A stretch of DNA of 64,000 nt, from the NCBI GenBank assembly GCA_029785825.1, contig JAFLYY010000001.1, positions 310,001-374,000 of the forward strand, in the 5' to 3' direction. The notes beneath the pieces are model-generated. The model ran no database searches. It was not told the origin of the DNA and worked only from the letters and a program-made list of their open reading frames with translations. Shown here in pieces: positions 1 to 64,000 of the stretch. Source of the DNA: Nitrososphaerota archaeon (lineage in GTDB: Archaea; Thermoproteota; Nitrososphaeria; Nitrososphaerales; Gagatemarchaeaceae). How positions within the stretch are numbered: the first letter of the stretch is position 1; every line of letters begins with the position of its first letter. Both the position numbers and the translations under genes were made by a program.

Positions 1-1064
1 TGGGGCCGCAGCACCCGGGCGCAGGTCACTTCCGCATCCGCCTCTGGCTCGACGGGGACTACGTCGTCCGGTCCGAACCTGACCCGGGGTACGTCCACCG
101 GGGAGAGGAAAAGATGAGCGAGTACAGGAACTACATCCAGAACGTCCCGCACCTTGAGAGGCCCGTCATACTCGACAGCTCGAACATCCTCTTCCCGTAC
201 GCCTTGGGGGTCGACGAGCTCATGGGGAGCAAGATCCCACCCAGGGGACAGTACCTCAGGGTGATCATGTCAGAGATAAACCGCATCATCTCCCACATGT
301 ACTTCCTCGCCATCCAGGGGTACTTCATGGGGCACACGACTATGATCACTTGGTGCATGGGTGACAGAGATTTTTGGATCGACCTCGGCGAGCGCATAGG
401 CGGAGCCCGGGTCACCTTCGCCTATGTCATCCCAGGAGGGGTGAGGAACGACATCCCCGAGTACGCCATAGACAAAGGGCTCAAGACCTGCGACTGGTTC
501 GACAAGCGGATGGACGAGTACGAGAAGATCTTCTTCGACAACCCCATGGTCCACCAGCGCTCCGACCGGGTCGGGGTTCTGTCGAAGGAGGACGCAATAG
601 CCTTCGGGACGACTGGGACGGTGGCGCGCGCCTCGGGGTTGGCCTTCGACGTCCGCAAGGACGAGCCCTACAGCTCCTACGGAGACTTTGAGTTCAAGAC
701 CCCCATGCTCACTCAGGGAGACTCTTGGGCGAGGGCGTACGTGGCCCTCCTGGACATGAGGGAAGCCGTGAAGATCATCCGTCAGGCCCTGAAGAAGCTT
801 CCACAGGGTTCAGTCAGGCTGAAGCTCGGTCCCCAGCCGAGGGTCCCGGCGGGGGAGGTCTACTCCAGGACCGAAGGGGCCAGAGGGGAGATGTCCTACT
901 ATATCATCAGCGACGGGTCGCCCCGCCCCTACAGGCTGAAGATAGGGGTTCCGTCGGCGAAGAACCTGAGGGTCCTCCCCCACCTGTTGAAGGGCGTCCA
1001 CGTGGCAGACATCCCCGTGATATACTGGGGTCTGAACTATTGGCCGGTAGAAGCCGACAGATAA
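1..1064 (+). CDS. nuoD: NADH-quinone oxidoreductase subunit D (partial, 5' end missing)
   Basis: The reading frame is already open at the left edge. From base 3 it reads GPQHPGAGHFRIRLWLDGD and then a GYVHRGEEK segment, which are the N-terminal signatures of the 49-kDa/NuoD subunit of complex I. About 353 residues are present, so only a few N-terminal codons are missing. An internal ATG at 114 would remove the conserved GPQHPG motif and is not the start. NuoD belongs to the peripheral arm and with NuoB forms the quinone site. The usual downstream subunits (NuoH, NuoI) do not follow; the next gene is an unrelated exporter on the other strand, so any nuo operon lies to the left. The C-terminal end is divergent from the usual family ending but keeps the final DR. 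Confidence 0.95.
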   Translation, partial: GPQHPGAGHFRIRLWLDGDYVVRSEPDPGYVHRGEEKMSEYRNYIQNVPHLERPVILDSSNILFPYALGVDELMGSKIPPRGQYLRVIMSEINRIISHMYFLAIQGYFMGHTTMITWCMGDRDFWIDLGERIGGARVTFAYVIPGGVRNDIPEYAIDKGLKTCDWFDKRMDEYEKIFFDNPMVHQRSDRVGVLSKEDAIAFGTTGTVARASGLAFDVRKDEPYSSYGDFEFKTPMLTQGDSWARAYVALLDMREAVKIIRQALKKLPQGSVRLKLGPQPRVPAGEVYSRTEGARGEMSYYIISDGSPRPYRLKIGVPSAKNLRVLPHLLKGVHVADIPVIYWGLNYWPVEADR

Positions 1065-1240
1065 GCATCTTTAAGCTCCGTTCTGCAGAATCTGCCCGAT
1101 TCAAGCCCTTCTTTCTGCTCAGGCTTGGCATCAGCCCTTGACGCGGGAATGCTAGCGCTGCTTCGTCTACAAAAGCGTCGCAATCCGCATGTACCTGTTG
1201 CTTGGGCGACTCCAGCTCGGGTGTCGTCGCCGCTTGGCTT

Positions 1241-2167
1241 TCAGCTCTGACTCGGCGTCACCCCTCCTGCGGGGGGTGCGAACGGCTCGGCCTCGGGACC
1301 CTTCTCACCCCTGTGGAATACGTAGACGCCGACGAGGATAAGCGCTCCCCCGAAGATCTGGGCGAGAGTAATCTGCTCGCCCAGGACCACCAGCCCAAAG
1401 ACCGCCCCGAACACCGTGGAACTGGACCAGACCAGCAGCATCCTGATGGCGCCGAGCCTCTTCACGGCCGCTATGAACAGGACGGTCCCACCGGTGACGA
1501 CCGCCCCGAGCAGCAGCAGGATGGAGGCGCTGTATGCAGTGAACCTGAGGTGCGCCCCAGCTGCTAGGAAGACGGCTGTCAGCGCGGTCCCGCCTATCAA
1601 GTTCCTGTACTTGCTGATGAGCGAGGTGTCGAACCGTTTCGTCGCCAGGGCCATGATGTTGTTCTCGAAGGCCCAAGCGACCCCCGACCCGAGGACGAGC
1701 AGGTTCCCGGTCAGCCCTTGGAAAAAGGCGATATGCGACAGGTCGAGGTTCGTCGAGACCACAACCAGCCCTGCGACTATGAGCAGCCCGCGCAGGGCCT
1801 GGCCCCGGCGGAGCGACTCACCGAACACCGAGAAAGCTAGGATGGTGGTGAAGAGCACCTCCCCGTTTGCCAGGAGGGCGGCGTTCACCACCGTGGTCTC
1901 GTCCAGCCCCGCGGTGTACATCAGAGGGGCCAGGGCTGCCCCCACGAGCCCGAAGAACACCAGGTACCTGAGGCTGCCAGGAGCCGGCCCCCTTCTAGGC
2001 TGATGGAAGAGGAGCACCACGCCGGAGATCAGGAAGGAGAGCCCGGTCACCACCACGGGGCCATTGTAGGAAAGGGCGATCTTGGTGAGCGTCGACACCG
2101 ACCCCGCGCAGAGGGACCCGAGGATGGCGTAGACGTATCCTTTCGTCGTCTCAGAGCTGGCCTTCAC
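1241..2167 (-). CDS. EamA/DMT-superfamily transporter
   Basis: 308 residues with about ten hydrophobic segments arranged as two repeated halves, the usual layout of drug/metabolite transporters (EamA family). A short inter-repeat region and a conserved ANGEVLFTTILAFSVFGE stretch (roughly residues 100-118) match the EamA pattern of a helix followed by an acidic loop residue. The substrate cannot be told from sequence. A TATA-like CTTAATG at about 2193-2199 lies 26-30 bases before the ATG, so the mRNA is probably leaderless. It is divergent from mscL with about 75 bases between the genes, and no operon partner is seen downstream. Confidence 0.88.
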   Translation of the reverse strand: MKASSETTKGYVYAILGSLCAGSVSTLTKIALSYNGPVVVTGLSFLISGVVLLFHQPRRGPAPGSLRYLVFFGLVGAALAPLMYTAGLDETTVVNAALLANGEVLFTTILAFSVFGESLRRGQALRGLLIVAGLVVVSTNLDLSHIAFFQGLTGNLLVLGSGVAWAFENNIMALATKRFDTSLISKYRNLIGGTALTAVFLAAGAHLRFTAYSASILLLLGAVVTGGTVLFIAAVKRLGAIRMLLVWSSSTVFGAVFGLVVLGEQITLAQIFGGALILVGVYVFHRGEKGPEAEPFAPPAGGVTPSQS

Positions 2168-2243
2168 GAGTAGCTTGCGCCGGGGAAACAGGGGGCATTA
2201 AGCATCCTTTGCGAACTCCTCTTAAAACGGCCCCCGCCTACCC

Positions 2244-2666
2244 ATGGCCATGGCATCTGATGACGCCATACTGACTGAACTTCAGAAGATTAGAGAGCTC
2301 CTCACCCCCAAACCAGCTCCGCCAGCGCCTCCTCCTCCCAAAGGGCTGTGGGCCGAGTTCAAATCGTTCCTATCCCAGTACAAGGTCCTCGGCCTCGCCG
2401 TGGCCTTCATCCTAGGTCTGTACCTGGGGAACCTCGTACAGGGGCTGGTCAACGACCTGATTATGCCAGTCATCTCCATAGCGACCGGGAGTTCCGGCCC
2501 ACTCAAAGCGTGCACCACCGGAGGGACCCCGGTCCCCGCATGGCAGTGCATCACCGCCGGGCCTTTCCTCGTCGGCTCGTTCCTCGGCACCGTGATAACC
2601 TTCATCGTCGTCGCCTTCGTCGTATTCCTCATAGTCAAGGTCGCGAAAAGGTCGAACATCCAATAG
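2244..2666 (+). CDS. mscL: MscL-family mechanosensitive channel
   Basis: 140 residues. A proline-rich N-terminal stretch (residues 27-35) is followed by WAEFKSFLSQYKVLGLAVAF, which resembles the amphipathic S1 helix and first pore helix of MscL. A NDLIMPVIS motif and a second transmembrane helix near the C terminus follow. MscL forms a pentameric pore that releases solutes on hypo-osmotic shock. The loop between the helices carries two cysteines, so an external disulfide is possible. A TATA-like CTTAAAAC at 2221-2228 suggests a leaderless message starting at ATG 2244 or, equally likely, ATG 2250. Confidence 0.85.
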   Translation: MAMASDDAILTELQKIRELLTPKPAPPAPPPPKGLWAEFKSFLSQYKVLGLAVAFILGLYLGNLVQGLVNDLIMPVISIATGSSGPLKACTTGGTPVPAWQCITAGPFLVGSFLGTVITFIVVAFVVFLIVKVAKRSNIQ

Positions 2667-2780
2667 GAGCTCTCCCCGTTTCTTCTTCTGCCGTGCGTCA
2701 AATCCGTTAAGCATACTGTCAACGGTAATTGCCTCAGTCAGTCATGTCCATCTCCCAAGATATCAGAGCAAGATTTCACG

Positions 2781-3425
2781 ATGAGCAGCAGCAAGTTCGA
2801 AAAAGGATGGAAGACCCAGGAGAAGGAGCCTTTCGGGAAGATGGTCCGCGAAACCGTCCGCGGGCCACAGCCGATCCGGCCCCAGGTCCAGAAAGCGACC
2901 CAGCAGTTGACTGGGGAGATCAACCGCCTGGACCAGGCGATGGGCCGGCTGAAGCAACGAGAGAACTCCATTTTCAAGAAGACCGTAACGGCCGTTCAGG
3001 CGCACGACCAGGAATCCAGTAAGGCGTACTCCAACGAGCTCGCCGAAGTCCGCAAGATGGAGAAGATTGTAACGCAGTCCAGGATTGCCCTGGAACAGAT
3101 CAACACGAGGCTGCAGACGGTCACAGACATCGGAGACTTCGCGGCGACCATCGCCCCGGCCATAGGGGTGATCAAGAATGTACGCGTCACCCTTGGCGAG
3201 GCCATGCCCGACGCCCAGGGGGCCCTGGGAGAGATCGGGGCTCAGCTGAACTCGATAATGGTGGACGTCGGCCAGATAACGGGGACGACCTTCTACCAAG
3301 CCGAGAACGGCGAGGAGGCCAACAAGATCCTGGCCGAGGCATCCGCGATAGCCGAGAAGCGGATGTCCGAGTCCCTCCCCGAGGTACCAAGCAGCGCCGG
3401 TCAGTCCATCTTCACGAGCGAATAG
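2781..3425 (+). CDS. cdvB: ESCRT-III/Snf7-family protein (CdvB-like)
   Basis: 214 residues, largely charged alpha-helix with a basic N-terminal half and acidic C-terminal half, as in Snf7-domain proteins. The N terminus has GPQPIRPQVQKATQQL followed by a long helical hairpin with repeated EINRLDQAM-type heptads. Archaeal CdvB proteins polymerise at mid-cell for membrane scission in division. It ends soon after the Snf7 core (SLPEVPSSAGQSIFTSE), with no winged-helix extension seen, so it may be a CdvB paralogue rather than the CdvA-binding one. No cdvA or cdvC lies in the window. ATG 2781 is the only start in frame after the last upstream stop. Confidence 0.85.
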   Translation: MSSSKFEKGWKTQEKEPFGKMVRETVRGPQPIRPQVQKATQQLTGEINRLDQAMGRLKQRENSIFKKTVTAVQAHDQESSKAYSNELAEVRKMEKIVTQSRIALEQINTRLQTVTDIGDFAATIAPAIGVIKNVRVTLGEAMPDAQGALGEIGAQLNSIMVDVGQITGTTFYQAENGEEANKILAEASAIAEKRMSESLPEVPSSAGQSIFTSE

Positions 3426-3691
3426 ACCGCCCGGGGCAGCTCGGCCCCGGCCGGGCCGCCCTTTCTGCTTCTTGTGGTCGTTGCGGCTTCCGATGCGCGA
3501 ACAGCCTCTCCGGTAGAGGAACGGCGCCAGCCATCTCGATTCTCCTCGAGCGCCGTCGCGGGGTAGGCGCATCACGAAAGCCTAGAATGCCGAGTAGAAA
3601 CCTGGCCCCGCTGCAAGGAACAGTGCCTCAGGACTCACGAAGGTGAAGAGTCGTCTGGCGTACTGGACTCTCCGCAGGGTCCAGCATGGAG

Positions 3692-4390
3692 CTATGCCGG
3701 AGACGAGGTCGTCCAGAGCAGCTCCATGAACTGCTTGAAGTGGCTCGCCACGGCTGGGCTGTCGATCCATCCGCAGGCAGAGTGGTCAGGGAGCCCGATT
3801 AGGGCGACTTTGTCGTCTACCAGGAGGTCGAACGCCACCTGGTTCCCGGTCCTCGCCTCTACCCCGGGGGGGAGGAGCCCCTGGGCCTGGTCGTCGCAGA
3901 CCGCTCTGACCTTCACCCCTCTCTTCACCGCCCCGTCGAGGAGTTCCATCACCTTGGCGTCCTCCAAGCCCATGGCAGGCGTGACGACCATCACACTCTC
4001 TCTTGCCCCTCTGAGCATCTCGTAGATCTTCCCCAGAACTCTCTCGCTCCCTCGGACGGTGTACACCAGCTCTGCTTCTTCGGTAGGCTCGGCCCTGTAT
4101 ATCCTCTGAAGCTCCCTGAATGCGTCTTCGACCCTCGAAGAAATCGTGGCCTTGACGGTCTCAGGCTTCTTGGCTCTGTACGTGACCGGTTTGCTTACGA
4201 CCTTCTCGACCCACCCCTTCGCCTCGAGGGCCTTGAGCGCCGTGTAGGCGCTGGGGTAAGGGATCCGGGCCTCGGTGGCGACCCTCTTCGGCTCAGCAGG
4301 CCCGAGGCCGGCGTTGGCGACGTATGCCTTGGCTTCGTAGCTCGTGAGCCCCAGGTCCTTGAGCTGTTCGACTATCTGGGACCTGTCCAC
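3692..4390 (-). CDS. TrmB-family transcriptional regulator
   Basis: 232 residues. The N-terminal winged helix (residues 5-75; LKDLGLTSYEAKAYVANAGL, then a recognition helix around IPYPSAYTALKALEAKGWVE) is the TrmB DNA-binding domain. A coiled linker follows, then a phospholipase-D-like C-terminal fold (ESVMVVTPAMGLED, VAFDLLVDDKVALIGLPD) as in TrmB proteins that bind sugars or other ligands. It is divergent from the FAD reductase at 4443, with 52 bases and a shared TATA between them, so it probably regulates itself and that reductase. Confidence 0.9.
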   Translation of the reverse strand: MDRSQIVEQLKDLGLTSYEAKAYVANAGLGPAEPKRVATEARIPYPSAYTALKALEAKGWVEKVVSKPVTYRAKKPETVKATISSRVEDAFRELQRIYRAEPTEEAELVYTVRGSERVLGKIYEMLRGARESVMVVTPAMGLEDAKVMELLDGAVKRGVKVRAVCDDQAQGLLPPGVEARTGNQVAFDLLVDDKVALIGLPDHSACGWIDSPAVASHFKQFMELLWTTSSPA

Positions 4391-4394
4391 GCAT

Positions 4395-4442
4395 GGAGTG
4401 CGGCGAAGCTCTTATATAGTATTTTCGTAGCGTTCGCACTAA
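4395..4442. promoter_or_regulatory. Shared divergent promoter with inverted repeat
   Basis: The TATA element CTTATATAGT (4411-4420) lies about 24-26 bases from both the TrmB start (4390, minus) and the reductase start (4443, plus), so both genes appear to use the same box in opposite directions and to be leaderless. Arms AGTGCG (4397-4402) and CGCACT (4435-4440) flank it symmetrically and could be the TrmB operator. The reading is from sequence only. Confidence 0.55.
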
Positions 4443-5918
4443 ATGGCTGGCGAACCTGACTACGACGTGGTCATCGCAGGCGGCGGGATGGCCGGCCTGA
4501 TCACAGCTGCTTCCATTGGCTATCATTCGAAGGGGAGCGCCCGGGTCCTAGTGGTCGACAGGAACAAGGAGGCCGAACCGGGAAGGAAGACTAACAACGG
4601 CTGGACCTGTGGGGACGCCACCAGTAAGAGGTCTCTGGACTACCTCGCGGAGCACATAGGGATAAGGTACGGCTCCCCCGAGCTGGAACATCCGGTGAGC
4701 GGGGTCTACGTCTACTCCCCAGACAGGAAGTCGAAAGTGCTCTTCGAAGGGGAGGGCTATCTGTTCAACAGGAAGCTGGTCCCGAGGCGCCAGGTCGCAG
4801 ACGCGAAGAAGTTCGGGACAGAGTTCATGTTCGGGGCCACGGCAGAGAGGCTTCTCTCGGAAGAAGGCCGCATCACCGGGGTGACGGGACGGAAGTCCGA
4901 CGGGGCGGCGTTCAGCGTCACCGGGAAAATCGTCATCGACGCGACAGGTTCGTCCTCTACCCTCAGGAGATTCATGCCCATTCCGTCGCTGATCGAGAAA
5001 GAGATCGACCCGGACGACGTGGTCGGCACCGGGAGGTACATCCTCGACTTCGAGCCTGCCAAGGACGACCCCGCCTTCTTCGCTCCCGACTACTGCATAA
5101 TCCACCTCGACCAGTTCATCGCCCCCGCCGGCTACGCCTGGGTCTTCCCGAAGGGGAAGAAGAAGGTGAACATAGGACTGGGGGTGTCTCACTCCGGGCT
5201 GGCGAGGAGGAACAGGAGGTTCGGGCTCAACGACAACCTCCAGAGCCTCATCGACAAGTACCTGGCCGACAACCCGGTCATCAGGAACTTCTCGCAGCCC
5301 TCTGACGACGCCAACGCCGGGAACACGAAGGGGAACTGGCAAGTCCCGGTGAGGCGGCACAACGACTGCATGGTCGCCAACGGTTTTGCGGTGGTGGGGG
5401 ACGCCGCCTGGATGCCCAGGCCCATCGACGCCGGAGGGATAAGCCCCTCCATCTATGGCGGGACCATCCTGGGGAAGGTGGTCGCCGAGGCGCTCGAGGC
5501 CGGGGATGCGACCGAGGCGGGCCTCTGGAAGTACAACGTCGAGTACATGAACACCCACGGATACCCGATGGCCAGTTTCGAGGTCCTCAGAAGATACCTG
5601 CAGACAGTCACCAACGACCAGATCAACTACGGGATGGAACACTTCCTCTCAGAGGAAGATGTAGCGGCGATAACCGAGAGGAAGCACCCCGAATTCAATC
5701 AGGCCCGCTTCATGAACCCGGCGATGTGGTTCCGGGTCCTGGGGCAGCTTTCGCTCGCCAGGGGGCTCAGGTACACCGTCAAGAAAAGCGCCGCCCTGGT
5801 GGAGATCAACTTGGCCTACCCAGACTCCCCCAAAGGCTTCGGCGAGTGGCAGAAGCGCCTGGGGAAGGAGCTCGCTGAGACCGTTGAGAAGTTCAAGCCC
5901 CTCGACGTAGCCAACTAG
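4443..5918 (+). CDS. Geranylgeranyl reductase-family FAD oxidoreductase
   Basis: 491 residues. The FAD-binding Rossmann motif VVIAGGGMAGLITAAS is at residues 9-24. A second flavoprotein signature, KIVIDATGSSSTLRR, is near residue 165, and AVVGDAAWMPRPIDAGGI (about residue 318) is the GD motif that contacts the FAD ribityl chain. This arrangement fits the geranylgeranyl reductase/PHBH group; in archaea members saturate isoprenoid chains of membrane lipids. It is longer than typical archaeal GGR (about 400 residues), so a different substrate is possible. It is divergent from a TrmB regulator and followed 20 bases later by a PPOX protein. Confidence 0.82.
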   Translation: MAGEPDYDVVIAGGGMAGLITAASIGYHSKGSARVLVVDRNKEAEPGRKTNNGWTCGDATSKRSLDYLAEHIGIRYGSPELEHPVSGVYVYSPDRKSKVLFEGEGYLFNRKLVPRRQVADAKKFGTEFMFGATAERLLSEEGRITGVTGRKSDGAAFSVTGKIVIDATGSSSTLRRFMPIPSLIEKEIDPDDVVGTGRYILDFEPAKDDPAFFAPDYCIIHLDQFIAPAGYAWVFPKGKKKVNIGLGVSHSGLARRNRRFGLNDNLQSLIDKYLADNPVIRNFSQPSDDANAGNTKGNWQVPVRRHNDCMVANGFAVVGDAAWMPRPIDAGGISPSIYGGTILGKVVAEALEAGDATEAGLWKYNVEYMNTHGYPMASFEVLRRYLQTVTNDQINYGMEHFLSEEDVAAITERKHPEFNQARFMNPAMWFRVLGQLSLARGLRYTVKKSAALVEINLAYPDSPKGFGEWQKRLGKELAETVEKFKPLDVAN

Positions 5919-5944
5919 AAATACCGCTCGGGTTCCAGGTGCCC

Positions 5945-6343
5945 ATGGTCAAGCTCGCCCCCAAGGTCATGGGGTTCCTAGAGGGGAAGCACTTCGGTAA
6001 GCTCGCGACTGTGATGAAGGACGGGTCCCCTCATGTCACCCCCATCTGGTACATGATGGACGGGGGCAAGGTCGTGATCAACACTACCACGACTCGGGTG
6101 AAGTACTTCAACATCGTCCGGGACTCGAGGGTAAGCTTCCTGGTGGACGACGGATATCCATACGTCATACTCTTCGGGAGGGCCAGGGTTGCGCCAGAGC
6201 GGGACGCCAAGAGGGACATAGAGGCCCTCGCGGTCAGGTACACCGGAGAGGCGAGGGGGCGGAAGTCGGCGCGGTCGACCTTCTGGAAGGAGCCCCGGGT
6301 ATCGATAGAGATAGTGCCAGAGAGGGTCTTCGTCAACCTCTAG
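5945..6343 (+). CDS. Pyridoxamine 5'-phosphate oxidase-like (PPOX/FDOR) protein
   Basis: About 132 residues forming one split-barrel flavin- or F420-binding domain: a FGKLATVMKDGSPHVTPIWY segment near the N terminus, then STR/TTRVKYFNIVRDSRVSFLV, typical of F420-dependent PPOX-class enzymes. The reaction is unknown; relatives reduce quinones or enones with F420H2, or bind F420 or heme. A TATA-like AGAAATACC (5917-5925) is 26 bases before ATG 5945, favouring that start over the GTG at 5939. It ends where the convergent TetR gene ends. Two more PPOX genes occur at 19395 and 28493. Confidence 0.85.
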   Translation: MVKLAPKVMGFLEGKHFGKLATVMKDGSPHVTPIWYMMDGGKVVINTTTTRVKYFNIVRDSRVSFLVDDGYPYVILFGRARVAPERDAKRDIEALAVRYTGEARGRKSARSTFWKEPRVSIEIVPERVFVNL

Positions 6344-6934
6344 CTATTTCATCGCGCGCGAGAAGAAGTCGGTTACGAACCTGCTGTAGGTCTCCCTGTC
6401 CGAACTCTTCGCGAAGTGGATATGCTGGAAGATCACCCTGTTGAGCATCCCAAGGAGGCAGTCGACGGCTAACTTGGGATCCGTCTTGCGAAACATCCCT
6501 CTCGAGATCGCGCGTTCCACCAGCCCGGAAGCGATACCTGATATCTTCTCCAGGTCGTCGGACACCATCTGGGCGCTGTGCTTGTCCAGGGTGGCCGAGT
6601 CCCTCATGTATAGTCCGATGTCGAAGGTGTGCTCCGGGAAAGACCTGAGGTAGGTAGAGATGAAGATCTCGAGCCCTCTCTTAGGGTCGGGGGCCTTGGA
6701 CGCGGCGGCGAGCTTCCGGATGAACTCTTCCATCGATATCTGTTTCCGGGCTACGGCTTCGAAGAGCCCCTTCTTGCTGCCGAAGTAGTAGTAGATGACA
6801 GGGGCGGTGGTCCCTGACACCCTGCAGATGTCTCTCACCGAGACGTTTGCGAACCCCTTCTCCGCGAACATCCTCGAAGCCACTTCGAGTATCTTCCCGG
6901 CGGTCGCATGCTGTTCTTCGACCTGCACGTCCAA
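6344..6934 (-). CDS. TetR-family transcriptional regulator
   Basis: 196 residues. The N-terminal TetR helix-turn-helix is clear: ILEVASRMFAEKGFANVSV, then DICRVSGTTAPVIYYYFGSK (residues 15-53), the classical recognition helix with YYYFGSK. The all-helical C-terminal ligand domain has no recognisable ligand. The start is TTG 6934, or GTG 6928 if the mRNA is leaderless: the TATA (TATATAA, 6953-6959) puts the start site near 6930, but an AAGGAGG sequence also sits 5' of the TTG. The target is unknown. It is convergent with the PPOX gene. Confidence 0.9.
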   Translation of the reverse strand: MDVQVEEQHATAGKILEVASRMFAEKGFANVSVRDICRVSGTTAPVIYYYFGSKKGLFEAVARKQISMEEFIRKLAAASKAPDPKRGLEIFISTYLRSFPEHTFDIGLYMRDSATLDKHSAQMVSDDLEKISGIASGLVERAISRGMFRKTDPKLAVDCLLGMLNRVIFQHIHFAKSSDRETYSRFVTDFFSRAMK

Positions 6935-7023
6935 CGAAAGCCCTCCTTTCCGTATATAACAGTTGGAGGCCGGGCGGATGCGGCCGCCCAGAGCCCTTGT
7001 GACGCGCGTATCAGCGGGGCAGG

Positions 7024-8694
7024 CTAGTCGAACTCGCCGCCTTCGCCGCCCATCCCGCCGGCTCCCCCGGGGGGTCCCGCCGGCGCCTTCGACTTCCCTG
7101 CGGCGATGACGTCATCGATCCTCAGTATCATCGAGGCCGCCTCGGTGGCAGACCTGATGATCTGAACCTTCACGGCCAGAGGCTCGATGACCTGGCGCTG
7201 GTACATGTCCTTGACCTTCCCGTCCGCGGCTTCGATCCCGAACCACTTCCCGTTCTCCGTAGCGTGCTTCGCTCTGAACTCCACCTGCGCGTCGATGGGG
7301 TCCATACCTGCGTTGAGCGCGAGGGCGATGGGTATCGACTCGAGGGCCTCGGCGAACTTCTGGGCTGCGAGCTGCTCCCTCCCCGTGAGCTTGTCCGCCC
7401 ACTTGAGGACCTGAGCTGCCGCCTCCGCCTCCGCCGCGCCACCGCCGGCTACCACCGCCGGCCTCTCGATGACGTCTTTGGTCACCATCAGGGCGTCGTG
7501 GAGGGACCTCTCGCCCTCGTCTACGATGCGCTGGGTCCCGCCTCTCACCAGTATGGTGACCGCCTTCGGGTTCTTGGCTCCCTCTACGAACACCCATTTG
7601 TCTTCTTCGACCTTCCTCTCTTCTACGTGCCCCGCATAGCCGAGGTCGCCGGGAGAAAGGTCCTCGAAGTTGTTCACCACCCTGCCGCCTGTCGCTTTCG
7701 CTAGCTTGGTCATGTCCGACTCCTTCGCCCTCCGTACGGCGAGAATCCCGGACTTCGCAAGGTAGTGCTGGGCGATGTCGTCGATACCCTTCTGGCAGAT
7801 GACGACGTTAGCCCCCACTTCAGCGACCTTGTCCACCATACCCTTCAACATCTTCGTCTCTTCGTCCAGGAACTTCTTCATCATGCTGGGGTCGTTGATG
7901 TTGAGCTTGGCGTCGAATTCCGTCTTTTCTATCTCGAAAGGAGCGCTGACGAGGGCGATCTTGGCTTTGTCCACCGACTTCGGCATGCCAGAGTGGACCA
8001 CTTCCTTGTCCAGCACTATCCCCTGAATGAGCCTGGTGTCCTTCAGCGAGCCGCCGGGCTTCTTCTCCACCTTTACGTTGTCGATGTCCACCCTGTACCC
8101 CTTATCTGCCTTCTCCGCCACCGCCAGGGTCGCCTCGACCACGAGTTCCGCAAGGTCCTGAGCTTCCTTCGAGACCAACTTGGTCTGCATGCTGGTCTTC
8201 GCGACCTTCACCAGCCACTCCTTGTCGCTCGAGGAGACCTTCTCGGCCACGTCCTCCAGGGACTCGATGGCCTTCCTCGAGGCCTTCGAATAGCCGTCTA
8301 CTATGACGGTAGGGTGAACGTTCTTGTCAAGGAGCTCCTCTGCCTTCTCCAGCAACGCTCCTGCGAGCACTACCGCAGAAGTCGTCCCGTCGCCGACCTC
8401 GTTGTCGGTGGTCTTGGACACTTCTACCAGCATCTTGGCTGCCGGGTGCTGCACGTCTATCTCCTTCAGCATCGTCGCGCCATCATTGGTGATGGTGACG
8501 TCTCCGAGAGAGTCTACGAGCATCTTGTCCATACCCCTCGGCCCTATGGAGCTCTTCACTACCTCTGAGATCAGCTTAGCGGCCGCTATGTTGTTCCTCT
8601 GGGCCTCCCTGCCCCTGCTCTGGCTCGACCCTTCCTTAAGAATCAGGACGGGCTGCCCAGACTGGGTGACTGCCGGAATCGCGGTTGTTGACAT
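7024..8694 (-). CDS. thsA: Thermosome (group II chaperonin) subunit
   Basis: About 556 residues. It has the full group II chaperonin plan: equatorial signature SSIGPRGMDKMLVDSLGDVT, the ATPase GDGTTSAVVLAG motif, apical domain with GM/IDDIAQHYLAKSGI, a second equatorial NAGMDPIDAQVE segment and a flexible Gly/Met tail ending GGMGGEGGEFD. It folds proteins in the cytosol as an 8- or 9-membered double ring. I place the start at ATG 8694, eight codons inside the longest frame, because the TATA box at 8726-8733 lies only about 9 bases from the outer ATG (8718) but about 35 bases from 8694. Confidence 0.97.
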   Translation of the reverse strand: MSTTAIPAVTQSGQPVLILKEGSSQSRGREAQRNNIAAAKLISEVVKSSIGPRGMDKMLVDSLGDVTITNDGATMLKEIDVQHPAAKMLVEVSKTTDNEVGDGTTSAVVLAGALLEKAEELLDKNVHPTVIVDGYSKASRKAIESLEDVAEKVSSSDKEWLVKVAKTSMQTKLVSKEAQDLAELVVEATLAVAEKADKGYRVDIDNVKVEKKPGGSLKDTRLIQGIVLDKEVVHSGMPKSVDKAKIALVSAPFEIEKTEFDAKLNINDPSMMKKFLDEETKMLKGMVDKVAEVGANVVICQKGIDDIAQHYLAKSGILAVRRAKESDMTKLAKATGGRVVNNFEDLSPGDLGYAGHVEERKVEEDKWVFVEGAKNPKAVTILVRGGTQRIVDEGERSLHDALMVTKDVIERPAVVAGGGAAEAEAAAQVLKWADKLTGREQLAAQKFAEALESIPIALALNAGMDPIDAQVEFRAKHATENGKWFGIEAADGKVKDMYQRQVIEPLAVKVQIIRSATEAASMILRIDDVIAAGKSKAPAGPPGGAGGMGGEGGEFD

Positions 8695-8725
8695 CGTAAA
8701 TCTTCGTTCGGTATACAACTAGTGG

Positions 8726-8733
8726 TTTATATT
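8726..8733 (-). promoter_or_regulatory. TATA box of thermosome gene
   Basis: On the minus strand AATATAAA lies at 8733-8726, predicting a transcription start near 8703 and a leader of roughly 9 bases before ATG 8694. It is the AT-richest stretch in the 70 bases upstream of the gene and decides the start codon choice. Confidence 0.6.
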
Positions 8734-9062
8734 CGTTTTGCGGGAGGGAGGGTACTGCGGGCCTTTTCGGGCTTCCGTGCCGGGGCTACCTGCTGTATGG
8801 CCTTCGCCAGGCCGATGTCCCAGCTGGTCACGCCTCCTTCCGAGTGAGTCTGGAGCGCTAGCGTGACTCTAGTGTATCTGATGTGGATGTCAGGATGGTG
8901 TTCCTGCTTCTCAGCTACTGCCGCTACCCTTCCCACGAAGGCGACCCCTTCCATGAACGTGTCGAACTCGAGCGTCCTGGTGATGAACTTCCATTCGCGC
9001 TTCCATCCCTCGAGGCCCTTCAGGGCCCTGTCAACCTCGGGTGCCTTCAGGAGCCTTGGCAC
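8727..9062 (-). CDS. Pterin-4a-carbinolamine dehydratase
   Basis: 111 residues from GTG 9062. The PCD signature EKQEHHPDIHIRYTRVTLAL followed by THSEGG and WDIGLA (the terminal Asp) is complete, so the enzyme should be active in dehydrating 4a-hydroxytetrahydropterins. The open frame continues upstream to 9614, but that part is low-complexity Arg/Gly-rich sequence antisense to the 9162 gene and is not family-like. A TATA-like stretch at 9086-9097 (minus strand AAAACTAAAAG) is about 28 bases before the GTG, supporting this leaderless start. The C terminus has a 20-residue basic Pro/Ala tail. A pterin role fits an organism using modified folates. Confidence 0.85.
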   Translation of the reverse strand: MPRLLKAPEVDRALKGLEGWKREWKFITRTLEFDTFMEGVAFVGRVAAVAEKQEHHPDIHIRYTRVTLALQTHSEGGVTSWDIGLAKAIQQVAPARKPEKARSTLPPAKRI

Positions 9063-9161
9063 AGATGCCTGGGAGTGGGCGTCCGCTTTTAGTTTTACCG
9101 AAGCGGCAACTGTAGTTGACAACGGGAGTTTACGACCCAGCTGCGTCCTCGTCTCCGTCGC

Positions 9162-9485
9162 ATGGGAGAAAAGAAGGAGCTTCTCCGGTCGACCGCGCAG
9201 TCCCTGCAGAGGATCAGCAGCTCGAAGTCCGAGGTGGCGTCCGGGCTCGACTCGTCCGTCATTTCGCGCCAGGTGGAAAGGGTCACGAAGCCGAGTTCCC
9301 CGGGGGCTGCCATGAAGAAGGCGGGGGTCGCGCTCATCGCCGCGCCCGAGCCGCTGACCGGGGTCGCGGGAGTTGCCCTGGTCGCGTCGTCGTTCGCTAT
9401 CAAGGGGAAAGAGCCGGCGAGCCTGGCGAGCATCGCCCAGGAGACGAGGAAGATTCTCCGTGAGATCCAGTCCTTTAGGATTTAA
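9162..9485 (+). CDS. Hypothetical protein with one hydrophobic segment
   Basis: 107 residues, not recognised. A polar, Ser-rich N-terminal half (residues 1-50) precedes a hydrophobic Ala/Val/Gly stretch (about 51-80; VALIAAPEPLTGVAGVALVAS) and a short charged C terminus. The hydrophobic stretch may be one transmembrane or peripheral hairpin helix. It is preceded by a TATA-like GTTTACG about 30 bases upstream and followed 28 bases later by the 9514 gene in the same direction. Codon use is like that of neighbours, so it is probably real. Confidence 0.6.
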   Translation: MGEKKELLRSTAQSLQRISSSKSEVASGLDSSVISRQVERVTKPSSPGAAMKKAGVALIAAPEPLTGVAGVALVASSFAIKGKEPASLASIAQETRKILREIQSFRI

Positions 9486-9513
9486 GTAGCCGCGGAGGTG
9501 TCGGCGCATCTCG

Positions 9514-9807
9514 ATGGAACTCAAGCCATCGAAGGGGCTCAAGGTGAAAGTCAACGCGCAGCGCGAAGCCGTGTTCGGCGACGAGTCAGTCAGCGTCCAA
9601 GGTGCATCGATCAAGGAGGGGGCTAGGGTCGGGGTGATGACAGGCCGGTCACTGGTGGGGTTCTGCGAGGTGGAGATGCAGAAGCTCGACGGCCGCGCAC
9701 ACTGGTACCCGATAGAAGACTTGACAGGGGAGCACGGCGAGAAGCTGGTCGAAGAAGTGATACCGATAGAGCTAGAAGAGGACGAGGGACCAGAAGAGGA
9801 GCAGTAG
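9514..9807 (+). CDS. Hypothetical acidic protein
   Basis: 97 residues, not recognised. It is a small, beta-rich, soluble protein (GLKVKVNAQREAVFGDESVS, RVGVMTGRSLVGFCEVEM) ending in a strongly acidic tail of Glu/Asp residues (ELEEDEGPEEEQ). ATG 9514 has a GGAGGTG Shine-Dalgarno-like sequence 15-20 bases upstream and a TATA-like GATTTAAG 30 bases upstream. It is followed after four bases by the 9812 gene, so the two are probably one operon. Confidence 0.6.
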   Translation: MELKPSKGLKVKVNAQREAVFGDESVSVQGASIKEGARVGVMTGRSLVGFCEVEMQKLDGRAHWYPIEDLTGEHGEKLVEEVIPIELEEDEGPEEEQ

Positions 9808-9811
9808 CGGC

Positions 9812-10144
9812 ATGAGCGAGGCCGCCAGGGCCGAGCTTGTCTTCGTCGTCGATGTAGCCTCGTTCACAACAGGCGGCTTCGTGGGCACCACCAGCTACGG
9901 GGGGAGGAAGGTGAACATGGAGTTCGATGACGGAGGCGAAGGCGTTTTTCTCACAGCAGAGATGGCAGGCCGCATCGGGGTAAGGAAGGGGTCAAAGGCC
10001 GTGGTGGTCCTGGAGGATGGCGCTATCCGCGTCCACGAGTTGGCTGTCGCGGGGGTCGGGAAGTCTCTCCGTGTCTCCGATTCAACGGTCTACTACGGCG
10101 TAGGAAGGGAGGGCGCTGCCGTCCTAAGAATCAGGAAAGCCTGA
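9812..10144 (+). CDS. Hypothetical protein
   Basis: 110 residues, not recognised. It is predicted soluble and beta-rich (ELVFVVDVASFTTGGFVGTT, GVFLTAEMAGRIGVRKGSKA, then a run of short strands). The alternating hydrophobic pattern resembles a small beta-barrel, possibly duplicated around residues 30-60 and 70-105. It starts four bases after the acidic 97-residue protein ends and is probably co-transcribed with it. No catalytic motif is seen. Confidence 0.6.
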   Translation: MSEAARAELVFVVDVASFTTGGFVGTTSYGGRKVNMEFDDGGEGVFLTAEMAGRIGVRKGSKAVVVLEDGAIRVHELAVAGVGKSLRVSDSTVYYGVGREGAAVLRIRKA

Positions 10145-10203
10145 GCTCCTCGGGCCCATTTCAGCATCGCGTCGCCGTCGCAGTCGCAGTCTGGGGTGCC
10201 GTA

Positions 10204-10827
10204 TCATCCCGACATCCCGCCTATCCTCGCCCTCATCCTCCAAACGAAGCTCTTGGGGTATCCCTCGATCATACTCGTCAGTTTCCTGATGCGCGGCTCC
10301 ACCAGCTCTTTGCCTTCTCCTGCCCGCTCCCCCGCCATCGCGACCGCAGTTTCGAGTGACTTCCAGAATGTGGCGTACACATCCCGGTCCTTGGGGCAGA
10401 GATCGGCGATCTCGTCCCCCTTGATCCCTCCATGTTCCGCGGCTACGATGTCCTCGAAAGCGACCATCATGTACTCATGCTCCTCCGACTTCTCGACGAC
10501 CTGGAGCTTGGTCATCAGCAGCTGAGTGATGGAGGGCGTATGCGTCCCGGCGGAGATACCCTCCTTGAAGTTGAACCTATGGCACATGACGGACTCGTCT
10601 AGGAAGAGGTCGACCCTCCGTCGGTTCCCATGTCGTAATAGATCCGCCTCTGCCCCATGTCGAGCTTGTTGAACAGCTCCCTCGGCTTGTAACCGAGCGT
10701 TTCCACGGTTTTCACAATCTCTCTTGAGAGCCCTCTCTCTTTTGCCCATCAGGTCGACGTCCCTGTTCTCCCGGAAGTATCTGGGACCGCTGGCGTGCTC
10801 CGCGGCTTCTTTGGGGGGCGCGCACAT
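10204..10827 (-). pseudogene. Nucleotidyltransferase-like protein with two compensating frameshifts
   Basis: The frame encodes a DNA polymerase-beta-type nucleotidyltransferase: YFRENRDVDLMGK carries a DxD motif and VDLFLDESVMCHRFNFKE the third acidic strand, followed by a helical domain (LLMTKLQVVEKSEEHEY). Between about 10717 and 10620 the family-like sequence lies in another frame (EIVKTVETLGYKPRELFNKL, then GQRRIYYDMGTDGG). One base therefore seems added near 10717-10745 and one lost near 10610-10622, and the two shifts cancel. The N terminus also lacks the usual leading strand/helix. It is either a decaying gene or an assembly with two indels; single-read data would tell. Confidence 0.6.
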
Positions 10828-10942
10828 CAGGAAGAGCTTCAGTTTCGCCGACGCCCCTCTTGCTTAATAACGGACGCGGCTTCATCCTTTAAGCCTCCGA
10901 CAAGAGGGCCACAAGAATGAAAGACGCAGTCTGGGTTAGGCC

Positions 10943-12688
10943 ATGTCCTTCGAGATAGCCGAGGACCTTTCGCGTCAGACTTCGGAGCTTCTTTCCCGGT
11001 TCGAAAGGAGGGCCGCATCCTTCTCCAACAGGGCAGACCTCGCCTCATTTGCACTTCAGCGCGACCAGGCTGCGGCGGAGAAGACCGCCAGGGAGTTCTT
11101 CGGCCCAGGGGAGCACGTGGCAACGGGGATCGACGGCTCCATGGACTTTGACGAGCGGCTCCAGATGATACTCTTCTACGCCAACGCGACCGCCTACAGC
11201 TGCCCCTTTACAGTCGCGGAACGCCTGTCCCTGGATCTCTCCGGGGCCTACAGAGAGTCGAAGATGGACGCTTCCGCAGCCGTCCCACTCTGGGCCGAGG
11301 ACCTCTCGAACGTCCTCACAAACGAGCCCGAGATAGACATCGAACTGGAACATTCGATGGAGAGAATCCCGAACTCCTTCATGACGCTCGGAGAGCTTTA
11401 CCTGGGGTACCGGGCGTGCGAGAAGTCCAGGGTCTTGTTCATGGACCGGCCCCTGTCCGGGACCTATTCAGCCCTCTCCCGCGACGTCAGGCTGCTCCTC
11501 CGGCGGGGGGAGACCAAGCTCACTCGTTGGTCCCCTGAAGTTCCGGCGACGCTGCTGGACATAAGGCTCGCCCTGTACCTGGGCTCCCCTTCCATGGCGG
11601 TCCCCACGAGGGGCCGCTATCTGCATATCGCCCTGCTCAAACGCCTGCTCGCGGGTCCGTCGAGCGTAGCAGACCTCTCGAAGAGGCTCAAGGTCAGGGA
11701 AGCGGAGGCGTCGAAGGCTGCTGCAAGGCTCCTCAAACTCGACAAGGAAGTCGGAGGGTCTATACTATCAGACTCTTCAGAGTCTCACCTCGAGGTGAGA
11801 GACGAGGTCCTAGGATACTGGAGCCGCACCCTCGCGCTCTCTGTCGACTACGCCTCCAAGGTCTTCTCCAGGTCGAGGCACCCCCTCGCCTTGAAGGCGG
11901 ACGAGTATCTCACGATGCTCGATGTCAGCGCGATCTCTCTCTTCCTGCTCCAGGGGCTCCTCGACCGGGCCTCGGAGAAGCGGACCCTCCTGGTGGGGAT
12001 AGCCAAGGACACCTCGGCGACGGACGTCGCAAGGTCGGTCCTGCCGTTCGCGTCAGCCGGCGGCTTCGTGAGACTTGGGTCTCCAGCTCCGATGCTGAGG
12101 AACGACAGGGCTTTCCTGGCGATACTGAGCGCCGAAAACCCGGAGATCGCGACCCCCTGGAGGACGATGGGGTACGACTCTGCCTTCTCCACCATCGCCA
12201 ACGTCGGAGGAGAACTGCGGAGCGCCAGGAAACTGGTCTCCAGAGAACAGCTCTTCGTCCGCTCTTACTTCCAGCTCCGGACCCTCAGGAGCGACAGAAA
12301 GGTCAGGTCGCAGGTCTTCCTCTTCGATAGGCCGTTCGGCAAGGAAGACGAGGGCGCCGAGAGGCAGGTCAGGGTGAAGGAGAAGTCGGGGATGACCGAC
12401 GTCGGTGCCTACTTCGAAGGAGACCGCTTCAGCCAGACGTCTAACCTGGTCCTGCATATCCTGTCCATGGGAGACAACCCGGAGGTCTTCGAAGCCTTCG
12501 GCCACAACCAGTTGCTCTACCTGGCGGACAAGGCGGTGAAGGCAGAGGTCAGGATGCTCCGGAGCTCCCTCAGGGGGGTCGCAGACCTCAGCGCGGGCGG
12601 GGTGTCCAACCGGCGGAAGATATTCGGGCTCGTTACACCTTATAGGCAGCAGCGAGCCGAGGCCGAACACGCGAGGATGAAACAGTAG
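10943..12688 (+). CDS. nurA: NurA 5'-3' nuclease
   Basis: 581 residues. The NurA metal-binding motif is seen as ATGIDGSMDFD (Asp64), followed by a second acidic motif VLFMDRPLSGTY (about residue 167), a VGIAKD lysine motif (about residue 352) and HNQLLYLADKAVKAE near the end. NurA with HerA resects double-strand breaks ahead of homologous recombination. It is long for NurA: residues about 225-285 form an inserted helix-turn-helix-like module (LKRLLAGPSSVADLSKRLKV). herA starts two bases after its stop, so the two are co-translated. A TATA-like CTTTAAG lies near 10888. Confidence 0.9.
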   Translation: MSFEIAEDLSRQTSELLSRFERRAASFSNRADLASFALQRDQAAAEKTAREFFGPGEHVATGIDGSMDFDERLQMILFYANATAYSCPFTVAERLSLDLSGAYRESKMDASAAVPLWAEDLSNVLTNEPEIDIELEHSMERIPNSFMTLGELYLGYRACEKSRVLFMDRPLSGTYSALSRDVRLLLRRGETKLTRWSPEVPATLLDIRLALYLGSPSMAVPTRGRYLHIALLKRLLAGPSSVADLSKRLKVREAEASKAAARLLKLDKEVGGSILSDSSESHLEVRDEVLGYWSRTLALSVDYASKVFSRSRHPLALKADEYLTMLDVSAISLFLLQGLLDRASEKRTLLVGIAKDTSATDVARSVLPFASAGGFVRLGSPAPMLRNDRAFLAILSAENPEIATPWRTMGYDSAFSTIANVGGELRSARKLVSREQLFVRSYFQLRTLRSDRKVRSQVFLFDRPFGKEDEGAERQVRVKEKSGMTDVGAYFEGDRFSQTSNLVLHILSMGDNPEVFEAFGHNQLLYLADKAVKAEVRMLRSSLRGVADLSAGGVSNRRKIFGLVTPYRQQRAEAEHARMKQ

Positions 12689-12690
12689 AG

Positions 12691-14451
12691 ATGCTGGAGA
12701 GCCAGGAGAACGGGTTCTTCGACAACATGGGCGGAGAGTTCGACGCCCGCCTCAAGATGGTCACGAGGACTACGAGGACCACCAAGAGCGACGGCAGGGA
12801 GCTGACCGTCTCCAACCCGCTCGCGATAATCGAGGCGCGGTTCAGCTACAAGGTCCTCGACAGGCTCCTCTCCCCCAACTTCGTCGCCATAGAAAGGAGC
12901 GTCGACGGCGAGAAGCGCTACGTGATGTACGAAGTGGTGGCTGTCAACCCCACGCACTACCAGCTCCCGGGGATCGACGCTTCGATGCCCACCCTCCTCA
13001 GGAAGGAGTACCTCGACACCATCAACGAGAGCTGGGGCAAGTCCCAGGAGACCTGGATCGACCTCGCAGCGATCCCGACCAACTACTGCGCGAAGCTGCA
13101 GGGCGACGGCATGGAGTACACGCGAGCCTCCTACGCCCCGCTCCCGGGTGCCAAGGCGCTGCTGCTCTCCAAGCCCGCCGTCGAGAGGTTCCTGTGCGTC
13201 GCCGGAGGGGTCGAGATCGGCGACATGGTGGGCTTCGAGATTCCGCTCACCGTAGACATGGACAGCCTGATCCGGTATCACATGGGCGCGTTTGGCTTCA
13301 CCGGCGCAGGGAAGTCAAACCTCACCAGCGGCCTGCTCAGGACGGCCCTGGCGAGGGACCCGCTGCTTACCGCGGTGGTGTTCGACATCGCAGGCGAGTA
13401 CGCGGTGAACCTGCTCGACCTGCTGAAGGCAGGAGCCAAGATATACACGACCGAGACCATGGACAGCGCCTCGGAGTTCGTAAGCTCCCAGGCCATCCCC
13501 GAGACCCTGGAGACCGCCCTGGGGAGGGAGAAGATAGAGCAGGAGTTGGCAGGCCTCTACAGAGGCGGGGTGGAGCGGCTTTCGCTCCTTGATGCCGGCG
13601 GGATAGACCTGGCGTGGATACAGTCACTCCTTCAGGGGACCGTCGACTCGGGGAGGACCGGAGGCACTTCGGCCAAGATAGGGATCTCCCGTCTCGGCAT
13701 GTCCTTCTACGAGAAGAGAGGATACAGGGCGAGCACCAGGCTGACCGACCTGGACAAGGAGGCGAGAGACGAGCTCAACGCCCTGCTGAAGGACATCAAC
13801 CAGAGCGTCAACGAGCGCTCCGGGCTCAGGGCTGACCTGGACCTCATAATCAAGATGCTCGATGCGCCGGAAGGGGCCCCGACTGGCCCGGCCCGGGTCA
13901 CCCCCGAGGTGCTTGCCGACCGGCTTGTCCGCGGGAACGCCCCCCGCCTGAACATCCTCTACATGCCTGACCCTCACAACGCGAGGTCGGTCGCGGCCCG
14001 GCTGATACGCCGCCTCCTGTTCCTGAAGAAAAAGGTGGGGAACAAGCAGAGGATCCTCGTCTTGCTCGACGAGGCCCAAGAGTACATCCCTGACGAGACG
14101 GCAGACCGCGACTTCACCAGAGACTCGAACCTGGCGGTGGAGCAGCTCCTCCGTCAGGGGAGGAAGTATAGGCTCCACTGCTGGATGGCCACGCAGAGGG
14201 TCGCCAGGCTCAACGTGAACGCCCTGCAGCAGCTCCACAGCTACTTCGTGAGCACCCTTCCGCGGATGTACGACAGGATGGTGATAGCTGACGCCTTCGC
14301 GCTCCCTTACGAGGTACTCGAGAGGTCTGCCGAACTCGGCACGGGGGAGTGGCTCTTCGTGTCCTTCAAGGCGGCGAAGCAGAGGAACGTCCCTGTATTC
14401 CTGAAGACCGTCAACAACGAGGGCGTCGTCGCCAGGGCCCTGAATCACTAG
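12691..14451 (+). CDS. herA: HerA DNA translocase/helicase
   Basis: 586 residues. An N-terminal HAS-barrel-like domain (residues 20-185) precedes the RecA-like motor: Walker A GFTGAGKS at about 202-209, a VVFDIAGEYA switch, Walker B RILVLLDEAQEY at about 452-463 and the conserved ATQRVARL sensor. HerA forms a hexamer that loads DNA into NurA for end resection. It starts two bases after nurA; the MFS gene is convergent with only six bases between, so a shared terminator region is minimal. Confidence 0.95.
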   Translation: MLESQENGFFDNMGGEFDARLKMVTRTTRTTKSDGRELTVSNPLAIIEARFSYKVLDRLLSPNFVAIERSVDGEKRYVMYEVVAVNPTHYQLPGIDASMPTLLRKEYLDTINESWGKSQETWIDLAAIPTNYCAKLQGDGMEYTRASYAPLPGAKALLLSKPAVERFLCVAGGVEIGDMVGFEIPLTVDMDSLIRYHMGAFGFTGAGKSNLTSGLLRTALARDPLLTAVVFDIAGEYAVNLLDLLKAGAKIYTTETMDSASEFVSSQAIPETLETALGREKIEQELAGLYRGGVERLSLLDAGGIDLAWIQSLLQGTVDSGRTGGTSAKIGISRLGMSFYEKRGYRASTRLTDLDKEARDELNALLKDINQSVNERSGLRADLDLIIKMLDAPEGAPTGPARVTPEVLADRLVRGNAPRLNILYMPDPHNARSVAARLIRRLLFLKKKVGNKQRILVLLDEAQEYIPDETADRDFTRDSNLAVEQLLRQGRKYRLHCWMATQRVARLNVNALQQLHSYFVSTLPRMYDRMVIADAFALPYEVLERSAELGTGEWLFVSFKAAKQRNVPVFLKTVNNEGVVARALNH

Positions 14452-14457
14452 GCCCGC

Positions 14458-15924
14458 TCACTCTGGCATCATCTCAGGCGTCCCGTCATGGGTCCCTTTC
14501 TGACGCTTGGTCATGAAAGCGGGGACCGCCGCGAAGAGGCTGATCACCCCCAGGATCAGGAAGAGCCCGTGCAGCGACCCCACGAATGCCGCCTCGACGG
14601 CCGGGTTCACCACCCCCGTGGGGGACCCCGCGAATATCGCCTGGAGGACTGCCGATGGGACGCTGGCGGCCATCACCGCGAACGCCAGTCCCAAGCTGAG
14701 GAGGAACCCGGTGTTGACCAAGGTCGACGACATCCCCGACGCTATCCCCCTCCTGGGCGTGGGAGTCGCGTTCATTATCGAGGCTATGTTTGGCGCGACG
14801 AAGAGACCGCCTCCAGCCCCCGCGAGGGCCATTGGGACCAACAGCCGCAGATAGCTGTCCGCCGTCCCCAGGGGGAATGCCCCGAACCAGAAGAGCGCGG
14901 CCGCGACCACGATCAGCCCTGCCGTCGCCAGCCCCCTGGACCCAACCCTGTCAGAGAGGTACCCGCTCAGGGGGCCGAGAGTGACGAAGGCGATCGAATA
15001 TGGGATGAGCCAGAGCCCCGACGTGAACGCGCTCAGGAGCAGGACCCCTTGAAAATAGAACACTAGGACCAGGGAGATCCCTCCGCGCGCCACCGACGCC
15101 AGCAGGTTGCTCGCCATCCCTGTTGCGAACGCCCTTATCTTGAACAGAGTCAGGTCCATCATGGGGTAGCGCGTTCTGGACTCGACCACGACGAACCCCC
15201 CCACCATGGCCAGCCCCGTCCCCATCACAGCAAGGTAAGTAGGGGACCAGCCTATGAGCGCGCCGAGCATAAGCCCCACCAGGAACACCGTCAGCCCCCC
15301 TGAGAATAGGACGTTCCCCAGGGGGTCCAGCTTCTCACCACGGCGGGGCTCCGATATTTCCTTCAGTTTGAGATAAGCCCAGCCGGTAGCGAAGGCGCCG
15401 AAGGGTATGTTGATCCAGAAGATCGACCTCCACCCGAGGAAGGAGCCGGCAAGGACACCGCCGAGCGCCAGGCCGAGGACAGATCCCACCGTCCCGGCTA
15501 CCTGGTTGAGCCCGAGGGCCCTCCCTCTTTCCGTGACGGGGAAGGCGTCGGTGAGGAGGGCGGCGGCGTTAGAGAATATGAGCGCGCCCCCCGACCCTTG
15601 CACCAGCCTGAATAGGACGAGGGAGATCCCGTTGGGGGCGACGCTGCAAAGGGCGGAGCCCACGGTGAAGAGCGCGAACCCGAGGTTGTAGAGCTTCACC
15701 CTCCCGAGGATGTCTGAGAGCCTTCCGAAGGTCATCAGGAGGGAGGCCGTGACGAGGATGTACCCCATGATGATCCACACCGCCTCGAAGGGGGTCGCGT
15801 GCAGGTCAGCGGTGATGGTCGGAAGGGCGATGAGCACTATGTTGGAGTCCAGGACCGCCATGAACGCCCCGATGGTCGTGTTGATGAGGACCACGTACTT
15901 GTACTGCAATCTGATGAATTCCAC
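14458..15924 (-). CDS. MFS transporter, DHA2 (14-TM) family
   Basis: 488 residues with about fourteen transmembrane segments. N-terminal motif AVLDSNIVLIALPTI, motif A GRLSDILGRVKLY, and motif C-like QVAGTVGSVLGLALGGVLAG are those of EmrB/QacA-type drug:proton antiporters. Substrate unknown. A minus-strand TATA-like CTTATCGG at about 15948 lies 26 bases before the ATG, suggesting a leaderless transcript. No MFP (EmrA-like) partner is present. Confidence 0.92.
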   Translation of the reverse strand: MEFIRLQYKYVVLINTTIGAFMAVLDSNIVLIALPTITADLHATPFEAVWIIMGYILVTASLLMTFGRLSDILGRVKLYNLGFALFTVGSALCSVAPNGISLVLFRLVQGSGGALIFSNAAALLTDAFPVTERGRALGLNQVAGTVGSVLGLALGGVLAGSFLGWRSIFWINIPFGAFATGWAYLKLKEISEPRRGEKLDPLGNVLFSGGLTVFLVGLMLGALIGWSPTYLAVMGTGLAMVGGFVVVESRTRYPMMDLTLFKIRAFATGMASNLLASVARGGISLVLVFYFQGVLLLSAFTSGLWLIPYSIAFVTLGPLSGYLSDRVGSRGLATAGLIVVAAALFWFGAFPLGTADSYLRLLVPMALAGAGGGLFVAPNIASIMNATPTPRRGIASGMSSTLVNTGFLLSLGLAFAVMAASVPSAVLQAIFAGSPTGVVNPAVEAAFVGSLHGLFLILGVISLFAAVPAFMTKRQKGTHDGTPEMMPE

Positions 15925-16060
15925 AGAGACTCTGACGGTTGCCGATAAGACTTCGCGTCAGGGCGGGGCCGCGAGCATGAGGGCGGCGGGAACCAGCCAC
16001 CCCGGCTGAGTCAATGGGGCTTCGGACGGCCGTGGCGTGCGGGGGAGCCACCGGTCTGCC

Positions 16061-16501
16061 TTACTTCCAGCCTTCCGCGACCCTGTGCTCTATCCGCATG
16101 CATTTGTCCATCACGTAGTCCACTCCGGCGTCGGCGAGGATCTTCTTCGCCTCCTCGTTCTCCAGGCCGAGCTGCCCCCAGAACACAAAGGGCCTCCCCG
16201 TCTTCTTCTTCATCTCCGCCACCTGTCTGGCCACCTGGGGGAACTCCTCGGACGGTCTGAACACATCCACCACCTCGATCTTCTGCGCTGTTTCTTCGGG
16301 GATGTCCGCAAGCGTCGGATATGTCTTCTGGCCGAGCACCACGTCCGCGGTAGGGTTGACCGGTACTATGGTGTATCCGTGCTGTTGCAGGTACGCAGGG
16401 ACCGTGTTTGCCTCTTTCTCCGGGTTCTTCGACGCGCCCACCACCGCGATGAGCCTGTATCTCTTCATCACTTCGGTCGGCTGAACCGTAAACTTGTCCA
16501 T
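16061..16501 (-). CDS. CoA-binding domain protein
   Basis: 146 residues, one Rossmann-type CoA_binding domain: RLIAVVGASKNPEKEANTVP at residues 16-35, then YTIVPVNPTADVVLGQKTYP, EVVDVFRPSEE and a C-terminal MDKCMRIEH. This is the stand-alone YccU-like family, related to the CoA-binding part of succinyl-CoA synthetases; the biochemical role is not known. A TATA element (minus strand CTGTATTAACG, near 16521-16531) lies about 25 bases before ATG 16501. Confidence 0.88.
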   Translation of the reverse strand: MDKFTVQPTEVMKRYRLIAVVGASKNPEKEANTVPAYLQQHGYTIVPVNPTADVVLGQKTYPTLADIPEETAQKIEVVDVFRPSEEFPQVARQVAEMKKKTGRPFVFWGQLGLENEEAKKILADAGVDYVMDKCMRIEHRVAEGWK

Positions 16502-16578
16502 GTCGGCCGAACCCGATTTCCCGTTAATACAGATGTCGGCCCCTGGAACAATGTCCGCAAACTCTAAAGCCTCTGGAG

Positions 16579-16764
16579 GTGAGACTGGCGAACAGAATGC
16601 TGGCGACCCTCCTGTCGAACATCCCGCTCGGGACCGCTAATGCGCTCTCCTGGTCCATGCTGGTCGTCGTGGCGGTTTTCCTGGTGTCGGGCACTTCCAT
16701 CGCCTACTACTTCTGGAGGGAGAGCAAAAAGGTGAAGGCGGCCGCTCCTACTGGTCCTGCCTGA
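16579..16764 (+). CDS. Small single-span membrane protein
   Basis: 61 residues if read from GTG 16579, 55 from ATG 16597. One strong transmembrane helix (about residues 24-45, SWSMLVVVAVFLVSGTSIAY) is followed by a basic tail (WRESKKVK) that would stay cytosolic. A CTGGAGG sequence precedes the GTG, while a TATA-like CTCTAAAG near 16562 would make ATG 16597 nearly leaderless, so the start is open. Its last 17 bases overlap the convergent DUF4349 gene. Function unknown. Confidence 0.5.
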   Translation: MRLANRMLATLLSNIPLGTANALSWSMLVVVAVFLVSGTSIAYYFWRESKKVKAAAPTGPA

Positions 16765-17953
16765 CGGGCTTCTGGTTCTTTCGCCTCAGCGGGATGAGTA
16801 TCGCCGCGCCGACGGCGGCGATCGGCAGCGCCACCACCGCGACCTCCACGATCCCTTCGACGACGCCGACAAGGAGCCCCCCGACGGTGTTGATGAACGT
16901 GGAGAACCCCGAACCTACGCCAGGGGCAACCACCTTGACCGTGGCGCTCCTCTCGACCACGGTCCCGTTCTGGTCAGTCACGCTAACGAGGACATTGTAG
17001 TCGCCCGGCTCGTAATACGTGTGTATCAGGATCTGCCCCTGGGCCGCGTATCCGTCTCCAAAGTTGTAGTTCACCACGTACGGCTGGGACCCGCCTTTCA
17101 CGACTGCGTTGAAGGTGACGCTCAACGGGACCGTGCCGTTGTCGGGAGTGACGGAAAGGGTCAGGGAAAGGGGGGAGGGAGCGGAGGTCTCGCCGACCGT
17201 GACGCTGATGGTCGCGTAGGCTATGAGAGTCCTGGTCTGAAGGATCTGGCTCTCCACCTCGTTGATTTGCTGGTTCACTTGCTGCAGCTGGGACTCTATG
17301 GCCAACGTCCCGTTTACTGTGGAAGACTCGTTGAGGAGCTTCAGCAGGGCTCCCTGTTCCGTCTGCAGGGAGATCAGCGTCGCGTTGAGGTCGGTGTACT
17401 GCACGGTCACATCGTTTGAGTTCGTCGTCAGGCTGACGAACGACCCCATGCCCTCGACCTGCCCCAGGACCGCGCGATATTCGGCCGCCGGTACCCTGAT
17501 CACGACATAAGCGGAGCTGTTGTAGGTCGACTGGTAGGCTACGTACCCTCCTACCGAGTAAGCTAGGGCCGACACCGCGGAGGCGGTCTGTTCGGGGGAG
17601 GAGGCGGATAGGACAAGCGAAGTCGAAATCTCGATGTCCCCTCCCGGAGAGCCCTGGGTCCCATTGGAAGCCGCCGCGGTTCCGCCCCCAGAAGTGGTGC
17701 TGGCGGTCTCGGCCTGGCTGACGACCACCGTCTGGTAAGGCGAGCTAGGGGGGTTGCTCTCATGCGCGCCGAGAATGTAATTCGAAGCTATGGACTGGTC
17801 GAAGCCCGAAGAGACCGGCAGGGTCTGAACGGCGGGTCGCGCCGTGAGACCCGCGCCCATGTTGACCAGGGCGACGACGAAACCCCCCGCGACTATCGCC
17901 GCAGCCAAACCTAGGAGCGCCCTCCTCCTGCTCACCCCTCCGAGCCTGTTCAC
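16748..17953 (-). CDS. Membrane-anchored surface protein with DUF4349 and PKD domains
   Basis: 401 residues. An N-terminal signal-anchor helix (residues 9-32) leads to a Ser/Gly/Thr-rich linker. A DUF4349-type domain follows (about 105-255): SSAYVVIRVPAAEYRAVLGQ, NDVTVQYTDLNATLISLQTE, a coiled coil, then TLIAYATISVTV. A PKD domain comes next (about 265-345; NYNFGDGYAAQGQILIHTYY, PGDYNVLVSVTD). A C-terminal transmembrane helix and basic tail end the protein. It should be exposed on the cell surface, with the PKD fold as a spacer or binding module. Many Asn-x-Ser/Thr sites are available for N-glycosylation. Partner unknown. Confidence 0.85.
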   Translation of the reverse strand: MNRLGGVSRRRALLGLAAAIVAGGFVVALVNMGAGLTARPAVQTLPVSSGFDQSIASNYILGAHESNPPSSPYQTVVVSQAETASTTSGGGTAAASNGTQGSPGGDIEISTSLVLSASSPEQTASAVSALAYSVGGYVAYQSTYNSSAYVVIRVPAAEYRAVLGQVEGMGSFVSLTTNSNDVTVQYTDLNATLISLQTEQGALLKLLNESSTVNGTLAIESQLQQVNQQINEVESQILQTRTLIAYATISVTVGETSAPSPLSLTLSVTPDNGTVPLSVTFNAVVKGGSQPYVVNYNFGDGYAAQGQILIHTYYEPGDYNVLVSVTDQNGTVVERSATVKVVAPGVGSGFSTFINTVGGLLVGVVEGIVEVAVVALPIAAVGAAILIPLRRKNQKPVRQDQ

Positions 17954-18058
17954 GCCGGAGGTGTCTTCCGGGGCCGAGTTAGTCCCAGCGTCCCGAACGG
18001 GGCGTTCGCCCCGGCAGAACAGTAGTCCTTATCTCATCTCGCCTCCCATTGTCAGACC

Positions 18059-18493
18059 TTGTCTCAGCCTTCCCGGGACAGGGTTGACTACGAGCTCCGG
18101 GGGAAGACCCTCACCGTCTACCTCTACATACTGAAGCACGGTAAGGCAATAGGGGTCCGGGAAGTCCAGAAGGCGCTAGGCTTCTCCAGCCCCTCGGTCG
18201 CGTTCCACCACCTCGACAAGCTCGTGGACCTGGGGGTGGTCGAGAAGGATGAGTACGACAGGTACGTCCTCGCCAAGAAGGTGGACGCGGGGATCCTCCA
18301 TTCGTTCGTCAGCATAGGCGGGGTGACGCTCCCGAGGCTGGGGTTCTACGCTGCCTTCTTCACCACCATAGCGGCCGCCTACCTCCTCTTCGACAGAGGG
18401 TCGCTCGACCTGTACGCGCTCATCGGGACCATAGGCGGGGCGGGGGTCTTCTGGTACGAAGCCTGGAGGGTATGGAGGAGAAAGCCGTTCTGA
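18059..18493 (+). CDS. Winged-helix protein with two C-terminal membrane helices
   Basis: 144 residues. The N-terminal winged helix (residues 10-75: ILKHGKAIGVREVQKALGFS, SVAFHHLDKLVDLGVVEKDE) is ArsR-like. Two transmembrane helices follow (about 91-110 and 115-135), so the DNA-binding domain is tethered to the membrane. Such HTH-2TM proteins are a known archaeal architecture with poorly known roles. The start is TTG 18059, about 28 bases after a TATA-like CTTATCT. The next gene, a surface protein, lies 38 bases downstream and is probably in the same unit. Confidence 0.78.
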   Translation: MSQPSRDRVDYELRGKTLTVYLYILKHGKAIGVREVQKALGFSSPSVAFHHLDKLVDLGVVEKDEYDRYVLAKKVDAGILHSFVSIGGVTLPRLGFYAAFFTTIAAAYLLFDRGSLDLYALIGTIGGAGVFWYEAWRVWRRKPF

Positions 18494-18530
18494 CTGCTAG
18501 AACTAACTACATGACGGGGAGGAGGGAGGT

Positions 18531-18941
18531 ATGAGAGGGCCGCGGTTCAGTTCTGGGCTGGCGGCAGGCATGCTCGTGGCGCTGGCCGTGGTCGCGGCGT
18601 CGGCGGGGATGTCGTACCTAAGCGTAGGGTTCGTATCCGCGTCGCCTTCGCATCAGACTACCCCTTATTCGTCGATCACCGGCGCCGAGACGAAGACCAC
18701 GACGGCGGCCCCCTATCCCGTCACGAGCAACCAGACCCTGTCCGCCGGAGGCACATCAGGTCAGACCTCTTCCTCGGCCTCCCCTCAGGGGTTGTCACTC
18801 GTTCCGTCTTCGAACCTACAGGTAGTTCCGAAGCAGCCTCCGCTCTCCAATGCATTCCTACTGGTCCCAATCCTGGTCGCGTTCCTGGTCGGGGCGGCGC
18901 TGTACAGGGTGTCCAGGGAGAGAACGGATCTATACGATTAA
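18531..18941 (+). CDS. Predicted secreted Ser/Thr-rich protein with C-terminal membrane anchor
   Basis: 136 residues. A signal-type hydrophobic helix (residues 10-34) is followed by a low-complexity Ser/Thr/Pro/Gln region (35-108) with several glycosylation-type sites, one C-terminal transmembrane helix (about 108-125) and a short charged tail. This is the layout of a small surface stalk. ATG 18531 is preceded by a strong GGAGGAGGGAGG sequence. It follows the membrane-tethered HTH gene and may be its target or partner. No family recognised. Confidence 0.65.
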   Translation: MRGPRFSSGLAAGMLVALAVVAASAGMSYLSVGFVSASPSHQTTPYSSITGAETKTTTAAPYPVTSNQTLSAGGTSGQTSSSASPQGLSLVPSSNLQVVPKQPPLSNAFLLVPILVAFLVGAALYRVSRERTDLYD

Positions 18942-18951
18942 GGCGACCGTG

Positions 18952-19335
18952 TTACTTTGCGACCAGGAACTCGCGGCTGTTGGGTTCCTTCCCTTCCCAG
19001 CGCTTCGACCAGTTGGCGAGCTCGCAGAGGATCCTGTAGACCTCATGCCCTTTGACGGTGAGCGAGTATTCAATCCTCGGCTTCTCCTCGGCGTAAACCT
19101 TCCTCTGCACCACTCCGAACTTCTCGAGCTGTGACAGCCTCTCGGCGAGCGAGGTGGCGCTTATCCCGTCAATGTGCCTCTTCAGCACGTTGAACCTCGT
19201 CGGCTCAATCTGGCCCAGCATGTGGATCGTGGGCAAGGTCCAAGTCCGCGTGATCTCGTTCCAGGTCTTGTGGACGATGGCGCACGAGTTGAGCGTCTTC
19301 CGGTCAAGCTCCTCTGACTTGGTCAAGCTAACCAT
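18952..19335 (-). CDS. HxlR-family transcriptional regulator
   Basis: 127 residues. One winged-helix HxlR domain: WTLPTIHMLGQIEPTRFNVL near the N terminus, then ISATSLAERLSQLEKFGVVQ and the wing RIEYSLTVKGHEVYRILCEL. HxlR proteins usually sense redox or aldehyde stress. A Cys occurs at position 18 (LNSCAIVHK), a plausible redox sensor as in YodB/HypR-type members. It is divergent from PPOX-HtrA with 59 bases between, and the two starts share one TATA. Confidence 0.88.
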   Translation of the reverse strand: MVSLTKSEELDRKTLNSCAIVHKTWNEITRTWTLPTIHMLGQIEPTRFNVLKRHIDGISATSLAERLSQLEKFGVVQRKVYAEEKPRIEYSLTVKGHEVYRILCELANWSKRWEGKEPNSREFLVAK

Positions 19336-19394
19336 GAGCTAGTTAGTTCAGATAGACTACCAGTCTTAAAAACCTGTCTCGACCGGAGCCGAAC
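19336..19394. promoter_or_regulatory. Divergent promoter HxlR / PPOX-HtrA
   Basis: CTTAAAAAC (19365-19373) is 26 bases before the PPOX ATG (19395) and about 34 before the HxlR ATG (19335, minus), so it probably serves both directions. TAGTTAGTTC (19340-19349) overlaps the expected HxlR start site. The same 10-mer occurs inverted at 18500-18509, upstream of the surface-protein gene, and could be the HxlR operator. Confidence 0.45.
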
Positions 19395-19769
19395 ATGTTC
19401 AGAGGTCAGCGCACGAGCGGGACGGCGGCATTTACTGAGGTCGAAGCCGCCTACCTGGCGGAGGGGTTCATCGGGAGGGTGGCGACGGCTTCCCTGTCCG
19501 GGCAGCCCCATGTGGTCCCGGTCGGCTACAGGTTCGACGGGGCGACGATAACCTTCGGCGGTTGGAACCTGAAGTCCACCCTGAAGTATAGGAACATGAT
19601 GGCCAACGACAAGGTCGCGTTCGTCGTCGATGACGTGGTGTCGACCGACCCCTGGGAAGTGAGAGGGGTCGAGGTGAGGGGGAGGGCAGAGCCCGTGGCA
19701 GGAGAGGACGGTGTGAGCATGGTGAGGATAATCCCACTCAATATCAGGAGCTGGGGTCTGAGGGACTGA
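19395..19769 (+). CDS. PPOX-class (F420-type) protein
   Basis: 124 residues forming a split-barrel PPOX domain: AYLAEGFIGRVATASLSGQP, VVPVGYRFDGATITFGGWNL, then STLKYRNMMANDKVAFVVDD, ending in VRIIPLNIRSWGL. The STLKYRN segment and the C-terminal MVRIIP strand fit the family of F420-dependent PPOX oxidoreductases; the substrate is unknown. The HtrA gene begins two bases after its stop. Divergence from an HxlR regulator suggests stress induction. Confidence 0.85.
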   Translation: MFRGQRTSGTAAFTEVEAAYLAEGFIGRVATASLSGQPHVVPVGYRFDGATITFGGWNLKSTLKYRNMMANDKVAFVVDDVVSTDPWEVRGVEVRGRAEPVAGEDGVSMVRIIPLNIRSWGLRD

Positions 19770-19771
19770 AG

Positions 19772-20731
19772 TTGGCGCTTTCAGGGTTCGAAGGGCAGGT
19801 CACAGGGGCGGTAGAGAAGGTCAGCGAAAGCATAGTCAGCGTCGCCAGCACGAGGCTTGAGCGGCGGTTCTTCGCCGTCGTCCCCCTCGAGGGGCAGGGG
19901 TCGGGGATAGTGCTCGACAGGAGGGGGCTCATCGTGACCAACAACCACGTCATAGCCGGCGCCAGCCAGGTCCACGTCAGCCTCAAGGACGGCAGGACGT
20001 TCACCGGGGAGGTGGTGGGGTCCGACGAGGCGACCGACGTCGCGGTGATACGCATGGATGCCACCGACCTCCCGGCCGCAGAGCTTGGAGACTCGGAGGC
20101 GGTCAGGGTCGGTCAGTTCGTCTTGGCAATCGGGAACGCCCTCGCCCTCCCCGGAGGGCCGACGGTCTCCATGGGGGTGCTCAGCGCCAAGGGGAGGCCG
20201 CTCCCAGGCACGGACTTCATCTTCGAAGGGCTGCTTCAGACCGACGCGGCGGTCAATCCAGGGAACAGCGGGGGCCCTCTGGCGGACCTTGACGGGCGCA
20301 TCATCGGGATCACGACCATGATGATCCCCTACGCCCAGGGGATGGGGTTCGCGATACCCATCAACACCGTCAAGAAGATAGCCGACGAGATACTCGAGAA
20401 CGGCAGGGTCAGCCGCCGCTGGATCGGAATATCTGGGATAGACGTCACCCCTCAGCTCGCGAGGCAGTACAGCCTGTCGACGGAGGCCGGTTTCTTAGTT
20501 GCCGAGGTGGTCCCGCGGAGCCCCGCCGACTTCGCAGGGGTCCGCAACGGAGACGTGATAATGGGAGCCGACGGGTCCGAGGTGAAGCACACCAAGGACC
20601 TGCTTGTAGCGATCTCGAAGGCCAAACAGGGAGGGACGGTAAGGCTCGACGTCAACCGCCAGGGGAGGCGGGGGGCCCTTGAGGTGAGCCCGACGGAATC
20701 CGCGCCCGTCCGACCCATATACGGACGTTAA
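19772..20731 (+). CDS. htrA: HtrA/DegP-like serine protease with PDZ domain
   Basis: 319 residues from TTG 19772. The trypsin-like domain shows all three catalytic residues: His in LIVTNNHVIAG (about residue 55), Asp in EATDVAVIR (about 88) and Ser in NPGNSGGPLADL (about 169). A PDZ domain (about 225-305: GISGIDVTPQLARQYSLSTE, RSPADFAGVRNGDVIMGADG) follows. There is no signal peptide or N-terminal membrane helix, so it should act in the cytosol, unlike bacterial DegP. It starts two bases after the PPOX stop and is probably translationally coupled. Confidence 0.93.
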   Translation: MALSGFEGQVTGAVEKVSESIVSVASTRLERRFFAVVPLEGQGSGIVLDRRGLIVTNNHVIAGASQVHVSLKDGRTFTGEVVGSDEATDVAVIRMDATDLPAAELGDSEAVRVGQFVLAIGNALALPGGPTVSMGVLSAKGRPLPGTDFIFEGLLQTDAAVNPGNSGGPLADLDGRIIGITTMMIPYAQGMGFAIPINTVKKIADEILENGRVSRRWIGISGIDVTPQLARQYSLSTEAGFLVAEVVPRSPADFAGVRNGDVIMGADGSEVKHTKDLLVAISKAKQGGTVRLDVNRQGRRGALEVSPTESAPVRPIYGR

Positions 20732-20767
20732 CCAACGGCTTTAATCTGGCTCCGCGCACCCCCTCTT

Positions 20768-21901
20768 GTGGCGTTCACAACCACTGTGGTCGGAAGCTTC
20801 CCCAGGCCCCGGGAGCTCATCGAGGCGACGAAGAGGCACGCGAAGGGCGAGCTGTCGGACATGGAATACGACGGGCTTCTGGACAAGGCGACCCGGTCCA
20901 TAGTCGCGGGGGAGGAGCAGGCAGGTATCGACGTCATAACCGACGGGGAGCAGAGGCGGAGCAGCTTCGTCAGCTTTGTCGGCGATAAAATCCCCGGCTT
21001 CAAGGTCATGCACATAACACAGCTCAACCCTGACGCCATGGAGATACTCAAGCGCAACAAGGTCCAGCTTACTTACATGCGGGCCGTAGTGACGGAGGAG
21101 TTGGGCGACGCGGTCATCGCCCGAGACGAGTTCGACGCGGCCAAGAAGCACTCGAAGAAGCCGTTCAAAGTCACGCTCCCAGCGCCTTACCTGGTGATGT
21201 GGGAGAGCTGGCACAAGGAGCTCTCGAAGGGGGCCTATCCCAGAGCGGAAGACTTTGCCTACGCCTACGCGCGTCTCCTCAGAGCGGAGGTCCAAAGGCT
21301 GAAGGAGGCGGGGGTATCTTTCATCCAGATAGACGAGCCGATGCTCGGAGACCTCACGGAGGCGGGGGAAAAGCCCGACAGGTACAGGAAGGTGTTCGAC
21401 GAGCTCTACGGCCAGAAGTACAGAGGGTTCAAGGAAGAACTGAAGCTTGCCGTGGACCTCCTCAACGAGGTCACCAAGGGGGTTGGCGGCGTGAGGGTAG
21501 GGGTCCACATGGACCGCTGGCCGAACAAAGACTCTCCCTATTTCGACCTCGGATACGAGCGGTTCCTCCCTGAGCTGCTCGAGACGAAGACCCAACAGTT
21601 CGTACTGGAGTACACGAGCCCAGGCACCGGAGACCCGGCAAAGCTGGTGAAGGAGTTCCCCGACGGCATGGAGATAGGCCTAGGTGTGGTAAGCGTCCAG
21701 GACTACGAGGTCGAGTCCCCGGAGACGATAGTCTCTCGTGCCAAGCGGGTGACCAGCTCAATAGATCCCGAACGGATCTGGCTCAACCCAGACTGTGGTT
21801 TCGCCCCCGGGATGTTCAGGGCCTTCCCGGTCGACGTCGCCTTCGCCAAGCTGAAGTCGATGTCGAAGGCGGCGGAAATACTTAGGAAAGAGTTCGCCTG
21901 A
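20768..21901 (+). CDS. Core methionine synthase (MetE C-terminal domain type)
   Basis: 377 residues from GTG 20768, only the catalytic (C-terminal) TIM barrel of MetE. It begins FTTTVVGSFPRPRELIEA; IQIDEPMLGD is the homocysteine/zinc-site strand, FVLEYTSPGTGD holds the Glu ligand, and LNPDCGFAP (Cys343) the second Cys ligand. The His-x-Cys ligand pair is changed: His247-Met-Asp249 stands where HVC is usual. Such core enzymes usually take the methyl group from a corrinoid protein or another donor rather than methyl-THF. The neighbouring MTHFR-like gene hints at a pterin C1 donor. Confidence 0.85.
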   Translation: MAFTTTVVGSFPRPRELIEATKRHAKGELSDMEYDGLLDKATRSIVAGEEQAGIDVITDGEQRRSSFVSFVGDKIPGFKVMHITQLNPDAMEILKRNKVQLTYMRAVVTEELGDAVIARDEFDAAKKHSKKPFKVTLPAPYLVMWESWHKELSKGAYPRAEDFAYAYARLLRAEVQRLKEAGVSFIQIDEPMLGDLTEAGEKPDRYRKVFDELYGQKYRGFKEELKLAVDLLNEVTKGVGGVRVGVHMDRWPNKDSPYFDLGYERFLPELLETKTQQFVLEYTSPGTGDPAKLVKEFPDGMEIGLGVVSVQDYEVESPETIVSRAKRVTSSIDPERIWLNPDCGFAPGMFRAFPVDVAFAKLKSMSKAAEILRKEFA

Positions 21902-21911
21902 GAGGTCCATC

Positions 21912-22847
21912 TTGGGCCTGAAGGCGTCGCTGGCGAGCAGTCCTGTCATCTACGAGATAGTCCCTCCCCGGAGGGACCCGTCCAGGTTCAGCACAGAGAT
22001 TGGCGGAGTGGAAGTGGTCCTCCTCGACAAGCGGATCACCGCCATCAACATCCCTGAGCTGATCAAGCGCCGGGAGGACCACGGGAGCGTCGTCTATTCC
22101 CCTGCGACAATCCCTCCCGAAGAGTACGCTATGATGATCAGGGACTACAAGGAGTCCGTCGTAAACCTCGTCGCCCCGCGTATGGAGGAGGAGGCGTTCT
22201 TGAAGAGAGCGAGGAAGATCATCCACGAGTACAAGGTCCCTAACCTCGTCGTCGTGGGGAAGGAGAGGACGACGGACAGGCTACCGGGACCTGACGTGGC
22301 GAGGGCGCTCGGGCTCCTCTCCCAGGAGAGGACGGATTCGGTAGCCCTAGGCGGGGTCTGCATATTTTCCCGGACCACCCCGCCCCTGGACGAACGGCGG
22401 GGGCCTTCCTCCCAGAGCGAGGCTAGGCGCGTCTGGCTGAAAGCCCAGGCCGGAGCGGATTTCGTCACCAGCCAGATCAACCTCGAAGCAGCCCCTGTCA
22501 GCCGCTTCCTCAGGGCCTACCAGGCCATCTGCGAGGAGACTGGGCAGAAGCCCGTGACGGTGTTCGTGAGTCTGACGACGGTCCCCACCCGGACCATATT
22601 GTCTCTCATCGAATCGCTCGACGTCGTCGTCCCGTCCCCTGTGAAGAGGAGGCTCCTGAGCGCCTCCGAAATGGGGAAGGAGTCGGTGAAAGTCTCACAC
22701 GACGTCTTCGCCGAGGTGCTCTCGCAGGCGGAGAAAGACGGCATAACGGTCCCGCTGGGGCTCCAGGTCGAGCAGGTCGGCGTGAACAGCGGCGCCCTTA
22801 CGCTGGACCTCCTCGACACTGTCTACCCCATGGCCCGAGGGCGCTGA
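21912..22847 (+). CDS. Methylenetetrahydrofolate reductase-like protein
   Basis: 311 residues with the MTHFR TIM-barrel layout: IYEIVPPRRDPSRF near the N terminus (the family's E/P...RG motif), NLVVVGKERTT, a GGVCIF strand, then GADFVTSQINLEAAPVSRFL, the diagnostic strand. It should bind FAD and reduce a methylene-pterin to the methyl form. The gene starts ten bases after the methionine synthase stop, so the pair probably makes methionine methyl groups. Whether the carrier is tetrahydrofolate or a methanopterin-type pterin cannot be told. Confidence 0.82.
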   Translation: MGLKASLASSPVIYEIVPPRRDPSRFSTEIGGVEVVLLDKRITAINIPELIKRREDHGSVVYSPATIPPEEYAMMIRDYKESVVNLVAPRMEEEAFLKRARKIIHEYKVPNLVVVGKERTTDRLPGPDVARALGLLSQERTDSVALGGVCIFSRTTPPLDERRGPSSQSEARRVWLKAQAGADFVTSQINLEAAPVSRFLRAYQAICEETGQKPVTVFVSLTTVPTRTILSLIESLDVVVPSPVKRRLLSASEMGKESVKVSHDVFAEVLSQAEKDGITVPLGLQVEQVGVNSGALTLDLLDTVYPMARGR

Positions 22848-22887
22848 GCCGAACGATTTTTTACCGCACGAAGTCCACGCGACGGCC

Positions 22888-23631
22888 ATGGGCAAGGGGA
22901 CCCAGGCGGCGATCCTTTGCGGGGGGAGGGGGGAGCGGCTGAAACCTCTGACCGACTACTTCCAGAAGGTGATGATCCCGATTGGGCCGAAGAAGCTCCC
23001 GCTCCTGGCATACATAATCGCCCTTGTGAAGCACCACGGGATAGAGGACATCGCCCTTCTCACAGGCTACCGTTCGGAAGACATCAGGCACTATTTCGGG
23101 GACGGGAAACAGCACGGGGTCAGGCTCTCCTATTCCAAAGATGAGAACGGGGTCAGCGGGAGCCTCAACGCGGTCGCCCACGCCCTCCGGAACGAGGCGA
23201 TTGACAGCGACGAGCTCCTCATCTACTACGGAGACATCCTGACTGACCTGGACATTACCGCCCTCCTCGAGACCCACAGGAGGACTGGTGCCGACGTCAC
23301 CCTTGTCTTGGACAAGGGGTACACTCTCCCCGTCGGAGTGGCGGAGCTGAACGGTGACATGGTTTCTTCCTTCAAGGAGAAGCCGCGGGTGGACCTCACA
23401 GTTACCACAGGGCCGATGGTCGTGGGTCCGAACGCCATGGAGCTCATGAAGTCGCTCGCGAGCAAGGAAAGGCCGGACCTCATGACCGACTTCGTCCCGG
23501 AGATGCTGAAGAGGGGAGGTAAGGTGGCCGCTTTCTACAACCAGAAGGAGTGGTTAGACGTGGGGACTCTCACGAACTTCGAGAAACTGAACCAGAAACT
23601 GGCGAGGCATCCCCTCAACCACCTCGTCTGA
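22888..23631 (+). CDS. Sugar-phosphate nucleotidylyltransferase
   Basis: 247 residues. The N-terminal nucleotide-binding signature AAILCGGRGERLKPLTDYFQ (residues 7-26) and Lys in KVMIPIGPKKLPLL are those of GlmU/RfbA/ManC-type enzymes. The YYGDILTDLD strand carries the metal-binding Asp, and EWLDVGTLTNFEKLNQKL closes the fold. It activates a sugar phosphate as NDP-sugar for glycan or glycoprotein synthesis; the sugar is unknown. A TATA-like GATTTTTTACC (22855-22865) is 26 bases before the ATG. Confidence 0.9.
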   Translation: MGKGTQAAILCGGRGERLKPLTDYFQKVMIPIGPKKLPLLAYIIALVKHHGIEDIALLTGYRSEDIRHYFGDGKQHGVRLSYSKDENGVSGSLNAVAHALRNEAIDSDELLIYYGDILTDLDITALLETHRRTGADVTLVLDKGYTLPVGVAELNGDMVSSFKEKPRVDLTVTTGPMVVGPNAMELMKSLASKERPDLMTDFVPEMLKRGGKVAAFYNQKEWLDVGTLTNFEKLNQKLARHPLNHLV

Positions 23632-23635
23632 GCAG

Positions 23636-24760
23636 CTAGTCTTCACGCCAGCGGAAGAACTTCACGGCTAGGGCGAAGACGGCGGCAGATATGACGAGAA
23701 GGAGCCCCGCGTCGAAGTACGCAGGGCCGAAGTTCTTGTAGATCATCACGTCGTTCAGCCCCTCTATCATGTAGTAGAGCGGGAGGACGTGGGCGACTGT
23801 CTGAAGGTACTTGGGCATCGACGTGACCGGGAAGAACGTCCCCGAGAGGAACATCATCGGAAATGTCACGAGGTTCCCCACCACAGAGGCCGCCTCGGGG
23901 CTGTTGGAGACGGTCCCCACGAGCATCCCGAGGGATACGAAGAAGAAGGGCCCCAGCACGAGGAACATCCCGATCCCCCAGTTCAGGGTTATGTGGGCCC
24001 CGAACGCGTATACGCCGACCAGGGTCATGAGGAAGAATGAGACGACCGTGGTCCCGATGTACCAGATTATCTTGGCCAGGAGCCATTCGGTCTTTGTCAG
24101 AGGCGTGAGCGAGAGGAGCTTGAACACCTTGTCCCTCCGATAGGTGGAACTGATGTTCACGAGGGCGAACATAGGGCTCGTGAGGGCCGCGAAGCCTATG
24201 AGACCAGGGACCAGGAAGTCGATGTACTTGTAGTTCGAGGAGACGGCTGTCTTGGACGTTATCCCCACCGAGTGCACCCCGGTAGCGCCGTGGACGTTGA
24301 AACCGTTCACGACCACCGCGACGATGCCGGAAACCACGGCGCTGGTCGTAGAAGTCGGGTTGCCGTAGACGGTCACGTTGACCTTGTCCCCCGCCTGATA
24401 GGCGGCGCTGAAGTTTGCTGGGATGACTATGCCGTCCGACGCGGAATTCGACGTAAGGAACTGCGTGAAGTTCTGGTCAGAAGGGACCGGGCGCAGGCAG
24501 AGCCCCGAGGTGCTGTTGGAGCTGCAGTAGTTGGAGGTGCTGTTCAACGCCGACACGAACGACGAGCCGATGGGGCCCACGTCCATGTTCTGCACGTACA
24601 CCTTCGACTGGCTGATCCCGCCGGACGAGAAGATCGCGCCGAAGAGCAGGATCAGGATGATGGGGAACACGAGGGTGAAAAAGAACCCCTCTTTGCTCCT
24701 GAGGTTCGACCTCCCGTACACCTTCAGGTCTGCCGTCATCCTGCGTATGCTGAATCCCAT
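23636..24760 (-). CDS. ABC-2 type transporter permease
   Basis: 374 residues. One transmembrane helix near residue 30 (FFFTLVFPIILILLFGAIFS), a large extracytoplasmic domain (about 45-175) rich in Asn/Ser/Thr, then five transmembrane helices ending in a charged FFRWRED tail. This is the ABC2_membrane layout of daunorubicin/multidrug exporters. It starts one base after the ATPase stop, so the pair makes one exporter. Substrate unknown. Confidence 0.9.
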   Translation of the reverse strand: MGFSIRRMTADLKVYGRSNLRSKEGFFFTLVFPIILILLFGAIFSSGGISQSKVYVQNMDVGPIGSSFVSALNSTSNYCSSNSTSGLCLRPVPSDQNFTQFLTSNSASDGIVIPANFSAAYQAGDKVNVTVYGNPTSTTSAVVSGIVAVVVNGFNVHGATGVHSVGITSKTAVSSNYKYIDFLVPGLIGFAALTSPMFALVNISSTYRRDKVFKLLSLTPLTKTEWLLAKIIWYIGTTVVSFFLMTLVGVYAFGAHITLNWGIGMFLVLGPFFFVSLGMLVGTVSNSPEAASVVGNLVTFPMMFLSGTFFPVTSMPKYLQTVAHVLPLYYMIEGLNDVMIYKNFGPAYFDAGLLLVISAAVFALAVKFFRWRED

Positions 24761-25678
24761 CTACTCCCCCCCTTTGCCCGTCCCGCCTTCCCCCACGAGC
24801 TTGAGGAATACGTCCTCGAGGCTGTCCCTCTTCACCGTGAGGTCTCCCCACTCGGCCCCTGATTCCTCTATGGCGCCCAGGGCGACCAGAGCGTCTTTCT
24901 TGTCCCTGAGCATGATCGTCACAGTCTCCCCGTCCCTCCCCACGTCCAGCTTCGTGTTCTCCTGCAAGTAGGCGAATAGTCCCTGGCTCCCTTTGACCAC
25001 CATCCTCTGCCCTGTGCCGAACCTCGATTCTATCTCCGCTGTCGTCCCGATGGCCACGATCCTGCCGTGGTTCATTATCGCCACCCGGTCGGCCAGCTCT
25101 TCCGCCTCCTCCAGGTAGTGGGTGGTGAGCATGACCGTCCTCCCCTCGCCCTTCAGCCTCCTGACGACCTCCCATACGGCCCTCCTCGCCTGAGGGTCAA
25201 GCCCCGTCGTCGGCTCGTCCAGAAAGACCACTTCGGGGTCGTTGACCAGCGACAGCGCCATCCCCAGTTTCTGCTTCTGCCCCCCCGACAGGTTCTGGAA
25301 CCAGACGTTCTCCGCGTCGTCAAGGATCACCCTCTTGAGGAGCTCGTCCGGGTCCACTTTCCTCCCGAAGAGGGCCCCGTAGTATACGATTGCCTCCCGC
25401 GGCGTCGGATAGTCGAGGAACTTGAACCCCTGGGGGGTCACCCCTATCTTCTTGTGGAGTTCATACCCCGACTTCCACGGGTCCATCCCCAGGACCTGCG
25501 CGGTGCCCTCGTCCCTGTCCCTGAGCCCTTCAAGGATCTCGATCGTGGTCGTCTTCCCGGCCCCGTTCGGCCCCAGCAGTGAAAACACTTCCCCCTCGCC
25601 CACCGAGAAAGAGATGCCGTCTACGGCCTGCAGTCCCCCGTATCTCTTCTTCAGTCCGTCGACCTCTATGGCGGGCAA
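24761..25678 (-). CDS. ABC transporter ATP-binding protein
   Basis: 305 residues from TTG 25678. Walker [17 protein letters not shown] (residues 34-49), Q-loop GVTPQGFKF, signature [14 protein letters not shown] (about 134-147), Walker [16 protein letters not shown] and H-loop TTHYLEEAE are all intact. The C-terminal 90 residues form the regulatory extension common in DrrA-type exporters. A minus-strand TATA-like CGTAAATAGC (25700-25709) lies about 26 bases before the TTG, pointing to a leaderless TTG-initiated mRNA. Confidence 0.93.
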
Positions 25679-25719
25679 TTGAGGGCCCGCACTGGCATTC
25701 GCTATTTACGGTGTTTCTT

Positions 25720-25938
25720 TCAAGTGTTGACGGGCCGCTCCCATCCCCACGGGCCCCTCGCCCACCATCTGCCGAAGAGGACCATGGCGATCCCTCCTAA
25801 GATCAGTATTATCCCTACTATCACGGCGAGGAGCTGGAGGATCACCACGATGATGCTCACTACGAAGCTGGCCAGAAGTATGATAATCGCCGCCCCGATG
25901 AGTACCATCAGGGCTCCGAGCAGCTGTGACCTGTGCAC
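25720..25938 (-). CDS. Small two-helix membrane protein
   Basis: 72 residues from GTG 25938. Two long, very hydrophobic Ile/Val/Leu helices (residues 6-30 and 33-58) are joined by a tight turn and followed by a Trp/Arg-rich end (FGRWWARGPWGWERP). A minus-strand TATA (CTAAATATC, near 25957-25965) is about 25 bases before the GTG. Arginase is divergent 96 bases away. Function unknown. Confidence 0.6.
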   Translation of the reverse strand: MHRSQLLGALMVLIGAAIIILLASFVVSIIVVILQLLAVIVGIILILGGIAMVLFGRWWARGPWGWERPVNT

Positions 25939-26034
25939 TGCCTCTTCCGCCGCGGCGCGATATTTAGCCTCTCGAGCCCTTCTCGAACCCCTGACGCGAG
26001 TCCGTTAATATCATGGGCGTAGCCGTCCCTGCCG

Positions 26035-26940
26035 ATGAAGATAGGGGTGGTCGGCGCCCCCGTCGACCTCGGCCAGCAGCGGAGGGGGGTCGACATGGGC
26101 CCCAGCGCGATGAGGATCGCCCGGCTCGAGGAGCGGCTCGAGTCGCTCGGCCACAGCGTCAAAGACTTCGGCAACATCTCTGCCGCTGATATGGCGACCG
26201 CGAAGGTCGGGGACAGGAGCGCAAGGTACCTGAACGATGTGGTCAGGCAATGCGGGCTCATCGCCCGCAGGGTTGCCGACTGCGCATCCCAGGGCCTCTT
26301 CCCTCTCGTCCTCGGAGGAGACCAGAGCGTCTCGATAGGGACACTGGCAGGACTCTCGTCTGGCGGGACCAGCAGGGGGATAGTCTGGCTCGACGCCCAT
26401 GGCGACTTCAACACGCCGAAGACGACCCCCAGCGGCAACATACACGGCATGGCGCTGGCGGCCATCCTTGGCTACGGCCTGCCGGAACTCGTCCGCCTCG
26501 GGGGACGCTCCCCCAAGGCGTCGGAAAGGAACACCGTTCTGGTGGGGGTGAGGGACCTGGACCCGGACGAGGGGAAGGCTGTGGCGCGTTCCAAGATGAC
26601 CATCTTTACGATGAAGGAGATAGACCAGCTCGGGATGCAGACAGTCATGAAGCGGGCCATAGGCATAGCCGGAGACGGGGTCGACCAGGTCCACGTGAGC
26701 TTTGATGTCGACGTAGTCGACCCCAGGGAAGCGCCCGGGACCGGCACCCCTGTCAGGGGCGGCCTCACCTATCGCGAAGCGCACCTTGCCATGGAGACGC
26801 TGTCCGACTCGCGCAGGGTGACGTCAGCCGAGTTCGTCGAGGTGAATCCGATCCTAGACACGGCCAACCACACGGCCGAGCTGGCGGTGGAGATGATGCT
26901 GTCCCTCTTCGGGAAGAGGATCATCTCGCGGCAAGCCTGA
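26035..26940 (+). CDS. Arginase-family ureohydrolase
   Basis: 301 residues. Arginase signatures are clear: WLDAHGDFNT (metal ligands), GNIHGMALA, SFDVDVVDP (metal ligands) and EVNP. The first motif, normally GGDHS with a manganese-binding His, reads GGDQS here (Gln97). The GNIHGMALA motif and length fit arginase more than agmatinase. The product would be urea plus ornithine or a related amine. A TATA-like GTTAATATC (26004-26012) is 26 bases before the ATG, so the mRNA is probably leaderless. Confidence 0.88.
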   Translation: MKIGVVGAPVDLGQQRRGVDMGPSAMRIARLEERLESLGHSVKDFGNISAADMATAKVGDRSARYLNDVVRQCGLIARRVADCASQGLFPLVLGGDQSVSIGTLAGLSSGGTSRGIVWLDAHGDFNTPKTTPSGNIHGMALAAILGYGLPELVRLGGRSPKASERNTVLVGVRDLDPDEGKAVARSKMTIFTMKEIDQLGMQTVMKRAIGIAGDGVDQVHVSFDVDVVDPREAPGTGTPVRGGLTYREAHLAMETLSDSRRVTSAEFVEVNPILDTANHTAELAVEMMLSLFGKRIISRQA

Positions 26941-26986
26941 AGCCTCAGGGTTCTTTATAACCCGGACCCGGCGTGCGGCCCGAAAG

Positions 26987-28447
26987 TTGCAGACCCCGGG
27001 AGCAGACGCGCGTCCGCCGGAAGTCCCCACGGGGACGACCTCACATCAGCTGAGGGCCTTGCTCGCGATGGTAGGGGTGGCCCTCCTCCTCAACTATGTG
27101 GAGACGATGATCATTCCGGGGATCCTCACCATCCAGACCTATTTCTCCACCACCGAAGGGACGGTCGCGTGGATCACCTCGGCCTTCCTCATAGTGGGGT
27201 CCGCCGTGTCCCCGTTGTTCGGAAAATGGGGGGACAGCTACGGCAAGAAGCGGATGTTCCTGATCGCGCTCGTGTTCTACACCGCTGGGGTGGGGGTCGC
27301 TGGGTTCTCTCCCTCGATTTACTTCCTCATCGCCGCAAGAGCGGTGCAGGGGATAGGCTTCGCCATAGTCCCCCTGGCCCTTGCGATAATCGCCGAGACC
27401 TTCCCGAAGGAGAGGATCGCAACTGCCCAGGGGATTGTGAGCGCCACCTTCGCCATAGGGGCAGCGGCCGGCCTAATCGTCGGCTCGTACATAATCCAGG
27501 ACTTCGGTTGGCAGTGGGCCTTCCACTCGGCGTTCATCCTGAGCGTAATCCTCTACGTTGTGGTCGCGCGCTTCCTTCCTAGGGGGCACCCTGGGACTGG
27601 GAGGAAGGTGGACTACGAAACGGTGGTCCTCCTCATGGCCGGTGTGTCGCTTGTGCTCCTCTACCTGACCGACGCGCCATACAGCGGCTGGTACTCTCCC
27701 TACGGCCTCGGCGCCCTCGTGGCTGGCGTGGGATTGACCGTAGGGTTCTTCTTTGCTGAGAGCAGGAAGTCCAACCCGCTCATCCAGCTCAGCCTCCTCC
27801 GGATCAGGAACGTGCTGGTGGCCAATGGCATAGGGATAATCTCCGGGATCGGGCTGTTCATGCTCTTCTTCGCTGTCACCTTCTACGCTGAAGACCCAGT
27901 CCCCCTCGGCCTGGGCCTTACCCCGATAGACGCAGGGCTCGCCATAGGCCCTGCCGCGATCCTCATGCTCGTCGCCGGCCCGTTGGTGGGGAGGATGGTG
28001 ACGAGCTACGGCCCCAAGCCGGCTATGGTGGTCGGCGGAGCGATAGCCATCGCGGGCTTCGCGCTCTTCGTCCTGAACAGGGGGACCAGAATCGACATCG
28101 CCGTCGACGCAGCCGTCTCCATGGTAGGCGCCGTGGCCGTCATCATCCCCATAGTCAACATGATCAGCGTCTCACTCCCCGGGGAGGCTGTAGCCACGGG
28201 CCTCGGGCTCAACACCATGCTCCGCAACATCGGCGGTGCCCTCGGCCCCGTGGTAGCGACCACAATCCTGAGCACATACGCGACGACCCTGATGGTCCCG
28301 CACGGCGGGCACCTGATCCCAGTCGCATTCCCCAACTCCACCGGCTTCGACTACGTCTTCTATCTGGGGATAGCGGCGATGGCCATGGCGGTCGTCATCT
28401 CCCTTGCGACGAAGAACTACACCTTCAGGAAGGGCCAGCCTGACTGA
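26987..28447 (+). CDS. MFS transporter, DHA2 (14-TM) family
   Basis: 486 residues from TTG 26987, about fourteen membrane helices. ILTIQTYFSTTEGTVAWITS and motif A FGKWGDSYGKKRMF identify the EmrB/QacA-type antiporter group; motif C-like GIVSATFAIGAAAGLIVGSY follows. TATA-like CTTTATAA at 26953-26960 is about 30 bases before the TTG. It is a distant paralogue of the MFS gene at 14458. Substrate unknown. Confidence 0.9.
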   Translation: MQTPGADARPPEVPTGTTSHQLRALLAMVGVALLLNYVETMIIPGILTIQTYFSTTEGTVAWITSAFLIVGSAVSPLFGKWGDSYGKKRMFLIALVFYTAGVGVAGFSPSIYFLIAARAVQGIGFAIVPLALAIIAETFPKERIATAQGIVSATFAIGAAAGLIVGSYIIQDFGWQWAFHSAFILSVILYVVVARFLPRGHPGTGRKVDYETVVLLMAGVSLVLLYLTDAPYSGWYSPYGLGALVAGVGLTVGFFFAESRKSNPLIQLSLLRIRNVLVANGIGIISGIGLFMLFFAVTFYAEDPVPLGLGLTPIDAGLAIGPAAILMLVAGPLVGRMVTSYGPKPAMVVGGAIAIAGFALFVLNRGTRIDIAVDAAVSMVGAVAVIIPIVNMISVSLPGEAVATGLGLNTMLRNIGGALGPVVATTILSTYATTLMVPHGGHLIPVAFPNSTGFDYVFYLGIAAMAMAVVISLATKNYTFRKGQPD

Positions 28448-28492
28448 CCGTCCTTCCCTCGCTGCGCCGGGGCTGGCGAAACGGACGGCCTG

Positions 28493-28879
28493 CTAGTGGG
28501 TGACCCGCTCCGGGCGGATCCTGATGACCACCCTCGGGTCGTCTGCCTGGTGGTAGGCGTACTTCTTTCCTTGATACTTCATAGACAGCCGGTCGATCTG
28601 GGCCTCGGCGCCGTCTTTGGTGATCTCGACCACCTTCCCCCGTATCATGACCTTCCGGTACGGGTTCTGCATGTCGAAGACCGCCAGGGCGACTCGCGGG
28701 TCGCGCCTGATGTTCCTCGTTCTCTGTCTTGACTCCGTGGCGCTGATGAGAACCTGATCCTCATCCCTCTCGACCCAGACGGGGGCTACCTGAGGTGACC
28801 CGTCAGGCATCACAGTCGCGACGCAGCCGAAGTTCCTCCCGTCCAGCAGCGCCTTCGCCTGGTCCGTCAGTTTTACCAA
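28493..28879 (-). CDS. F420-dependent PPOX-class protein
   Basis: 128 residues from TTG 28879. Split-barrel features: LLDGRNFGCVATVMPDGSPQ, VAPVWVERDEDQVLISATES, RTRNIRRDPRVALAVFDMQN, then RKVMIRGKVVEITKDGAEAQ, a pattern typical of F420-binding PPOX proteins (for example, family members with an Rv1155-like fold). The C-terminal VVIRIRPERVTH strand completes the barrel. A minus-strand TATA (CCTTATCATAC, near 28903-28912) is 26 bases before the TTG. It is divergent from the sulfur operon across about 170 bases. Confidence 0.87.
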   Translation of the reverse strand: MVKLTDQAKALLDGRNFGCVATVMPDGSPQVAPVWVERDEDQVLISATESRQRTRNIRRDPRVALAVFDMQNPYRKVMIRGKVVEITKDGAEAQIDRLSMKYQGKKYAYHQADDPRVVIRIRPERVTH

Positions 28880-28922
28880 GGCTACTGACGTGCTCCTTCC
28901 CGTATGATAAGGTTGCTTCCGT

Positions 28923-28959
28923 CCGGATAGCTCCAGTTGAGCAAAGCCAGCCTATCCGG
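28923..28959. promoter_or_regulatory. Inverted repeat upstream of sulfur operon
   Basis: CCGGATAG (28923-28930) and CTATCCGG (28952-28959) are perfect 8-base arms separated by 21 bases in the divergent region between PPOX (28879) and the DsrE-like gene. The arms could be an operator or an RNA hairpin. The likely TATA of the sulfur operon (CATTTATCAC, about 29008-29017) lies 50 bases further down. Confidence 0.4.
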
Positions 28960-29050
28960 TGGACGTAGTCCCACGCTGTGATTCCCACAGATGAGAAACG
29001 GCTTCTCCATTTATCACGGTATCAGATGCTCCGAACACCGGTGACATGGA

Positions 29051-29551
29051 TTGGCGCAGACGACACAGATGAGGACGGAAGAGAAGGGTGAACAGGCTTC
29101 CAAGCTCCTCATCATTCTCTCGAAAGGAACCATGGACATGGTCTACCCCGCCCTGATGATTGCCACGGCGGGGGCGACTATGGGGAGGGAGGTGCACATG
29201 TTCTTCACCTTCTGGGGACTGGACGCAGTGAACAAGAAGAAGGTCGGCACCATGAAAGTTGCCCCCGTGGGCAACCCCGGGATGCCGGTGCCTAACGTCC
29301 TTGGGATGATTCCGGGGATGACGGCTATGGCCACGAGGATGATGAATGGGAAGATGGCCAAGGCGAAGATCCCTTCCATCCCAGAGATGTTCAGGACGGC
29401 CAAGGACCTAGGGATCAAACTCCACGCGTGCTCGACCACCATGGAAGTCATGGGGACGCCGAAGGAGGCCCTCATCGAAGAGATTGACGATGTGGTGGGG
29501 GCGGCCACCATGCTGTCACTGGGCGAGGGGGGCCAGATTATATTCATCTAG
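29051..29551 (+). CDS. DsrE-like sulfur-carrier protein (DsrE_2 family)
   Basis: 166 residues from TTG 29051; ATG 29069 is an alternative. LLIILSKGTMDMVYPALMIA starts the fold, with hydrophobic GREVHMFFTFWGLDAV next and a central Met/Lys-rich loop. Then comes DLGIKLHACSTTMEVMGTP, whose Cys is the likely persulfide-carrying residue. Members of this family sit beside TusA and pass sulfane sulfur in oxidative or biosynthetic routes. TusA starts 10 bases later and an SQR-like flavoprotein follows, so the three form a sulfur-transfer operon. Confidence 0.88.
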   Translation: MAQTTQMRTEEKGEQASKLLIILSKGTMDMVYPALMIATAGATMGREVHMFFTFWGLDAVNKKKVGTMKVAPVGNPGMPVPNVLGMIPGMTAMATRMMNGKMAKAKIPSIPEMFRTAKDLGIKLHACSTTMEVMGTPKEALIEEIDDVVGAATMLSLGEGGQIIFI

Positions 29552-29561
29552 GTGAGCATCA

Positions 29562-29810
29562 ATGTCCCAGATAGAACAACACAAAGTGATTGACTCGCGG
29601 GGGAGCTTCTGCCCTGGGCCGATTACTGACCTCTTCAAGGCCTACAGGAACTCACAGGTCGGGGACGTCATTGAGCTCTGGGCAACCGACCCGGCCGCGA
29701 AGGCCGATGTCGCAGCCTGGGCTCAGAGGAGCGGGAACGAGCTTCTAGACACAGTCGACGAACAGGGCTATGTCCGCATCCTCGTAAAGATCTCGAAGAA
29801 GAGGGGGTAG
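29562..29810 (+). CDS. tusA: TusA-like sulfurtransferase
   Basis: 82 residues. The family motif CPxP is present as SFCPGPITDLFKAY (Cys about residue 17), preceded by VIDSRG. The beta-alpha-beta ending GYVRILVKISKK is usual. TusA carries a persulfide on the motif Cys. It lies between the DsrE-like and SQR-like genes with spacing of 10 and 3 bases, a strong sign of co-translation. Confidence 0.93.
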   Translation: MSQIEQHKVIDSRGSFCPGPITDLFKAYRNSQVGDVIELWATDPAAKADVAAWAQRSGNELLDTVDEQGYVRILVKISKKRG

Positions 29811-29813
29811 ATC

Positions 29814-31046
29814 GTGATGGCGCGTATTGTGATAATAGGTTCTGGAGACGGCGGGACCTTCACCGCGAACCTGCTGGCCTCAGAACTCAAGGATGAGATC
29901 ACGCGCGGCGCCGTCTCCGTCCAGCTTGTCGGGGAACACCTCCTCCACCCCTTCCAGCCGGCAAACCTGGACATCGCCTTCAAGGGGGCCGCGCCAAGGA
30001 AGTTCGTGCGGGAAGAGACCAAGCTCCTGAGGAAAGGCGTCGAATTCATCCAAGACTCCGCAGAAAGGATCGACTTCAGCAGTAGGTCGGTCGTCACCAA
30101 GAGTGGGAGCGTCCTCCCCTACGACCAGCTCGTAATCGCCACCGGCGCGGTTGCCGACCCCTCCAAGATCCCTGGGCTCGCCGAAGGCGCCTTGAACTTC
30201 CATACTGGACCAGAGGACTCCCAGCGGACCTGGGACGCGCTCCGGGCCTTCACCAAGGGCACCGTGGTGGTTGCGATAGCGGGGGCCCCCCACAAGTGCC
30301 CCCCTTCCCCCAACGAGGCTGCGTTCATGCTCGACCACTACTTCCGAACGCGAAAGATCAGGAGCCGCGTGAAAATCTTGTTCCTCACTCCCTACCCCAG
30401 ACCCTACCCAGCTGAGAAGGTCTCGCAGGTGGTGGCCCGCCTCTTCGAGTCCAGGGGGATAGAAGTCACCACCTTCTTCAACGTCGAGTCGGTAGACCCT
30501 GTAGCGCACAAGATCTATTCACTCGAAGGGGAGTCGGTCCACTATGATCTCCTCGTAGCTATACCCCCGCATCATGGTGCCCAGGTCATCCTTAGGTCAG
30601 GCATAGGAGACAGCGATGGTTTCGTCCCCACCGACAAGGGGACCATGAGGGTGAAAGGTCAGGAAGGCGTCTACGCGATAGGGGATGCTACAGACATCCC
30701 AGTGTCGAAATCGGGGGTCGTGGCGCACCTGCAGTCGGTGGTGGTGGCGCACAACATCGTCGGCTCCATCCGCGGGACTCACGACGAACTCGAGTACAAC
30801 GGTAGGATCAACTGTCCTATGGAAGTGGGGGCGCACAAGGCCATCTTCGTCTCGGCCACCTATGCCTCTCCTCCCGAGGACCAGGCCCCTTCGAGGATAA
30901 AGTACATCGAGAAGCGCACCTTCGGCATGATATACTGGAGGGCGCTCGGTGGTGGAATGGAGAGGGTCTTTGACATCTTCTTCGGCCAGACGCGCTTTCC
31001 GGCCCGTCGCGAAGAGGAAGTCCAGGCTGCTACGGCGTCGACCTGA
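29814..31046 (+). CDS. Sulfide:quinone oxidoreductase-like FAD protein
   Basis: 410 residues (GTG 29814 or ATG 29817). FAD-binding motif ARIVIIGSGDGGTFTANLLA at the N terminus, LPYDQLVIATGAVADPSKIP, then GVYAIGDATDIPVSKSGVVA, the FAD-contacting GD motif, are those of SQR/FCSD flavoproteins. Candidate redox cysteines are in PHKCPPSPNEAAF (about residue 162) and GRINCPMEVG (about residue 340). It would oxidise sulfide or a persulfide carried by the upstream TusA/DsrE pair and pass electrons to quinone; this role is inferred from the operon. The C-terminal amphipathic region could bind the membrane. Confidence 0.85.
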   Translation: MMARIVIIGSGDGGTFTANLLASELKDEITRGAVSVQLVGEHLLHPFQPANLDIAFKGAAPRKFVREETKLLRKGVEFIQDSAERIDFSSRSVVTKSGSVLPYDQLVIATGAVADPSKIPGLAEGALNFHTGPEDSQRTWDALRAFTKGTVVVAIAGAPHKCPPSPNEAAFMLDHYFRTRKIRSRVKILFLTPYPRPYPAEKVSQVVARLFESRGIEVTTFFNVESVDPVAHKIYSLEGESVHYDLLVAIPPHHGAQVILRSGIGDSDGFVPTDKGTMRVKGQEGVYAIGDATDIPVSKSGVVAHLQSVVVAHNIVGSIRGTHDELEYNGRINCPMEVGAHKAIFVSATYASPPEDQAPSRIKYIEKRTFGMIYWRALGGGMERVFDIFFGQTRFPARREEEVQAATAST

Positions 31047-31197
31047 AACCTGTGAGCGAACTGGTAGGGCGACAGGCATCTAGCAAGTTCACCTGCCCAA
31101 CACCTGTCAATCCCGAGGCAGTTCGGTTACCTTCTCGCCGGCCGCCTATCCCTAGGCCGCTAGACTTCCAGTGCGGCTGCGGAGGAGATGCCTGGGG

Positions 31198-31572
31198 CTA
31201 TATCTTGGGGTCCAGACCATACCTCTTCCTCGTCTCCGACTGCAACTCTCTGACGTCCTTGATCCGCCTCGACATTCTCCTCTGGAAGAGAATATCTCTC
31301 AGGCCCACGTAGCACCAGAGCAGAGACACCACGAGGCTCACAACCCCTGCCGCCACAAGGCCGGGGCTGACTAGGTCTACGGTCTGGGTCGTGACCCCCA
31401 GCATGTACGGCAGGACGACAAGCTGGACGAAGTAGCTCAGGGCGAAGTATGCGCCGGCAACGGTGGCGATTATGGCGAGAGTCCTGATTCTTCTCCCTCC
31501 ACTCTCAAGGTGCTGTATGAACTCCTCTTGCAGTTCTATGATCGAGACCCCGGCGTCGCCGTCTTCAGACAT
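31198..31572 (-). CDS. Two-helix membrane protein of unknown function
   Basis: 124 residues, not recognised. An acidic N-terminal helix (VSIIELQEEFIQHLESGGRR) is followed by two transmembrane helices (about 29-56 and 66-90) and a basic, helical C-terminal tail (RRMSRRIKDVRELQSETRKR). It could be a membrane-tethered adaptor. It lies downstream of the winged-helix regulator at 31620 in the same direction, 47 bases away, and may be co-transcribed with it. Confidence 0.65.
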   Translation of the reverse strand: MSEDGDAGVSIIELQEEFIQHLESGGRRIRTLAIIATVAGAYFALSYFVQLVVLPYMLGVTTQTVDLVSPGLVAAGVVSLVVSLLWCYVGLRDILFQRRMSRRIKDVRELQSETRKRYGLDPKI

Positions 31573-31619
31573 GTCTTCTCTGCTCCCCCTTTTGCATATA
31601 ACCGATGCTCACAAGTTGT

Positions 31620-31883
31620 TCATCGTTTCTCATAGAAGAGCAATTTCAGGGCCGAGTCCAGGTGGGACAGAGCCTCCATCCCTCTGGTGGTGATAGAATA
31701 CGCTTCATGTCCGTCGAACGGTTCGGCTCTGACCAGCCCACCTGCGGCGAGCAGCCCCATGTAATCCGAAAGCCTGTCGTAGGGGATGTTCGCGACCCGT
31801 GCCAGCCTGGAGGGGATCTGCGGGCCTGAAGCCAGGGCCCGGAGGAGCTCCCAGCATATCACGGTCGTGTCCCTGTTCTTCAA
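31620..31883 (-). CDS. Small winged-helix transcriptional regulator
   Basis: 87 residues from TTG 31883, a single winged helix: TVICWELLRALASGPQIPSR, LARVANIPYDRLSDYMGLLA (recognition helix) and the wing HEAYSITTRGMEALSHL. It resembles the archaeal HTH_45-type family. It is divergent from the three-gene RecA-like operon at 32002, and an array of inverted repeats (31920-31964) lies between them, so it probably controls that operon and itself. No upstream ATG or GTG exists in frame before the preceding stop. Confidence 0.82.
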   Translation of the reverse strand: MKNRDTTVICWELLRALASGPQIPSRLARVANIPYDRLSDYMGLLAAGGLVRAEPFDGHEAYSITTRGMEALSHLDSALKLLFYEKR

Positions 31884-31919
31884 CGGCCCACTCGAGAGAA
31901 GAGGGGCGATATGAACGAA

Positions 31920-31964
31920 TTGTGCTCACGAATCGAGAGCACAACTTGAGAGCACAAGTTGTGC
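31920..31964. promoter_or_regulatory. Operator array (nested inverted and direct repeats)
   Basis: TTGTGCTC (31920-31927) and GAGCACAA (31937-31944) are perfect 8-base arms. GCACAACTT (31939-31947) and AAGTTGTGC (31956-31964) are perfect 9-base arms. The 13-base unit GAGAGCACAA(C/G)TT is also directly repeated at 31935 and 31948. Three or four half-sites related to GAGCACAA thus sit just upstream of the likely TATA of the plus-strand operon (CTTAAG, 31973-31978). The wHTH regulator encoded alongside is the obvious candidate binder. Confidence 0.7.
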
Positions 31965-32001
31965 GTCAGTGACTTAAGCCAAAGGCACGCTCTTGGGGCC
32001 A

Positions 32002-33225
32002 ATGAACGAGATCTCCGGTTGGCTAGGCTATTCACTGGACAGGTCGAGGGGAAGGGTCGGTGTGAGGGGGCTCGGCGACAGGGTCCTTCTCCTCGGAAGG
32101 CAGGCCGGCAGCCTCGCGTCACTCTACTCATATTCAGCAGCGGAAGCTGGGATGAAGGTGGCCGTCCTCGACGTCGACGGCTCGGTCTCCCCTGATGTCC
32201 GTGGGTACTATGACACTTACGACTACAGCTCGATGCTTTACGAGGCGTTCCGCCTGGAGGGGGACGACGCCGTACACGGACAGCTCGTGGCGGGCGCCTA
32301 CGCGGCCGCCCTCGACCTCACCTCAGAGGAGGAGGCGATCCTTTCGGCAGCCCTGCAGAAGCTCTCGGCGCAGAACGACCTGGCCACGCCCGCTTCGCTC
32401 TACGACGCCCTCGGAGGGGTGGAGGGATTCAGGGGGTTCTACGTAGACAAGCTGAGGGGGAGGATCGGGGCGCTGAAGCTCCTCGACGCCACCAGGGCGG
32501 AGCCCTTCGACAGGCTGACTTCGGAAGGCGCCCTGGTCGACTTCTCTTCCGCTCCCTATCCGCAGGCGGCCGAGCTTGCGGCCTGCTTGTTCGTCGCGAA
32601 GGCCCTCTACACGGCCACTTCTTCGGCCGCCCGCCCTGACGCGCTCCTCGTCACGGGGGTTCACCGGCTCTTCAGGAACCTGACCCGGTTCCAGCACTCG
32701 GGGAAGCTGATGTCGCATCTCCTCGAGTTCCCCGCTTCCCTGGTCCTGGCCACGCCAATACCCGCTCTCATGAACGACCGCCTCCTCGAATCCATGCCTG
32801 TCCGGGTCTATTCAAGCGAGGCGTGGAACGCGAAGAGGACCTTGAGGCAGGCGGCTGCCCTGGCGTGCTCCTTCATGGTCTGTGACGACAGGTCGGGAGT
32901 GTCATCGGGGTTCTTCCCCCGCTTTGTCAGGCCAAAGCGCCCCGCCGGGGCCCCGGCCAGACCAGGGACTCCTGCCATGGTGAACTCAGAGCTGACGAGG
33001 ACCATACTCGAGGAGGTCGTGAAGTTCGACACGGCCAGCAGGCAGTCGGTAGTGACGTACCTCTCTGCCACGTTCCTCGCGTCAGACGTGGAGGGAGAGC
33101 TCGACCGGCTCCACTCGGGAGGGTTCCTGGTCCTGGAACCCAAGGAAAACGGGTCCGGTCCGAAGATATTGGCCTACACAGTGACCGAAGCCGGAAGGCG
33201 CCTCCTCAGGGGGACGGCGGAGTGA
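32002..33225 (+). CDS. Degenerate P-loop (HerA/VirB4-like) protein with C-terminal wHTH
   Basis: 407 residues from ATG 32002, which lies 26 bases after the TATA-like CTTAAG. Not assigned to a named family. A P-loop-type fold is suggested by RVLLLGRQAGSLASLYSYSA (residues 27-46) and MKVAVLDVDGS (51-61), but the loop lacks the GKS/T of Walker A. The later LLVTGVHRLFRNL strand (216-227) resembles a Walker B lacking its acidic residue, and ASLVLATPIPALMNDRLLE resembles the sensor strand of HerA/VirB4 proteins. Residues about 330-405 form a winged helix. It is probably a catalytically dead structural or DNA-binding subunit. Its stop overlaps the start of the RecA-like gene. Confidence 0.72.
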   Translation: MNEISGWLGYSLDRSRGRVGVRGLGDRVLLLGRQAGSLASLYSYSAAEAGMKVAVLDVDGSVSPDVRGYYDTYDYSSMLYEAFRLEGDDAVHGQLVAGAYAAALDLTSEEEAILSAALQKLSAQNDLATPASLYDALGGVEGFRGFYVDKLRGRIGALKLLDATRAEPFDRLTSEGALVDFSSAPYPQAAELAACLFVAKALYTATSSAARPDALLVTGVHRLFRNLTRFQHSGKLMSHLLEFPASLVLATPIPALMNDRLLESMPVRVYSSEAWNAKRTLRQAAALACSFMVCDDRSGVSSGFFPRFVRPKRPAGAPARPGTPAMVNSELTRTILEEVVKFDTASRQSVVTYLSATFLASDVEGELDRLHSGGFLVLEPKENGSGPKILAYTVTEAGRRLLRGTAE

Positions 33226-34232
33226 TGGAGCACATCAAGACCGGATGCGCAGCCGTCGACGGGCTCACGGACGGGGGGCTGGCGACCGGGACCATCACCC
33301 AGATCTTCGGCGAGAAGGCCCTCGGAAAGAGCATAATCTCCTTCCAGGCCGCGTGCTCCGTCGCCGCCTCAGGAGGGAGCGCGGTGATACTCGACACCGA
33401 GCAGTCCTACTCCAGCTATCTCATCCCCTACTGGAAGGACAGGATGTCCAAGAGGTTCGGGAAGGAGTTCAACGTGGCAGAAGTCAAGCTCGAGAGGGCT
33501 CCAAAGGCCTCGCCGAAGAGAAAGCCTGTCACGCGCGGAGAGCTCATCAACGCCGTCGACGGCGCGCTGAGCCGTCTGGGGGTGTCGTACACGGACGCCC
33601 ACCTCAGCGCAGTGGCTGACATCTTCTCTCCCGATTTCAAGGTAGAGCTCCCCCAGAAGGGGCCATCGGTGCTTGTCTTTCAGACCCCCGAGGTGGTCGA
33701 CCTCCTGAACCTCCACGGCATCGACGCGGCCAAGGAGGTGTCCAGCGGCGGTAGGGTCGAGCTGAAGATGAGGCAGACACCGACATACCAGTCGGCCCTC
33801 CACCACATAGTCAGGGAGACCGGCGCCAGGCTCGTGATCTACGACTCCATTTCAGCCCCTTTCAAGTCTTCTTTCCCCAGCACCCAGGACCTCCCCGCCA
33901 GGAGCGCGGGCCTCGCCATGCTGCTTGCACACGCGCAGCGTCTCTGCATCGAGTTCGGCATAGCGGTCTTGGTGACCAGCCACGTCTCCATCGATCCCAT
34001 CAACCCATGGGACAGGACCCCCTACGGTGGGGTCATTCTCGGCCACGATGCGAAGTTCTCCCTTGAGCTCACGAAGTCGAGGGCGTCGCGGAACAAGGAC
34101 GGTAACCCCGTTGCCCTTAACTCCGACGAGAAGGACCTGTGCACCAAGGCGTTCTGGGCGGCGAGGCACCCGGCCCTGGAGGAGTACTCGAGGTTCGCCT
34201 ACGCCCGCCAGGATGACGAGGGGTTCCACTGA
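33222..34232 (+). CDS. RecA/RadB-like ATPase with large insertion
   Basis: 336 residues (GTG 33222 or ATG 33225, both inside the upstream stop). TGCAAVDGLTDGGLATGTIT leads to Walker A FGEKALGKSIISFQ (residues 29-42). Walker B is ARLVIYDSIS (202-211), and VLVTSHVSIDPI plus GGVILGHDAKFSLELTKSRA (about 269-288) match the L1/L2 region of RadA/RadB. Between about 80 and 190 an insertion rich in Lys/Arg and then hydrophobic residues replaces the short RadB linker. It is likely ATP-binding and active, in contrast to the preceding protein. Its stop overlaps the next start (TGATG). Not the main RadA, which has an N-terminal HhH domain missing here. Confidence 0.8.
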   Translation: MMEHIKTGCAAVDGLTDGGLATGTITQIFGEKALGKSIISFQAACSVAASGGSAVILDTEQSYSSYLIPYWKDRMSKRFGKEFNVAEVKLERAPKASPKRKPVTRGELINAVDGALSRLGVSYTDAHLSAVADIFSPDFKVELPQKGPSVLVFQTPEVVDLLNLHGIDAAKEVSSGGRVELKMRQTPTYQSALHHIVRETGARLVIYDSISAPFKSSFPSTQDLPARSAGLAMLLAHAQRLCIEFGIAVLVTSHVSIDPINPWDRTPYGGVILGHDAKFSLELTKSRASRNKDGNPVALNSDEKDLCTKAFWAARHPALEEYSRFAYARQDDEGFH

Positions 34233-35272
34233 TGGGATGGGGGCTGAGGATGCTCGCGGCCTTCGTCGGGCTCGTCGCCCTCGGGCTCGGGGCCTGGCCT
34301 GTCACCCTGCTGGCGGCGCTCTACCTCGTTTACTCCCTAAGGAGGCCAAGGACCAAAGCAGTGTTCGTCCAGGGACGAGGGGCCCTCCTGAAACCAGCGC
34401 GCCCCTTGGGGAGATACGCCGCCGCGGCACTCCTGTTCCTGCTCTCGCTGCTCGCCGCGGAAGACGGCGGAACCTATTCACCAGTGGTGTTCTTCGCGGC
34501 AGGGACGATGGTCGCCTTCTGGCCACTGGTGAGCCGGGCGGGGTTAGCCAGCGGGGTCGTTCCTGTCAGTGACTCAGTACTGCTACGGAGCAGACTCTTC
34601 CCGTTCTCATGGCACGCTCTGGCCGAGGTGAAGCTCGAATCTCAAGACCAGACGAGGGGGATCGTTTCGATGAGCGGGAGGGTCTTTCTCTTGGCGGGAA
34701 AGGCGCCCGCACTGTTCTTGATAATCAGCGTCCGCGCCACGAGCGCCAGGCAGGCGGAGGTCAGTGTCATCCGCAGGCTGAGGAGGGAGACAACGATGCT
34801 TTCCCAAAGGGGTGCCCATCTGCTGCCTGCTGACAGCTCTGACGCGGCAGAAAAGCTCTCCCTCGGCTTGGGACGACTGAACGTCGGGACCGAGGACTTC
34901 GACGCGGTTTCCTCCCTGCCTTTCGAAGCGATTGTGTTTCAGGTGCACGAGGGCCGGGTGGTCTCGCACAGGGCCTTCAACATCGCCGAGCAGGGCGGTT
35001 CTGCTTCAATCCCTGTCCCAGACCTGAAGTACTCTCGTCAGCCGCTCTTCGCCGAAGTGGTCCAAGGGATCGGCGAAAGGCACGGTTGGCCCGGACCCGA
35101 CGAGTTCTCGCCGTTCCTTGCCTCACTGGATGCGTCTCGCACCGAGCCTCTGGCGGACAGGCTCCAGGTGAAGGAAGAGGCGGCAGGGAAGGTTGCTGTG
35201 GAAACTCCAGGCGGAGCTGAGGTGCGCATTGCGAGGTCTCAGCTGAGAGCCCTGGCGGGAATCTATAGGTGA
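34232..35272 (+). CDS. Membrane protein of the RecA-like operon
   Basis: 346 residues, not recognised. About four transmembrane helices in two hairpins (residues 5-36 and 60-98) are followed by a basic turn and a 240-residue soluble domain with beta-rich and helical parts (ALAEVKLESQDQTRGIVSMS, FLIISVRATSARQAEVSVIR). The soluble part is probably cytoplasmic. It is translationally coupled to the RecA-like ATPase, so the two probably form a membrane-associated complex. No signal peptide or known catalytic motif is seen. Confidence 0.7.
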   Translation: MGWGLRMLAAFVGLVALGLGAWPVTLLAALYLVYSLRRPRTKAVFVQGRGALLKPARPLGRYAAAALLFLLSLLAAEDGGTYSPVVFFAAGTMVAFWPLVSRAGLASGVVPVSDSVLLRSRLFPFSWHALAEVKLESQDQTRGIVSMSGRVFLLAGKAPALFLIISVRATSARQAEVSVIRRLRRETTMLSQRGAHLLPADSSDAAEKLSLGLGRLNVGTEDFDAVSSLPFEAIVFQVHEGRVVSHRAFNIAEQGGSASIPVPDLKYSRQPLFAEVVQGIGERHGWPGPDEFSPFLASLDASRTEPLADRLQVKEEAAGKVAVETPGGAEVRIARSQLRALAGIYR

Positions 35273-35845
35273 CGGCGAGACCCGGATGAAGCTCGCATGC
35301 GGGAGGGATACGAGCTACCGAAAAATCTGATACAGGGGCCCTAAGGAAACCGCACAGAGAGCGATGGAGTCAGCCTCCGGTGCATCTCGAGGGTCTGGCA
35401 AGGTCGATGCCTTGGGATGAGCATAGGGAACCCGCAGTTCTCCCAGGCTTGAGTCGGGAGCGCCCCGAACGGCGACGCCCCCGCTGGGCTCACTCCGTCG
35501 CTCGCTTGCTCGGTCGGGAGGCATCGGTTGCTGGAGGCTCGCCAGGGAGGGCGACAGAAGCGGGCTCAGATTCGAAGACAGGAAAGCACACAAGGGACAC
35601 TCCCTCTGTGGATGGAAGTACTGGTCTGTCCTAACACGCAGAATGTCAGTCGGCCAGTCAAGTGACCGGCCCCTTCGGTGACACCTGTTCGACGCCTCGA
35701 GCAGCGACTCGACAGTATAAGCACGGAGTTGAGCTGAGTCCGCCGCCGAAGCGGGCCTCTAGGTAAACCGTGCTGCGCAGCAGGACGCAGAATCATACGG
35801 AAGCCCAAGCTTGAATCCACGGCCCGGAGGGAACGAAGACCGAGC
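35273..35845 (+). other. 573-base stretch without a convincing gene
   Basis: Short open frames in both directions give low-complexity translations with no family resemblance. A TATA-like GTATAAGC (about 35714-35721) may serve the small membrane gene at 35846. No tRNA, known RNA, or long repeat was recognised. Composition is less biased than in neighbouring genes, as expected for eroded sequence. Confidence 0.5.
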
Positions 35846-36082
35846 ATGACACTGGCACCGGGGGAGCTGCGGGATTCAAGGGTCTGGAGGCACAGGTGGT
35901 CGACGCTCTTGGTCTCCCTGCTTGTACTGGCCTGTAGCGCCATCGTGGGCTATTCAGTCTCCTTACCTGCTTTGCTCTACATTCCCTTGGCCCTCGTGGA
36001 CATAACATCGACCTTCTTTCTCCTGCGCCTGACGCAACTTTATCACGCCCCGAAGAGCTGGAAGGGCGAAGCCCCGAGCTAA
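35846..36082 (+). CDS. Small two-helix membrane protein
   Basis: 78 residues, not recognised. Two hydrophobic helices (about residues 19-38 and 42-62; STLLVSLLVLACSAIVGYSV, LPALLYIPLALVDITSTFFL) lie between a basic N terminus and a polar tail. A possible promoter (GTATAAGC) lies about 125 bases upstream. It stands alone between two poorly coding stretches, so whether it is expressed is uncertain. Confidence 0.45.
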   Translation: MTLAPGELRDSRVWRHRWSTLLVSLLVLACSAIVGYSVSLPALLYIPLALVDITSTFFLLRLTQLYHAPKSWKGEAPS

Positions 36083-36204
36083 ACGGAATTCTGGTTGGGG
36101 CATCCTGCTGCTCCAGCGTTAAATGTCATCCCGCCCGAAACAAGCGGGTGACTCGAGATCGTCTGGAACGCTTTGTTCCCTGTTCTCAAGTGTAGAACTA
36201 GATA

Positions 36205-37350
36205 GTGCAAGAAGTACCCCAGCGCGTGAAGCGCCTGGCGGCCTCCTCGGTTTTGGTTTTCCTGATCGTCTCGATGGCGGTAGTCGGGCTTACAGGCGCC
36301 TCTGCCGTCTTGGGTCCGAGAATCCCTCCCTTTCTCACACAGGAAAGTATTCAGGGGCCGAACGGCACATCAGACTACAATTCTACGACGGGACTTAATC
36401 TTACCCTGTCCCTCTCAGGTCGCATCTTGGACGTCGGAGACTACCTCACGATCAACGCTACTGTGTTCAACACCAGGTATTCCCAAGCCAATCTTCCAGG
36501 CTCCGAACAGAGCCGGAGCTTTGTCTTTGGACCCGCCCCGTGCAGCCAGCTGCCACTGGGGGTCGGGATTGCAAGAGGGAACTGGAGCGCGTCCGAGATC
36601 TCCGGAACAAGCCCGCTGCAGCTCTACTACCCGGGCATCTACAACTGCCCTCCGATGTCCTTCATCGACTATTTCACCATCCCTCCGAGAAGTGACCTGG
36701 TCACGCCGTACAGTTCCCAGGCATCAGGGGAAGTATCTCTAGGGGCGGAGAACGGGGTCCTTACGCTTGAGGCTTGGGGATACTGGACTGAGCCCCGTCA
36801 GGCCAACGGCACGCTGACTTCTTATCCAGGGCAGTTCAGTTCGTTCGAACCAGGCGTTTACACGGCTATCGCCGACGACCCATGGGGGCAGGTGGCTCTG
36901 CTGAGCTTCGTAGTGCAGGATGCGAGTAGTCTCCATTCCTGCACTTCCATGGGAAGCAACCCTTCGTTCGCTTCTCACCCAATCCAACCGGTCCAAGGAA
37001 GCCCGCTTGCGCTTTCGGCGTACTACACCAGTCTTCACGACAATGACAGTGTCTTTCTTGCTCTGGACAACGTAGACGACTCTTCGGTAACTATCGTCAA
37101 CCTAGGGGGTGCCGGCGGAGAGTACTTCCAGTTCCAGGGAAATATGGCCCCAGGGGAGACTACGATCGGAAGTTGGTATGGAATCGTTTCAGGTGCCGTC
37201 TCCTTCCCTGCAGTCATTCCAGCCCATGGGTGCTTTCTCCTGCATCTAGAGCCTCCGGGGCCCGCCATCAGCTACCTTGGAGTTACAATGCAGTTTAGCA
37301 GCGGAGGGAACGAGACGATCTTGAAAGGCGGCCTCCCTCTCCAAGGCTGA
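36205..37350 (+). CDS. Predicted secreted/anchored protein, paralogue of the 43704 gene
   Basis: 381 residues from GTG 36205. The N-terminal signal-anchor helix is at residues 10-33. The rest is extracytoplasmic, Ser/Asn/Thr-rich and beta-rich, with many Asn-x-Ser/Thr sites. Two modules share motifs with the 43704 gene: PLGVGIARGNWSASEI near residue 120 and PGVYTAIADDPWGQVALLSF near residue 220, against PLGIGVMQGHYTQDNY and PGVYTAVLADEWGDVLTANF there. The C-terminal third (about 245-380) has another beta domain with Cys residues. Function unknown; no neighbour gives a clue. Confidence 0.65.
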   Translation: MQEVPQRVKRLAASSVLVFLIVSMAVVGLTGASAVLGPRIPPFLTQESIQGPNGTSDYNSTTGLNLTLSLSGRILDVGDYLTINATVFNTRYSQANLPGSEQSRSFVFGPAPCSQLPLGVGIARGNWSASEISGTSPLQLYYPGIYNCPPMSFIDYFTIPPRSDLVTPYSSQASGEVSLGAENGVLTLEAWGYWTEPRQANGTLTSYPGQFSSFEPGVYTAIADDPWGQVALLSFVVQDASSLHSCTSMGSNPSFASHPIQPVQGSPLALSAYYTSLHDNDSVFLALDNVDDSSVTIVNLGGAGGEYFQFQGNMAPGETTIGSWYGIVSGAVSFPAVIPAHGCFLLHLEPPGPAISYLGVTMQFSSGGNETILKGGLPLQG

Positions 37351-37589
37351 CAGCTCACGAGACACGGCTGAATACCGAACGGCAAGGGAAGGGCCCACCA
37401 GAGAACGAGAAAGCGCTCTGCAGTCAGACCGGAGGATGGCCGAAGGCATGAAGAAGCAGGTCGCCGATTCAACCGCGCATATGGGGGTGGAAAGCAACTC
37501 GTCTCCCTTCCTAACTTCCTCTCCTCCAGCCACAAATGAGGCGCGGTCAGCACCGCGCCAGCGGCGACTGTCACCCCGAGCAGGGAACC

Positions 37590-38007
37590 TCCCGGCCTGA
37601 GGCCGGAAGCGTAGGAGCAGACCGCCCCTCGGGGCCGACTGTCGACAGTAGGGCAGAGAGGAGGACTGTCGTAAAGGCAGTCCGCCTCTCCAGCGGTGCC
37701 AGCCACGTCACCTCAGAGGTGGGTGAATGCCACGAGCGCAGAACGAGGTCGACCATGCTGTCGCCCCTGAAGGTGAGTAGAGCGAGGCTCCCTGACAGGA
37801 TACCGGTGCGTGTCGAACCCGCCACTTCAGCCATCGTCTAGAGGAACCAGAGGCTTTCGATGGAAATCTGCTCTGCTTGGCCCTCCCTTCCTCACACTCT
37901 ACACGGCTTGTCGGGTAACAACAGCCGGCGCAGTTCGCGCACAGGTCAGGAGCAGCACCCCTGCACGATGCCTCGGCACGGTCGCATGACTGGCAGGAGG
38001 GTGCCAT
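37590..38007 (-). pseudogene. Possible remnant of a Cys-rich (zinc-ribbon) membrane protein
   Basis: On the minus strand from ATG 38007 the frame reads MAPSCQSCDRAEASC, then LCANCAGCCYPTSRVECEE, a CxxC...CxxCxxCC arrangement like paired zinc knuckles. Membrane-like stretches follow in other frames: GILSGSLALLTFRGDSMVD and RTAFTTVLLSALLSTVG (frame of 37834), then GGSLLGVTVAAGAVLTAPHL (frame of 37706). Together they could be one zinc-ribbon membrane protein broken by two frameshifts. The call is tentative; the remaining bases of 37351-38131 hold nothing else I recognise. Confidence 0.25.
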
Positions 38008-38197
38008 CGCTGGCAACGGAGAAACCAACCTATGAACGAGCGGTGCACGTTTAGAAGATCGGCACGGGAGCGCCCCCAAGTCGGTAGCTCTCCAGGAAAA
38101 CTCAGATACACCCCTAGCGGACGACATGTAACCTCCAGACTCGACCACTTCACCTGAGGTACTGCTCGGCGTCGTTGTTGCCCTTTCAGTACTGCAC

Positions 38198-38725
38198 ATG
38201 CTCGCCCCTGACCACTGGGTGCCAATCACGGTGGTCTCGCACCGAAGGAATTACACCAGGCCTAGGACATATCTCCTCGCGTCAGGGATAGGGCTAGGCC
38301 ACGGCGCCTCCTCGGCTGTACTCTCTCTGGCCATCGCAGAGATAGGCGCATTCTTCTTTTTGGCGTACCGTGTGAACCTCTTCGCGGTCTTTCTTCTTCT
38401 TGTGATAGCTCTGTACATCGCTGTCAATGCAGCGAAGGAGGCGCGGGCTGGGGCGAAGGCCGAGAGCGTCTCTGTCCTTGTAAGCGTGATACCCGATCCG
38501 GCCCTCGTGCCATTCATCTTGGTAGCGCAGGGTTTCGGGGCGGTTTACACCGGCGTCATGTCGGGCGCATTTGCCGTGGCTGCGGTCGCGTCGGTCACCC
38601 TGGTGGTGTTCCTGGCGACAAAGGGACTGTCTAGTGCCCTGTCGAGAGTCAAGCCCCAGCATGTTGACTACCTCGTCGCTCTGGCCCTGGTTCTCGTCGC
38701 CGTGTTCATGTACTTTTCCGGCTAG
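38198..38725 (+). CDS. Polytopic membrane protein (UreH/HupE/NiCoT-like)
   Basis: 175 residues from ATG 38198 with about five transmembrane helices. MLAPDHWVPITVVSHRRNYT and LLASGIGLGHGASSAVLSLA resemble the HALDPDH and GLGHG motifs of nickel/cobalt permease-like and UreH-like proteins. The frame stays open for 22 codons upstream (from 38132) and encodes a further hydrophobic helix, VLLGVVVALSVLHML. That helix would complete the first family helix, but there is no ATG, GTG or TTG in that part. The N terminus may therefore be eroded or use another start. It may be non-functional. Confidence 0.55.
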   Translation: MLAPDHWVPITVVSHRRNYTRPRTYLLASGIGLGHGASSAVLSLAIAEIGAFFFLAYRVNLFAVFLLLVIALYIAVNAAKEARAGAKAESVSVLVSVIPDPALVPFILVAQGFGAVYTGVMSGAFAVAAVASVTLVVFLATKGLSSALSRVKPQHVDYLVALALVLVAVFMYFSG

Positions 38726-38999
38726 TTGTCAGAGCGGCCGTTGGGTTTGTAATGCTCCCCATCGGCTGGCATCGGCGGTGTATCCTGTCCCTGCCGTATA
38801 CCCCCCTGTTACATCTTGGATCACACGAGGAGGTTCCTTTTTCTTGAGCAGATGCCTTCAAGCGTGACTCTCGTTGATGAAGGCCGCGTTCGCCAAAGGC
38901 GGAGCCGCTTCATGACCGCCCAGAAGACGAGACAGAACCCGGTCGACTCGAGGAAACATTCATAACCGCTTCAAGAAGGGAACGTCAGAAAGACAGTAT
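38726..38999 (+). other. Intergenic region with EF-2 promoter
   Basis: 274 bases between the permease-like gene and EF-2. TTCATAAC (38959-38966) is the probable EF-2 TATA box. No other gene, RNA or repeat was recognised. Confidence 0.5.
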
Positions 39000-41192
39000 A
39001 TGCCAAAGTTCAAGACTACTGCAGAGGCTCTCAAGATAGTCCACAACAAGGACCAGATACGGAACCTGGGGATCATCGCGCACGTGGACCATGGGAAAAC
39101 CACTACCTCTGACAGCCTCTTGGCGGCGACCGGCATGTTGTCGCCTTCGGTGGCAGGCCAAGCGCTGGCTCTGGACTACATGGAGCTGGAGCAGCAGCGG
39201 CAGATGACGATCAAGGCAGCCAACGTCACGCTCTACTACGAGAAGGAAGGCAAACCATACGTCATCAACCTCATAGACACGCCGGGTCACATCGACTTTA
39301 CAGGGAAGGTAACGCGCTCGCTTCGGGCCGTCGACGGCGCGATAGTCGTCGTAGACGCAGTCGAGGGGATAATGACCCAGACCGAGACAGTCACCCGCCA
39401 GGCCCTGGAGGAGAGGGTTCGTCCGGTAGTCTACATCAACAAGATAGACCGTCTCATCAAGGAGCTCCGCCTCACCCCCGAGAAGATGCAGGAGTGGCTC
39501 TTCGGCATTGTGAAAGACTTCAACCGCCTGGTGGAGACCTACGCCGAGCCCGAGTACAAACAGAAGTGGAAGGTCTCTGTCCAAGACGCCCAGGTTGCAT
39601 TCGGCTCTTCGAAGGACAAGTGGGGGTTCAACTTCGACATGGCGAAGGCCGCGGGGATGTCCTTCAAGGACATCATCAACGCTTACCAGAGTTCAACCCC
39701 GGAGCAGCTCGGCCAGAAGCTCCCGCTGCATGAAGCGCTCCTCGGCATGGTGGTCAGGCACCACCCGCCCCCCCACGTAGCCCAGGCGTATCGCATCCCC
39801 AAGATATGGCCCCAGGGAGACCTCAACAGCGACGTGGGAAAGGCCCTGCTGGCCTGCGACGAGAACGGCCCTACAGTCATGATGGTGACCAACGTGGTGG
39901 TGGACCCGGCGGCCGGGCTGGTCGCCACAGGGCGCCTGTTCTCGGGGAGCGTGACTAACGGCGACCCCATCTATCTGCTAAATTCGAAGCGTGAGGGGAA
40001 GATCCAGTCAGTGCAGATATTCATGGGGTTCCAGAGAGAGATAGTCGACTCTCTCCCCGCCGGGAACATACCAGCCCTGCTGGGGCTGGACATCAGATCA
40101 GGGGAGACCATCTCGAACAGGAAGGACGTCGCCACATTCGAATCCATACACTACGTGAGCGAGCCTGTCGTGACCGTGGCTGTGGAGGCGAAGCACCCAA
40201 GGGACCTCCCCAAGCTCGTAGAGGTCATGCGGAGGCTCAACATCGAGGACCCCAACCTCGTGATCACTATCAACCAGGAGTCCGGGGAGACCTTGATGGC
40301 CGGAATGGGGGTCCTCCACCTGGAGATAGCCACCACCCAGATCCAGCAGGCTGGCCTGGAGATCATCACCTCGCCTCCGATCATCAACTACAGGGAGACC
40401 ATACGCGCCCGGGCCGGCCCGATCATGTCCCGGTCCCCCAACAGGCACAACAAGATCTTCATCGAAGTGGAGCCACTCGAGCCTGATGTCATCGAGCTCA
40501 TCCGCAACGGGACCGTCGGGGAGAACGTGGAGAAGAAGGCGGTCATCAAGACGCTCAGGGACCACGGCTGGGACCCCGACCAGGCTCGCAACTTCCAGGC
40601 GGTCGACGAGAGGGGGAACATCCTCACCGAGGTCACCAAAGGGGTCCAGTTCCTCCAGGAGTCCATGGACTCAATCCGGGCGGGCTTCGACGACATCATG
40701 AAGAACGGGCCGCTTGCTTACGAGTTCACGCGCGGGGTGAAGGTGGCGCTCACCAACTTCGTCCCCCATGAGGACCCCGCCCACAGGACCTACGCCCAGT
40801 TGATGCCCGCTTCAAGGAGGGCCATACTCGGTGCGATGCTGTCGGCCAACCCCACCCTCCTCGAGCCCATCCTGGGGATAGAGGTGAAGGGGCCGTCAGA
40901 GCTCATAGGCGCGGTGACGGGGGTCATCAGCGCGAAGAGGGGGAAGCTGGTTAGGATAGACCAGAAGGAGGTCATGACTGTGGTGGAGGGAGAGATACCG
41001 GCGGCCGAGACCTTCGACCTCAGCGAGAAGATGAGGGGGGCCACTGCCGGGAAGGCCGTCTGGAATACCCACTTCAAGACCTGGCAGGCGGTCCCTCAGA
41101 ACATGCTTTGGGGACTGGTCACGGAGATAAGGAAGCGCAAGGGTCTGCCGCCCGACCCACCGAAGGCAGAAGAGTTCATCGACAAGGAGTAG
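39000..41192 (+). CDS. fusA: Translation elongation factor 2 (aEF-2)
   Basis: 730 residues, full-length. G1 AHVDHGKTTTSD (about 27-38), G3 DTPGH, G4 NKIDR, and domains III-V (HYVSEPVVTVAVEAKHPRDL; GAVTGVISAKRG) are all present. It catalyses ribosomal translocation with GTP. Two normally near-invariant sites differ. Switch I reads EQQRQMTI (Gln68) instead of E(Q/A)RGITI, though the essential Thr70 is kept. The diphthamide loop reads HEDPAHRTYAQ (His595, Thr597) instead of HRG. A TATA-like TTCATAAC (38959-38966) suggests a leader of about 11 bases. Confidence 0.97.
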   Translation: MPKFKTTAEALKIVHNKDQIRNLGIIAHVDHGKTTTSDSLLAATGMLSPSVAGQALALDYMELEQQRQMTIKAANVTLYYEKEGKPYVINLIDTPGHIDFTGKVTRSLRAVDGAIVVVDAVEGIMTQTETVTRQALEERVRPVVYINKIDRLIKELRLTPEKMQEWLFGIVKDFNRLVETYAEPEYKQKWKVSVQDAQVAFGSSKDKWGFNFDMAKAAGMSFKDIINAYQSSTPEQLGQKLPLHEALLGMVVRHHPPPHVAQAYRIPKIWPQGDLNSDVGKALLACDENGPTVMMVTNVVVDPAAGLVATGRLFSGSVTNGDPIYLLNSKREGKIQSVQIFMGFQREIVDSLPAGNIPALLGLDIRSGETISNRKDVATFESIHYVSEPVVTVAVEAKHPRDLPKLVEVMRRLNIEDPNLVITINQESGETLMAGMGVLHLEIATTQIQQAGLEIITSPPIINYRETIRARAGPIMSRSPNRHNKIFIEVEPLEPDVIELIRNGTVGENVEKKAVIKTLRDHGWDPDQARNFQAVDERGNILTEVTKGVQFLQESMDSIRAGFDDIMKNGPLAYEFTRGVKVALTNFVPHEDPAHRTYAQLMPASRRAILGAMLSANPTLLEPILGIEVKGPSELIGAVTGVISAKRGKLVRIDQKEVMTVVEGEIPAAETFDLSEKMRGATAGKAVWNTHFKTWQAVPQNMLWGLVTEIRKRKGLPPDPPKAEEFIDKE

Positions 41193-41249
41193 CTCCGTGG
41201 CTCAGGCTTTAAGCGGGTCGCCGGGGCCCTTTGGCGCTGGTAACGGGTC

Positions 41250-43673
41250 ATGGAGATTCTCGCATACGATCTGAACCTGGACATCGACTTCCGGAGGGCC
41301 TTTGTGAATGGCGAGGAGGTCGTGGAAGTGAAGGGCGCCAGGAACCCCTTCGCACTGGACTGCTCGGGACTCGAGGTCAGCGGGGTGACAGTCGACGGGA
41401 AGGCCGCCCGGTTCAGGGTGGACAAGAAGCGCTCAAAATTGATGGTATCCGGGGTCCCTCCAAGGACCTCGAAGGTCCGGATTTCCTACTCGAAGCAGGT
41501 CTCTGACGAAGTGATATTCGGGCTGTACAAGTCTAGGTACGGCGGCGACTACATCCTCGCCACCGACCTGGAGCCAGCCGAGGCCAGGACGGTCTTCCCC
41601 TGCGTCGACGAGCCTTCATACAAGGCCGTCTTTCGGCTTCAGATAACGACCGACTCCGGGCTGAATGTAGTGGCGAACACCCTCGCCGAACGGGTTGAGG
41701 AGGCCGGTCCAGGAAGGACGAGGCACGTGTTCGAGGACACCCCCAGGATGTCCACCTACCTTTTCTTCTTCGCCATCGGCGACCTCGAGGAGACCAAGAC
41801 CCGCGCAGGCGGGGTCGAGGTGATAACGGCCACCAGGCCCGGTCAGGCTGCCAACTCCCGGTTGGCCCTGAAGATGGTCGCGGGGTCGGTGGAGGACTTC
41901 GCCCGCTACTACGGGGTCCCGTACCCGCTGAAGAAGCTGCACGTCGTCGCCCTCCCAGAATACCACACGGGGGCCATGGAGAACTGGGGAGCCATCTCGT
42001 CCCGGGAGAGCTACGCCCTTGTCACGGAGGACAGCGCGTTCGCCCAGAAGAACCGGGGAGCCATGTCGATGGTCCACGAAGTCGCGCACCAGTGGTTCGG
42101 CGACCTCGTGACCATGAAGTGGTGGGACGACCTCTGGCTGAACGAGAGCTTCGCCACCTTCATGGGGTACAAGATGACTGACAGGCTCCGCCCTGAGTGG
42201 GACACCATGAGCGTCTTCCTCAGAGATGAGACGTTCGCCGCCCTCCACCTCGACGCCATCAAGACCACCCATCCGGTCCAGGCGCACGTGAAGAAGGTGG
42301 AAGACGCGATGCACATGTTCGACATGATCAGCTACAACAAGGGGGCGAGCGTCCTCCGGATGCTGGAGTCATATGTCGGGGAAGAGAGATTCAGGAAGGG
42401 CGTCTCTGACTACCTGAAGAGGTTCAGCTTCTCCAACGCTTCAGGGGAAGACCTCTGGGCGTCGCTTGGTAAGGCGTCCAACCTCCCGGTCAAGGGAGTG
42501 GCAAAGGCCTGGCTGACGAGGCCCGGGTACCCCGTAGTGAGCGTCAGGTCCTCGGGAAAGAAGCTCCTGCTCACCCAGAAGAGGTTCATGATCACTGGAA
42601 GCGTCTCTGCCCAGCCGTGGCCCATCCCCACCACCCTCAGAGCGGGAGGCAAGGACACCACGATCTTCTTCGACAAGAAGAGCATGGAAGTCGAAGCCGG
42701 CACGGATCACGACGTCCTCCTTAACGTGGGGAGGAGCGCGTTCCATGTCACCCTCTATGACAAGGGAGGGTACGAGCGCCTCGCGAAGGCCTTCCCGGGT
42801 CTCAGCCCCCACGACAGGGCTGGAATCATCAGCGACCTCTACCTCTTCCTCCAGGCGGGCGAAGTGGACCCAGACCTCTACCTCCGTTTCATTGCCCTCT
42901 GCGGAGAGGTTCCGGACCCCTTCACGGCAGAGGTGGCGGCCGAGCAGCTTGATTCCCTCCACATGATCGCCTGGGACTCCGAAAGGCTTCAGAAGGTCTA
43001 TCCGAAGTTCTACCCTCCCCTCATAGAGTCGATTGGCGAGGACCCCCGGCCAGGCGAGCCGGTCTCGGTCGGGGCTGCTAGGGAGGCGCTCACTTCGCAG
43101 TATGTGGAAATCGACGACGCCTACGCTTCGAGGCTGGCGGAGCGGTTCGACCGCTATTCCAGCGTCGACCCCAACCTGAAGGCGGCGGTAGCCCGAGCCT
43201 ACGCCATCGCCAACGGGGAGAAGGCAAAGGGACCGCTCATAGACATGGTGAAGTCCATGCAGGGGGAAGTGGACAGGGCGAAGATCTATGGCGCCCTCTG
43301 CTCCTTCAAAGACCCGGGGCTCATCGAAGAGACGCTGGACCTCGGGATAAGCGGCAAGGTGAGCCGTTCGGACTCGGCCTATCCGATGATGTACGGGATC
43401 CGGAACCCCGCGGCAAGGGACCTCTATTGGGACTGGCTCGCAAGGCACTACGACGGCATACTCGATATGTACGGAGGGTCGCAGCAGTTCTACCTGTACA
43501 TGGGCCGCCTGCTCCCCATCATCGGGGTGACCAGGGAAGCGAAGGTGAAAGAGTTCCTTTCCGGGAGGCGCATGAAGCAGGGCGGGTCCAGCCTCGTCCG
43601 GGCCCTCGACCTCCTCTCGATCACTTCAAGCGTCCGCGCCCGGCTGGTCGGCAAGTCCCGCGGCCGGAACTAG
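41250..43673 (+). CDS. M1-family aminopeptidase
   Basis: 807 residues. The exopeptidase signature GAMENWG (about residue 241) and zinc-binding HEVAHQWFGDLVTMKWWDDL with NESFA (HExxH-x18-E, about 276-299) are intact. The N-terminal saddle (EARTVFPCVDEPSYKAVFRL) and the C-terminal helical array are of family length, similar to the tricorn-interacting factors F2/F3. It trims N-terminal residues from peptides released by the proteasome. It starts 57 bases after EF-2, and a TATA-like element between them is not obvious, so they may share a transcript. Confidence 0.95.
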   Translation: MEILAYDLNLDIDFRRAFVNGEEVVEVKGARNPFALDCSGLEVSGVTVDGKAARFRVDKKRSKLMVSGVPPRTSKVRISYSKQVSDEVIFGLYKSRYGGDYILATDLEPAEARTVFPCVDEPSYKAVFRLQITTDSGLNVVANTLAERVEEAGPGRTRHVFEDTPRMSTYLFFFAIGDLEETKTRAGGVEVITATRPGQAANSRLALKMVAGSVEDFARYYGVPYPLKKLHVVALPEYHTGAMENWGAISSRESYALVTEDSAFAQKNRGAMSMVHEVAHQWFGDLVTMKWWDDLWLNESFATFMGYKMTDRLRPEWDTMSVFLRDETFAALHLDAIKTTHPVQAHVKKVEDAMHMFDMISYNKGASVLRMLESYVGEERFRKGVSDYLKRFSFSNASGEDLWASLGKASNLPVKGVAKAWLTRPGYPVVSVRSSGKKLLLTQKRFMITGSVSAQPWPIPTTLRAGGKDTTIFFDKKSMEVEAGTDHDVLLNVGRSAFHVTLYDKGGYERLAKAFPGLSPHDRAGIISDLYLFLQAGEVDPDLYLRFIALCGEVPDPFTAEVAAEQLDSLHMIAWDSERLQKVYPKFYPPLIESIGEDPRPGEPVSVGAAREALTSQYVEIDDAYASRLAERFDRYSSVDPNLKAAVARAYAIANGEKAKGPLIDMVKSMQGEVDRAKIYGALCSFKDPGLIEETLDLGISGKVSRSDSAYPMMYGIRNPAARDLYWDWLARHYDGILDMYGGSQQFYLYMGRLLPIIGVTREAKVKEFLSGRRMKQGGSSLVRALDLLSITSSVRARLVGKSRGRN

Positions 43674-43703
43674 AGTTAAGAGCACCGTGGGGCGCGCCCG
43701 CAC

Positions 43704-44366
43704 ATGGACTCCGACGATGTCACATATCGGAAGAACGTGAGGAACATGTCGGTGGTCCTCGCGGCCATAGTCCTCACCATCTTCGCCGCTCTGTTCGTCC
43801 CTCCGTACTTCGCCTCCCCCAACGTCTTCCAGACCTCCGTCTCGGTCGCCACTCCTTTCGGTTTCTCGCTGAACCTCGCTCTCAACTCCACTTCCGCATC
43901 CCCGGCGGGCGGGGTCCTCCTTACAGGATGGCTGAACAGCACGGAATCCTCGGTCAACAACGTCACGGCTTCCGTCTCCTGGGCTTTCCCCCCGACCGGC
44001 CTTTGGCTCGGAACCGACCGGTGCACAGCCGGGTGGCCCCTGGGGATAGGGGTGATGCAGGGGCACTACACCCAGGACAACTACACCCTGGGGTCCCTCC
44101 TCCCGTTCATGCAGCCGCTCGTATACTGCCCCGTTACTGCTCCGCCGCAGTTCTTCCTGCTATACCCTCACTCCTCCGAGGCGCTGGCGGTCATCGGAGG
44201 GAACCCCTTCAGATGGGTCCTGAACGATTCGCTTCCGTTCAGTTCGTCCTCCCTCGCCCCGGGCGCCCTGCGCTCTACGGTCTCTGGTTTGCCCCCTGGG
44301 GTGTACACGGCCGTCCTAGCCGACGAATGGGGGGACGTGCTTACAGCGAACTTCCGGGTGACCTGA
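43704..44366 (+). CDS. Predicted secreted/anchored protein, paralogue of the 36205 gene
   Basis: 220 residues. A cytosolic polar N terminus of about 17 residues is followed by one transmembrane helix (18-38; VVLAAIVLTIFAALFVPPYF) and a beta-rich, Asn/Ser/Thr-rich extracytoplasmic domain. PLGIGVMQGHYTQDNY and PGVYTAVLADEWGDVLTANF match the 36205 protein; two Cys (RCTAGWP, VYCPVTA) frame the first shared block in both, suggesting a disulfide. It begins 30 bases after the aminopeptidase stop. Its last bases overlap decayed sequence of the LLM pseudogene on the other strand. Confidence 0.7.
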   Translation: MDSDDVTYRKNVRNMSVVLAAIVLTIFAALFVPPYFASPNVFQTSVSVATPFGFSLNLALNSTSASPAGGVLLTGWLNSTESSVNNVTASVSWAFPPTGLWLGTDRCTAGWPLGIGVMQGHYTQDNYTLGSLLPFMQPLVYCPVTAPPQFFLLYPHSSEALAVIGGNPFRWVLNDSLPFSSSSLAPGALRSTVSGLPPGVYTAVLADEWGDVLTANFRVT

Positions 44367-44384
44367 CGCGTCGGACCTGGCGGC

Positions 44385-44583
44385 GATGAAGGAAATGGTA
44401 GTAGGCGGCTCTAACAGATGCCCGTAGGGCTACTTGGGCTCCCTGGACTCCCGGGGCATGATCACGCGGTCCGTCGCCCAGACCGAGTCGAAACCCCACC
44501 TCTTCGCAGACGCCGGAGATCTCCAGCAGCTCCCGGGCGCTGATCTTGTCGCCGTAGTCGGGGAGGCTGTAGCCGAACCTCAC
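44385..44583 (-). pseudogene. LLM-class F420-dependent oxidoreductase, truncated and frameshifted
   Basis: GTG 44583 overlaps the F420-reductase stop (GTGA). MRFGYSLPDYGDKISARELL and EISGVCEEVG are a luciferase-like monooxygenase N terminus. At the GGGG run (44494-44497) the frame is lost. One base skipped restores FDSVWATDRVIMPRESREPK, then TAG (44430-44432), then a YGHLLEPPTTISFIA remainder that still resembles the family before running into the 43704 gene. Intact LLM enzymes have about 300 residues, so this is a dead fragment of about 70. Confidence 0.8.
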
Positions 44584-45215
44584 CTGCTGCGCGCCCTTCC
44601 AGATACGAACCTCGTAGCGAGGCTCCCGGTGGCGTTCAGCCTGGCTAGGTTCAGCAGCAGTGGGGTGATGGCTTCCACGCCCCTGGCCTGGGAAAGAGGC
44701 CCTGCATTGAGCGGGCGGAGGTTCGGTATGCTCCTCACCAGCCCCGCGGCGGCTTCGAAGGTAGGTTCCGAGTCCGCAGCCACCAGGACGTCGATGGGTG
44801 CCACTTCGTCAGCGTCAAGGATGCTCCAGGGGATGTGGTTGAAGCCCGTCGCAAGCCTGCTCTCGGGGAGCAGCCTGGCGAGCTCCTCGGCGGCGGACCC
44901 TTCGCCCAAGGCGAGCTCGAAGAGCCCTCCGCTGAGCCGCATGGGGTTCACAGCCGAAACGACGAGCTTCCCCGAAAGCGCCTTCCTCAGCGGCGCGGCC
45001 AGCATCAGCGCAGGGTACGGGATGGCGAAGACGGCTGCTTCTGCCCCGTCCGACGCCTCGGCGTAGTCCGCTCCTTCCGCTCCCGGGATAGCCCCGGCAG
45101 CGTCCTTAGCCCTCGCCGGGTCCCTCGACCCGATCGTGACCCTGTTGTTACGTGAGAGCTGCCTGGCCAGGGCCTTCCCCATCTTCCCTGTGCCGCCTAT
45201 GACTGCGACCTTCAT
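44580..45215 (-). CDS. npdG: NADPH-dependent F420 reductase
   Basis: 211 residues. MKVAVIGGTGKMGKALARQL is the NADP-binding dinucleotide fold, TIGSRDPARAKDAA supplies the NADP 2'-phosphate contacts, and VSAVNPMRL and ATGFNHIPWSILD match the F420-binding region of Fno/NpdG enzymes. It interconverts NADPH and F420H2 and would feed F420 to PPOX/LLM enzymes. It overlaps the XPF gene by 4 bases (ATGA) upstream and the LLM remnant downstream, so it sits in the directon that starts with the ECF transporter. Confidence 0.93.
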   Translation of the reverse strand: MKVAVIGGTGKMGKALARQLSRNNRVTIGSRDPARAKDAAGAIPGAEGADYAEASDGAEAAVFAIPYPALMLAAPLRKALSGKLVVSAVNPMRLSGGLFELALGEGSAAEELARLLPESRLATGFNHIPWSILDADEVAPIDVLVAADSEPTFEAAAGLVRSIPNLRPLNAGPLSQARGVEAITPLLLNLARLNATGSLATRFVSGRARSR

Positions 45216-45898
45216 CCCTCAAGCCTCGCCTGGGGAGTCTCTTCCTGGCGCTTTGAATACTTCGCGTCGAGGACCTCCTTGATCTTCTCGGCCCTTCTCC
45301 ACCCGAGGCCCTGGGTCATGGCAAGCTCTCCGGACGTGAGCCCCATAACCCTCCGCGGCGTCTCATATTTCGCTAGGAGCCTCTCTGCGAGCTTCCTTCC
45401 AACCCCCGGGAGTGACGACACGAGATACAATTGCTGCCGAGGGACGTCCTTGGCCTTCAGGGACGCCACGGCCGGCATCATCGAGAGCGGCTTCGCACGC
45501 GCGTGGGCCAGGAGCTCGGCGATGGCAACCGCGGTCTCAGCCCCGTTGGCCGTATAGATCATCCTCAGACCGTAGGCCAGAGTCACGTTGGCTATCGCCC
45601 CGTAGAACGACTTCAGGTTCTTAGTCAGGGATTCCACCTCCTTGGAGTCCCCTTCGACAAGCAGGTAAGGCTTCGCGAAGCTGGCAGCCATCCTGGCCGC
45701 CTGGGAGAAGATCCGAGAGTCATACACTGACGAGACCAGGTCCCGAACCGCCTTCCTCTCCACCGCTATCTCGGGGTTGAGGACGTAGTCTCCGACGGTC
45801 AGCCTGCTGTAGTAGACGCGCACGTTGAGCTTGGCGAGCTCCTCGGGGACCCCGCTCGCCCGTTCCCTCTCGTCGGCTACCACCCTGGCGGGTATCAC
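45212..45898 (-). CDS. xpf: XPF/ERCC4-type nuclease with helix-hairpin-helix
   Basis: 228 residues. The nuclease motif GDYVLNPEIAVERKAVRDLV (GDY...ERK...D, about 36-55) follows VVADERERA, the first acidic motif. The C-terminal HhH2 domain is SLPGVGRKLAERLLAKYETP plus MTQGLGWRRAEKIKEVLD. The enzyme cuts 3'-flap and fork structures in repair. There is no helicase domain, as in crenarchaeal XPF, and no obvious PCNA-binding motif at the C terminus. It overlaps ecfT and npdG by 4 bases each, an unexpected place for a repair nuclease. Confidence 0.92.
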   Translation of the reverse strand: MIPARVVADERERASGVPEELAKLNVRVYYSRLTVGDYVLNPEIAVERKAVRDLVSSVYDSRIFSQAARMAASFAKPYLLVEGDSKEVESLTKNLKSFYGAIANVTLAYGLRMIYTANGAETAVAIAELLAHARAKPLSMMPAVASLKAKDVPRQQLYLVSSLPGVGRKLAERLLAKYETPRRVMGLTSGELAMTQGLGWRRAEKIKEVLDAKYSKRQEETPQARLEG

Positions 45899-46641
45899 GG
45901 GAAGTGGAGGGGGAGGATGTAATAAAAGGAGTAGGCGGCGAGCGCGAAGACCAGGACTGCCGCTGCGCCTACAGCGACGTCCCGCCTTCCGGCTCGGTAC
46001 GCCACCAGCGACGTCGGCCTCGGCACTGCTCCGTATGCCCTGGACTCCATGGCCTCGGCCAGCTCCCCGCTCCTCACCACCGAGTTCACCACCAGGGGTA
46101 TCAAGATCGGTATCATGTTCCTCACCCTCTTCAGGATGTTCCCTTTCTCGAGCTCGAGCCCCCTGGACTTCTGCGCGTCCATGATCTGAATCGTGTCTAG
46201 CATCATGACTGGTATGAACCTCACGGCGGTCACAAAGGCGAAGACGACGTCCCTGGGGAACCGGAACGTCTTCATCACCTGCTCGAGCTCGTCCGGTGAG
46301 GTGGTGATGAAGAACAAGCTCGTCGACACCACTATGGCCACGAACCGGGTGGCATACAGGGTGGACGAGGCCAGGTCCCTCGTAGCCAGCATGTTGACGC
46401 CGAAGATGAACGCCGAGAAGAGAGCTGTGAACGCCATGGTCCTGAGGACCCTCTTCAGCACCGTGGCGACGGCGGCCACAGCCACCATGATGGCGATGAC
46501 GATGACCATCTCGTAGACCGCCTTTACGAGGAAGGTAGCGACGAACATCAGCAGGGAGATCAGGAGCTTGACCCTGGGGTCGAGCCTGTGATAGGCAGAT
46601 GTCCCCCTCCTAAAGATGAACCCCCCGCTTATCCACATCAT
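45895..46641 (-). CDS. ecfT: ECF transporter transmembrane (T) component
   Basis: About 248 residues from ATG 46641, whose first bases overlap the upstream ATPase stop (ATGA); the GTG at 46665 is less likely. Five or six membrane helices. The coupling motifs DAQKSRGLELEKGN and ELAEAMESRAYGAV correspond to the two Ala-Arg-Gly-type motifs that contact the ATPases. It couples ATP hydrolysis to the S component at 48320, probably for riboflavin. Confidence 0.9.
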   Translation of the reverse strand: MMWISGGFIFRRGTSAYHRLDPRVKLLISLLMFVATFLVKAVYEMVIVIAIMVAVAAVATVLKRVLRTMAFTALFSAFIFGVNMLATRDLASSTLYATRFVAIVVSTSLFFITTSPDELEQVMKTFRFPRDVVFAFVTAVRFIPVMMLDTIQIMDAQKSRGLELEKGNILKRVRNMIPILIPLVVNSVVRSGELAEAMESRAYGAVPRPTSLVAYRAGRRDVAVGAAAVLVFALAAYSFYYILPLHFP

Positions 46642-47450
46642 GGCCGCATCCCCCCTCCCACCCACCGCCGCGCCTCCAGAGGATCCACGAATGGTTCCTT
46701 TGGCCCCTGGCCGAGCCAGTGGTGGAACTCCACCAGCTGCGGCTGGGCCACCCTCGCCGACTCGAGCAGCCCCCTATCTTGCATCACCTCCGAGGCCGGT
46801 CCATCTCCCACAACCTTCCCCCCCTTCATGACCACCACCCTGGGCTGAATCGGCCAGAGGAATTCGATGTCGTGGGAGACCACCACCACAGTCTTGCCTG
46901 TCGACCGGAGCATCCGTATGGTTCCGGCGAGCTTCTCCTTCTGGATGGAGTCCTGCCCGACCGTCGGCTCGTCCAGTATCACCACCTGGGGGTCCCAGGC
47001 GAGGATGCACGCGAGGGTGAGTCTCTTCTTCTCGCCCCCGCTGAGCACCAGCGGAGACGACTTCCTGTACTCCTCGAGCCCGAAGAGCTCCAGCCCCCAG
47101 GACACCCTGTTCTCCACCAGGTCCGGCGAGAACCCGAAGTTCCTGAGGGCGAACGACATCTCTTCCTCTACGGTCTCGGAGAAGAGCTGATGGTCCGGGT
47201 TCTGGAACGCCACCCCCACCTTCCTCGAGAGCTGGGCCGTGCTGGAAGACCTCGTGTCCGCCCCGTCCACGAGAACCCTCCCCGACGCCGGCTTTAGCAG
47301 CCCGGTCACGTGCTTCACAAGTGTCGTCTTTCCGGCACCGTTCTCGCCCACGATCGCCACTGTCTCCCCGGCTCCGACCTCGAGGGTGACCCCGTCCAGG
47401 GCCCTGACCCCGTTCTGATGGACGAACGTTACGTCATCGAACCGGATCAT
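46638..47450 (-). CDS. ecfA: ECF transporter ATPase (second)
   Basis: 270 residues. Walker A AIVGENGAGKTTLVKHVTGL (about 33-52), Q-loop FQNPDHQLFSETVEEE, signature VLSGGEKKRLTLAC and Walker B VVILDEPTVGQDS are intact. EcfA-type Q-helix FSETVEEEMSFALRNFG is visible. It pairs with the ATPase at 47447, whose stop overlaps its start by 4 bases. Confidence 0.92.
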   Translation of the reverse strand: MIRFDDVTFVHQNGVRALDGVTLEVGAGETVAIVGENGAGKTTLVKHVTGLLKPASGRVLVDGADTRSSSTAQLSRKVGVAFQNPDHQLFSETVEEEMSFALRNFGFSPDLVENRVSWGLELFGLEEYRKSSPLVLSGGEKKRLTLACILAWDPQVVILDEPTVGQDSIQKEKLAGTIRMLRSTGKTVVVVSHDIEFLWPIQPRVVVMKGGKVVGDGPASEVMQDRGLLESARVAQPQLVEFHHWLGQGPKEPFVDPLEARRWVGGGMRP

Positions 47451-48292
47451 CCGAGGGCGCCCCTCACAGCCGTAGCGAGCTCCTGAGGCGACATCAGGTG
47501 GTCCCCGCGCACGGCGCCGTCGTCGGTGAGCATCTTCTGCACCTTCGTCACAGCGGGGACGGAGACCCCGTAGCTCTCCGCCTCGTCGCCGAAAAGCACT
47601 TCATATGGGGACCCTTCAATGACCTTCCTCCCTGCGCTCATCACGACCAGCCTGTCCGCGTGCTTCACCAGCAGGTCCAGCCTGTGCTCTACGACCACGA
47701 ATGTGGTCCCGAACTCCTTCCTCAGCTTCTCGACCAGCTCGACCAGCTCGGAGGCTGTCTTTGGGTCCAACAGGGACGTAGGCTCGTCAAGGATGACCAG
47801 CCTCGGCCTCATGGCCAGCACCCCCGCCAGGGCCACCCTCTGCTTCTGGCCGTCAGACAGTTCGTGGGGGGCGCGCTGGGCGAGGCTGGAGATGCCCAGG
47901 AGGCTGACGGCCTCGTCGACCCTCTTTCTCATCTCCGCTCTCGGGACCCCCAGGTTCTCGAGGCCGAACGCCACGTCCCTCTCGACGCTGAACATGAAGA
48001 TCTGGTTCTCAGGGTTCTGAAAGAGGAACCCGACAGTCTGGGCGAGGTCGCGCATGCTGGACCCTCTGACGCTCGTCCCAGCGACGAGGACGTCCCCGGA
48101 ATAATCTCCGCTGTACATGTGGGGGATAAGTCCGTTGACGGTCCTGAGGAGGGTGGACTTCCCGCACCCCGATGGGCCCGCCAGGACTACTATCTCTCCC
48201 TCGGGGATCTCGAGATCGAAGTCCGAGACCGCCTTCCTCGGAGAGTCAGGGTACTTGAAACTCAGCCCGTCTATCTTGAGGATCTCAGCCAT
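47447..48292 (-). CDS. ecfA: ECF transporter ATPase (first)
   Basis: 281 residues. Walker A VLAGPSGCGKSTLLRTVNGL (about 34-53), Q-loop FQNPENQIFMFSVERDVAFG, signature ELSDGQKQRVALAGVLA (Ser-Asp-Gly instead of SGG) and Walker B LVILDEPTSLLDP are present. A C-terminal extension of about 45 residues is typical of EcfA. It starts 27 bases after the S-component stop. Confidence 0.92.
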   Translation of the reverse strand: MAEILKIDGLSFKYPDSPRKAVSDFDLEIPEGEIVVLAGPSGCGKSTLLRTVNGLIPHMYSGDYSGDVLVAGTSVRGSSMRDLAQTVGFLFQNPENQIFMFSVERDVAFGLENLGVPRAEMRKRVDEAVSLLGISSLAQRAPHELSDGQKQRVALAGVLAMRPRLVILDEPTSLLDPKTASELVELVEKLRKEFGTTFVVVEHRLDLLVKHADRLVVMSAGRKVIEGSPYEVLFGDEAESYGVSVPAVTKVQKMLTDDGAVRGDHLMSPQELATAVRGALG

Positions 48293-48319
48293 CCCGTCAC
48301 CCTTGGGTCTCGGAGGCGC

Positions 48320-49027
48320 TCAGTGAGAGGGCGCCCTGTCCGCCAGCTTCCCCTGGGGTGCTCCCCCGTCGTTGACCATGGAGGCGAACCAGGGGGTCCG
48401 CCCCGCGAGCCTCAGGCGCGGGATGGCGGGGACCCTGATGACAAGATACGACACCGCCATAACCATGACGAGCTGGACCACGTTGAACAACGCCGTGAAC
48501 GCGAGGACCACGACCAGGACGTCCGAACCCGTGAGTGGGACCCCTATGGCCGCGAACGGGGCGCGGAGGAACCCCTCGATTGCGGGGAGCCCGTAGAGGA
48601 AAGCGATGAGATAGAAGTTGGGGACTGTCATCACCGCCGCCCTGAGCAAGCACCCCATGGCGGTGCTCCACCCCGTCAGCCTGGACAGGGTCGCCCCTCC
48701 GCGGGCCGCGATTCTGGCGCCCAACCAGAGCCCCGCGACGGTCGAAACCAGAGCGAACAGCTTCAGCAGCGGGCCCACCGGAATCGCCTGACCGAACACC
48801 ATCAGGCCTGCGAACTCGACCACCGAAGAGACTAGGGCTGGAACCGGCCCGAAAATGAAGAAAGCGAGGATGATGGCCACCTCCCCCACGTCGAACTGGA
48901 GGTACGGGATGAGAGGGAAGTTCAGTCCCAGGGCCTGGGATGCGCCCGCGAGCAGGATGGCGAGAGCGCTGAAAACGGCGCTCCCGGCTATCGACGTCGT
49001 GTCTAGCCGGCCCCTGGTGCTCTGCAC
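48320..49027 (-). CDS. ECF transporter substrate-binding (S) component, riboflavin-type
   Basis: 235 residues from GTG 49027. Six membrane helices. NFPLIPYLQFDVGEVAIILA near residue 40 matches the RibU/ECF-S pattern in which a strand before helix 2 holds an Asp, and FIFGPVPALVSSVVEFAG follows. Riboflavin specificity is inferred mainly from the divergent RbkR riboflavin regulator-kinase 60 bases away. A minus-strand TATA-like TTAAAAGAT (about 49047-49055) fits a leaderless GTG start. Confidence 0.85.
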   Translation of the reverse strand: MQSTRGRLDTTSIAGSAVFSALAILLAGASQALGLNFPLIPYLQFDVGEVAIILAFFIFGPVPALVSSVVEFAGLMVFGQAIPVGPLLKLFALVSTVAGLWLGARIAARGGATLSRLTGWSTAMGCLLRAAVMTVPNFYLIAFLYGLPAIEGFLRAPFAAIGVPLTGSDVLVVVLAFTALFNVVQLVMVMAVSYLVIRVPAIPRLRLAGRTPWFASMVNDGGAPQGKLADRAPSH

Positions 49028-49062
49028 GCTCGAGCGCCGAAGGAGTTAATCTTTTAACCGTT

Positions 49063-49074
49063 TGGTAGCTACCA
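49063..49074. promoter_or_regulatory. Candidate RbkR operator (12-base palindrome)
   Basis: TGGTAGCTACCA is a perfect 12-base palindrome between the S-component gene and rbkR. It lies between the likely rbkR TATA (CTTTTAAC, 49051-49058) and its ATG (49087), and directly behind the minus-strand TATA of the transporter, so binding would block both. RbkR proteins are known to repress riboflavin genes; the site itself is read from sequence only. Confidence 0.55.
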
Positions 49075-49086
49075 TCCTACTTGTAG

Positions 49087-49797
49087 ATGAAAAGGCGCGG
49101 GAAGTCGGGGGCGGAGCGCCTCACCACCCTCCTTCACCTGGTCAAGCTCGGGGCGGTAGGGTCCTTCGCCATGGTGCCCACGCGGAGGCTGGGGGACTCG
49201 ATTGGGCTCAGCCAGCAGGCCGCCTCCCTCAGGCTTGCCGACCTCGAAACTGCGGGGCTGGTCGAAAGGGCTCGCCGCGGGCGCGGGGCAGCCGTAAGAC
49301 TGACCGAGTCGGGGCTGGACGCGGTAGAGACCTTCTTGGCCGAAGCCGGAGCCAACCTCGGCCGGGGGAAAGCTCAGCTGGAGTTCAGGGGGGCCGTCTT
49401 CAGCGGTCTGAAGGAAGGCGCCTACTACGTCTCGCTCGAGGGCTACGCCCCAGGGTTCTCCAGTGCCCTCGGGTTCGTCCCCTTCCCCGGGACTCTGAAC
49501 CTCCGCCTGACCAGCCAGGCGATGGTGGAACAGCGCCGACGTCTGGACCTCATGAGGGGGGTGGAGATACCAGGCTTCGCCGACGGCAGGAGGTCTTATG
49601 GTCCGGTCAAGTGCTTCAGGGCGAGGGTCGGCGGGAGGCGGCCGGCCGGAGTCCTCGTGATCGAGAGGACCCACTATGACAGCTCTGTCCTCGAGGTGGT
49701 CTCCCCGGTCGGCCTGAGGAGGTCGCTGGGGCTGAAGGACGGCGACGAGTGCTCTGTCACCGTCTATCTCGGCGAAGGCTGGGTGCGTCGACGGTGA
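49087..49797 (+). CDS. rbkR: RbkR: riboflavin-responsive regulator fused to CTP-dependent riboflavin kinase
   Basis: 236 residues. An N-terminal winged helix (about 8-85; RLGDSIGLSQQAASLRLADL) is joined to an archaeal CTP-dependent riboflavin kinase domain (about 97-235): AVFSGLKEGAYYVSLEGYAP, PFPGTLNLRL, THYDSSVLEVVSPVGLRRSL, GLKDGDECSVTV. RbkR proteins make FMN and repress riboflavin synthesis or uptake genes. It is divergent from the riboflavin-type ECF operon. Its 3' end overlaps by 41 bases the convergent stand-alone riboflavin kinase, which is its own paralogue. Confidence 0.93.
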   Translation: MKRRGKSGAERLTTLLHLVKLGAVGSFAMVPTRRLGDSIGLSQQAASLRLADLETAGLVERARRGRGAAVRLTESGLDAVETFLAEAGANLGRGKAQLEFRGAVFSGLKEGAYYVSLEGYAPGFSSALGFVPFPGTLNLRLTSQAMVEQRRRLDLMRGVEIPGFADGRRSYGPVKCFRARVGGRRPAGVLVIERTHYDSSVLEVVSPVGLRRSLGLKDGDECSVTVYLGEGWVRRR

Positions 49798-50179
49798 ACG
49801 ACACGACGTCCCCGTCGGCCAGGCCCAGCTTCCCTCTGAGGAACGCGGGCGAGATCAGCTCTGCGACCGTCTCGTTATAGTAGGTCACGTCTATGAAGAG
49901 CAGCGTGATCTTCTCCCCCATCAGCTCCCCGTCGTAGCACGTCAGGGAGCTGAAAGACTCCCCCCCGAGGTTGAACCCGTCTACTTTGACCCCGTCCCCC
50001 GACCGCAGATCCCTGAGCCTTTCGATGGTCCCAGGCTCTTCCAGCTTCAGGTTCAGGGTCCCAGGGTAGGGGGCGTATCCGAGGCGCTCGGCGAACCTCC
50101 TCTGGTACTCTGGGTGCCCCACGTAGTACTTCCCCTTCCCCATCCCGCTGAAGACCCTCCCGGTCGCTACGACGCGCAT
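49757..50179 (-). CDS. ribK: Stand-alone CTP-dependent riboflavin kinase
   Basis: 140 residues, only the kinase domain: TGRVFSGMGKGKYYVGHPEY, PYPGTLNLKLEEP, TYYNETVAELISPAFLRGKL, GLADGDVVSF. These align with the kinase half of RbkR, and the CTP-binding glycines and the PGTLNLKL motif are conserved, so both should be active. It phosphorylates riboflavin to FMN. A minus-strand TATA-like CTTTTTATCC (50201-50210) is about 26 bases before the ATG and is shared with the divergent IPP isomerase. Confidence 0.92.
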   Translation of the reverse strand: MRVVATGRVFSGMGKGKYYVGHPEYQRRFAERLGYAPYPGTLNLKLEEPGTIERLRDLRSGDGVKVDGFNLGGESFSSLTCYDGELMGEKITLLFIDVTYYNETVAELISPAFLRGKLGLADGDVVSFTVDAPSLRRDRR

Positions 50180-50200
50180 CTCCTAAGGCGCTTCCAGGGC

Positions 50201-50250
50201 GGGGATAAAAAGCAACGATGGGCTTAACTAGAATCTTCCCGGCTAGGAGG
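50201..50250. promoter_or_regulatory. Shared TATA and Shine-Dalgarno deciding the IDI start
   Basis: GGATAAAAAG (50201-50210, read either way) is positioned for ribK (minus) and idi (plus). A plus-strand start near 50231 would fall downstream of the first in-frame ATG (50218). AGGAGG at 50245-50250 lies 6 bases before ATG 50257, making that the idi start. Confidence 0.6.
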
Positions 50251-50256
50251 AAGGGA

Positions 50257-50790
50257 ATGGCCGACAAGGAGATACTCATACTTGTGGACGACGAAGACAA
50301 CGAGCTCGGCACCGACACCAGGGAGAACTGCCACGCCGGGAATGGGAGGCGCCACAGAGCCTACACTGCCTTCCTCTTCCACAACGGCAAGATGCTCCTT
50401 CAGCAGAGGAGCGGGAAGAAGCTGCTCTGGCCCGGGGCCTGGGACGTCTCTTACACGAGCCACGTCTTTCCGGGGGAGAGCTACCAGCAGGCCGCGTCCC
50501 GTCGGGCGCAGCAGGAGCTGAAAGCCACGGTGGGGCCGCTGACCGACGTGCACTCGTTCGTGTACTTCGCACCGCAGGGGGCGAACGCGGAAAACGAGTT
50601 CTGCCGGGTCCTCATCGGTGACTTCGACGGGAAGGTCACGCCTAATCCGGAGGAGATGGCCGCAGTCAAGTGGGCCACGGTCCCGGAGGTCTCGGCCGAC
50701 CTCAAGGCGCACCCAGGCTCCTACACCCCGTGGTTCAAGCTGTCTTTCGAGGGGTTCCTGAAGAGCCCGGCGGCTCGCAGGTACGTCTAG
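50257..50790 (+). CDS. idi: Isopentenyl-diphosphate delta-isomerase, type I
   Basis: 177 residues from ATG 50257. Type I IDI signatures: ENCHAGNGRRHRAYTAFLFH (the CH...RHRAF metal-binding region, with the catalytic Cys replaced in context by CHAG), WDVSYTSHVFPGESYQQAAS and a Nudix-like RRAQQELKATVG. It converts IPP to DMAPP to prime isoprenoid lipids. Many archaea use the type II enzyme instead, so this may have been acquired. It is divergent from ribK. Confidence 0.9.
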   Translation: MADKEILILVDDEDNELGTDTRENCHAGNGRRHRAYTAFLFHNGKMLLQQRSGKKLLWPGAWDVSYTSHVFPGESYQQAASRRAQQELKATVGPLTDVHSFVYFAPQGANAENEFCRVLIGDFDGKVTPNPEEMAAVKWATVPEVSADLKAHPGSYTPWFKLSFEGFLKSPAARRYV

Positions 50791-51791
50791 TCCAGCTTCC
50801 TGACTTCGCCCAGGAGCTCCCCGACCCTCTTCATCGTCGCCTCCACGGTCTCGTCCTCCTCCGTCTTCGTGGAGAAGGATGCCGCCGTAGGGTGCCCCCC
50901 GCCGTGCCCTCCGAGCCTGGACGCCATCTCCTCGGCCACCTTCGTCCCGAGGTTCACCCCCGTCCGGTCGAGGAACCTCTGCGTCGACCTGAGGCTCACC
51001 CGGGTCTCACCGTCTGATTCGCCTCCCACCACCGCCAGATCGGCGCCGAGGTATACGAGAGCCCTGGCGACGTGCGCCTGAAAAGACCCGATGTGGCTGG
51101 ACGCCACCACCCACTCCCCGGCCTTGTTGATGGAGAGCCTCTGGGCCCCCTTCAGCTTCGCTAGGACCTCCCCGTAATCAGGCTCAGAGCGAAGCTCCTT
51201 CCTTGCCAGGGCCAGATCCGCCCCCATGTCCATGAGCTTCACTGCGACCCTGAGCCCCGAGGGGCTGGCGATGGCCAGGTGAGACGAGTCGAAGAGGAGC
51301 GCCTCCAGCAGGGCCTGCGCCGACTCCGCGTCAGGCTTCGCGCCGGCCCCCTCGTATATCCCGAAGACCACCTCGGCCGCCGAGGTCGCAGCCTCGTTGA
51401 CCACGGCCCTGTCATAGAGCCTGGTCGCTCGGGCGGGGTGGTGGTCCACCAGCACCCTGACCCCTGCGCTCGACGCCATCTTCCCCTTCCAGTCGCCCAG
51501 GAGTTCCTCGTCACCCACGTCCACGGCCACATAGAGGTCGAAGTCGCCATCCCCCTTCACCGCCGCGGCGTGCTTGAACCTGACGCTCAGCTTCTGGGTG
51601 AGGGTGGTCATCCCCCCAGGAGTCCCGATGACGACTTCGCACCCGGGGGCGAGGGACTCTATCAGGCGGGCGATGGCGAAAGCCGAGAGATAGGAGTCGG
51701 CGTCGGCGTTCCTGTGGCAGACGACTGCCGCCCTGTGGAGCGTTCCGATTTCGGCGAACGGGAACCCTTTCGGCCCCGCGTCAAGAGTCAA
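50787..51791 (-). CDS. DHH-family phosphoesterase
   Basis: 334 residues from TTG 51791. DHH motifs: AVVCHRNADADSYLSA, DLYVAVDVGDEE, VLVDHHPA, and the DHHA1 ending LGGHGGGHPTAASFSTKTEE. Archaeal relatives act as exonucleases or nano-RNases on short nucleic acids. It is the last gene of the exosome superoperon (13 bases after prefoldin beta), which suggests a role in RNA end-processing. It converges with idi, overlapping by 4 bases. Confidence 0.9.
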   Translation of the reverse strand: MTLDAGPKGFPFAEIGTLHRAAVVCHRNADADSYLSAFAIARLIESLAPGCEVVIGTPGGMTTLTQKLSVRFKHAAAVKGDGDFDLYVAVDVGDEELLGDWKGKMASSAGVRVLVDHHPARATRLYDRAVVNEAATSAAEVVFGIYEGAGAKPDAESAQALLEALLFDSSHLAIASPSGLRVAVKLMDMGADLALARKELRSEPDYGEVLAKLKGAQRLSINKAGEWVVASSHIGSFQAHVARALVYLGADLAVVGGESDGETRVSLRSTQRFLDRTGVNLGTKVAEEMASRLGGHGGGHPTAASFSTKTEEDETVEATMKRVGELLGEVRKLD

Positions 51792-51804
51792 CGGCGGCCA
51801 CAGC

Positions 51805-52185
51805 TCAGGCGTCGCCGGGGGGCTGCGCCGGCGGGGGCCTCGTCTTCACGGCGTCGTCGATCTTCCCCTGCAGGTCCTTCAGGGTCTCTCTGAACCTCGA
51901 CTCCTGCTTCGCGAGCACCATCTTCCTAGTGCTTGCCAGCTCCTTCTTCTCGTTGAGTTCCTTCAGCACGTCCCCCTTCTTCACCTTGACCAGCAGGTTT
52001 CCTGCGAACTTGTATACCGCCTCTGAGTCTGACGCCTTCCCCAGTTCCTCCAGGGCCTTCTCGGTCTCGCTCAGTTCCATCTCGACCTGCTGCTTCTGGG
52101 CAAGCACCGCCTGCAGGTTCTGCTGGGTCTGGTCATATCGCGCTAGCTGCTCCCTGAGGAGGGGCGGAAGCTCAGGCTGGCTCAA
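51805..52185 (-). CDS. pfdB: Prefoldin subunit beta
   Basis: 126 residues from TTG 52185. Two long coiled-coil helices (LREQLARYDQTQQNLQAVLA and ELASTRKMVLAKQESRFRET) joined by a beta hairpin (AVYKFAGNLLVKVKKGDV) make the jellyfish-tentacle fold. It delivers unfolded proteins to the thermosome. It is found in this operon in many archaea, 23 bases after the Pcc1-like gene. Confidence 0.93.
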   Translation of the reverse strand: MSQPELPPLLREQLARYDQTQQNLQAVLAQKQQVEMELSETEKALEELGKASDSEAVYKFAGNLLVKVKKGDVLKELNEKKELASTRKMVLAKQESRFRETLKDLQGKIDDAVKTRPPPAQPPGDA

Positions 52186-52208
52186 TTTTGACCCAGCGAC
52201 CTCGGTCT

Positions 52209-52442
52209 CTACTTAAAGCCTTTCGAGCCTGGGGCCCTGATCAGGTCGAGGAGCGCCTTTGTCTTCTCGGCGGCCTCCCTGGGTCCGTCCCCCCTGATCT
52301 CTAGTTCGCACGCAGTCCCCTTCGCTTTGGCCCCGGGGAACGACTCGATGACCTTCTTGAGGGACGCCCTGTCAGCCCTGAAGGCGACGCTGACCCGGAC
52401 CGACGCTATCGGTCTACCTTGCTTTCGCTTGGGCGAGTTCAT
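52209..52442 (-). CDS. Pcc1-like protein (KEOPS subunit family)
   Basis: 77 residues. SVRVSVAFRADRASLKKVIE, then ELEIRGDGPREAAEKTKALL, matches the small Pcc1 fold of two strands and helices. KEOPS makes the t6A tRNA modification. Assignment rests on size, predicted fold and operon position between L37Ae and prefoldin. The only start, ATG 52442, overlaps the L37Ae coding region by 29 bases in another frame. Confidence 0.72.
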   Translation of the reverse strand: MNSPKRKQGRPIASVRVSVAFRADRASLKKVIESFPGAKAKGTACELEIRGDGPREAAEKTKALLDLIRAPGSKGFK

Positions 52443-52638
52443 AGGCGCCGCCCGCTACGGTGTAACCGCACGACTTGCACTTCCATATCCCTGAGGATGT
52501 CCTCGCCAGCTTCATGCTGGAACAGGCGGGACATTCCCTTGCCTGCTTGAGCGTCCTGAAGACCCTGGCGTACCTCTTCCTGAGGGTTCCCCCGTACTTT
52601 GCGCCGAGACCTCTGACGGCCTCCTTCGCCTTCGGCAC
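52414..52638 (-). CDS. rpl37ae: 50S ribosomal protein L37Ae
   Basis: 74 residues from GTG 52638, which overlaps the Rrp42 stop. TLRKRYARVFRTLKQARECP, then CxxC pairs ECPACSSMKLAR and WKCKSCGYTVAGGAY form the zinc ribbon typical of L37Ae (L43e). It binds 23S rRNA. Its place after Rrp42 is the usual archaeal order. Confidence 0.95.
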   Translation of the reverse strand: MPKAKEAVRGLGAKYGGTLRKRYARVFRTLKQARECPACSSMKLARTSSGIWKCKSCGYTVAGGAYELAQAKAR

Positions 52639-53447
52639 TACTTCGTCGCCTCTAGGATGCGGGCCCTGACGTCCCTCCCCACCCTGATGGCGATGTCTGC
52701 CGCTTCAAGCACCTGTGCGGGGGTGATGGTGCTCGCCTCGCCCTTCTGGGTCGCGCAGACGTTCCCGCCGTCTTCGGTCGTTATGGTGATTCTCATGTCC
52801 ATGGACGCCTCCTCCTCGGCGCTCGGGTCGACCACCATCCTCTCGCCTATCCTGGCGAAGGTGACTGACACCGGGGTCTTCTTGACGGGGACTGGGACAA
52901 CCTCCTCCGTGGCCTCCACCTTGTCGTCCTTGACCTTGAGCTTCTTCATCTTCGCCGTCTTCAGGGCGGCTACCACGGCGTAGCTCACCGCGTCGAACAG
53001 GTTCCCGTCGACGTTCATGACGTTGAAGTCGCAGAAGACTGAGATGACGGTCTTTCCGGGGATCAGGCTGAGGTCCTCCAAGGCTATCATCTTGGACTCG
53101 CGCACCCCCCTGTCCACCACCCTCGCGAGCTCTATCGCCTCTGGGCTCGGTGGGCCCGCCTCCGCGTAAGGCGAAGACATAGGGAGTATCTCACCGTTGA
53201 CCATGAGGATCCCCTTGTCGGGCGTGTCGGGGAACGGTATCCCCGTGGCTACCTTCACCCCGGCAATCACTTCCGTGTTCCCAAGGGTAACCCTGGCCGA
53301 GCCGTTGGCCTTCGGGATGACCCCTGTCTCCACTTTCAGCTCCCTCGGCTGGTCGAGCGCCCTCTCGTCCAGCCGCTTCCCCGCAGCCAGCAGCTGAACC
53401 ATCTGGGCCTTCCGTATCGTTTCGACTACGTAGTTCTTCATCGACAT
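52638..53447 (-). CDS. rrp42: Exosome complex subunit Rrp42
   Basis: 269 residues. RNase PH-type fold: LDERALDQPRELKVETGVIP, then ARVTLGNTEVIAGVKVATGI, ELARVVDRGVRESKMIALED and FCDFNVMNVDGNLFDAVSYA. Rrp42 lacks the catalytic residues and pairs with Rrp41 to make the hexameric RNA-degrading ring. Its start abuts the Rrp41 stop with no gap. Confidence 0.95.
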   Translation of the reverse strand: MSMKNYVVETIRKAQMVQLLAAGKRLDERALDQPRELKVETGVIPKANGSARVTLGNTEVIAGVKVATGIPFPDTPDKGILMVNGEILPMSSPYAEAGPPSPEAIELARVVDRGVRESKMIALEDLSLIPGKTVISVFCDFNVMNVDGNLFDAVSYAVVAALKTAKMKKLKVKDDKVEATEEVVPVPVKKTPVSVTFARIGERMVVDPSAEEEASMDMRITITTEDGGNVCATQKGEASTITPAQVLEAADIAIRVGRDVRARILEATK

Positions 53448-54203
53448 CTACTCGGCTACCTCTTCTACCTGGGTCACCTTCGCCTCGCCCCCAAAGAACC
53501 TCGCGTTGAGTGCCTCCCGCTGCATCCCGTACACTTCTTTCCCTTTCTGGATGGCCAGCTCGAACGCCTTCTGGAACTTCTCCCGCGAGTAGACCCCGTC
53601 CACCTGCAGCAGAGACACCACCCCCAGGTTGGGGAGTATCGCGACCGGCATGTCGCCGTCCCCTTCCTTGTCTTCGGTGTCGTCCAGGTCAGCCACCACT
53701 TGGCCGTTGATCATGCCGCAGGAGCACCCGACGACCAGGTCCCTCATGTTGATCCCAGCGTCCGCCAAGGCTAGCGAGGCTGCGGTTATCCCCGCCACCC
53801 TCGACCCTCCGTCAGACTGGAGCACCTCGACCCACACCTCTATCGCCGTCCGAGGGTAGTCCTCCACAACAACAGCGGGCTCCAGCGCTTCCCTCATCAC
53901 CTTCGAAATCTCGATCTCCCTTCTGGAAGGAGCCGGGTTCTTCCTCTCATCGACGGAGAAGGGGGCCATGTGGTATCTGCACCTGAGCAACGCCCTGTCA
54001 GGGAGCACTTGGTGCTTCGGATGCACCTCTTTCGGCCCGTAGACGGCTGCCATTATCTTGTTCTTCCCCCACTCGATGTACGCCGAGCCGTCGGCGTTCT
54101 TCACCAGTCCCACCTGGAGCTTTATGGGCCTCAGCTGGTCCCACTTCCTGCCATCCCGACGGTTGCCTTTCTCGTCGATTAGTTTCGTTTCACCCTTTGC
54201 CAT
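53448..54203 (-). CDS. rrp41: Exosome complex exonuclease Rrp41
   Basis: 251 residues. NRRDGRKWDQLRPIKLQVGL, then EWGKNKIMAAVYGPKEVHPK, FEVLQSDGGSRVAGITAASL and LDDTEDKEGDGDMPVAILPN carry the phosphate- and metal-binding residues of the active RNase PH-like subunit. It degrades RNA 3' to 5' phosphorolytically. It sits two bases after Rrp4. Confidence 0.96.
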   Translation of the reverse strand: MAKGETKLIDEKGNRRDGRKWDQLRPIKLQVGLVKNADGSAYIEWGKNKIMAAVYGPKEVHPKHQVLPDRALLRCRYHMAPFSVDERKNPAPSRREIEISKVMREALEPAVVVEDYPRTAIEVWVEVLQSDGGSRVAGITAASLALADAGINMRDLVVGCSCGMINGQVVADLDDTEDKEGDGDMPVAILPNLGVVSLLQVDGVYSREKFQKAFELAIQKGKEVYGMQREALNARFFGGEAKVTQVEEVAE

Positions 54204-54205
54204 CT

Positions 54206-54877
54206 CTATTCCCCTCCAAGGACCCCTTCGACTCTCGTGGTAAGGTCGGCGGCGTGGGCCTCCTCTTCCACGGTCCTGATAGCCTTCACGGCCTTCGTGA
54301 TCCCCTCCGGGGTCCCGGATACCACGACCACTCCGTTCTGGCCGACCTTGACCTCGGCCCCGGTCCTCTCACTGATCAGGTTGATCATCGCTCCCCTCTT
54401 TCCAATTAGTCTGGGCACCTTCGTGGGCGATATCTTAACGATTTCTCCCGAGTCTATCTTTCCGTATCCCTGCCCCCTGATGCTGAGCTGCGGGTCCCTC
54501 GACCTTTCGAACGACTCTATCCTGGTCCCGATCATGTCTCCGACCTTGAACTTGCTCGACAGGTCGTGCGTCGAGGGGGAGAACTCTCTCCCGAACACGA
54601 AAGACGCGGGAAGGAACCCATCGAAGCACGAATTGATGTCCACCACCCACCCGAAGCCGTTGACGTCCACGACCTTCCCTATCACCTCGTCGTCGGCCCG
54701 CGGAAGGTACGGCCCTGTGAGAGGGTTCAGCTTGACTTCGTCCCTCCCCACCTCGGCTAGCCCCACCCGGAGCGCGACATACTCCTCGCCCCTCTTCTCG
54801 ATGTAGCTGCCGTATCTGTAGTTCCCCTTGGCTATGACGTCCCCGGGGATTACCTGTCTTCTCTCGATCATTGGCAT
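54206..54877 (-). CDS. rrp4: Exosome complex RNA-binding protein Rrp4
   Basis: 223 residues. N-terminal domain VIPGDVIAKGNYRYGSYIEK, S1 domain (about 62-130; DEVIGKVVDVNGFGWVVDIN), and KH domain with VPRLIGKRGAMINLISERTG, the GxxG-type loop. It caps the exosome ring and feeds RNA. It starts two bases after SBDS. Confidence 0.95.
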   Translation of the reverse strand: MPMIERRQVIPGDVIAKGNYRYGSYIEKRGEEYVALRVGLAEVGRDEVKLNPLTGPYLPRADDEVIGKVVDVNGFGWVVDINSCFDGFLPASFVFGREFSPSTHDLSSKFKVGDMIGTRIESFERSRDPQLSIRGQGYGKIDSGEIVKISPTKVPRLIGKRGAMINLISERTGAEVKVGQNGVVVVSGTPEGITKAVKAIRTVEEEAHAADLTTRVEGVLGGE

Positions 54878-54879
54878 CT

Positions 54880-55620
54880 CTATTTCACCACTGTGACCTG
54901 CGCCGCTCCCTTCGTCGTCGAGCCCAGCCGGTCCAGCAGGCCGGGCTGTCCGCCAGCCGGTATTTCTACTATTGCCGAGAGGGTCCCATCGGCCAGCCAG
55001 TCCTCCTTCATTATCTCGCCATAGGCCTTCAGGACGCCGATGGCCTGCCCCGTGTACTGGGCCGCAACCTTGACCTGAAGCCGGACCTTCTCAGACTTCA
55101 GGGGAAGCAACGTCCTCAGGGCTTCCACCACCGCTTTCATCTGCTCGTTAGGGTCCTGGAACGGGTCCACGGACACGCGCGCTTCCTGCATCGCCTGGTC
55201 GATCCTCGTAGGGGGGTGCGGGAGAAGGGTCCGCGGGTCGACGAAGTTCTTGGAGATAGCTGCGATGATGGCCTTCCTCTTCTCCTCCGTCAGCCTCTTC
55301 CTCTGCTCCTGGGTGAGGTTTAGCTCCCCGCGCTTCAGCACCTCCAGGACCGCCTTGGCGTGGTCGTCGGTTCCGAAGTGCAGTTTCAGCTTCTCTGTGC
55401 TCGCCCTCAGCCCCTTCCGGGCGTCGGAGTAGACTTCGTCCGTGACTATCACGGCAGAGGGCTCGACATTCCTCCCTTGCTTGAACGAAAGCGCGGAGTC
55501 GGGATTCACTAGAATCTCGTAATGCTCTCCCGCGATGGTCAGCCTCACCGTTGTGAACTTGGACGCTTCATGGGTCCTCGGCTTGAAGTTCCCTCCGCCG
55601 TACCCGAACCCACCGCTCAT
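54880..55620 (-). CDS. SBDS family ribosome maturation protein
   Basis: 246 residues. Three-domain Shwachman-Bodian-Diamond protein: FTTVRLTIAGEHYEILVNPD (FYSH domain), a helical domain with LTEEKRKAIIAAISKNFVDP, HPPTRIDQAMQEARVSVDPF, and a C-terminal ferredoxin-like domain. It helps release eIF6 from the large ribosomal subunit. Standard member of this operon, 15 bases after the proteasome gene. Confidence 0.95.
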   Translation of the reverse strand: MSGGFGYGGGNFKPRTHEASKFTTVRLTIAGEHYEILVNPDSALSFKQGRNVEPSAVIVTDEVYSDARKGLRASTEKLKLHFGTDDHAKAVLEVLKRGELNLTQEQRKRLTEEKRKAIIAAISKNFVDPRTLLPHPPTRIDQAMQEARVSVDPFQDPNEQMKAVVEALRTLLPLKSEKVRLQVKVAAQYTGQAIGVLKAYGEIMKEDWLADGTLSAIVEIPAGGQPGLLDRLGSTTKGAAQVTVVK

Positions 55621-55635
55621 CGATGCCGACGCTTC

Positions 55636-56382
55636 TCAGGAGCTCTTGGCCGGGGGCTTGTCTGACTTCGTCTTGGCGTTGGATGCGCTCTTCCCGATCT
55701 CCTGCTCAGCGAGGCGCCTCCACTTCTTCGAACCGGCTTCCACCACGGCTGCCTTTATGTGGGCTGTCCCGATCTTGTCCTCGCTCACGAGATAGATGCA
55801 TTCGATGGCAAGAGTGACGGCTTCTTCCAGGCTCAGGTCTGGCGAGTAGTTCTTCTCCAGGTAGTCGTTCACCTGGTCGCTCCCCTGGCCTATGGCTATG
55901 GCATGGAATCCCGAATAGGTCCCGGTCGGGTCAGCCAGATACACCACGGGCCCCTCCCCGTCGACCCCCGCTATGATCAGGGATACGCCGAATGGCCTGA
56001 CGCCTGCATACTGAGTGTACTGCTGGTTCATGTCGGCGATCCTCTTGGCTATGGCCTCCACGTCCACAGGCTCGTCGTAGATCAGCCTGTTGCTCTGCGC
56101 CAGGACCCTCGCGCTGTCGACCTGGATCCTCGCATCCGGGATGTAACCAGCCCCGACGGCCCCGACGTGGTCGTCGATCTGGAACATCTTGATGACGGAG
56201 TCGACGTTCTGAAGCTTCCTTTGCTTCTCTTCCACGGCCAGCACCACCCCCTCTTTGGTCTGGATGCCGACAGCCAGGTTTCCCCTCCTGACGGTCTCGA
56301 GGGCATATTCCACTTGGTACAGCCTGCCATCGGGCGAAAAAATCGTGATCGCCCTGTCATATCCTGCCGAAGGTGCAAACAT
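55636..56382 (-). CDS. psmA: Proteasome alpha subunit
   Basis: 248 residues. The alpha-type N-terminal YDRAITIFSPDGRLYQVEYA (residues 8-27) and ALETVRRGNLAVGIQTKEGV define the family; there is no propeptide or active Thr, as expected. A Lys-rich C-terminal tail of about 30 residues is longer than usual. It heads the exosome superoperon. A TTTAAA-centred box (56424-56432) is shared with the divergent amidotransferase; an AAGGAG sequence precedes the start. Confidence 0.96.
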   Translation of the reverse strand: MFAPSAGYDRAITIFSPDGRLYQVEYALETVRRGNLAVGIQTKEGVVLAVEEKQRKLQNVDSVIKMFQIDDHVGAVGAGYIPDARIQVDSARVLAQSNRLIYDEPVDVEAIAKRIADMNQQYTQYAGVRPFGVSLIIAGVDGEGPVVYLADPTGTYSGFHAIAIGQGSDQVNDYLEKNYSPDLSLEEAVTLAIECIYLVSEDKIGTAHIKAAVVEAGSKKWRRLAEQEIGKSASNAKTKSDKPPAKSS

Positions 56383-56474
56383 TTTCTTCTAGTTGCTCCT
56401 TTTTGCCCAACGAATTCAGTCGCCTTTTAAACTGTTCTGAGAACTTGCGCGATTCCGCGAAGGTTCATATCAAG

Positions 56475-57083
56475 ATGTTCCCCTCCCGAAACGGAATGCC
56501 AAAGGTCCTCGTGGTGAACAACTACCCCGCGCGGGAACGGGCCGGGACGCTGCAGTCATGCGTCGAGGGGAACGGGGGCGCGGTGACCGCGGTCGGGTGG
56601 GGGGACGCCACGGCCCCCCTGTTCGACTCGTTCGACGGCGTCGTCCTCAGCGGCTCACCCGACATGATGACCGAGGGGAGGACGGAGTCGAAGTTCTCGA
56701 AGGAGAGAGAGGCGATCCTGGAGTCGAAGGTCCCGATACTGGGGATCTGTTTCGGTCACCAGCTGGTGGCCCGCGCTTTCCAGGCCGAAGTGGTGAAGGA
56801 CAGAAAGCCGGTCCAGGAGATGGTACGGACGACCGTCCTCGCCGAAGATCCACTCTTCGCCGGTCTCCCGAACTCTCTCATGCTGCTAGAGTCGCGCCAC
56901 GAAGTGGTGAGGGCCCTCCCGGGCGGGTTCACACTGTTGGCGAAGAGCGCGACCAGCGCCATTGCCGCAATGAAGAGCAGGTCCCGCACCATCTATGGAG
57001 TCCAGTTCCATCCGGAGCGCTACTCCGTAGACCACCCCGAGGGGAACGCCGTGCTGGGAAACTTCGTGGGCATGCTGAAGTAG
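56475..57083 (+). CDS. Class I glutamine amidotransferase
   Basis: About 202 residues from ATG 56475 (ATG 56496 is equally possible). The catalytic Cys is in KVPILGICFGHQLVARAF (about residue 97), His-Glu in IYGVQFHPERYSVDH (about 180), and the oxyanion region in FDGVVLSGSPDMMTE. It resembles the GMP synthase glutaminase subunit GuaAa, with QEMVRTTVLAEDPLFAGLPN, but the C-terminal part and context do not prove a GMP synthase role. It is divergent from psmA and the JAMM gene follows without a gap. Confidence 0.82.
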   Translation: MFPSRNGMPKVLVVNNYPARERAGTLQSCVEGNGGAVTAVGWGDATAPLFDSFDGVVLSGSPDMMTEGRTESKFSKEREAILESKVPILGICFGHQLVARAFQAEVVKDRKPVQEMVRTTVLAEDPLFAGLPNSLMLLESRHEVVRALPGGFTLLAKSATSAIAAMKSRSRTIYGVQFHPERYSVDHPEGNAVLGNFVGMLK

Positions 57084-57476
57084 GTGGGTGCACTGGCCGT
57101 AGAGAAGGTCGTCTTCCAAAAGAAGGTGGTCGACAGCCTGTTCAGCTATTCTGCCATGGCCTACCCCAACGAGGGGATACTTCTCCTGAGAGGAAAGTCG
57201 AAGAAGGGCGTCGTCGAGGTGACGGGAGTCGTGGTCCCCCCGCTCGCGGCCCATGGAGCCGCGTTCTCCTCTTTCAACTGGTGGATGCTCCCCGTGGACC
57301 TTTCGTACCTCGGGGTGGCTCACTCCCATCCTTCGGGGAACTTCAACCCCTCGCACGAGGACTTGCTCCACGCCACGGGGAAGATCATGGTGATCATGGG
57401 GTACCCCTACGCCACTGTCGACAACCTGGGGGTCTACAACCACAAGGGGGAGAGGATCCCCTTTGAAGTAGTGTGA
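57084..57476 (+). CDS. JAB1/MPN (JAMM) domain metalloprotease
   Basis: 130 residues from GTG 57084, directly after the amidotransferase stop. The JAMM motif is complete: Glu in YPNEGILLLRG (about residue 31), HSHPSGNFNPSHED (HxH...S..D, about 80-93). JAMM enzymes remove ubiquitin-like proteins (SAMPs in archaea) or act in sulfur-carrier processing. Placement beside psmA across a divergent promoter suggests work with the proteasome; that is inference. Confidence 0.88.
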   Translation: MGALAVEKVVFQKKVVDSLFSYSAMAYPNEGILLLRGKSKKGVVEVTGVVVPPLAAHGAAFSSFNWWMLPVDLSYLGVAHSHPSGNFNPSHEDLLHATGKIMVIMGYPYATVDNLGVYNHKGERIPFEVV

Positions 57477-57734
57477 CTGACGTGAACCCAGGGCTTCATG
57501 GATGATACCGGCCGGGGAGGCGTGGCCCTCCACGGGGCTCTTCCCGCTTTCAGCCGGCTGAAGTAGGCGCCCCGCCTACCGTCTTGACGCTGTTCTCTCC
57601 GGGTCTGTCCTCCCCACGTCTCATCTGTTCCGGCGAGGGTCGCCCCAGGCATGGAAGCCGGCGGCTGGCGGCTCCCAAGGTCGTGCTACATGAGACGCTA
57701 AGCCTTAAATCGTCTCATCGAAGGGACACGTTTC

Positions 57735-57914
57735 ATGAGCCAATACACGAAGGGGCAGTCGTGGGGCGCGCTAAAGAAGGCCTGGCGCGGCTACAAGGTG
57801 GCCAAGGTCCAGAAGAACGCGGAGGACATGAAGAAATACGCCGAACGCATCAGGACCCTCCAGAGTGAGCTGGGCCTCGTCCAAGCGAAGTTCCCTGAGC
57901 TAGGCCTCAACTAG
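57735..57914 (+). CDS. Small basic helical protein (59 residues)
   Basis: A 59-codon gene: MSQYTKGQSWGALKKAWRGY at the start, then VAKVQKNAEDMKKYAERIRT, ending LGLVQAKFPELGLN. It is Lys/Arg-rich and predicted mostly helical with a probable coiled coil (residues 25-50). A TATA-like CCTTAAATC (57704-57712) is 26 bases before the ATG, as in neighbouring leaderless genes, and codon use is like theirs. Function unknown. Confidence 0.65.
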   Translation: MSQYTKGQSWGALKKAWRGYKVAKVQKNAEDMKKYAERIRTLQSELGLVQAKFPELGLN

Positions 57915-57932
57915 GCCTAACTCAGTCCTCTT

Positions 57933-58310
57933 TTAGCGGGCCAGGTCTGAATGGTTCGTTATGATCTGGTTCCTGAGGTCCTGAGCCTGCTGCAGCGTGA
58001 AGTCGGGTTCGGCCGAGACCAAGACTAGCTTCTCTCCGAGGTAGAACGTCATGATGTTCAGCCTCTCTCTCTTGTTGAAGGTATACTGGTTCTTCCCGAA
58101 GTAGCGGTCCCACGTCCTGTCGTTGTTGATTTGGATGGTTATGCCCGCTATGAGCCTGATGTCCTCGCTCTGGGGCTCGAGCGAAGGGATCCCCTTTCTC
58201 ATCCCTCCCGCGACCTGCCTTCCGGACTGGTCGAGGATCTGGGCCGACCTCACCCTCCTGTCGAACTTGAATATCTCAGTGATTATCTTGTCCCACTGGA
58301 CCTGCAACAT
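57933..58310 (-). CDS. Conserved-type hypothetical protein (thaumarchaeal-like)
   Basis: 125 residues, soluble and alpha/beta: WDKIITEIFKFDRRVRSAQI, LDQSGRQVAGGMRKGIPSLE, RERLNIMTFYLGEKLVLVSA, then a C-terminal helix. The order of sensor-like strands and a central acidic helix reminds me of a roadblock/profilin-like domain found in small thaumarchaeal proteins (DUF6659-type); that link is from memory and not certain. It is convergent with the 59-residue gene. No catalytic motif seen. Confidence 0.6.
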   Translation of the reverse strand: MLQVQWDKIITEIFKFDRRVRSAQILDQSGRQVAGGMRKGIPSLEPQSEDIRLIAGITIQINNDRTWDRYFGKNQYTFNKRERLNIMTFYLGEKLVLVSAEPDFTLQQAQDLRNQIITNHSDLAR

Positions 58311-58382
58311 TACGTTTCTTTCAGCGGCATGCGGTGAGATATAAGCGAGACCCTGAGCTTCATGCTGGAAGACCCGGCGGCC

Positions 58383-58955
58383 TCAGTCCAAGGCGTCCAG
58401 GATCTCCTGAGTGCTCCTTACTCTGCCTATCCTCTTCAGAACGAACTCAATCGCGTTCCTGTGGGCCTCGGCTGAGCGGTCGGACATGGCGTCTTCTGCG
58501 AATATCTGCTGGAACCCGTACTCGAAGGCGAACCTCGCGGTGCTCTCGACCCCATAGGTGGTGGAGATCCCGCAGAGGACTATTGTGTCCACGCCTCCTC
58601 TCCTCAGCCTGAGTTCCAGGTCAGTCCCGTAGAACGCGCCCCACTGCCGCTTTGTTATCACCACGTCCGAGGGGTCGGGACCTAGCTCGGGGACGAAGTC
58701 GGCCCAGTCCGGGGGCATCTGACCACGCGAGGGGAAGGGGGTGTCGGACTGGGTCTGGAGGGCGGTCCCCTTCGACTGGGTCACATGGACGAGGAAGACA
58801 GGCATCCCCCTCTCGCGGAACGCCTTGGCGAGCTTCGCCGCGTTGGCTATAACCGCCTTCGAGTCGTGGGGCTGGGCATCCATCCCCGCTATGCCCTTCT
58901 GGAGGTCGATCACCACCAGGGCCGTCTTCGAGCTTCCGATCGTGAATGTGCTCAA
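58383..58955 (-). CDS. Isochorismatase-like cysteine hydrolase
   Basis: 190 residues from TTG 58955. The catalytic triad is seen: Asp in ALVVIDLQKGIAGMD, Lys in VVITKRQWGAFYGTD and Cys in TIVLCGISTTYGVESTARFA. Relatives are nicotinamidases and N-carbamoyl amide hydrolases; the substrate is undetermined. The open frame continues upstream to 59102 but that 49-residue part is basic, low-complexity and not family-like, so the TTG is preferred. Confidence 0.86.
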   Translation of the reverse strand: MSTFTIGSSKTALVVIDLQKGIAGMDAQPHDSKAVIANAAKLAKAFRERGMPVFLVHVTQSKGTALQTQSDTPFPSRGQMPPDWADFVPELGPDPSDVVITKRQWGAFYGTDLELRLRRGGVDTIVLCGISTTYGVESTARFAFEYGFQQIFAEDAMSDRSAEAHRNAIEFVLKRIGRVRSTQEILDALD

Positions 58956-59142
58956 CGACCTTCCCGCCGGACGGCCTGTAGAAATCCTCTTCTGTGTTGA
59001 TCCGCCGGTCCGGCGTCGCGCCCGGCTTCCCGAGACGAAAGGACCGCGCCCCCGCTGAACGACGGGACGCCCTGATATGGTGCGCGACCACGACCAGAGC
59101 AAGTTTTAAGAGCTAGTCTCAGGATGCTACCAACATCGCTCC

Positions 59143-59556
59143 ATGTCTTCTCTGATAGACGCAGATTACGCGGCCCTCCTCTTGAGGGTGTTCGTGGGGG
59201 CGGCATTGATAGCCCACGCAATGCCCAAGGTGAAGGGAGGCTGGGGGACCCAGGCAGGCATGTGGATCGGGTCGATGGGGGTCCCGCCCGTGGCAGCCAG
59301 GCTCGTGACCGTCTTGGAGTTCTTCGGGGGCATCTTCCTCATCGTCGGTTTGATCACCCCTGTGGTCGCCGGCTTCTTTGCCATCCAGTTCGCGGCAATC
59401 ATAGCCATGAAGGCGACCAAGATGAAAGCAGGGTTCATGGGTGCGGGCGACAAGCCCGGCTATGAGCTCGACTTCACCTACCTACTGCTGTCTCTGGGGA
59501 TATTTCTCCTCGGATCGGGGGCTCTGTCCGTGGACGGCTTGCTCCACATACTCTAG
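59143..59556 (+). CDS. DoxX-family membrane protein
   Basis: 137 residues, four transmembrane helices. LLLRVFVGAALIAHAMPKVK near the N terminus and LEFFGGIFLIVGLITPVVAG are the DoxX signatures; the last helix is LLLSLGIFLLGSGALSVDGL. DoxX proteins take part in quinone-linked redox or stress complexes. TATA-like GTTTTAAG (59103-59110) lies 36 bases before the ATG. No DoxD-type partner nearby. Confidence 0.87.
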   Translation: MSSLIDADYAALLLRVFVGAALIAHAMPKVKGGWGTQAGMWIGSMGVPPVAARLVTVLEFFGGIFLIVGLITPVVAGFFAIQFAAIIAMKATKMKAGFMGAGDKPGYELDFTYLLLSLGIFLLGSGALSVDGLLHIL

Positions 59557-59644
59557 CCGCAGCGCCGGTTCTTGTCGAATCATCATAACGGACTTGTTGA
59601 TAGTGTTTGACTCAGGCTCTGAAGTGCCCTGACCGACCGTATCA

Positions 59645-60064
59645 ATGTCAGCAATGGTCCTAGAAATCGCCGAACTGCTGCTTGGCACTTGCGTGGGCGC
59701 GATTGTCGCGGTCTACGCGTCATCCAAGGGCTATCTGGGACACCGGAGAACGAAGGTCGCGTCAATCACAGTCCCGTCCACGGCGAGCTTCGCCGCGACG
59801 ACTGAACAGGCCAAAGAGGTCCCGACTGCGGCAGCACCTGCCGCGACAGAGCCTGCCCCGTCACCCACACCAGCCCCATCACATGCCATCTATGAGACGG
59901 TGCAGCCGGCTCCAGCGCCCGTGACGTACGCGGCGCCGGCGGCGACGTCATTCAGCTCCCCTACACTCGCAAAGAAGCCGACGCGGACCTACAGGCGCAG
60001 GACGGCTCCCGTGAGGAGCTCATCCGGTGTCAAGAAGACCCTGTCCAAACCCAAGAAGCGCTGA
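59645..60064 (+). CDS. Membrane-anchored Ala/Pro-rich protein with basic tail
   Basis: 139 residues, not recognised. One N-terminal membrane helix (about 6-26; EIAELLLGTCVGAIVAVYAS), an Ala/Pro/Thr-rich low-complexity middle (40-105), and a strongly basic end (KKPTRTYRRRTAPVRSSSGV then Lys-rich). The tail could bind nucleic acid or acidic lipid. Endonuclease IV follows 62 bases later behind its own promoter. Confidence 0.6.
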   Translation: MSAMVLEIAELLLGTCVGAIVAVYASSKGYLGHRRTKVASITVPSTASFAATTEQAKEVPTAAAPAATEPAPSPTPAPSHAIYETVQPAPAPVTYAAPAATSFSSPTLAKKPTRTYRRRTAPVRSSSGVKKTLSKPKKR

Positions 60065-60086
60065 GCGCGAAAACCAAAGCAAGAGC

Positions 60087-60104
60087 GTGGGTTCATAAAC
60101 CCAC
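60087..60104. promoter_or_regulatory. Palindrome over the TATA box of endonuclease IV
   Basis: GTGGGTT (60087-60093) and AACCCAC (60098-60104) are perfect 7-base arms around CATA, and the TATA box (TTCATAAA, 60092-60099) lies in the palindrome, 26-30 bases before TTG 60127. It could be an operator, or the hairpin terminator of the upstream gene, or both. Confidence 0.5.
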
Positions 60105-60126
60105 ACTCTGCCTCTTTTGATGTTCT

Positions 60127-60978
60127 TTGACGACAGAGCCGATGGTGGGCCTCCACATCTCAGCTGCCGGCTCCCTGGACCTCGCCTTCGACAGAGCTTC
60201 CGAGATAGGTGCGACGACCTTCCAGATATTCACCAGGAACCCAAACCAGTGGAAGTTCAAGCCCATCCCGGATGAGACCGTCGCAGCTTTCCGGCAGAAG
60301 CGGAAGGAGTCTGCCTTCGGCCGGGTGGTTGACCATATGCCCTACCTCCCGAACCTGGCTTCATCCGAAAAGTCTACCATGAAGATCAGCAGGTTCACCC
60401 TGGGAGAGGAGTTGAAGCGGTGCGACGCCCTCGGGATAGACTATCTGGTCGTCCACCTCGGAAGCCATCTAGGGAGAGGGGCCGCCGTCGGGGTGGCCAA
60501 CATAGCGGCCGCGTGTAACGAAGCGCTCGCCGGTAGCGACGGGAAGACTACGATTCTCTTGGAGAACATGGCGGGCCAGAAAAACTGCGTGGGAGCCAGG
60601 TTCGAGGAGATAAGGGGGATACTGGACAAGACGACGGAGCGTTCGCGGGTCGGGGTCTGCGTTGACTCCTGCCATCTGTTCGCCGCGGGGTTCGACCTTC
60701 AGAGCGAGGAAGCGGTCGAAGGGACCCTCGGCCTCTTCAACGAGATAGTGGGGTTCGAGAGGCTGAAGGTCATACACCTGAACGACTCCAAGGGGCCGCT
60801 GGGGAGCAGGCTCGACAGGCATGAGAACATCGGGGAGGGGAAGATCGGGAGGAGCGGGATCAGGGCTCTGCTGCACTATCCGGGGGTGGGCGAAAGGCCG
60901 ATCATAATGGAGACCCCATATGAAGACTACAAGGCCATGGACAAGAGCATCAGGCTCGTCCGGGCACTTCTGAGATAG
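60127..60978 (+). CDS. nfo: Endonuclease IV (AP endonuclease)
   Basis: 283 residues from TTG 60127 (ATG 60142 is in frame). Zinc-site motifs: GLHISAAGSLDLAFDRASEI, IDYLVVHLGSHLGRGAAVGV, ILLENMAGQKNCVGARFEEI, VGVCVDSCHLFAAGFD and HLNDSKGPLGSRLDRHENIG. All metal-binding His/Asp/Glu sites appear intact. It cuts DNA 5' of abasic sites in base-excision repair. A 7-base-arm palindrome covers its TATA box. Confidence 0.95.
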   Translation: MTTEPMVGLHISAAGSLDLAFDRASEIGATTFQIFTRNPNQWKFKPIPDETVAAFRQKRKESAFGRVVDHMPYLPNLASSEKSTMKISRFTLGEELKRCDALGIDYLVVHLGSHLGRGAAVGVANIAAACNEALAGSDGKTTILLENMAGQKNCVGARFEEIRGILDKTTERSRVGVCVDSCHLFAAGFDLQSEEAVEGTLGLFNEIVGFERLKVIHLNDSKGPLGSRLDRHENIGEGKIGRSGIRALLHYPGVGERPIIMETPYEDYKAMDKSIRLVRALLR

Positions 60979-60988
60979 CTCGATTGGG

Positions 60989-60996
60989 TAAAATAC
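60989..60996 (+). promoter_or_regulatory. TATA box of tRNA-Lys
   Basis: TAAAATAC at 60989-60996 lies 25-32 bases before the tRNA 5' end (61021), the expected archaeal spacing. Confidence 0.6.
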
Positions 60997-61020
60997 ACGG
61001 CCTGACCCGCTGGGTGACGC

Positions 61021-61128
61021 GGGCCCGTAGCTTAGTTCCAAAATTGGAGAGAACTCAGGCAGAGCATCGGGCTTTTAACCCGAGGGTCAGCGAAGGCCCC
61101 TAAACGGGTTCGATTCCCGTCGGGCCCG
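61021..61128 (+). tRNA. tRNA-Lys(UUU) with two introns
   Basis: Acceptor stem GGGCCCG (61021-61027) pairs with CGGGCCC (61121-61127), with G discriminator and no encoded CCA. The anticodon arm is TCGGG-CTTTTAA-CCCGA (61067-61083), anticodon TTT (Lys). The T arm ACGGG-TTCGATT-CCCGT is 61104-61120. Two extra segments interrupt it: 19 bases in the D loop (61037-61055, flanked by pairing AGTTC/GAACT) and 15 bases between the variable loop and T stem (61089-61103, with pairing GGGTC/GGCCC). Removing them gives a standard D loop AGTCAGGCA and a 5-base variable loop. Exact splice points could shift by one base. Confidence 0.9.
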
Positions 61129-61163
61129 CACTCACCCGAGGTCGGTTCCCGGCACTTCTTCCG

Positions 61164-61355
61164 TCAGTTCCGGGTTCCAATGTGTTGATGAATAATCTGT
61201 GCGGACGTTAAAAATACCACGGTCGCCGAATAATCACCGAGATATAGCCCGTATTCAAAAAGCTGGAAGTCACTTACTTCCTGGTTGACGACGGCTGGGT
61301 TATTGTCCCGGGAGACACCTCCAATAGACGACAAGTTTACGTGGGCCGGGTCCAT
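61164..61355 (-). CDS. Possible small or remnant protein (63 residues)
   Basis: From ATG 61355, preceded by AAGGTGAT, the frame reads MDPAHVNLSSIGGVSRDNNP, then VVNQEVSDFQLFEYGLYLGD, ending IIHQHIGTRN. It is hydrophobic and beta-like with no family. Composition differs from neighbours (AT-richer), so it may be a remnant of a transferred gene. Confidence 0.25.
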   Translation of the reverse strand: MDPAHVNLSSIGGVSRDNNPAVVNQEVSDFQLFEYGLYLGDYSATVVFLTSAQIIHQHIGTRN

Positions 61356-61533
61356 CTTATCACCTTGTAGTCCCGCGGATCAACGTTCCTATAGGGAAGT
61401 GGGCTGTTGAATAACCCAGTTTGATGGGCGCGCCTTTTCCCCTTCGGACACCTCGACCGTCCCTCGTCTTGACCTACGCCCTCGCCGACAGGAACATGTT
61501 GTACACCGACGCCTTCAGGAGAGGAGGAGCTCG

Positions 61534-61878
61534 TTGACCATGTACTTCCACTTCACAGACGTCACGTGCTCCCTTAAGGCGCTCTTGAAGGACGATATCA
61601 CCGACTCCACCCTCCATCTAGGGGTGGAAGAGGTACGGCCCGAAGAAGTACCCCCGGCGGGAGGCACGCTCGTCTGTCAGAGGTTCGCGGGATGGACTGG
61701 GAGCTCCTCTTCGGACCAGCCGACCGGCTCGACAATGATCATTTCTCCGGAGTTCATCACGGCGCAGTGGAGCACGGACAACACACTCCTCTTCGCGGCT
61801 GTCGGGGGTGCTCTGGCAGGAGCGGCCGTGGTCGGCTTGTTCGTCTTCAGATTGAGGAAGAAGCTGACTCCCTCGTGA
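61534..61878 (+). pseudogene. C-terminal fragment of a membrane-anchored surface protein
   Basis: 114 residues from TTG 61534 (ATG 61540). A polar beta-rich stretch (LHLGVEEVRPEEVPPAGGTL) is followed by a C-terminal transmembrane helix (TLLFAAVGGALAGAAVVGLF) and basic FRLRKKLTPS, the usual end of an archaeal surface protein. The preceding bases in another frame read LTYALADRNMLYTDAFRRGG, probably its lost upstream part. It lacks a signal peptide, so a truncated, frameshifted remnant is likely. Confidence 0.45.
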
Positions 61879-62033
61879 CGGTTTCGTTCGTTATTAGCCT
61901 AGCCGGGTCTATTCCCCGATGAGCGTCGAGTCCGATGGGACCGAACGTGTCCAGAGGAAGCTCGACCTGGCTGTCAGGCAGATCTGCATCTGAACCGCCC
62001 ATTTCTGGTTTTCTTCAGCCGGTCGAATCTTCC

Positions 62034-63632
62034 CTAGGCCGTGCCTTCCGACGCTTCAGCCCTGCGTTTGGATATCCTGACTTTCTCCACCTCCATCCCG
62101 GTCCAGATCGAGACGTACCCCAGGGCGTCCAGCACCTTCTGCCTATGCTCCTCTCTTACCCCCGATGCCCCGATAATCCTCAGGGCGTCGACGAGCATCT
62201 CGACCCCCGCGAGCTTCGCGTCTATCTCCCCCAGCTTCGCCTTCGAGACGAAGAGGTCCCCGGCCCTCACGTACCCGTCGGCGTCGAAACCCGCCAGGGC
62301 CAATCTCAGCGACTCCAATGAGACCCCTTTCTCCTTTGCAATCTCGCTGAGGCTCACGACGTCCTCATCGAGGACGATGTCTTCCTTCCTGATCGCCCCC
62401 GCCTGCACCCTCAGGATGGACGCCTCCCTCTCCTTCAGGTGCTCGATCACAGGCTTGACGGGGACCTCTTTCTTGTAGTAGACGACCACCGCCTTCCGCC
62501 TCAGCCTCTCCACCTTGGCGCAGGCGAGGCTCTCGTCCACCGCTATAATCATATCAACGCCAGCGACCGACTCCAGCTTGTCTAACTTCCTCTCCAAATA
62601 ACCGGGGGTCCAGAAGCCCACCACCTCCAGGTAGACCTTCGCGCCATCCTTCTCGAAGCCGAAGTCTGGTATCAGGACGTGCCTCCCCGCGATGAGAGGC
62701 TCGGGCTCCCTCTTCACCGACCACCCCGAGCCATAGGATGCGAAAGACTTCGCGAACCTCTCCTCCACCGAGCTGTCGTAGAGCTTTGTAGTGGGCCCGC
62801 CCCAGTCGTCGGACGTGTCTATCTTTCCCTTCAGCTCGCCGCTCTCCGTCTCGAAGATGTAGACCCTGTTCCCCCTGCTCCTCGAGAGTATCTCGGCCTT
62901 GATCCTCCAGGTGTCTGAGGCTGCGATCATGGGGAGGAGCTTCGCTACCGACGTGCCGTACCTGTCAGTCAGCTTGAAGAGGGAGAGGGGGCCGTCCAGG
63001 GAGACAGTGTACCCGCCTCTGCCATCGCCGCCGTTGTCGCCCTTCTCCACAGAGTAGATCAGACCGAACCTCTTCACGCCCCGGAAGATGTTCTTCCAGT
63101 TCCCAGAAGCGGAGAACTCGACCCTGAGCGACTTGAAGAGGAGGGTCTGGGTCAGGGAGAGGTTGTACCTCCTGAGGAGGAGCCCAGAATCGAGTGGTTG
63201 GAAGTCTTTCAGCACCAGCTCTTCGTCCAGGTCGCTGTAGATGGTCCTCTCGAGTGCCTCTTCTGGGATGCCCAGCTTCGCTGCGACTGTGCGCACGACC
63301 TCCCCCCTCTCTTCTACGCTCGTCACCCTCTTCCTGCTCGCTTCCTCGAAGACAGCCATCCGCGCCTGCATCGGGTCCACCGCGCCCTCAGCCTTGAAGA
63401 CGCACCTCCTCTCGAGGAGGGCCGCCAGGCCCCTGACCAGCTTGAAGTCGTAGCCTTCCCCTTCCGCCTCGGCGAGCCTATCAATGAGCTCCCCTTTCCT
63501 CTTCCCTACGGAGTCGCGGTAGACGCCGGTGACCCTCTCGGCGAGGGCCAGCGTATCCGCGTCGAGGCCGACGTAGAGGGGGTTGATCTTCCCCCTGGAA
63601 ATCTTGGCCCTCAGCAGGTTAGACGGGAGCAT
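62034..63632 (-). CDS. bax1: Bax1 (DUF790) nuclease, XPB partner
   Basis: 532 residues. N-terminal MLPSNLLRAKISRGKINPLY, then FKSLRVEFSASGNWKNIFRG and, near residue 340, VLIPDFGFEKDGAKVYLEVV with GFWTPGYLERKL, the DUF790 nuclease motif (D...ExVGFWT..Y..K). Bax1 binds XPB helicase and cuts DNA bubbles and flaps. It starts nine bases after the XPB stop, so the two are one operon. Confidence 0.93.
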   Translation of the reverse strand: MLPSNLLRAKISRGKINPLYVGLDADTLALAERVTGVYRDSVGKRKGELIDRLAEAEGEGYDFKLVRGLAALLERRCVFKAEGAVDPMQARMAVFEEASRKRVTSVEERGEVVRTVAAKLGIPEEALERTIYSDLDEELVLKDFQPLDSGLLLRRYNLSLTQTLLFKSLRVEFSASGNWKNIFRGVKRFGLIYSVEKGDNGGDGRGGYTVSLDGPLSLFKLTDRYGTSVAKLLPMIAASDTWRIKAEILSRSRGNRVYIFETESGELKGKIDTSDDWGGPTTKLYDSSVEERFAKSFASYGSGWSVKREPEPLIAGRHVLIPDFGFEKDGAKVYLEVVGFWTPGYLERKLDKLESVAGVDMIIAVDESLACAKVERLRRKAVVVYYKKEVPVKPVIEHLKEREASILRVQAGAIRKEDIVLDEDVVSLSEIAKEKGVSLESLRLALAGFDADGYVRAGDLFVSKAKLGEIDAKLAGVEMLVDALRIIGASGVREEHRQKVLDALGYVSIWTGMEVEKVRISKRRAEASEGTA

Positions 63633-63641
63633 CCTGGTCCT

Positions 63642-64000
63642 CTACTCCTCGTAGAGCTCTCCCTCGTCGGCTCCTTTCGTTACGACAGGCTCTGGGACGC
63701 CTTCTTTCTCCTCCACGGCTTCCGTCTCTCTCCCCTTCCGCGATCCCCTGGCCCGCTTCCTCCTCGAGCTCGTCCTCGTCTCCGACGTCTCCCTCGACAC
63801 GAGTTCGATCAGCCTCGCCTTTTCCTTCCCTTCGCTCTTCCTCAGGAGCCTCCCCAAGCGCTGGATGAACTCCCTCGAGCTCCCGGTACCGCTGACGATG
63901 ACCCCTATGGAGGCCTCGGGGACGTCTATCCCCTCGTCCAACACCTTCGAAGTGGCGATGGCTCTGAACCTCCCCTCCCTGAACCCCTTCAGGACCTCGT
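63642..64000 (-). CDS. xpb: XPB/Rad25-type DNA helicase (partial, N-terminal part beyond window)
   Basis: About the last 119 residues. [20 protein letters not shown], then [20 protein letters not shown] and [11 protein letters not shown] contain helicase motifs V and VI (QRLGRLLR). A Lys/Arg/Glu-rich tail of about 45 residues follows. The gene continues past 64000. It is co-transcribed with bax1 and acts in nucleotide excision repair or transcription-coupled unwinding. Confidence 0.93.

Follow-up and report, generated by a model that had tools for sequence, protein, structure and literature searches.

What do the three overlapping genes P1, P2 and P3 of an uncultured soil archaeon of the Nitrososphaerota do, and do they form one system under one control? 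They encode a P-loop-type protein, a RecA/RadB-like ATPase and a membrane protein. An initial annotation of the 64,000-nt stretch of DNA analysed here (the window; positions refer to it unless a contig or locus is given) knew of no named system with this composition. None was found in the literature searched, which was mostly non-subscription, or in the libraries used. The system is real, co-regulated and uncatalogued; the function that we infer for it is a different matter and is weighed below.

The five-gene block and its proteins

Five genes in divergent arrangement make up the block in a 1.97-Mb archaeal genome (G000): The minus strand carries P5 and P4, the plus strand P1, P2 and P3. P1 (32002-33225) overlaps P2 (33222-34232) by 4 bp, and P2 overlaps P3 (34232-35272) by 1 bp, exactly as the three genes had been annotated. 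P1 starts with the ATG at 32002; an alternative TTG at 31993 is likewise in open frame. Regarding the flanks, the initial annotation recognized the divergent wHTH gene P4 (31620-31883, minus strand) but overlooked both P5 (31198-31572, minus strand) and a second operon with the same operator. An Rfam search of the window yielded no match.

P1 is confidently predicted to be a degenerate member of the FtsK-HerA/VirB4 superfamily. Its AF2 model from 26 homologues has a pLDDT of 86.8, and the best Foldseek matches of this model are HerA (9x1m, E 1.4e-7; 4d2i), VirB4 (4ag5/4ag6), TrwB and R388 VirB4, with prob 1.00 for HerA, VirB4 and TrwB. Sequence searches with P1 gave noise-level matches. Over the Walker A region, the P1 profile reaches HerA-like ATPases from two relatives (E 3-5e-4), and hhalign aligns the Walker B region weakly with the second-operon ATPase (E 3e-4, prob 41). 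Walker A itself (GxxxxGK[ST]) is absent from 26 of 26 homologues. P1 has GRQAGS in its place and TGVHRLF at the Walker B place, where most homologues read T-G-x-H-R-L-F and have lost the acid; some keep it (TEAHRLF, SEAHRLF). The C-terminal ~75 residues constitute a winged helix with weak PadR-like matches, and no TM helices are present. The earlier description of P1, a P-loop-type protein lacking Walker A and carrying a wHTH, holds and can now be narrowed to this superfamily. Weak matches to a Rossmann enzyme and a KH protein were overruled by the HerA/VirB4 fold result. Close paralogy of P1 and P2 was considered as well, and the profile comparison yielded nothing.

P2, judged by its sequence, is a RecA-family paralogue distinct from the RadA and RadB of its own genome. 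It passes Pfam Rad51 PF08423 with 68.9 bits (gathering score 22). Against RadB TIGR02237 (NCBIfam) it scores 63 bits, below the equivalog cut-off of 172.4, and against NCBIfam RadA 73.7 and 63 bits, below the cut-offs of 259 and 361. In addition, the genome encodes its own RadA (G000:C1:1216573-1218783, L180) and a RadB-like protein (G000:C1:1187007). Since both equivalog cut-offs failed and RadA and RadB are encoded separately, P2 is not an ordinary RadB, an identity that the initial annotation had left in play. All 20 homologues compared share the Walker A sequence GEKALGKS; the glutamate of DTE and a GG-x(4)-H segment, which looks like L2 of RadA, are invariant, too. The insertion after the DTE strand comprises ~120 residues (~66-184) instead of the ~110 first estimated and is kept in all homologues. 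P2 begins directly at the ATPase core and the RadA N-terminal region is missing, so that filament formation is not assured. A viral origin of P2 was dropped, as no relative was found in viral contigs. The RadA of the same genome is intein-split at Walker A: The Rad51 profile matches in two parts (1-41 and 39-244) ~1.5 kb apart, and the frame has 849 residues.

P3 is a membrane protein, as had been supposed, with an N-terminal hydrophobic domain followed by a soluble domain. Four N-terminal helices are predicted, of which simple hydropathy supports two or three. By hhalign, the membrane domains of P3 and of the second-operon ATPase are homologues (prob 97.85, E 6.6e-13). The fold of the soluble domain had no match in PDB or viral model searches. 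Its equation with the NTD of the second-operon ATPase found no profile support, and therefore homology is claimed for the membrane domain only.

P4 is an 87-aa winged-helix regulator with a match to HTH_45. It is weakly Sso10a-like, and its own subfamily is single-copy in the genome. P5 (124 aa) contains two hydrophobic helices (~31-49 and ~67-85), is present in a single copy and accompanies P4. With the exception of P5 and the soluble domain of P3, each protein fits a known superfamily; the composition appears to be undescribed.

The shared operator and the second operon

Between the divergent genes P4 and P1 lies an operator array (31915-31966) of four tandem 13-bp units without gaps: ACGAATTGTGCTC / ACGAATCGAGAGC / ACAACTTGAGAGC / ACAAGTTGTGCGT. 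Over 25 loci, lag-13 identity amounts to 0.46 compared to 0.25 +/- 0.014 in shuffles, which bears out the dense array proposed earlier. As read from the sequence, the P1-P2-P3 promoter would use the TATA-like ACTTAAGC (31972-31979, plus strand) ~25 bp upstream of the ATG, and a TATA-like sequence adjoining the distal array end (31905-31913, minus strand) would belong to the P4 promoter. The P5 promoter (31597-31619, minus strand) comprises one operator unit, ACAACTTGTGAGC (31607-31619), and then the TATA-like TTATATGC.

The motif ACAASTTGTGMGYV has three exact matches in the 1.97-Mb genome, and these are located at P1, at P5 and at the ATPase gene of the second operon. A 31-bp part of the array (31940-31970) recurs exactly once in the genome, at G000:C1:7496-7526 before the second operon. 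Genus-wide, 25 of 26 exact motif matches are at P1, P5 or the second operon, compared to 2 matches of a reversed-pattern control. The sole stray match (G004:C25) lies within an epimerase gene and was taken as chance. Looser searches with 2-3 mismatches gave no gain over the reversed control, and two matches that were checked were inside genes.

The operator sequence is strongly lineage-dependent (ACAACTTGTGAGC, TGACCTGAAGTCA, ACTTATCTTAGGTGAG and others), and the 13-bp geometry is constant. Within a genome, the P1 operator and the P5 operator match and covary (permutation p 5e-5, and 3e-4 when ten representatives are used); these p-values ignore shared ancestry, and five of the ten account for most of the signal. 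One co-evolving operator is common to the P1-P2-P3 operon, to P5 and, in genomes that have it, to the second operon. Which protein reads it? Where a second locus includes a P4 copy, its operator is a separate one that differs from the operator at the first locus of that genome, and a second P1 is lacking. This points to P4 and not to the wHTH of P1. Together with the covariation, it strongly supports P4 as the putative operator reader, and thus the small regulator of its own that the initial annotation had assigned to the operon.

The second operon encodes a HerA/VirB4-like ATPase (G000:C1:4731-7433, minus strand, 901 aa). It comprises a membrane domain at the N-terminus, an NTD and a motor whose Walker motifs, GMTGSGKTT and VEEAHRL, are intact. 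The PADLOC models HerA and mad8 match it. The gene 3' of the ATPase gene encodes a fast-evolving 689-aa protein with an acidic N-terminus and a PD-(D/E)XK-like C-terminus, which had no Pfam match and no name in the libraries used. By motif inspection, its E...GPD...ExK pattern ends in E-V-K, E-I-K or E-S-K in most homologues and in M-V-K in G000. A small gene 3' of the nuclease-like gene, also unnamed by these libraries, matches in type the C-terminal type of the nuclease-like protein.

The second operon occurs patchily, and many genomes with P1-P2-P3 lack it. On contig C88 of G023 and in G027, the ATPase and nuclease-like genes follow 3' of P3 in one operon with P1-P2-P3, and a P4-P5 copy of its own accompanies the second operon in G008, G011 and G029. 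In G029 (L167:3198-4283), an in-frame deletion has wholly removed the motor region of the ATPase and left the membrane domain and the C-terminus; the nuclease-like gene is retained. In G008 (L165:3-269, 650-1249), the nuclease-like gene and its cognate small gene are followed by another small gene, whose type is that accompanying the different nuclease-like protein of G000, an arrangement that resembles orphan immunity.

Distribution and conservation

Within one Nitrososphaerales family, 39 of the 46 genomes have P1; among the 204 genomes from the rest of the order, none does. These scans used short peptide patterns, so distant relatives may have escaped them. One relative, palsa_1368, has been placed in Gagatemarchaeaceae, the family of group I.1c (PMC10640624), and the family of the window is therefore probably Gagatemarchaeaceae. 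P2 was found in 35 places in one-per-species genomes, all of them Nitrososphaerota/Thaumarchaeota metagenome bins of this group.

The three genes stay together in relatives, as a system of the kind first supposed would have them. Among 31 loci examined, every contig that extends beyond P1 has P2 directly 3' of it. In all of these but one, P3 comes next; in the exception, ~700 bp separate P2 and P3. P4-P5 are the divergent neighbours and in six loci a few kilobases off. All five genes are under purifying selection between G000 and one relative, with dN/dS from 0.06 (P2) to 0.22 (P3). The block is missing from two genus members with completeness of at least 90%, and one copy in a multi-copy bin (L049) is a pseudogene.

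Several variations were observed around P3. Compared to G009 and G013 (L034/L033), DNA identity falls at the P2/P3 junction from ~0.9 to ~0.64 (34250-35272), and likewise sharply at the distal P5 end. From this drop, the P3 allele looks as if exchanged by recombination. Several relatives have an extra ~135-aa gene overlapping the P3 end and, convergent to it, a stand-alone ~390-aa HerA-like ATPase gene (L042:10557-12243, L044:3801-5325, L038). Two others carry a 613-615-aa helicase-like gene (Helicase_C) directly 3' of P3 on the same strand (L040:8193-10034, L043:10233-12080).

A possible machine and its competitors

What could the system do? The initial annotation considered a membrane machine that handles DNA. 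This idea has become much more likely with the co-regulated HerA/VirB4-like ATPase, which is membrane-anchored; the machine is still one that we infer. Tentatively, and at something short of an even chance, the locus is read as a dedicated membrane-anchored DNA-handling machine of FtsK-HerA/VirB4 plus RecA type with its own regulator, whose likeliest purpose would be DNA movement and recombination. In the proposed mechanism, P4 would bind beside the BRE/TATA elements and switch the regulon on or off. P3 would hold the complex at the membrane. P1 might bind DNA as a ring or adaptor that does not hydrolyse ATP, with its wHTH in an FtsK-gamma-like layout, and P2 might spend ATP on loading on or remodelling DNA. 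In genomes with the second operon, the HerA/VirB4-like motor could pump DNA and the nuclease-like partner trim it. Many genomes with P1-P2-P3 lack the motor operon, so the core needs a function without motor or borrows another HerA.

Such a purpose, with DNA movement at or across the membrane tied to recombination, would be functionally like that of the crenarchaeal Ced/Ted systems (CedA, CedA1, CedA2, CedB, CedD, CedE; TedA, TedB, TedC). Shared with these are a membrane HerA/VirB4-like ATPase of CedD-like layout, a small two-TM protein and associated recombination genes (PMC9905601, PMC11868833). CedD has the layout TM, NTD and HerA/VirB4 ATPase as in the second-operon ATPase (PMC11868833), and Ted loci include HerA and Rad50 genes (PMC9905601). 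This Ced/Ted trait, an ATPase with membrane segment, is present in the second operon and absent from many relatives. In contrast to Ced/Ted, the block comes from a different phylum branch and has no recognized CedA/VirB6 channel (6-7 TM), pilin or relaxase; P3 combines roughly four helices with its soluble domain. It adds a degenerate HerA-fold wHTH protein, a RecA-family paralogue and a dedicated wHTH regulator. The end-resection complex HerA-NurA resembles the system in the HerA fold of P1 and in the pairing of a HerA-like ATPase with a nuclease-like protein. However, P1 lacks Walker A, the system is membrane-anchored, and the genomes have a separate HerA-like ATPase; a NurA-like gene was not noticed when the block neighbourhoods were inspected. 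P2 shares with RadA/RadB the RecA-family core, Walker A, the DTE glutamate and the L2-like segment, but differs in its sub-cut-off scores, its insertion and the missing RadA N-terminal region. The second-operon ATPase is similar to VirB4 and to thaumarchaeal ICE ATPases in membrane domain, NTD and intact Walker motifs, but lies outside a recognizable conjugative element, and its partners are a PD-(D/E)XK-like protein and the P4/P5 cassette. A more specific reading, a new archaeal membrane DNA-translocation system with a dead HerA/VirB4-type ring with wHTH, a new RecA-family ATPase, a dedicated wHTH/membrane cassette and a lineage-rewritten operator, is possible but more doubtful than the general one.

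The main rival to DNA exchange is anti-invader defence, which we consider unlikely. Here, membrane motor, nuclease-like partner and a RecA-like sensor would attack or exclude foreign DNA, and P4/P5 would keep the system switched off until it is needed. Defence systems often pair HerA-type ATPases with nuclease-like partners, and the PADLOC matches of the second-operon ATPase, the fast evolution of the nuclease-like protein, whose C-terminal type is paired with a distinct small 3' gene, the patchiness of the second operon and the motor deletion in one relative are consistent with it. However, P1, P2 and P3 match no PADLOC model (E 0.1), and P2, with its low dN/dS, is under strong purifying selection and has no relatives found in viral contigs. 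Moreover, the core is near-universal in the family and occupies similar chromosomal places that are not island-like.

A housekeeping role in segregation, cell division or repair is less probable still. The complex would then be a pseudo-FtsK that is tethered to the membrane, has a DNA-reading wHTH and works with a RecA paralogue on the chromosome of the cell itself. FtsK has an alpha-beta-gamma layout, and P1 recalls it, as it recalls SpoIIIE, by a motor-fold core followed by a C-terminal wHTH and by a membrane partner; single copy, nearly family-wide occurrence and the strong conservation of P2 would suit such a role. Against it, P1 has neither an ATP site nor TM helices and its partner is of the RecA family, the block is missing outside the family and from the two near-complete genus genomes, the L049 copy is a pseudogene, and local dedicated regulation would be unusual.

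We give little credence to a domesticated remnant of an integrative-conjugative element that lost DNA transfer. Thaumarchaeal ICEs encode VirB4/TraG-type ATPases (PMC6563490) and P1 is degenerate, but integrase, TFIIB, VirB6, VirB3 and pilin genes were not recognized in the block, and vertical conservation, an intact P2 and purifying selection on all genes speak against it. Least probable is effector secretion, with the second-operon ATPase exporting the nuclease-like protein, the small gene as immunity gene and P1-P2-P3 as apparatus: The conserved acidic N-terminus, the variable C-terminus, the type-specific small 3' gene and the extra small gene of another type in one genome would fit, but the C-terminal domains look like divergent forms of one fold rather than swapped unrelated domains, and a RecA-family ATPase and a DNA-binding wHTH would have no role there.

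In soil Thaumarchaeota of group I.1c type, DNA exchange, recombination and defence are almost unstudied. If the reading as a DNA-handling machine is right, a family-wide machine would bring together, at the membrane, a pseudo-HerA ring and a third paralogue of the RecA family, and DNA movement in these archaea would become directly testable. Paralogous P4 regulators with different operators occur in one genome, and operators change together at two or three promoters. These P4/operator variants are a natural series for the co-evolution of transcription factor and site, which is useful in itself.
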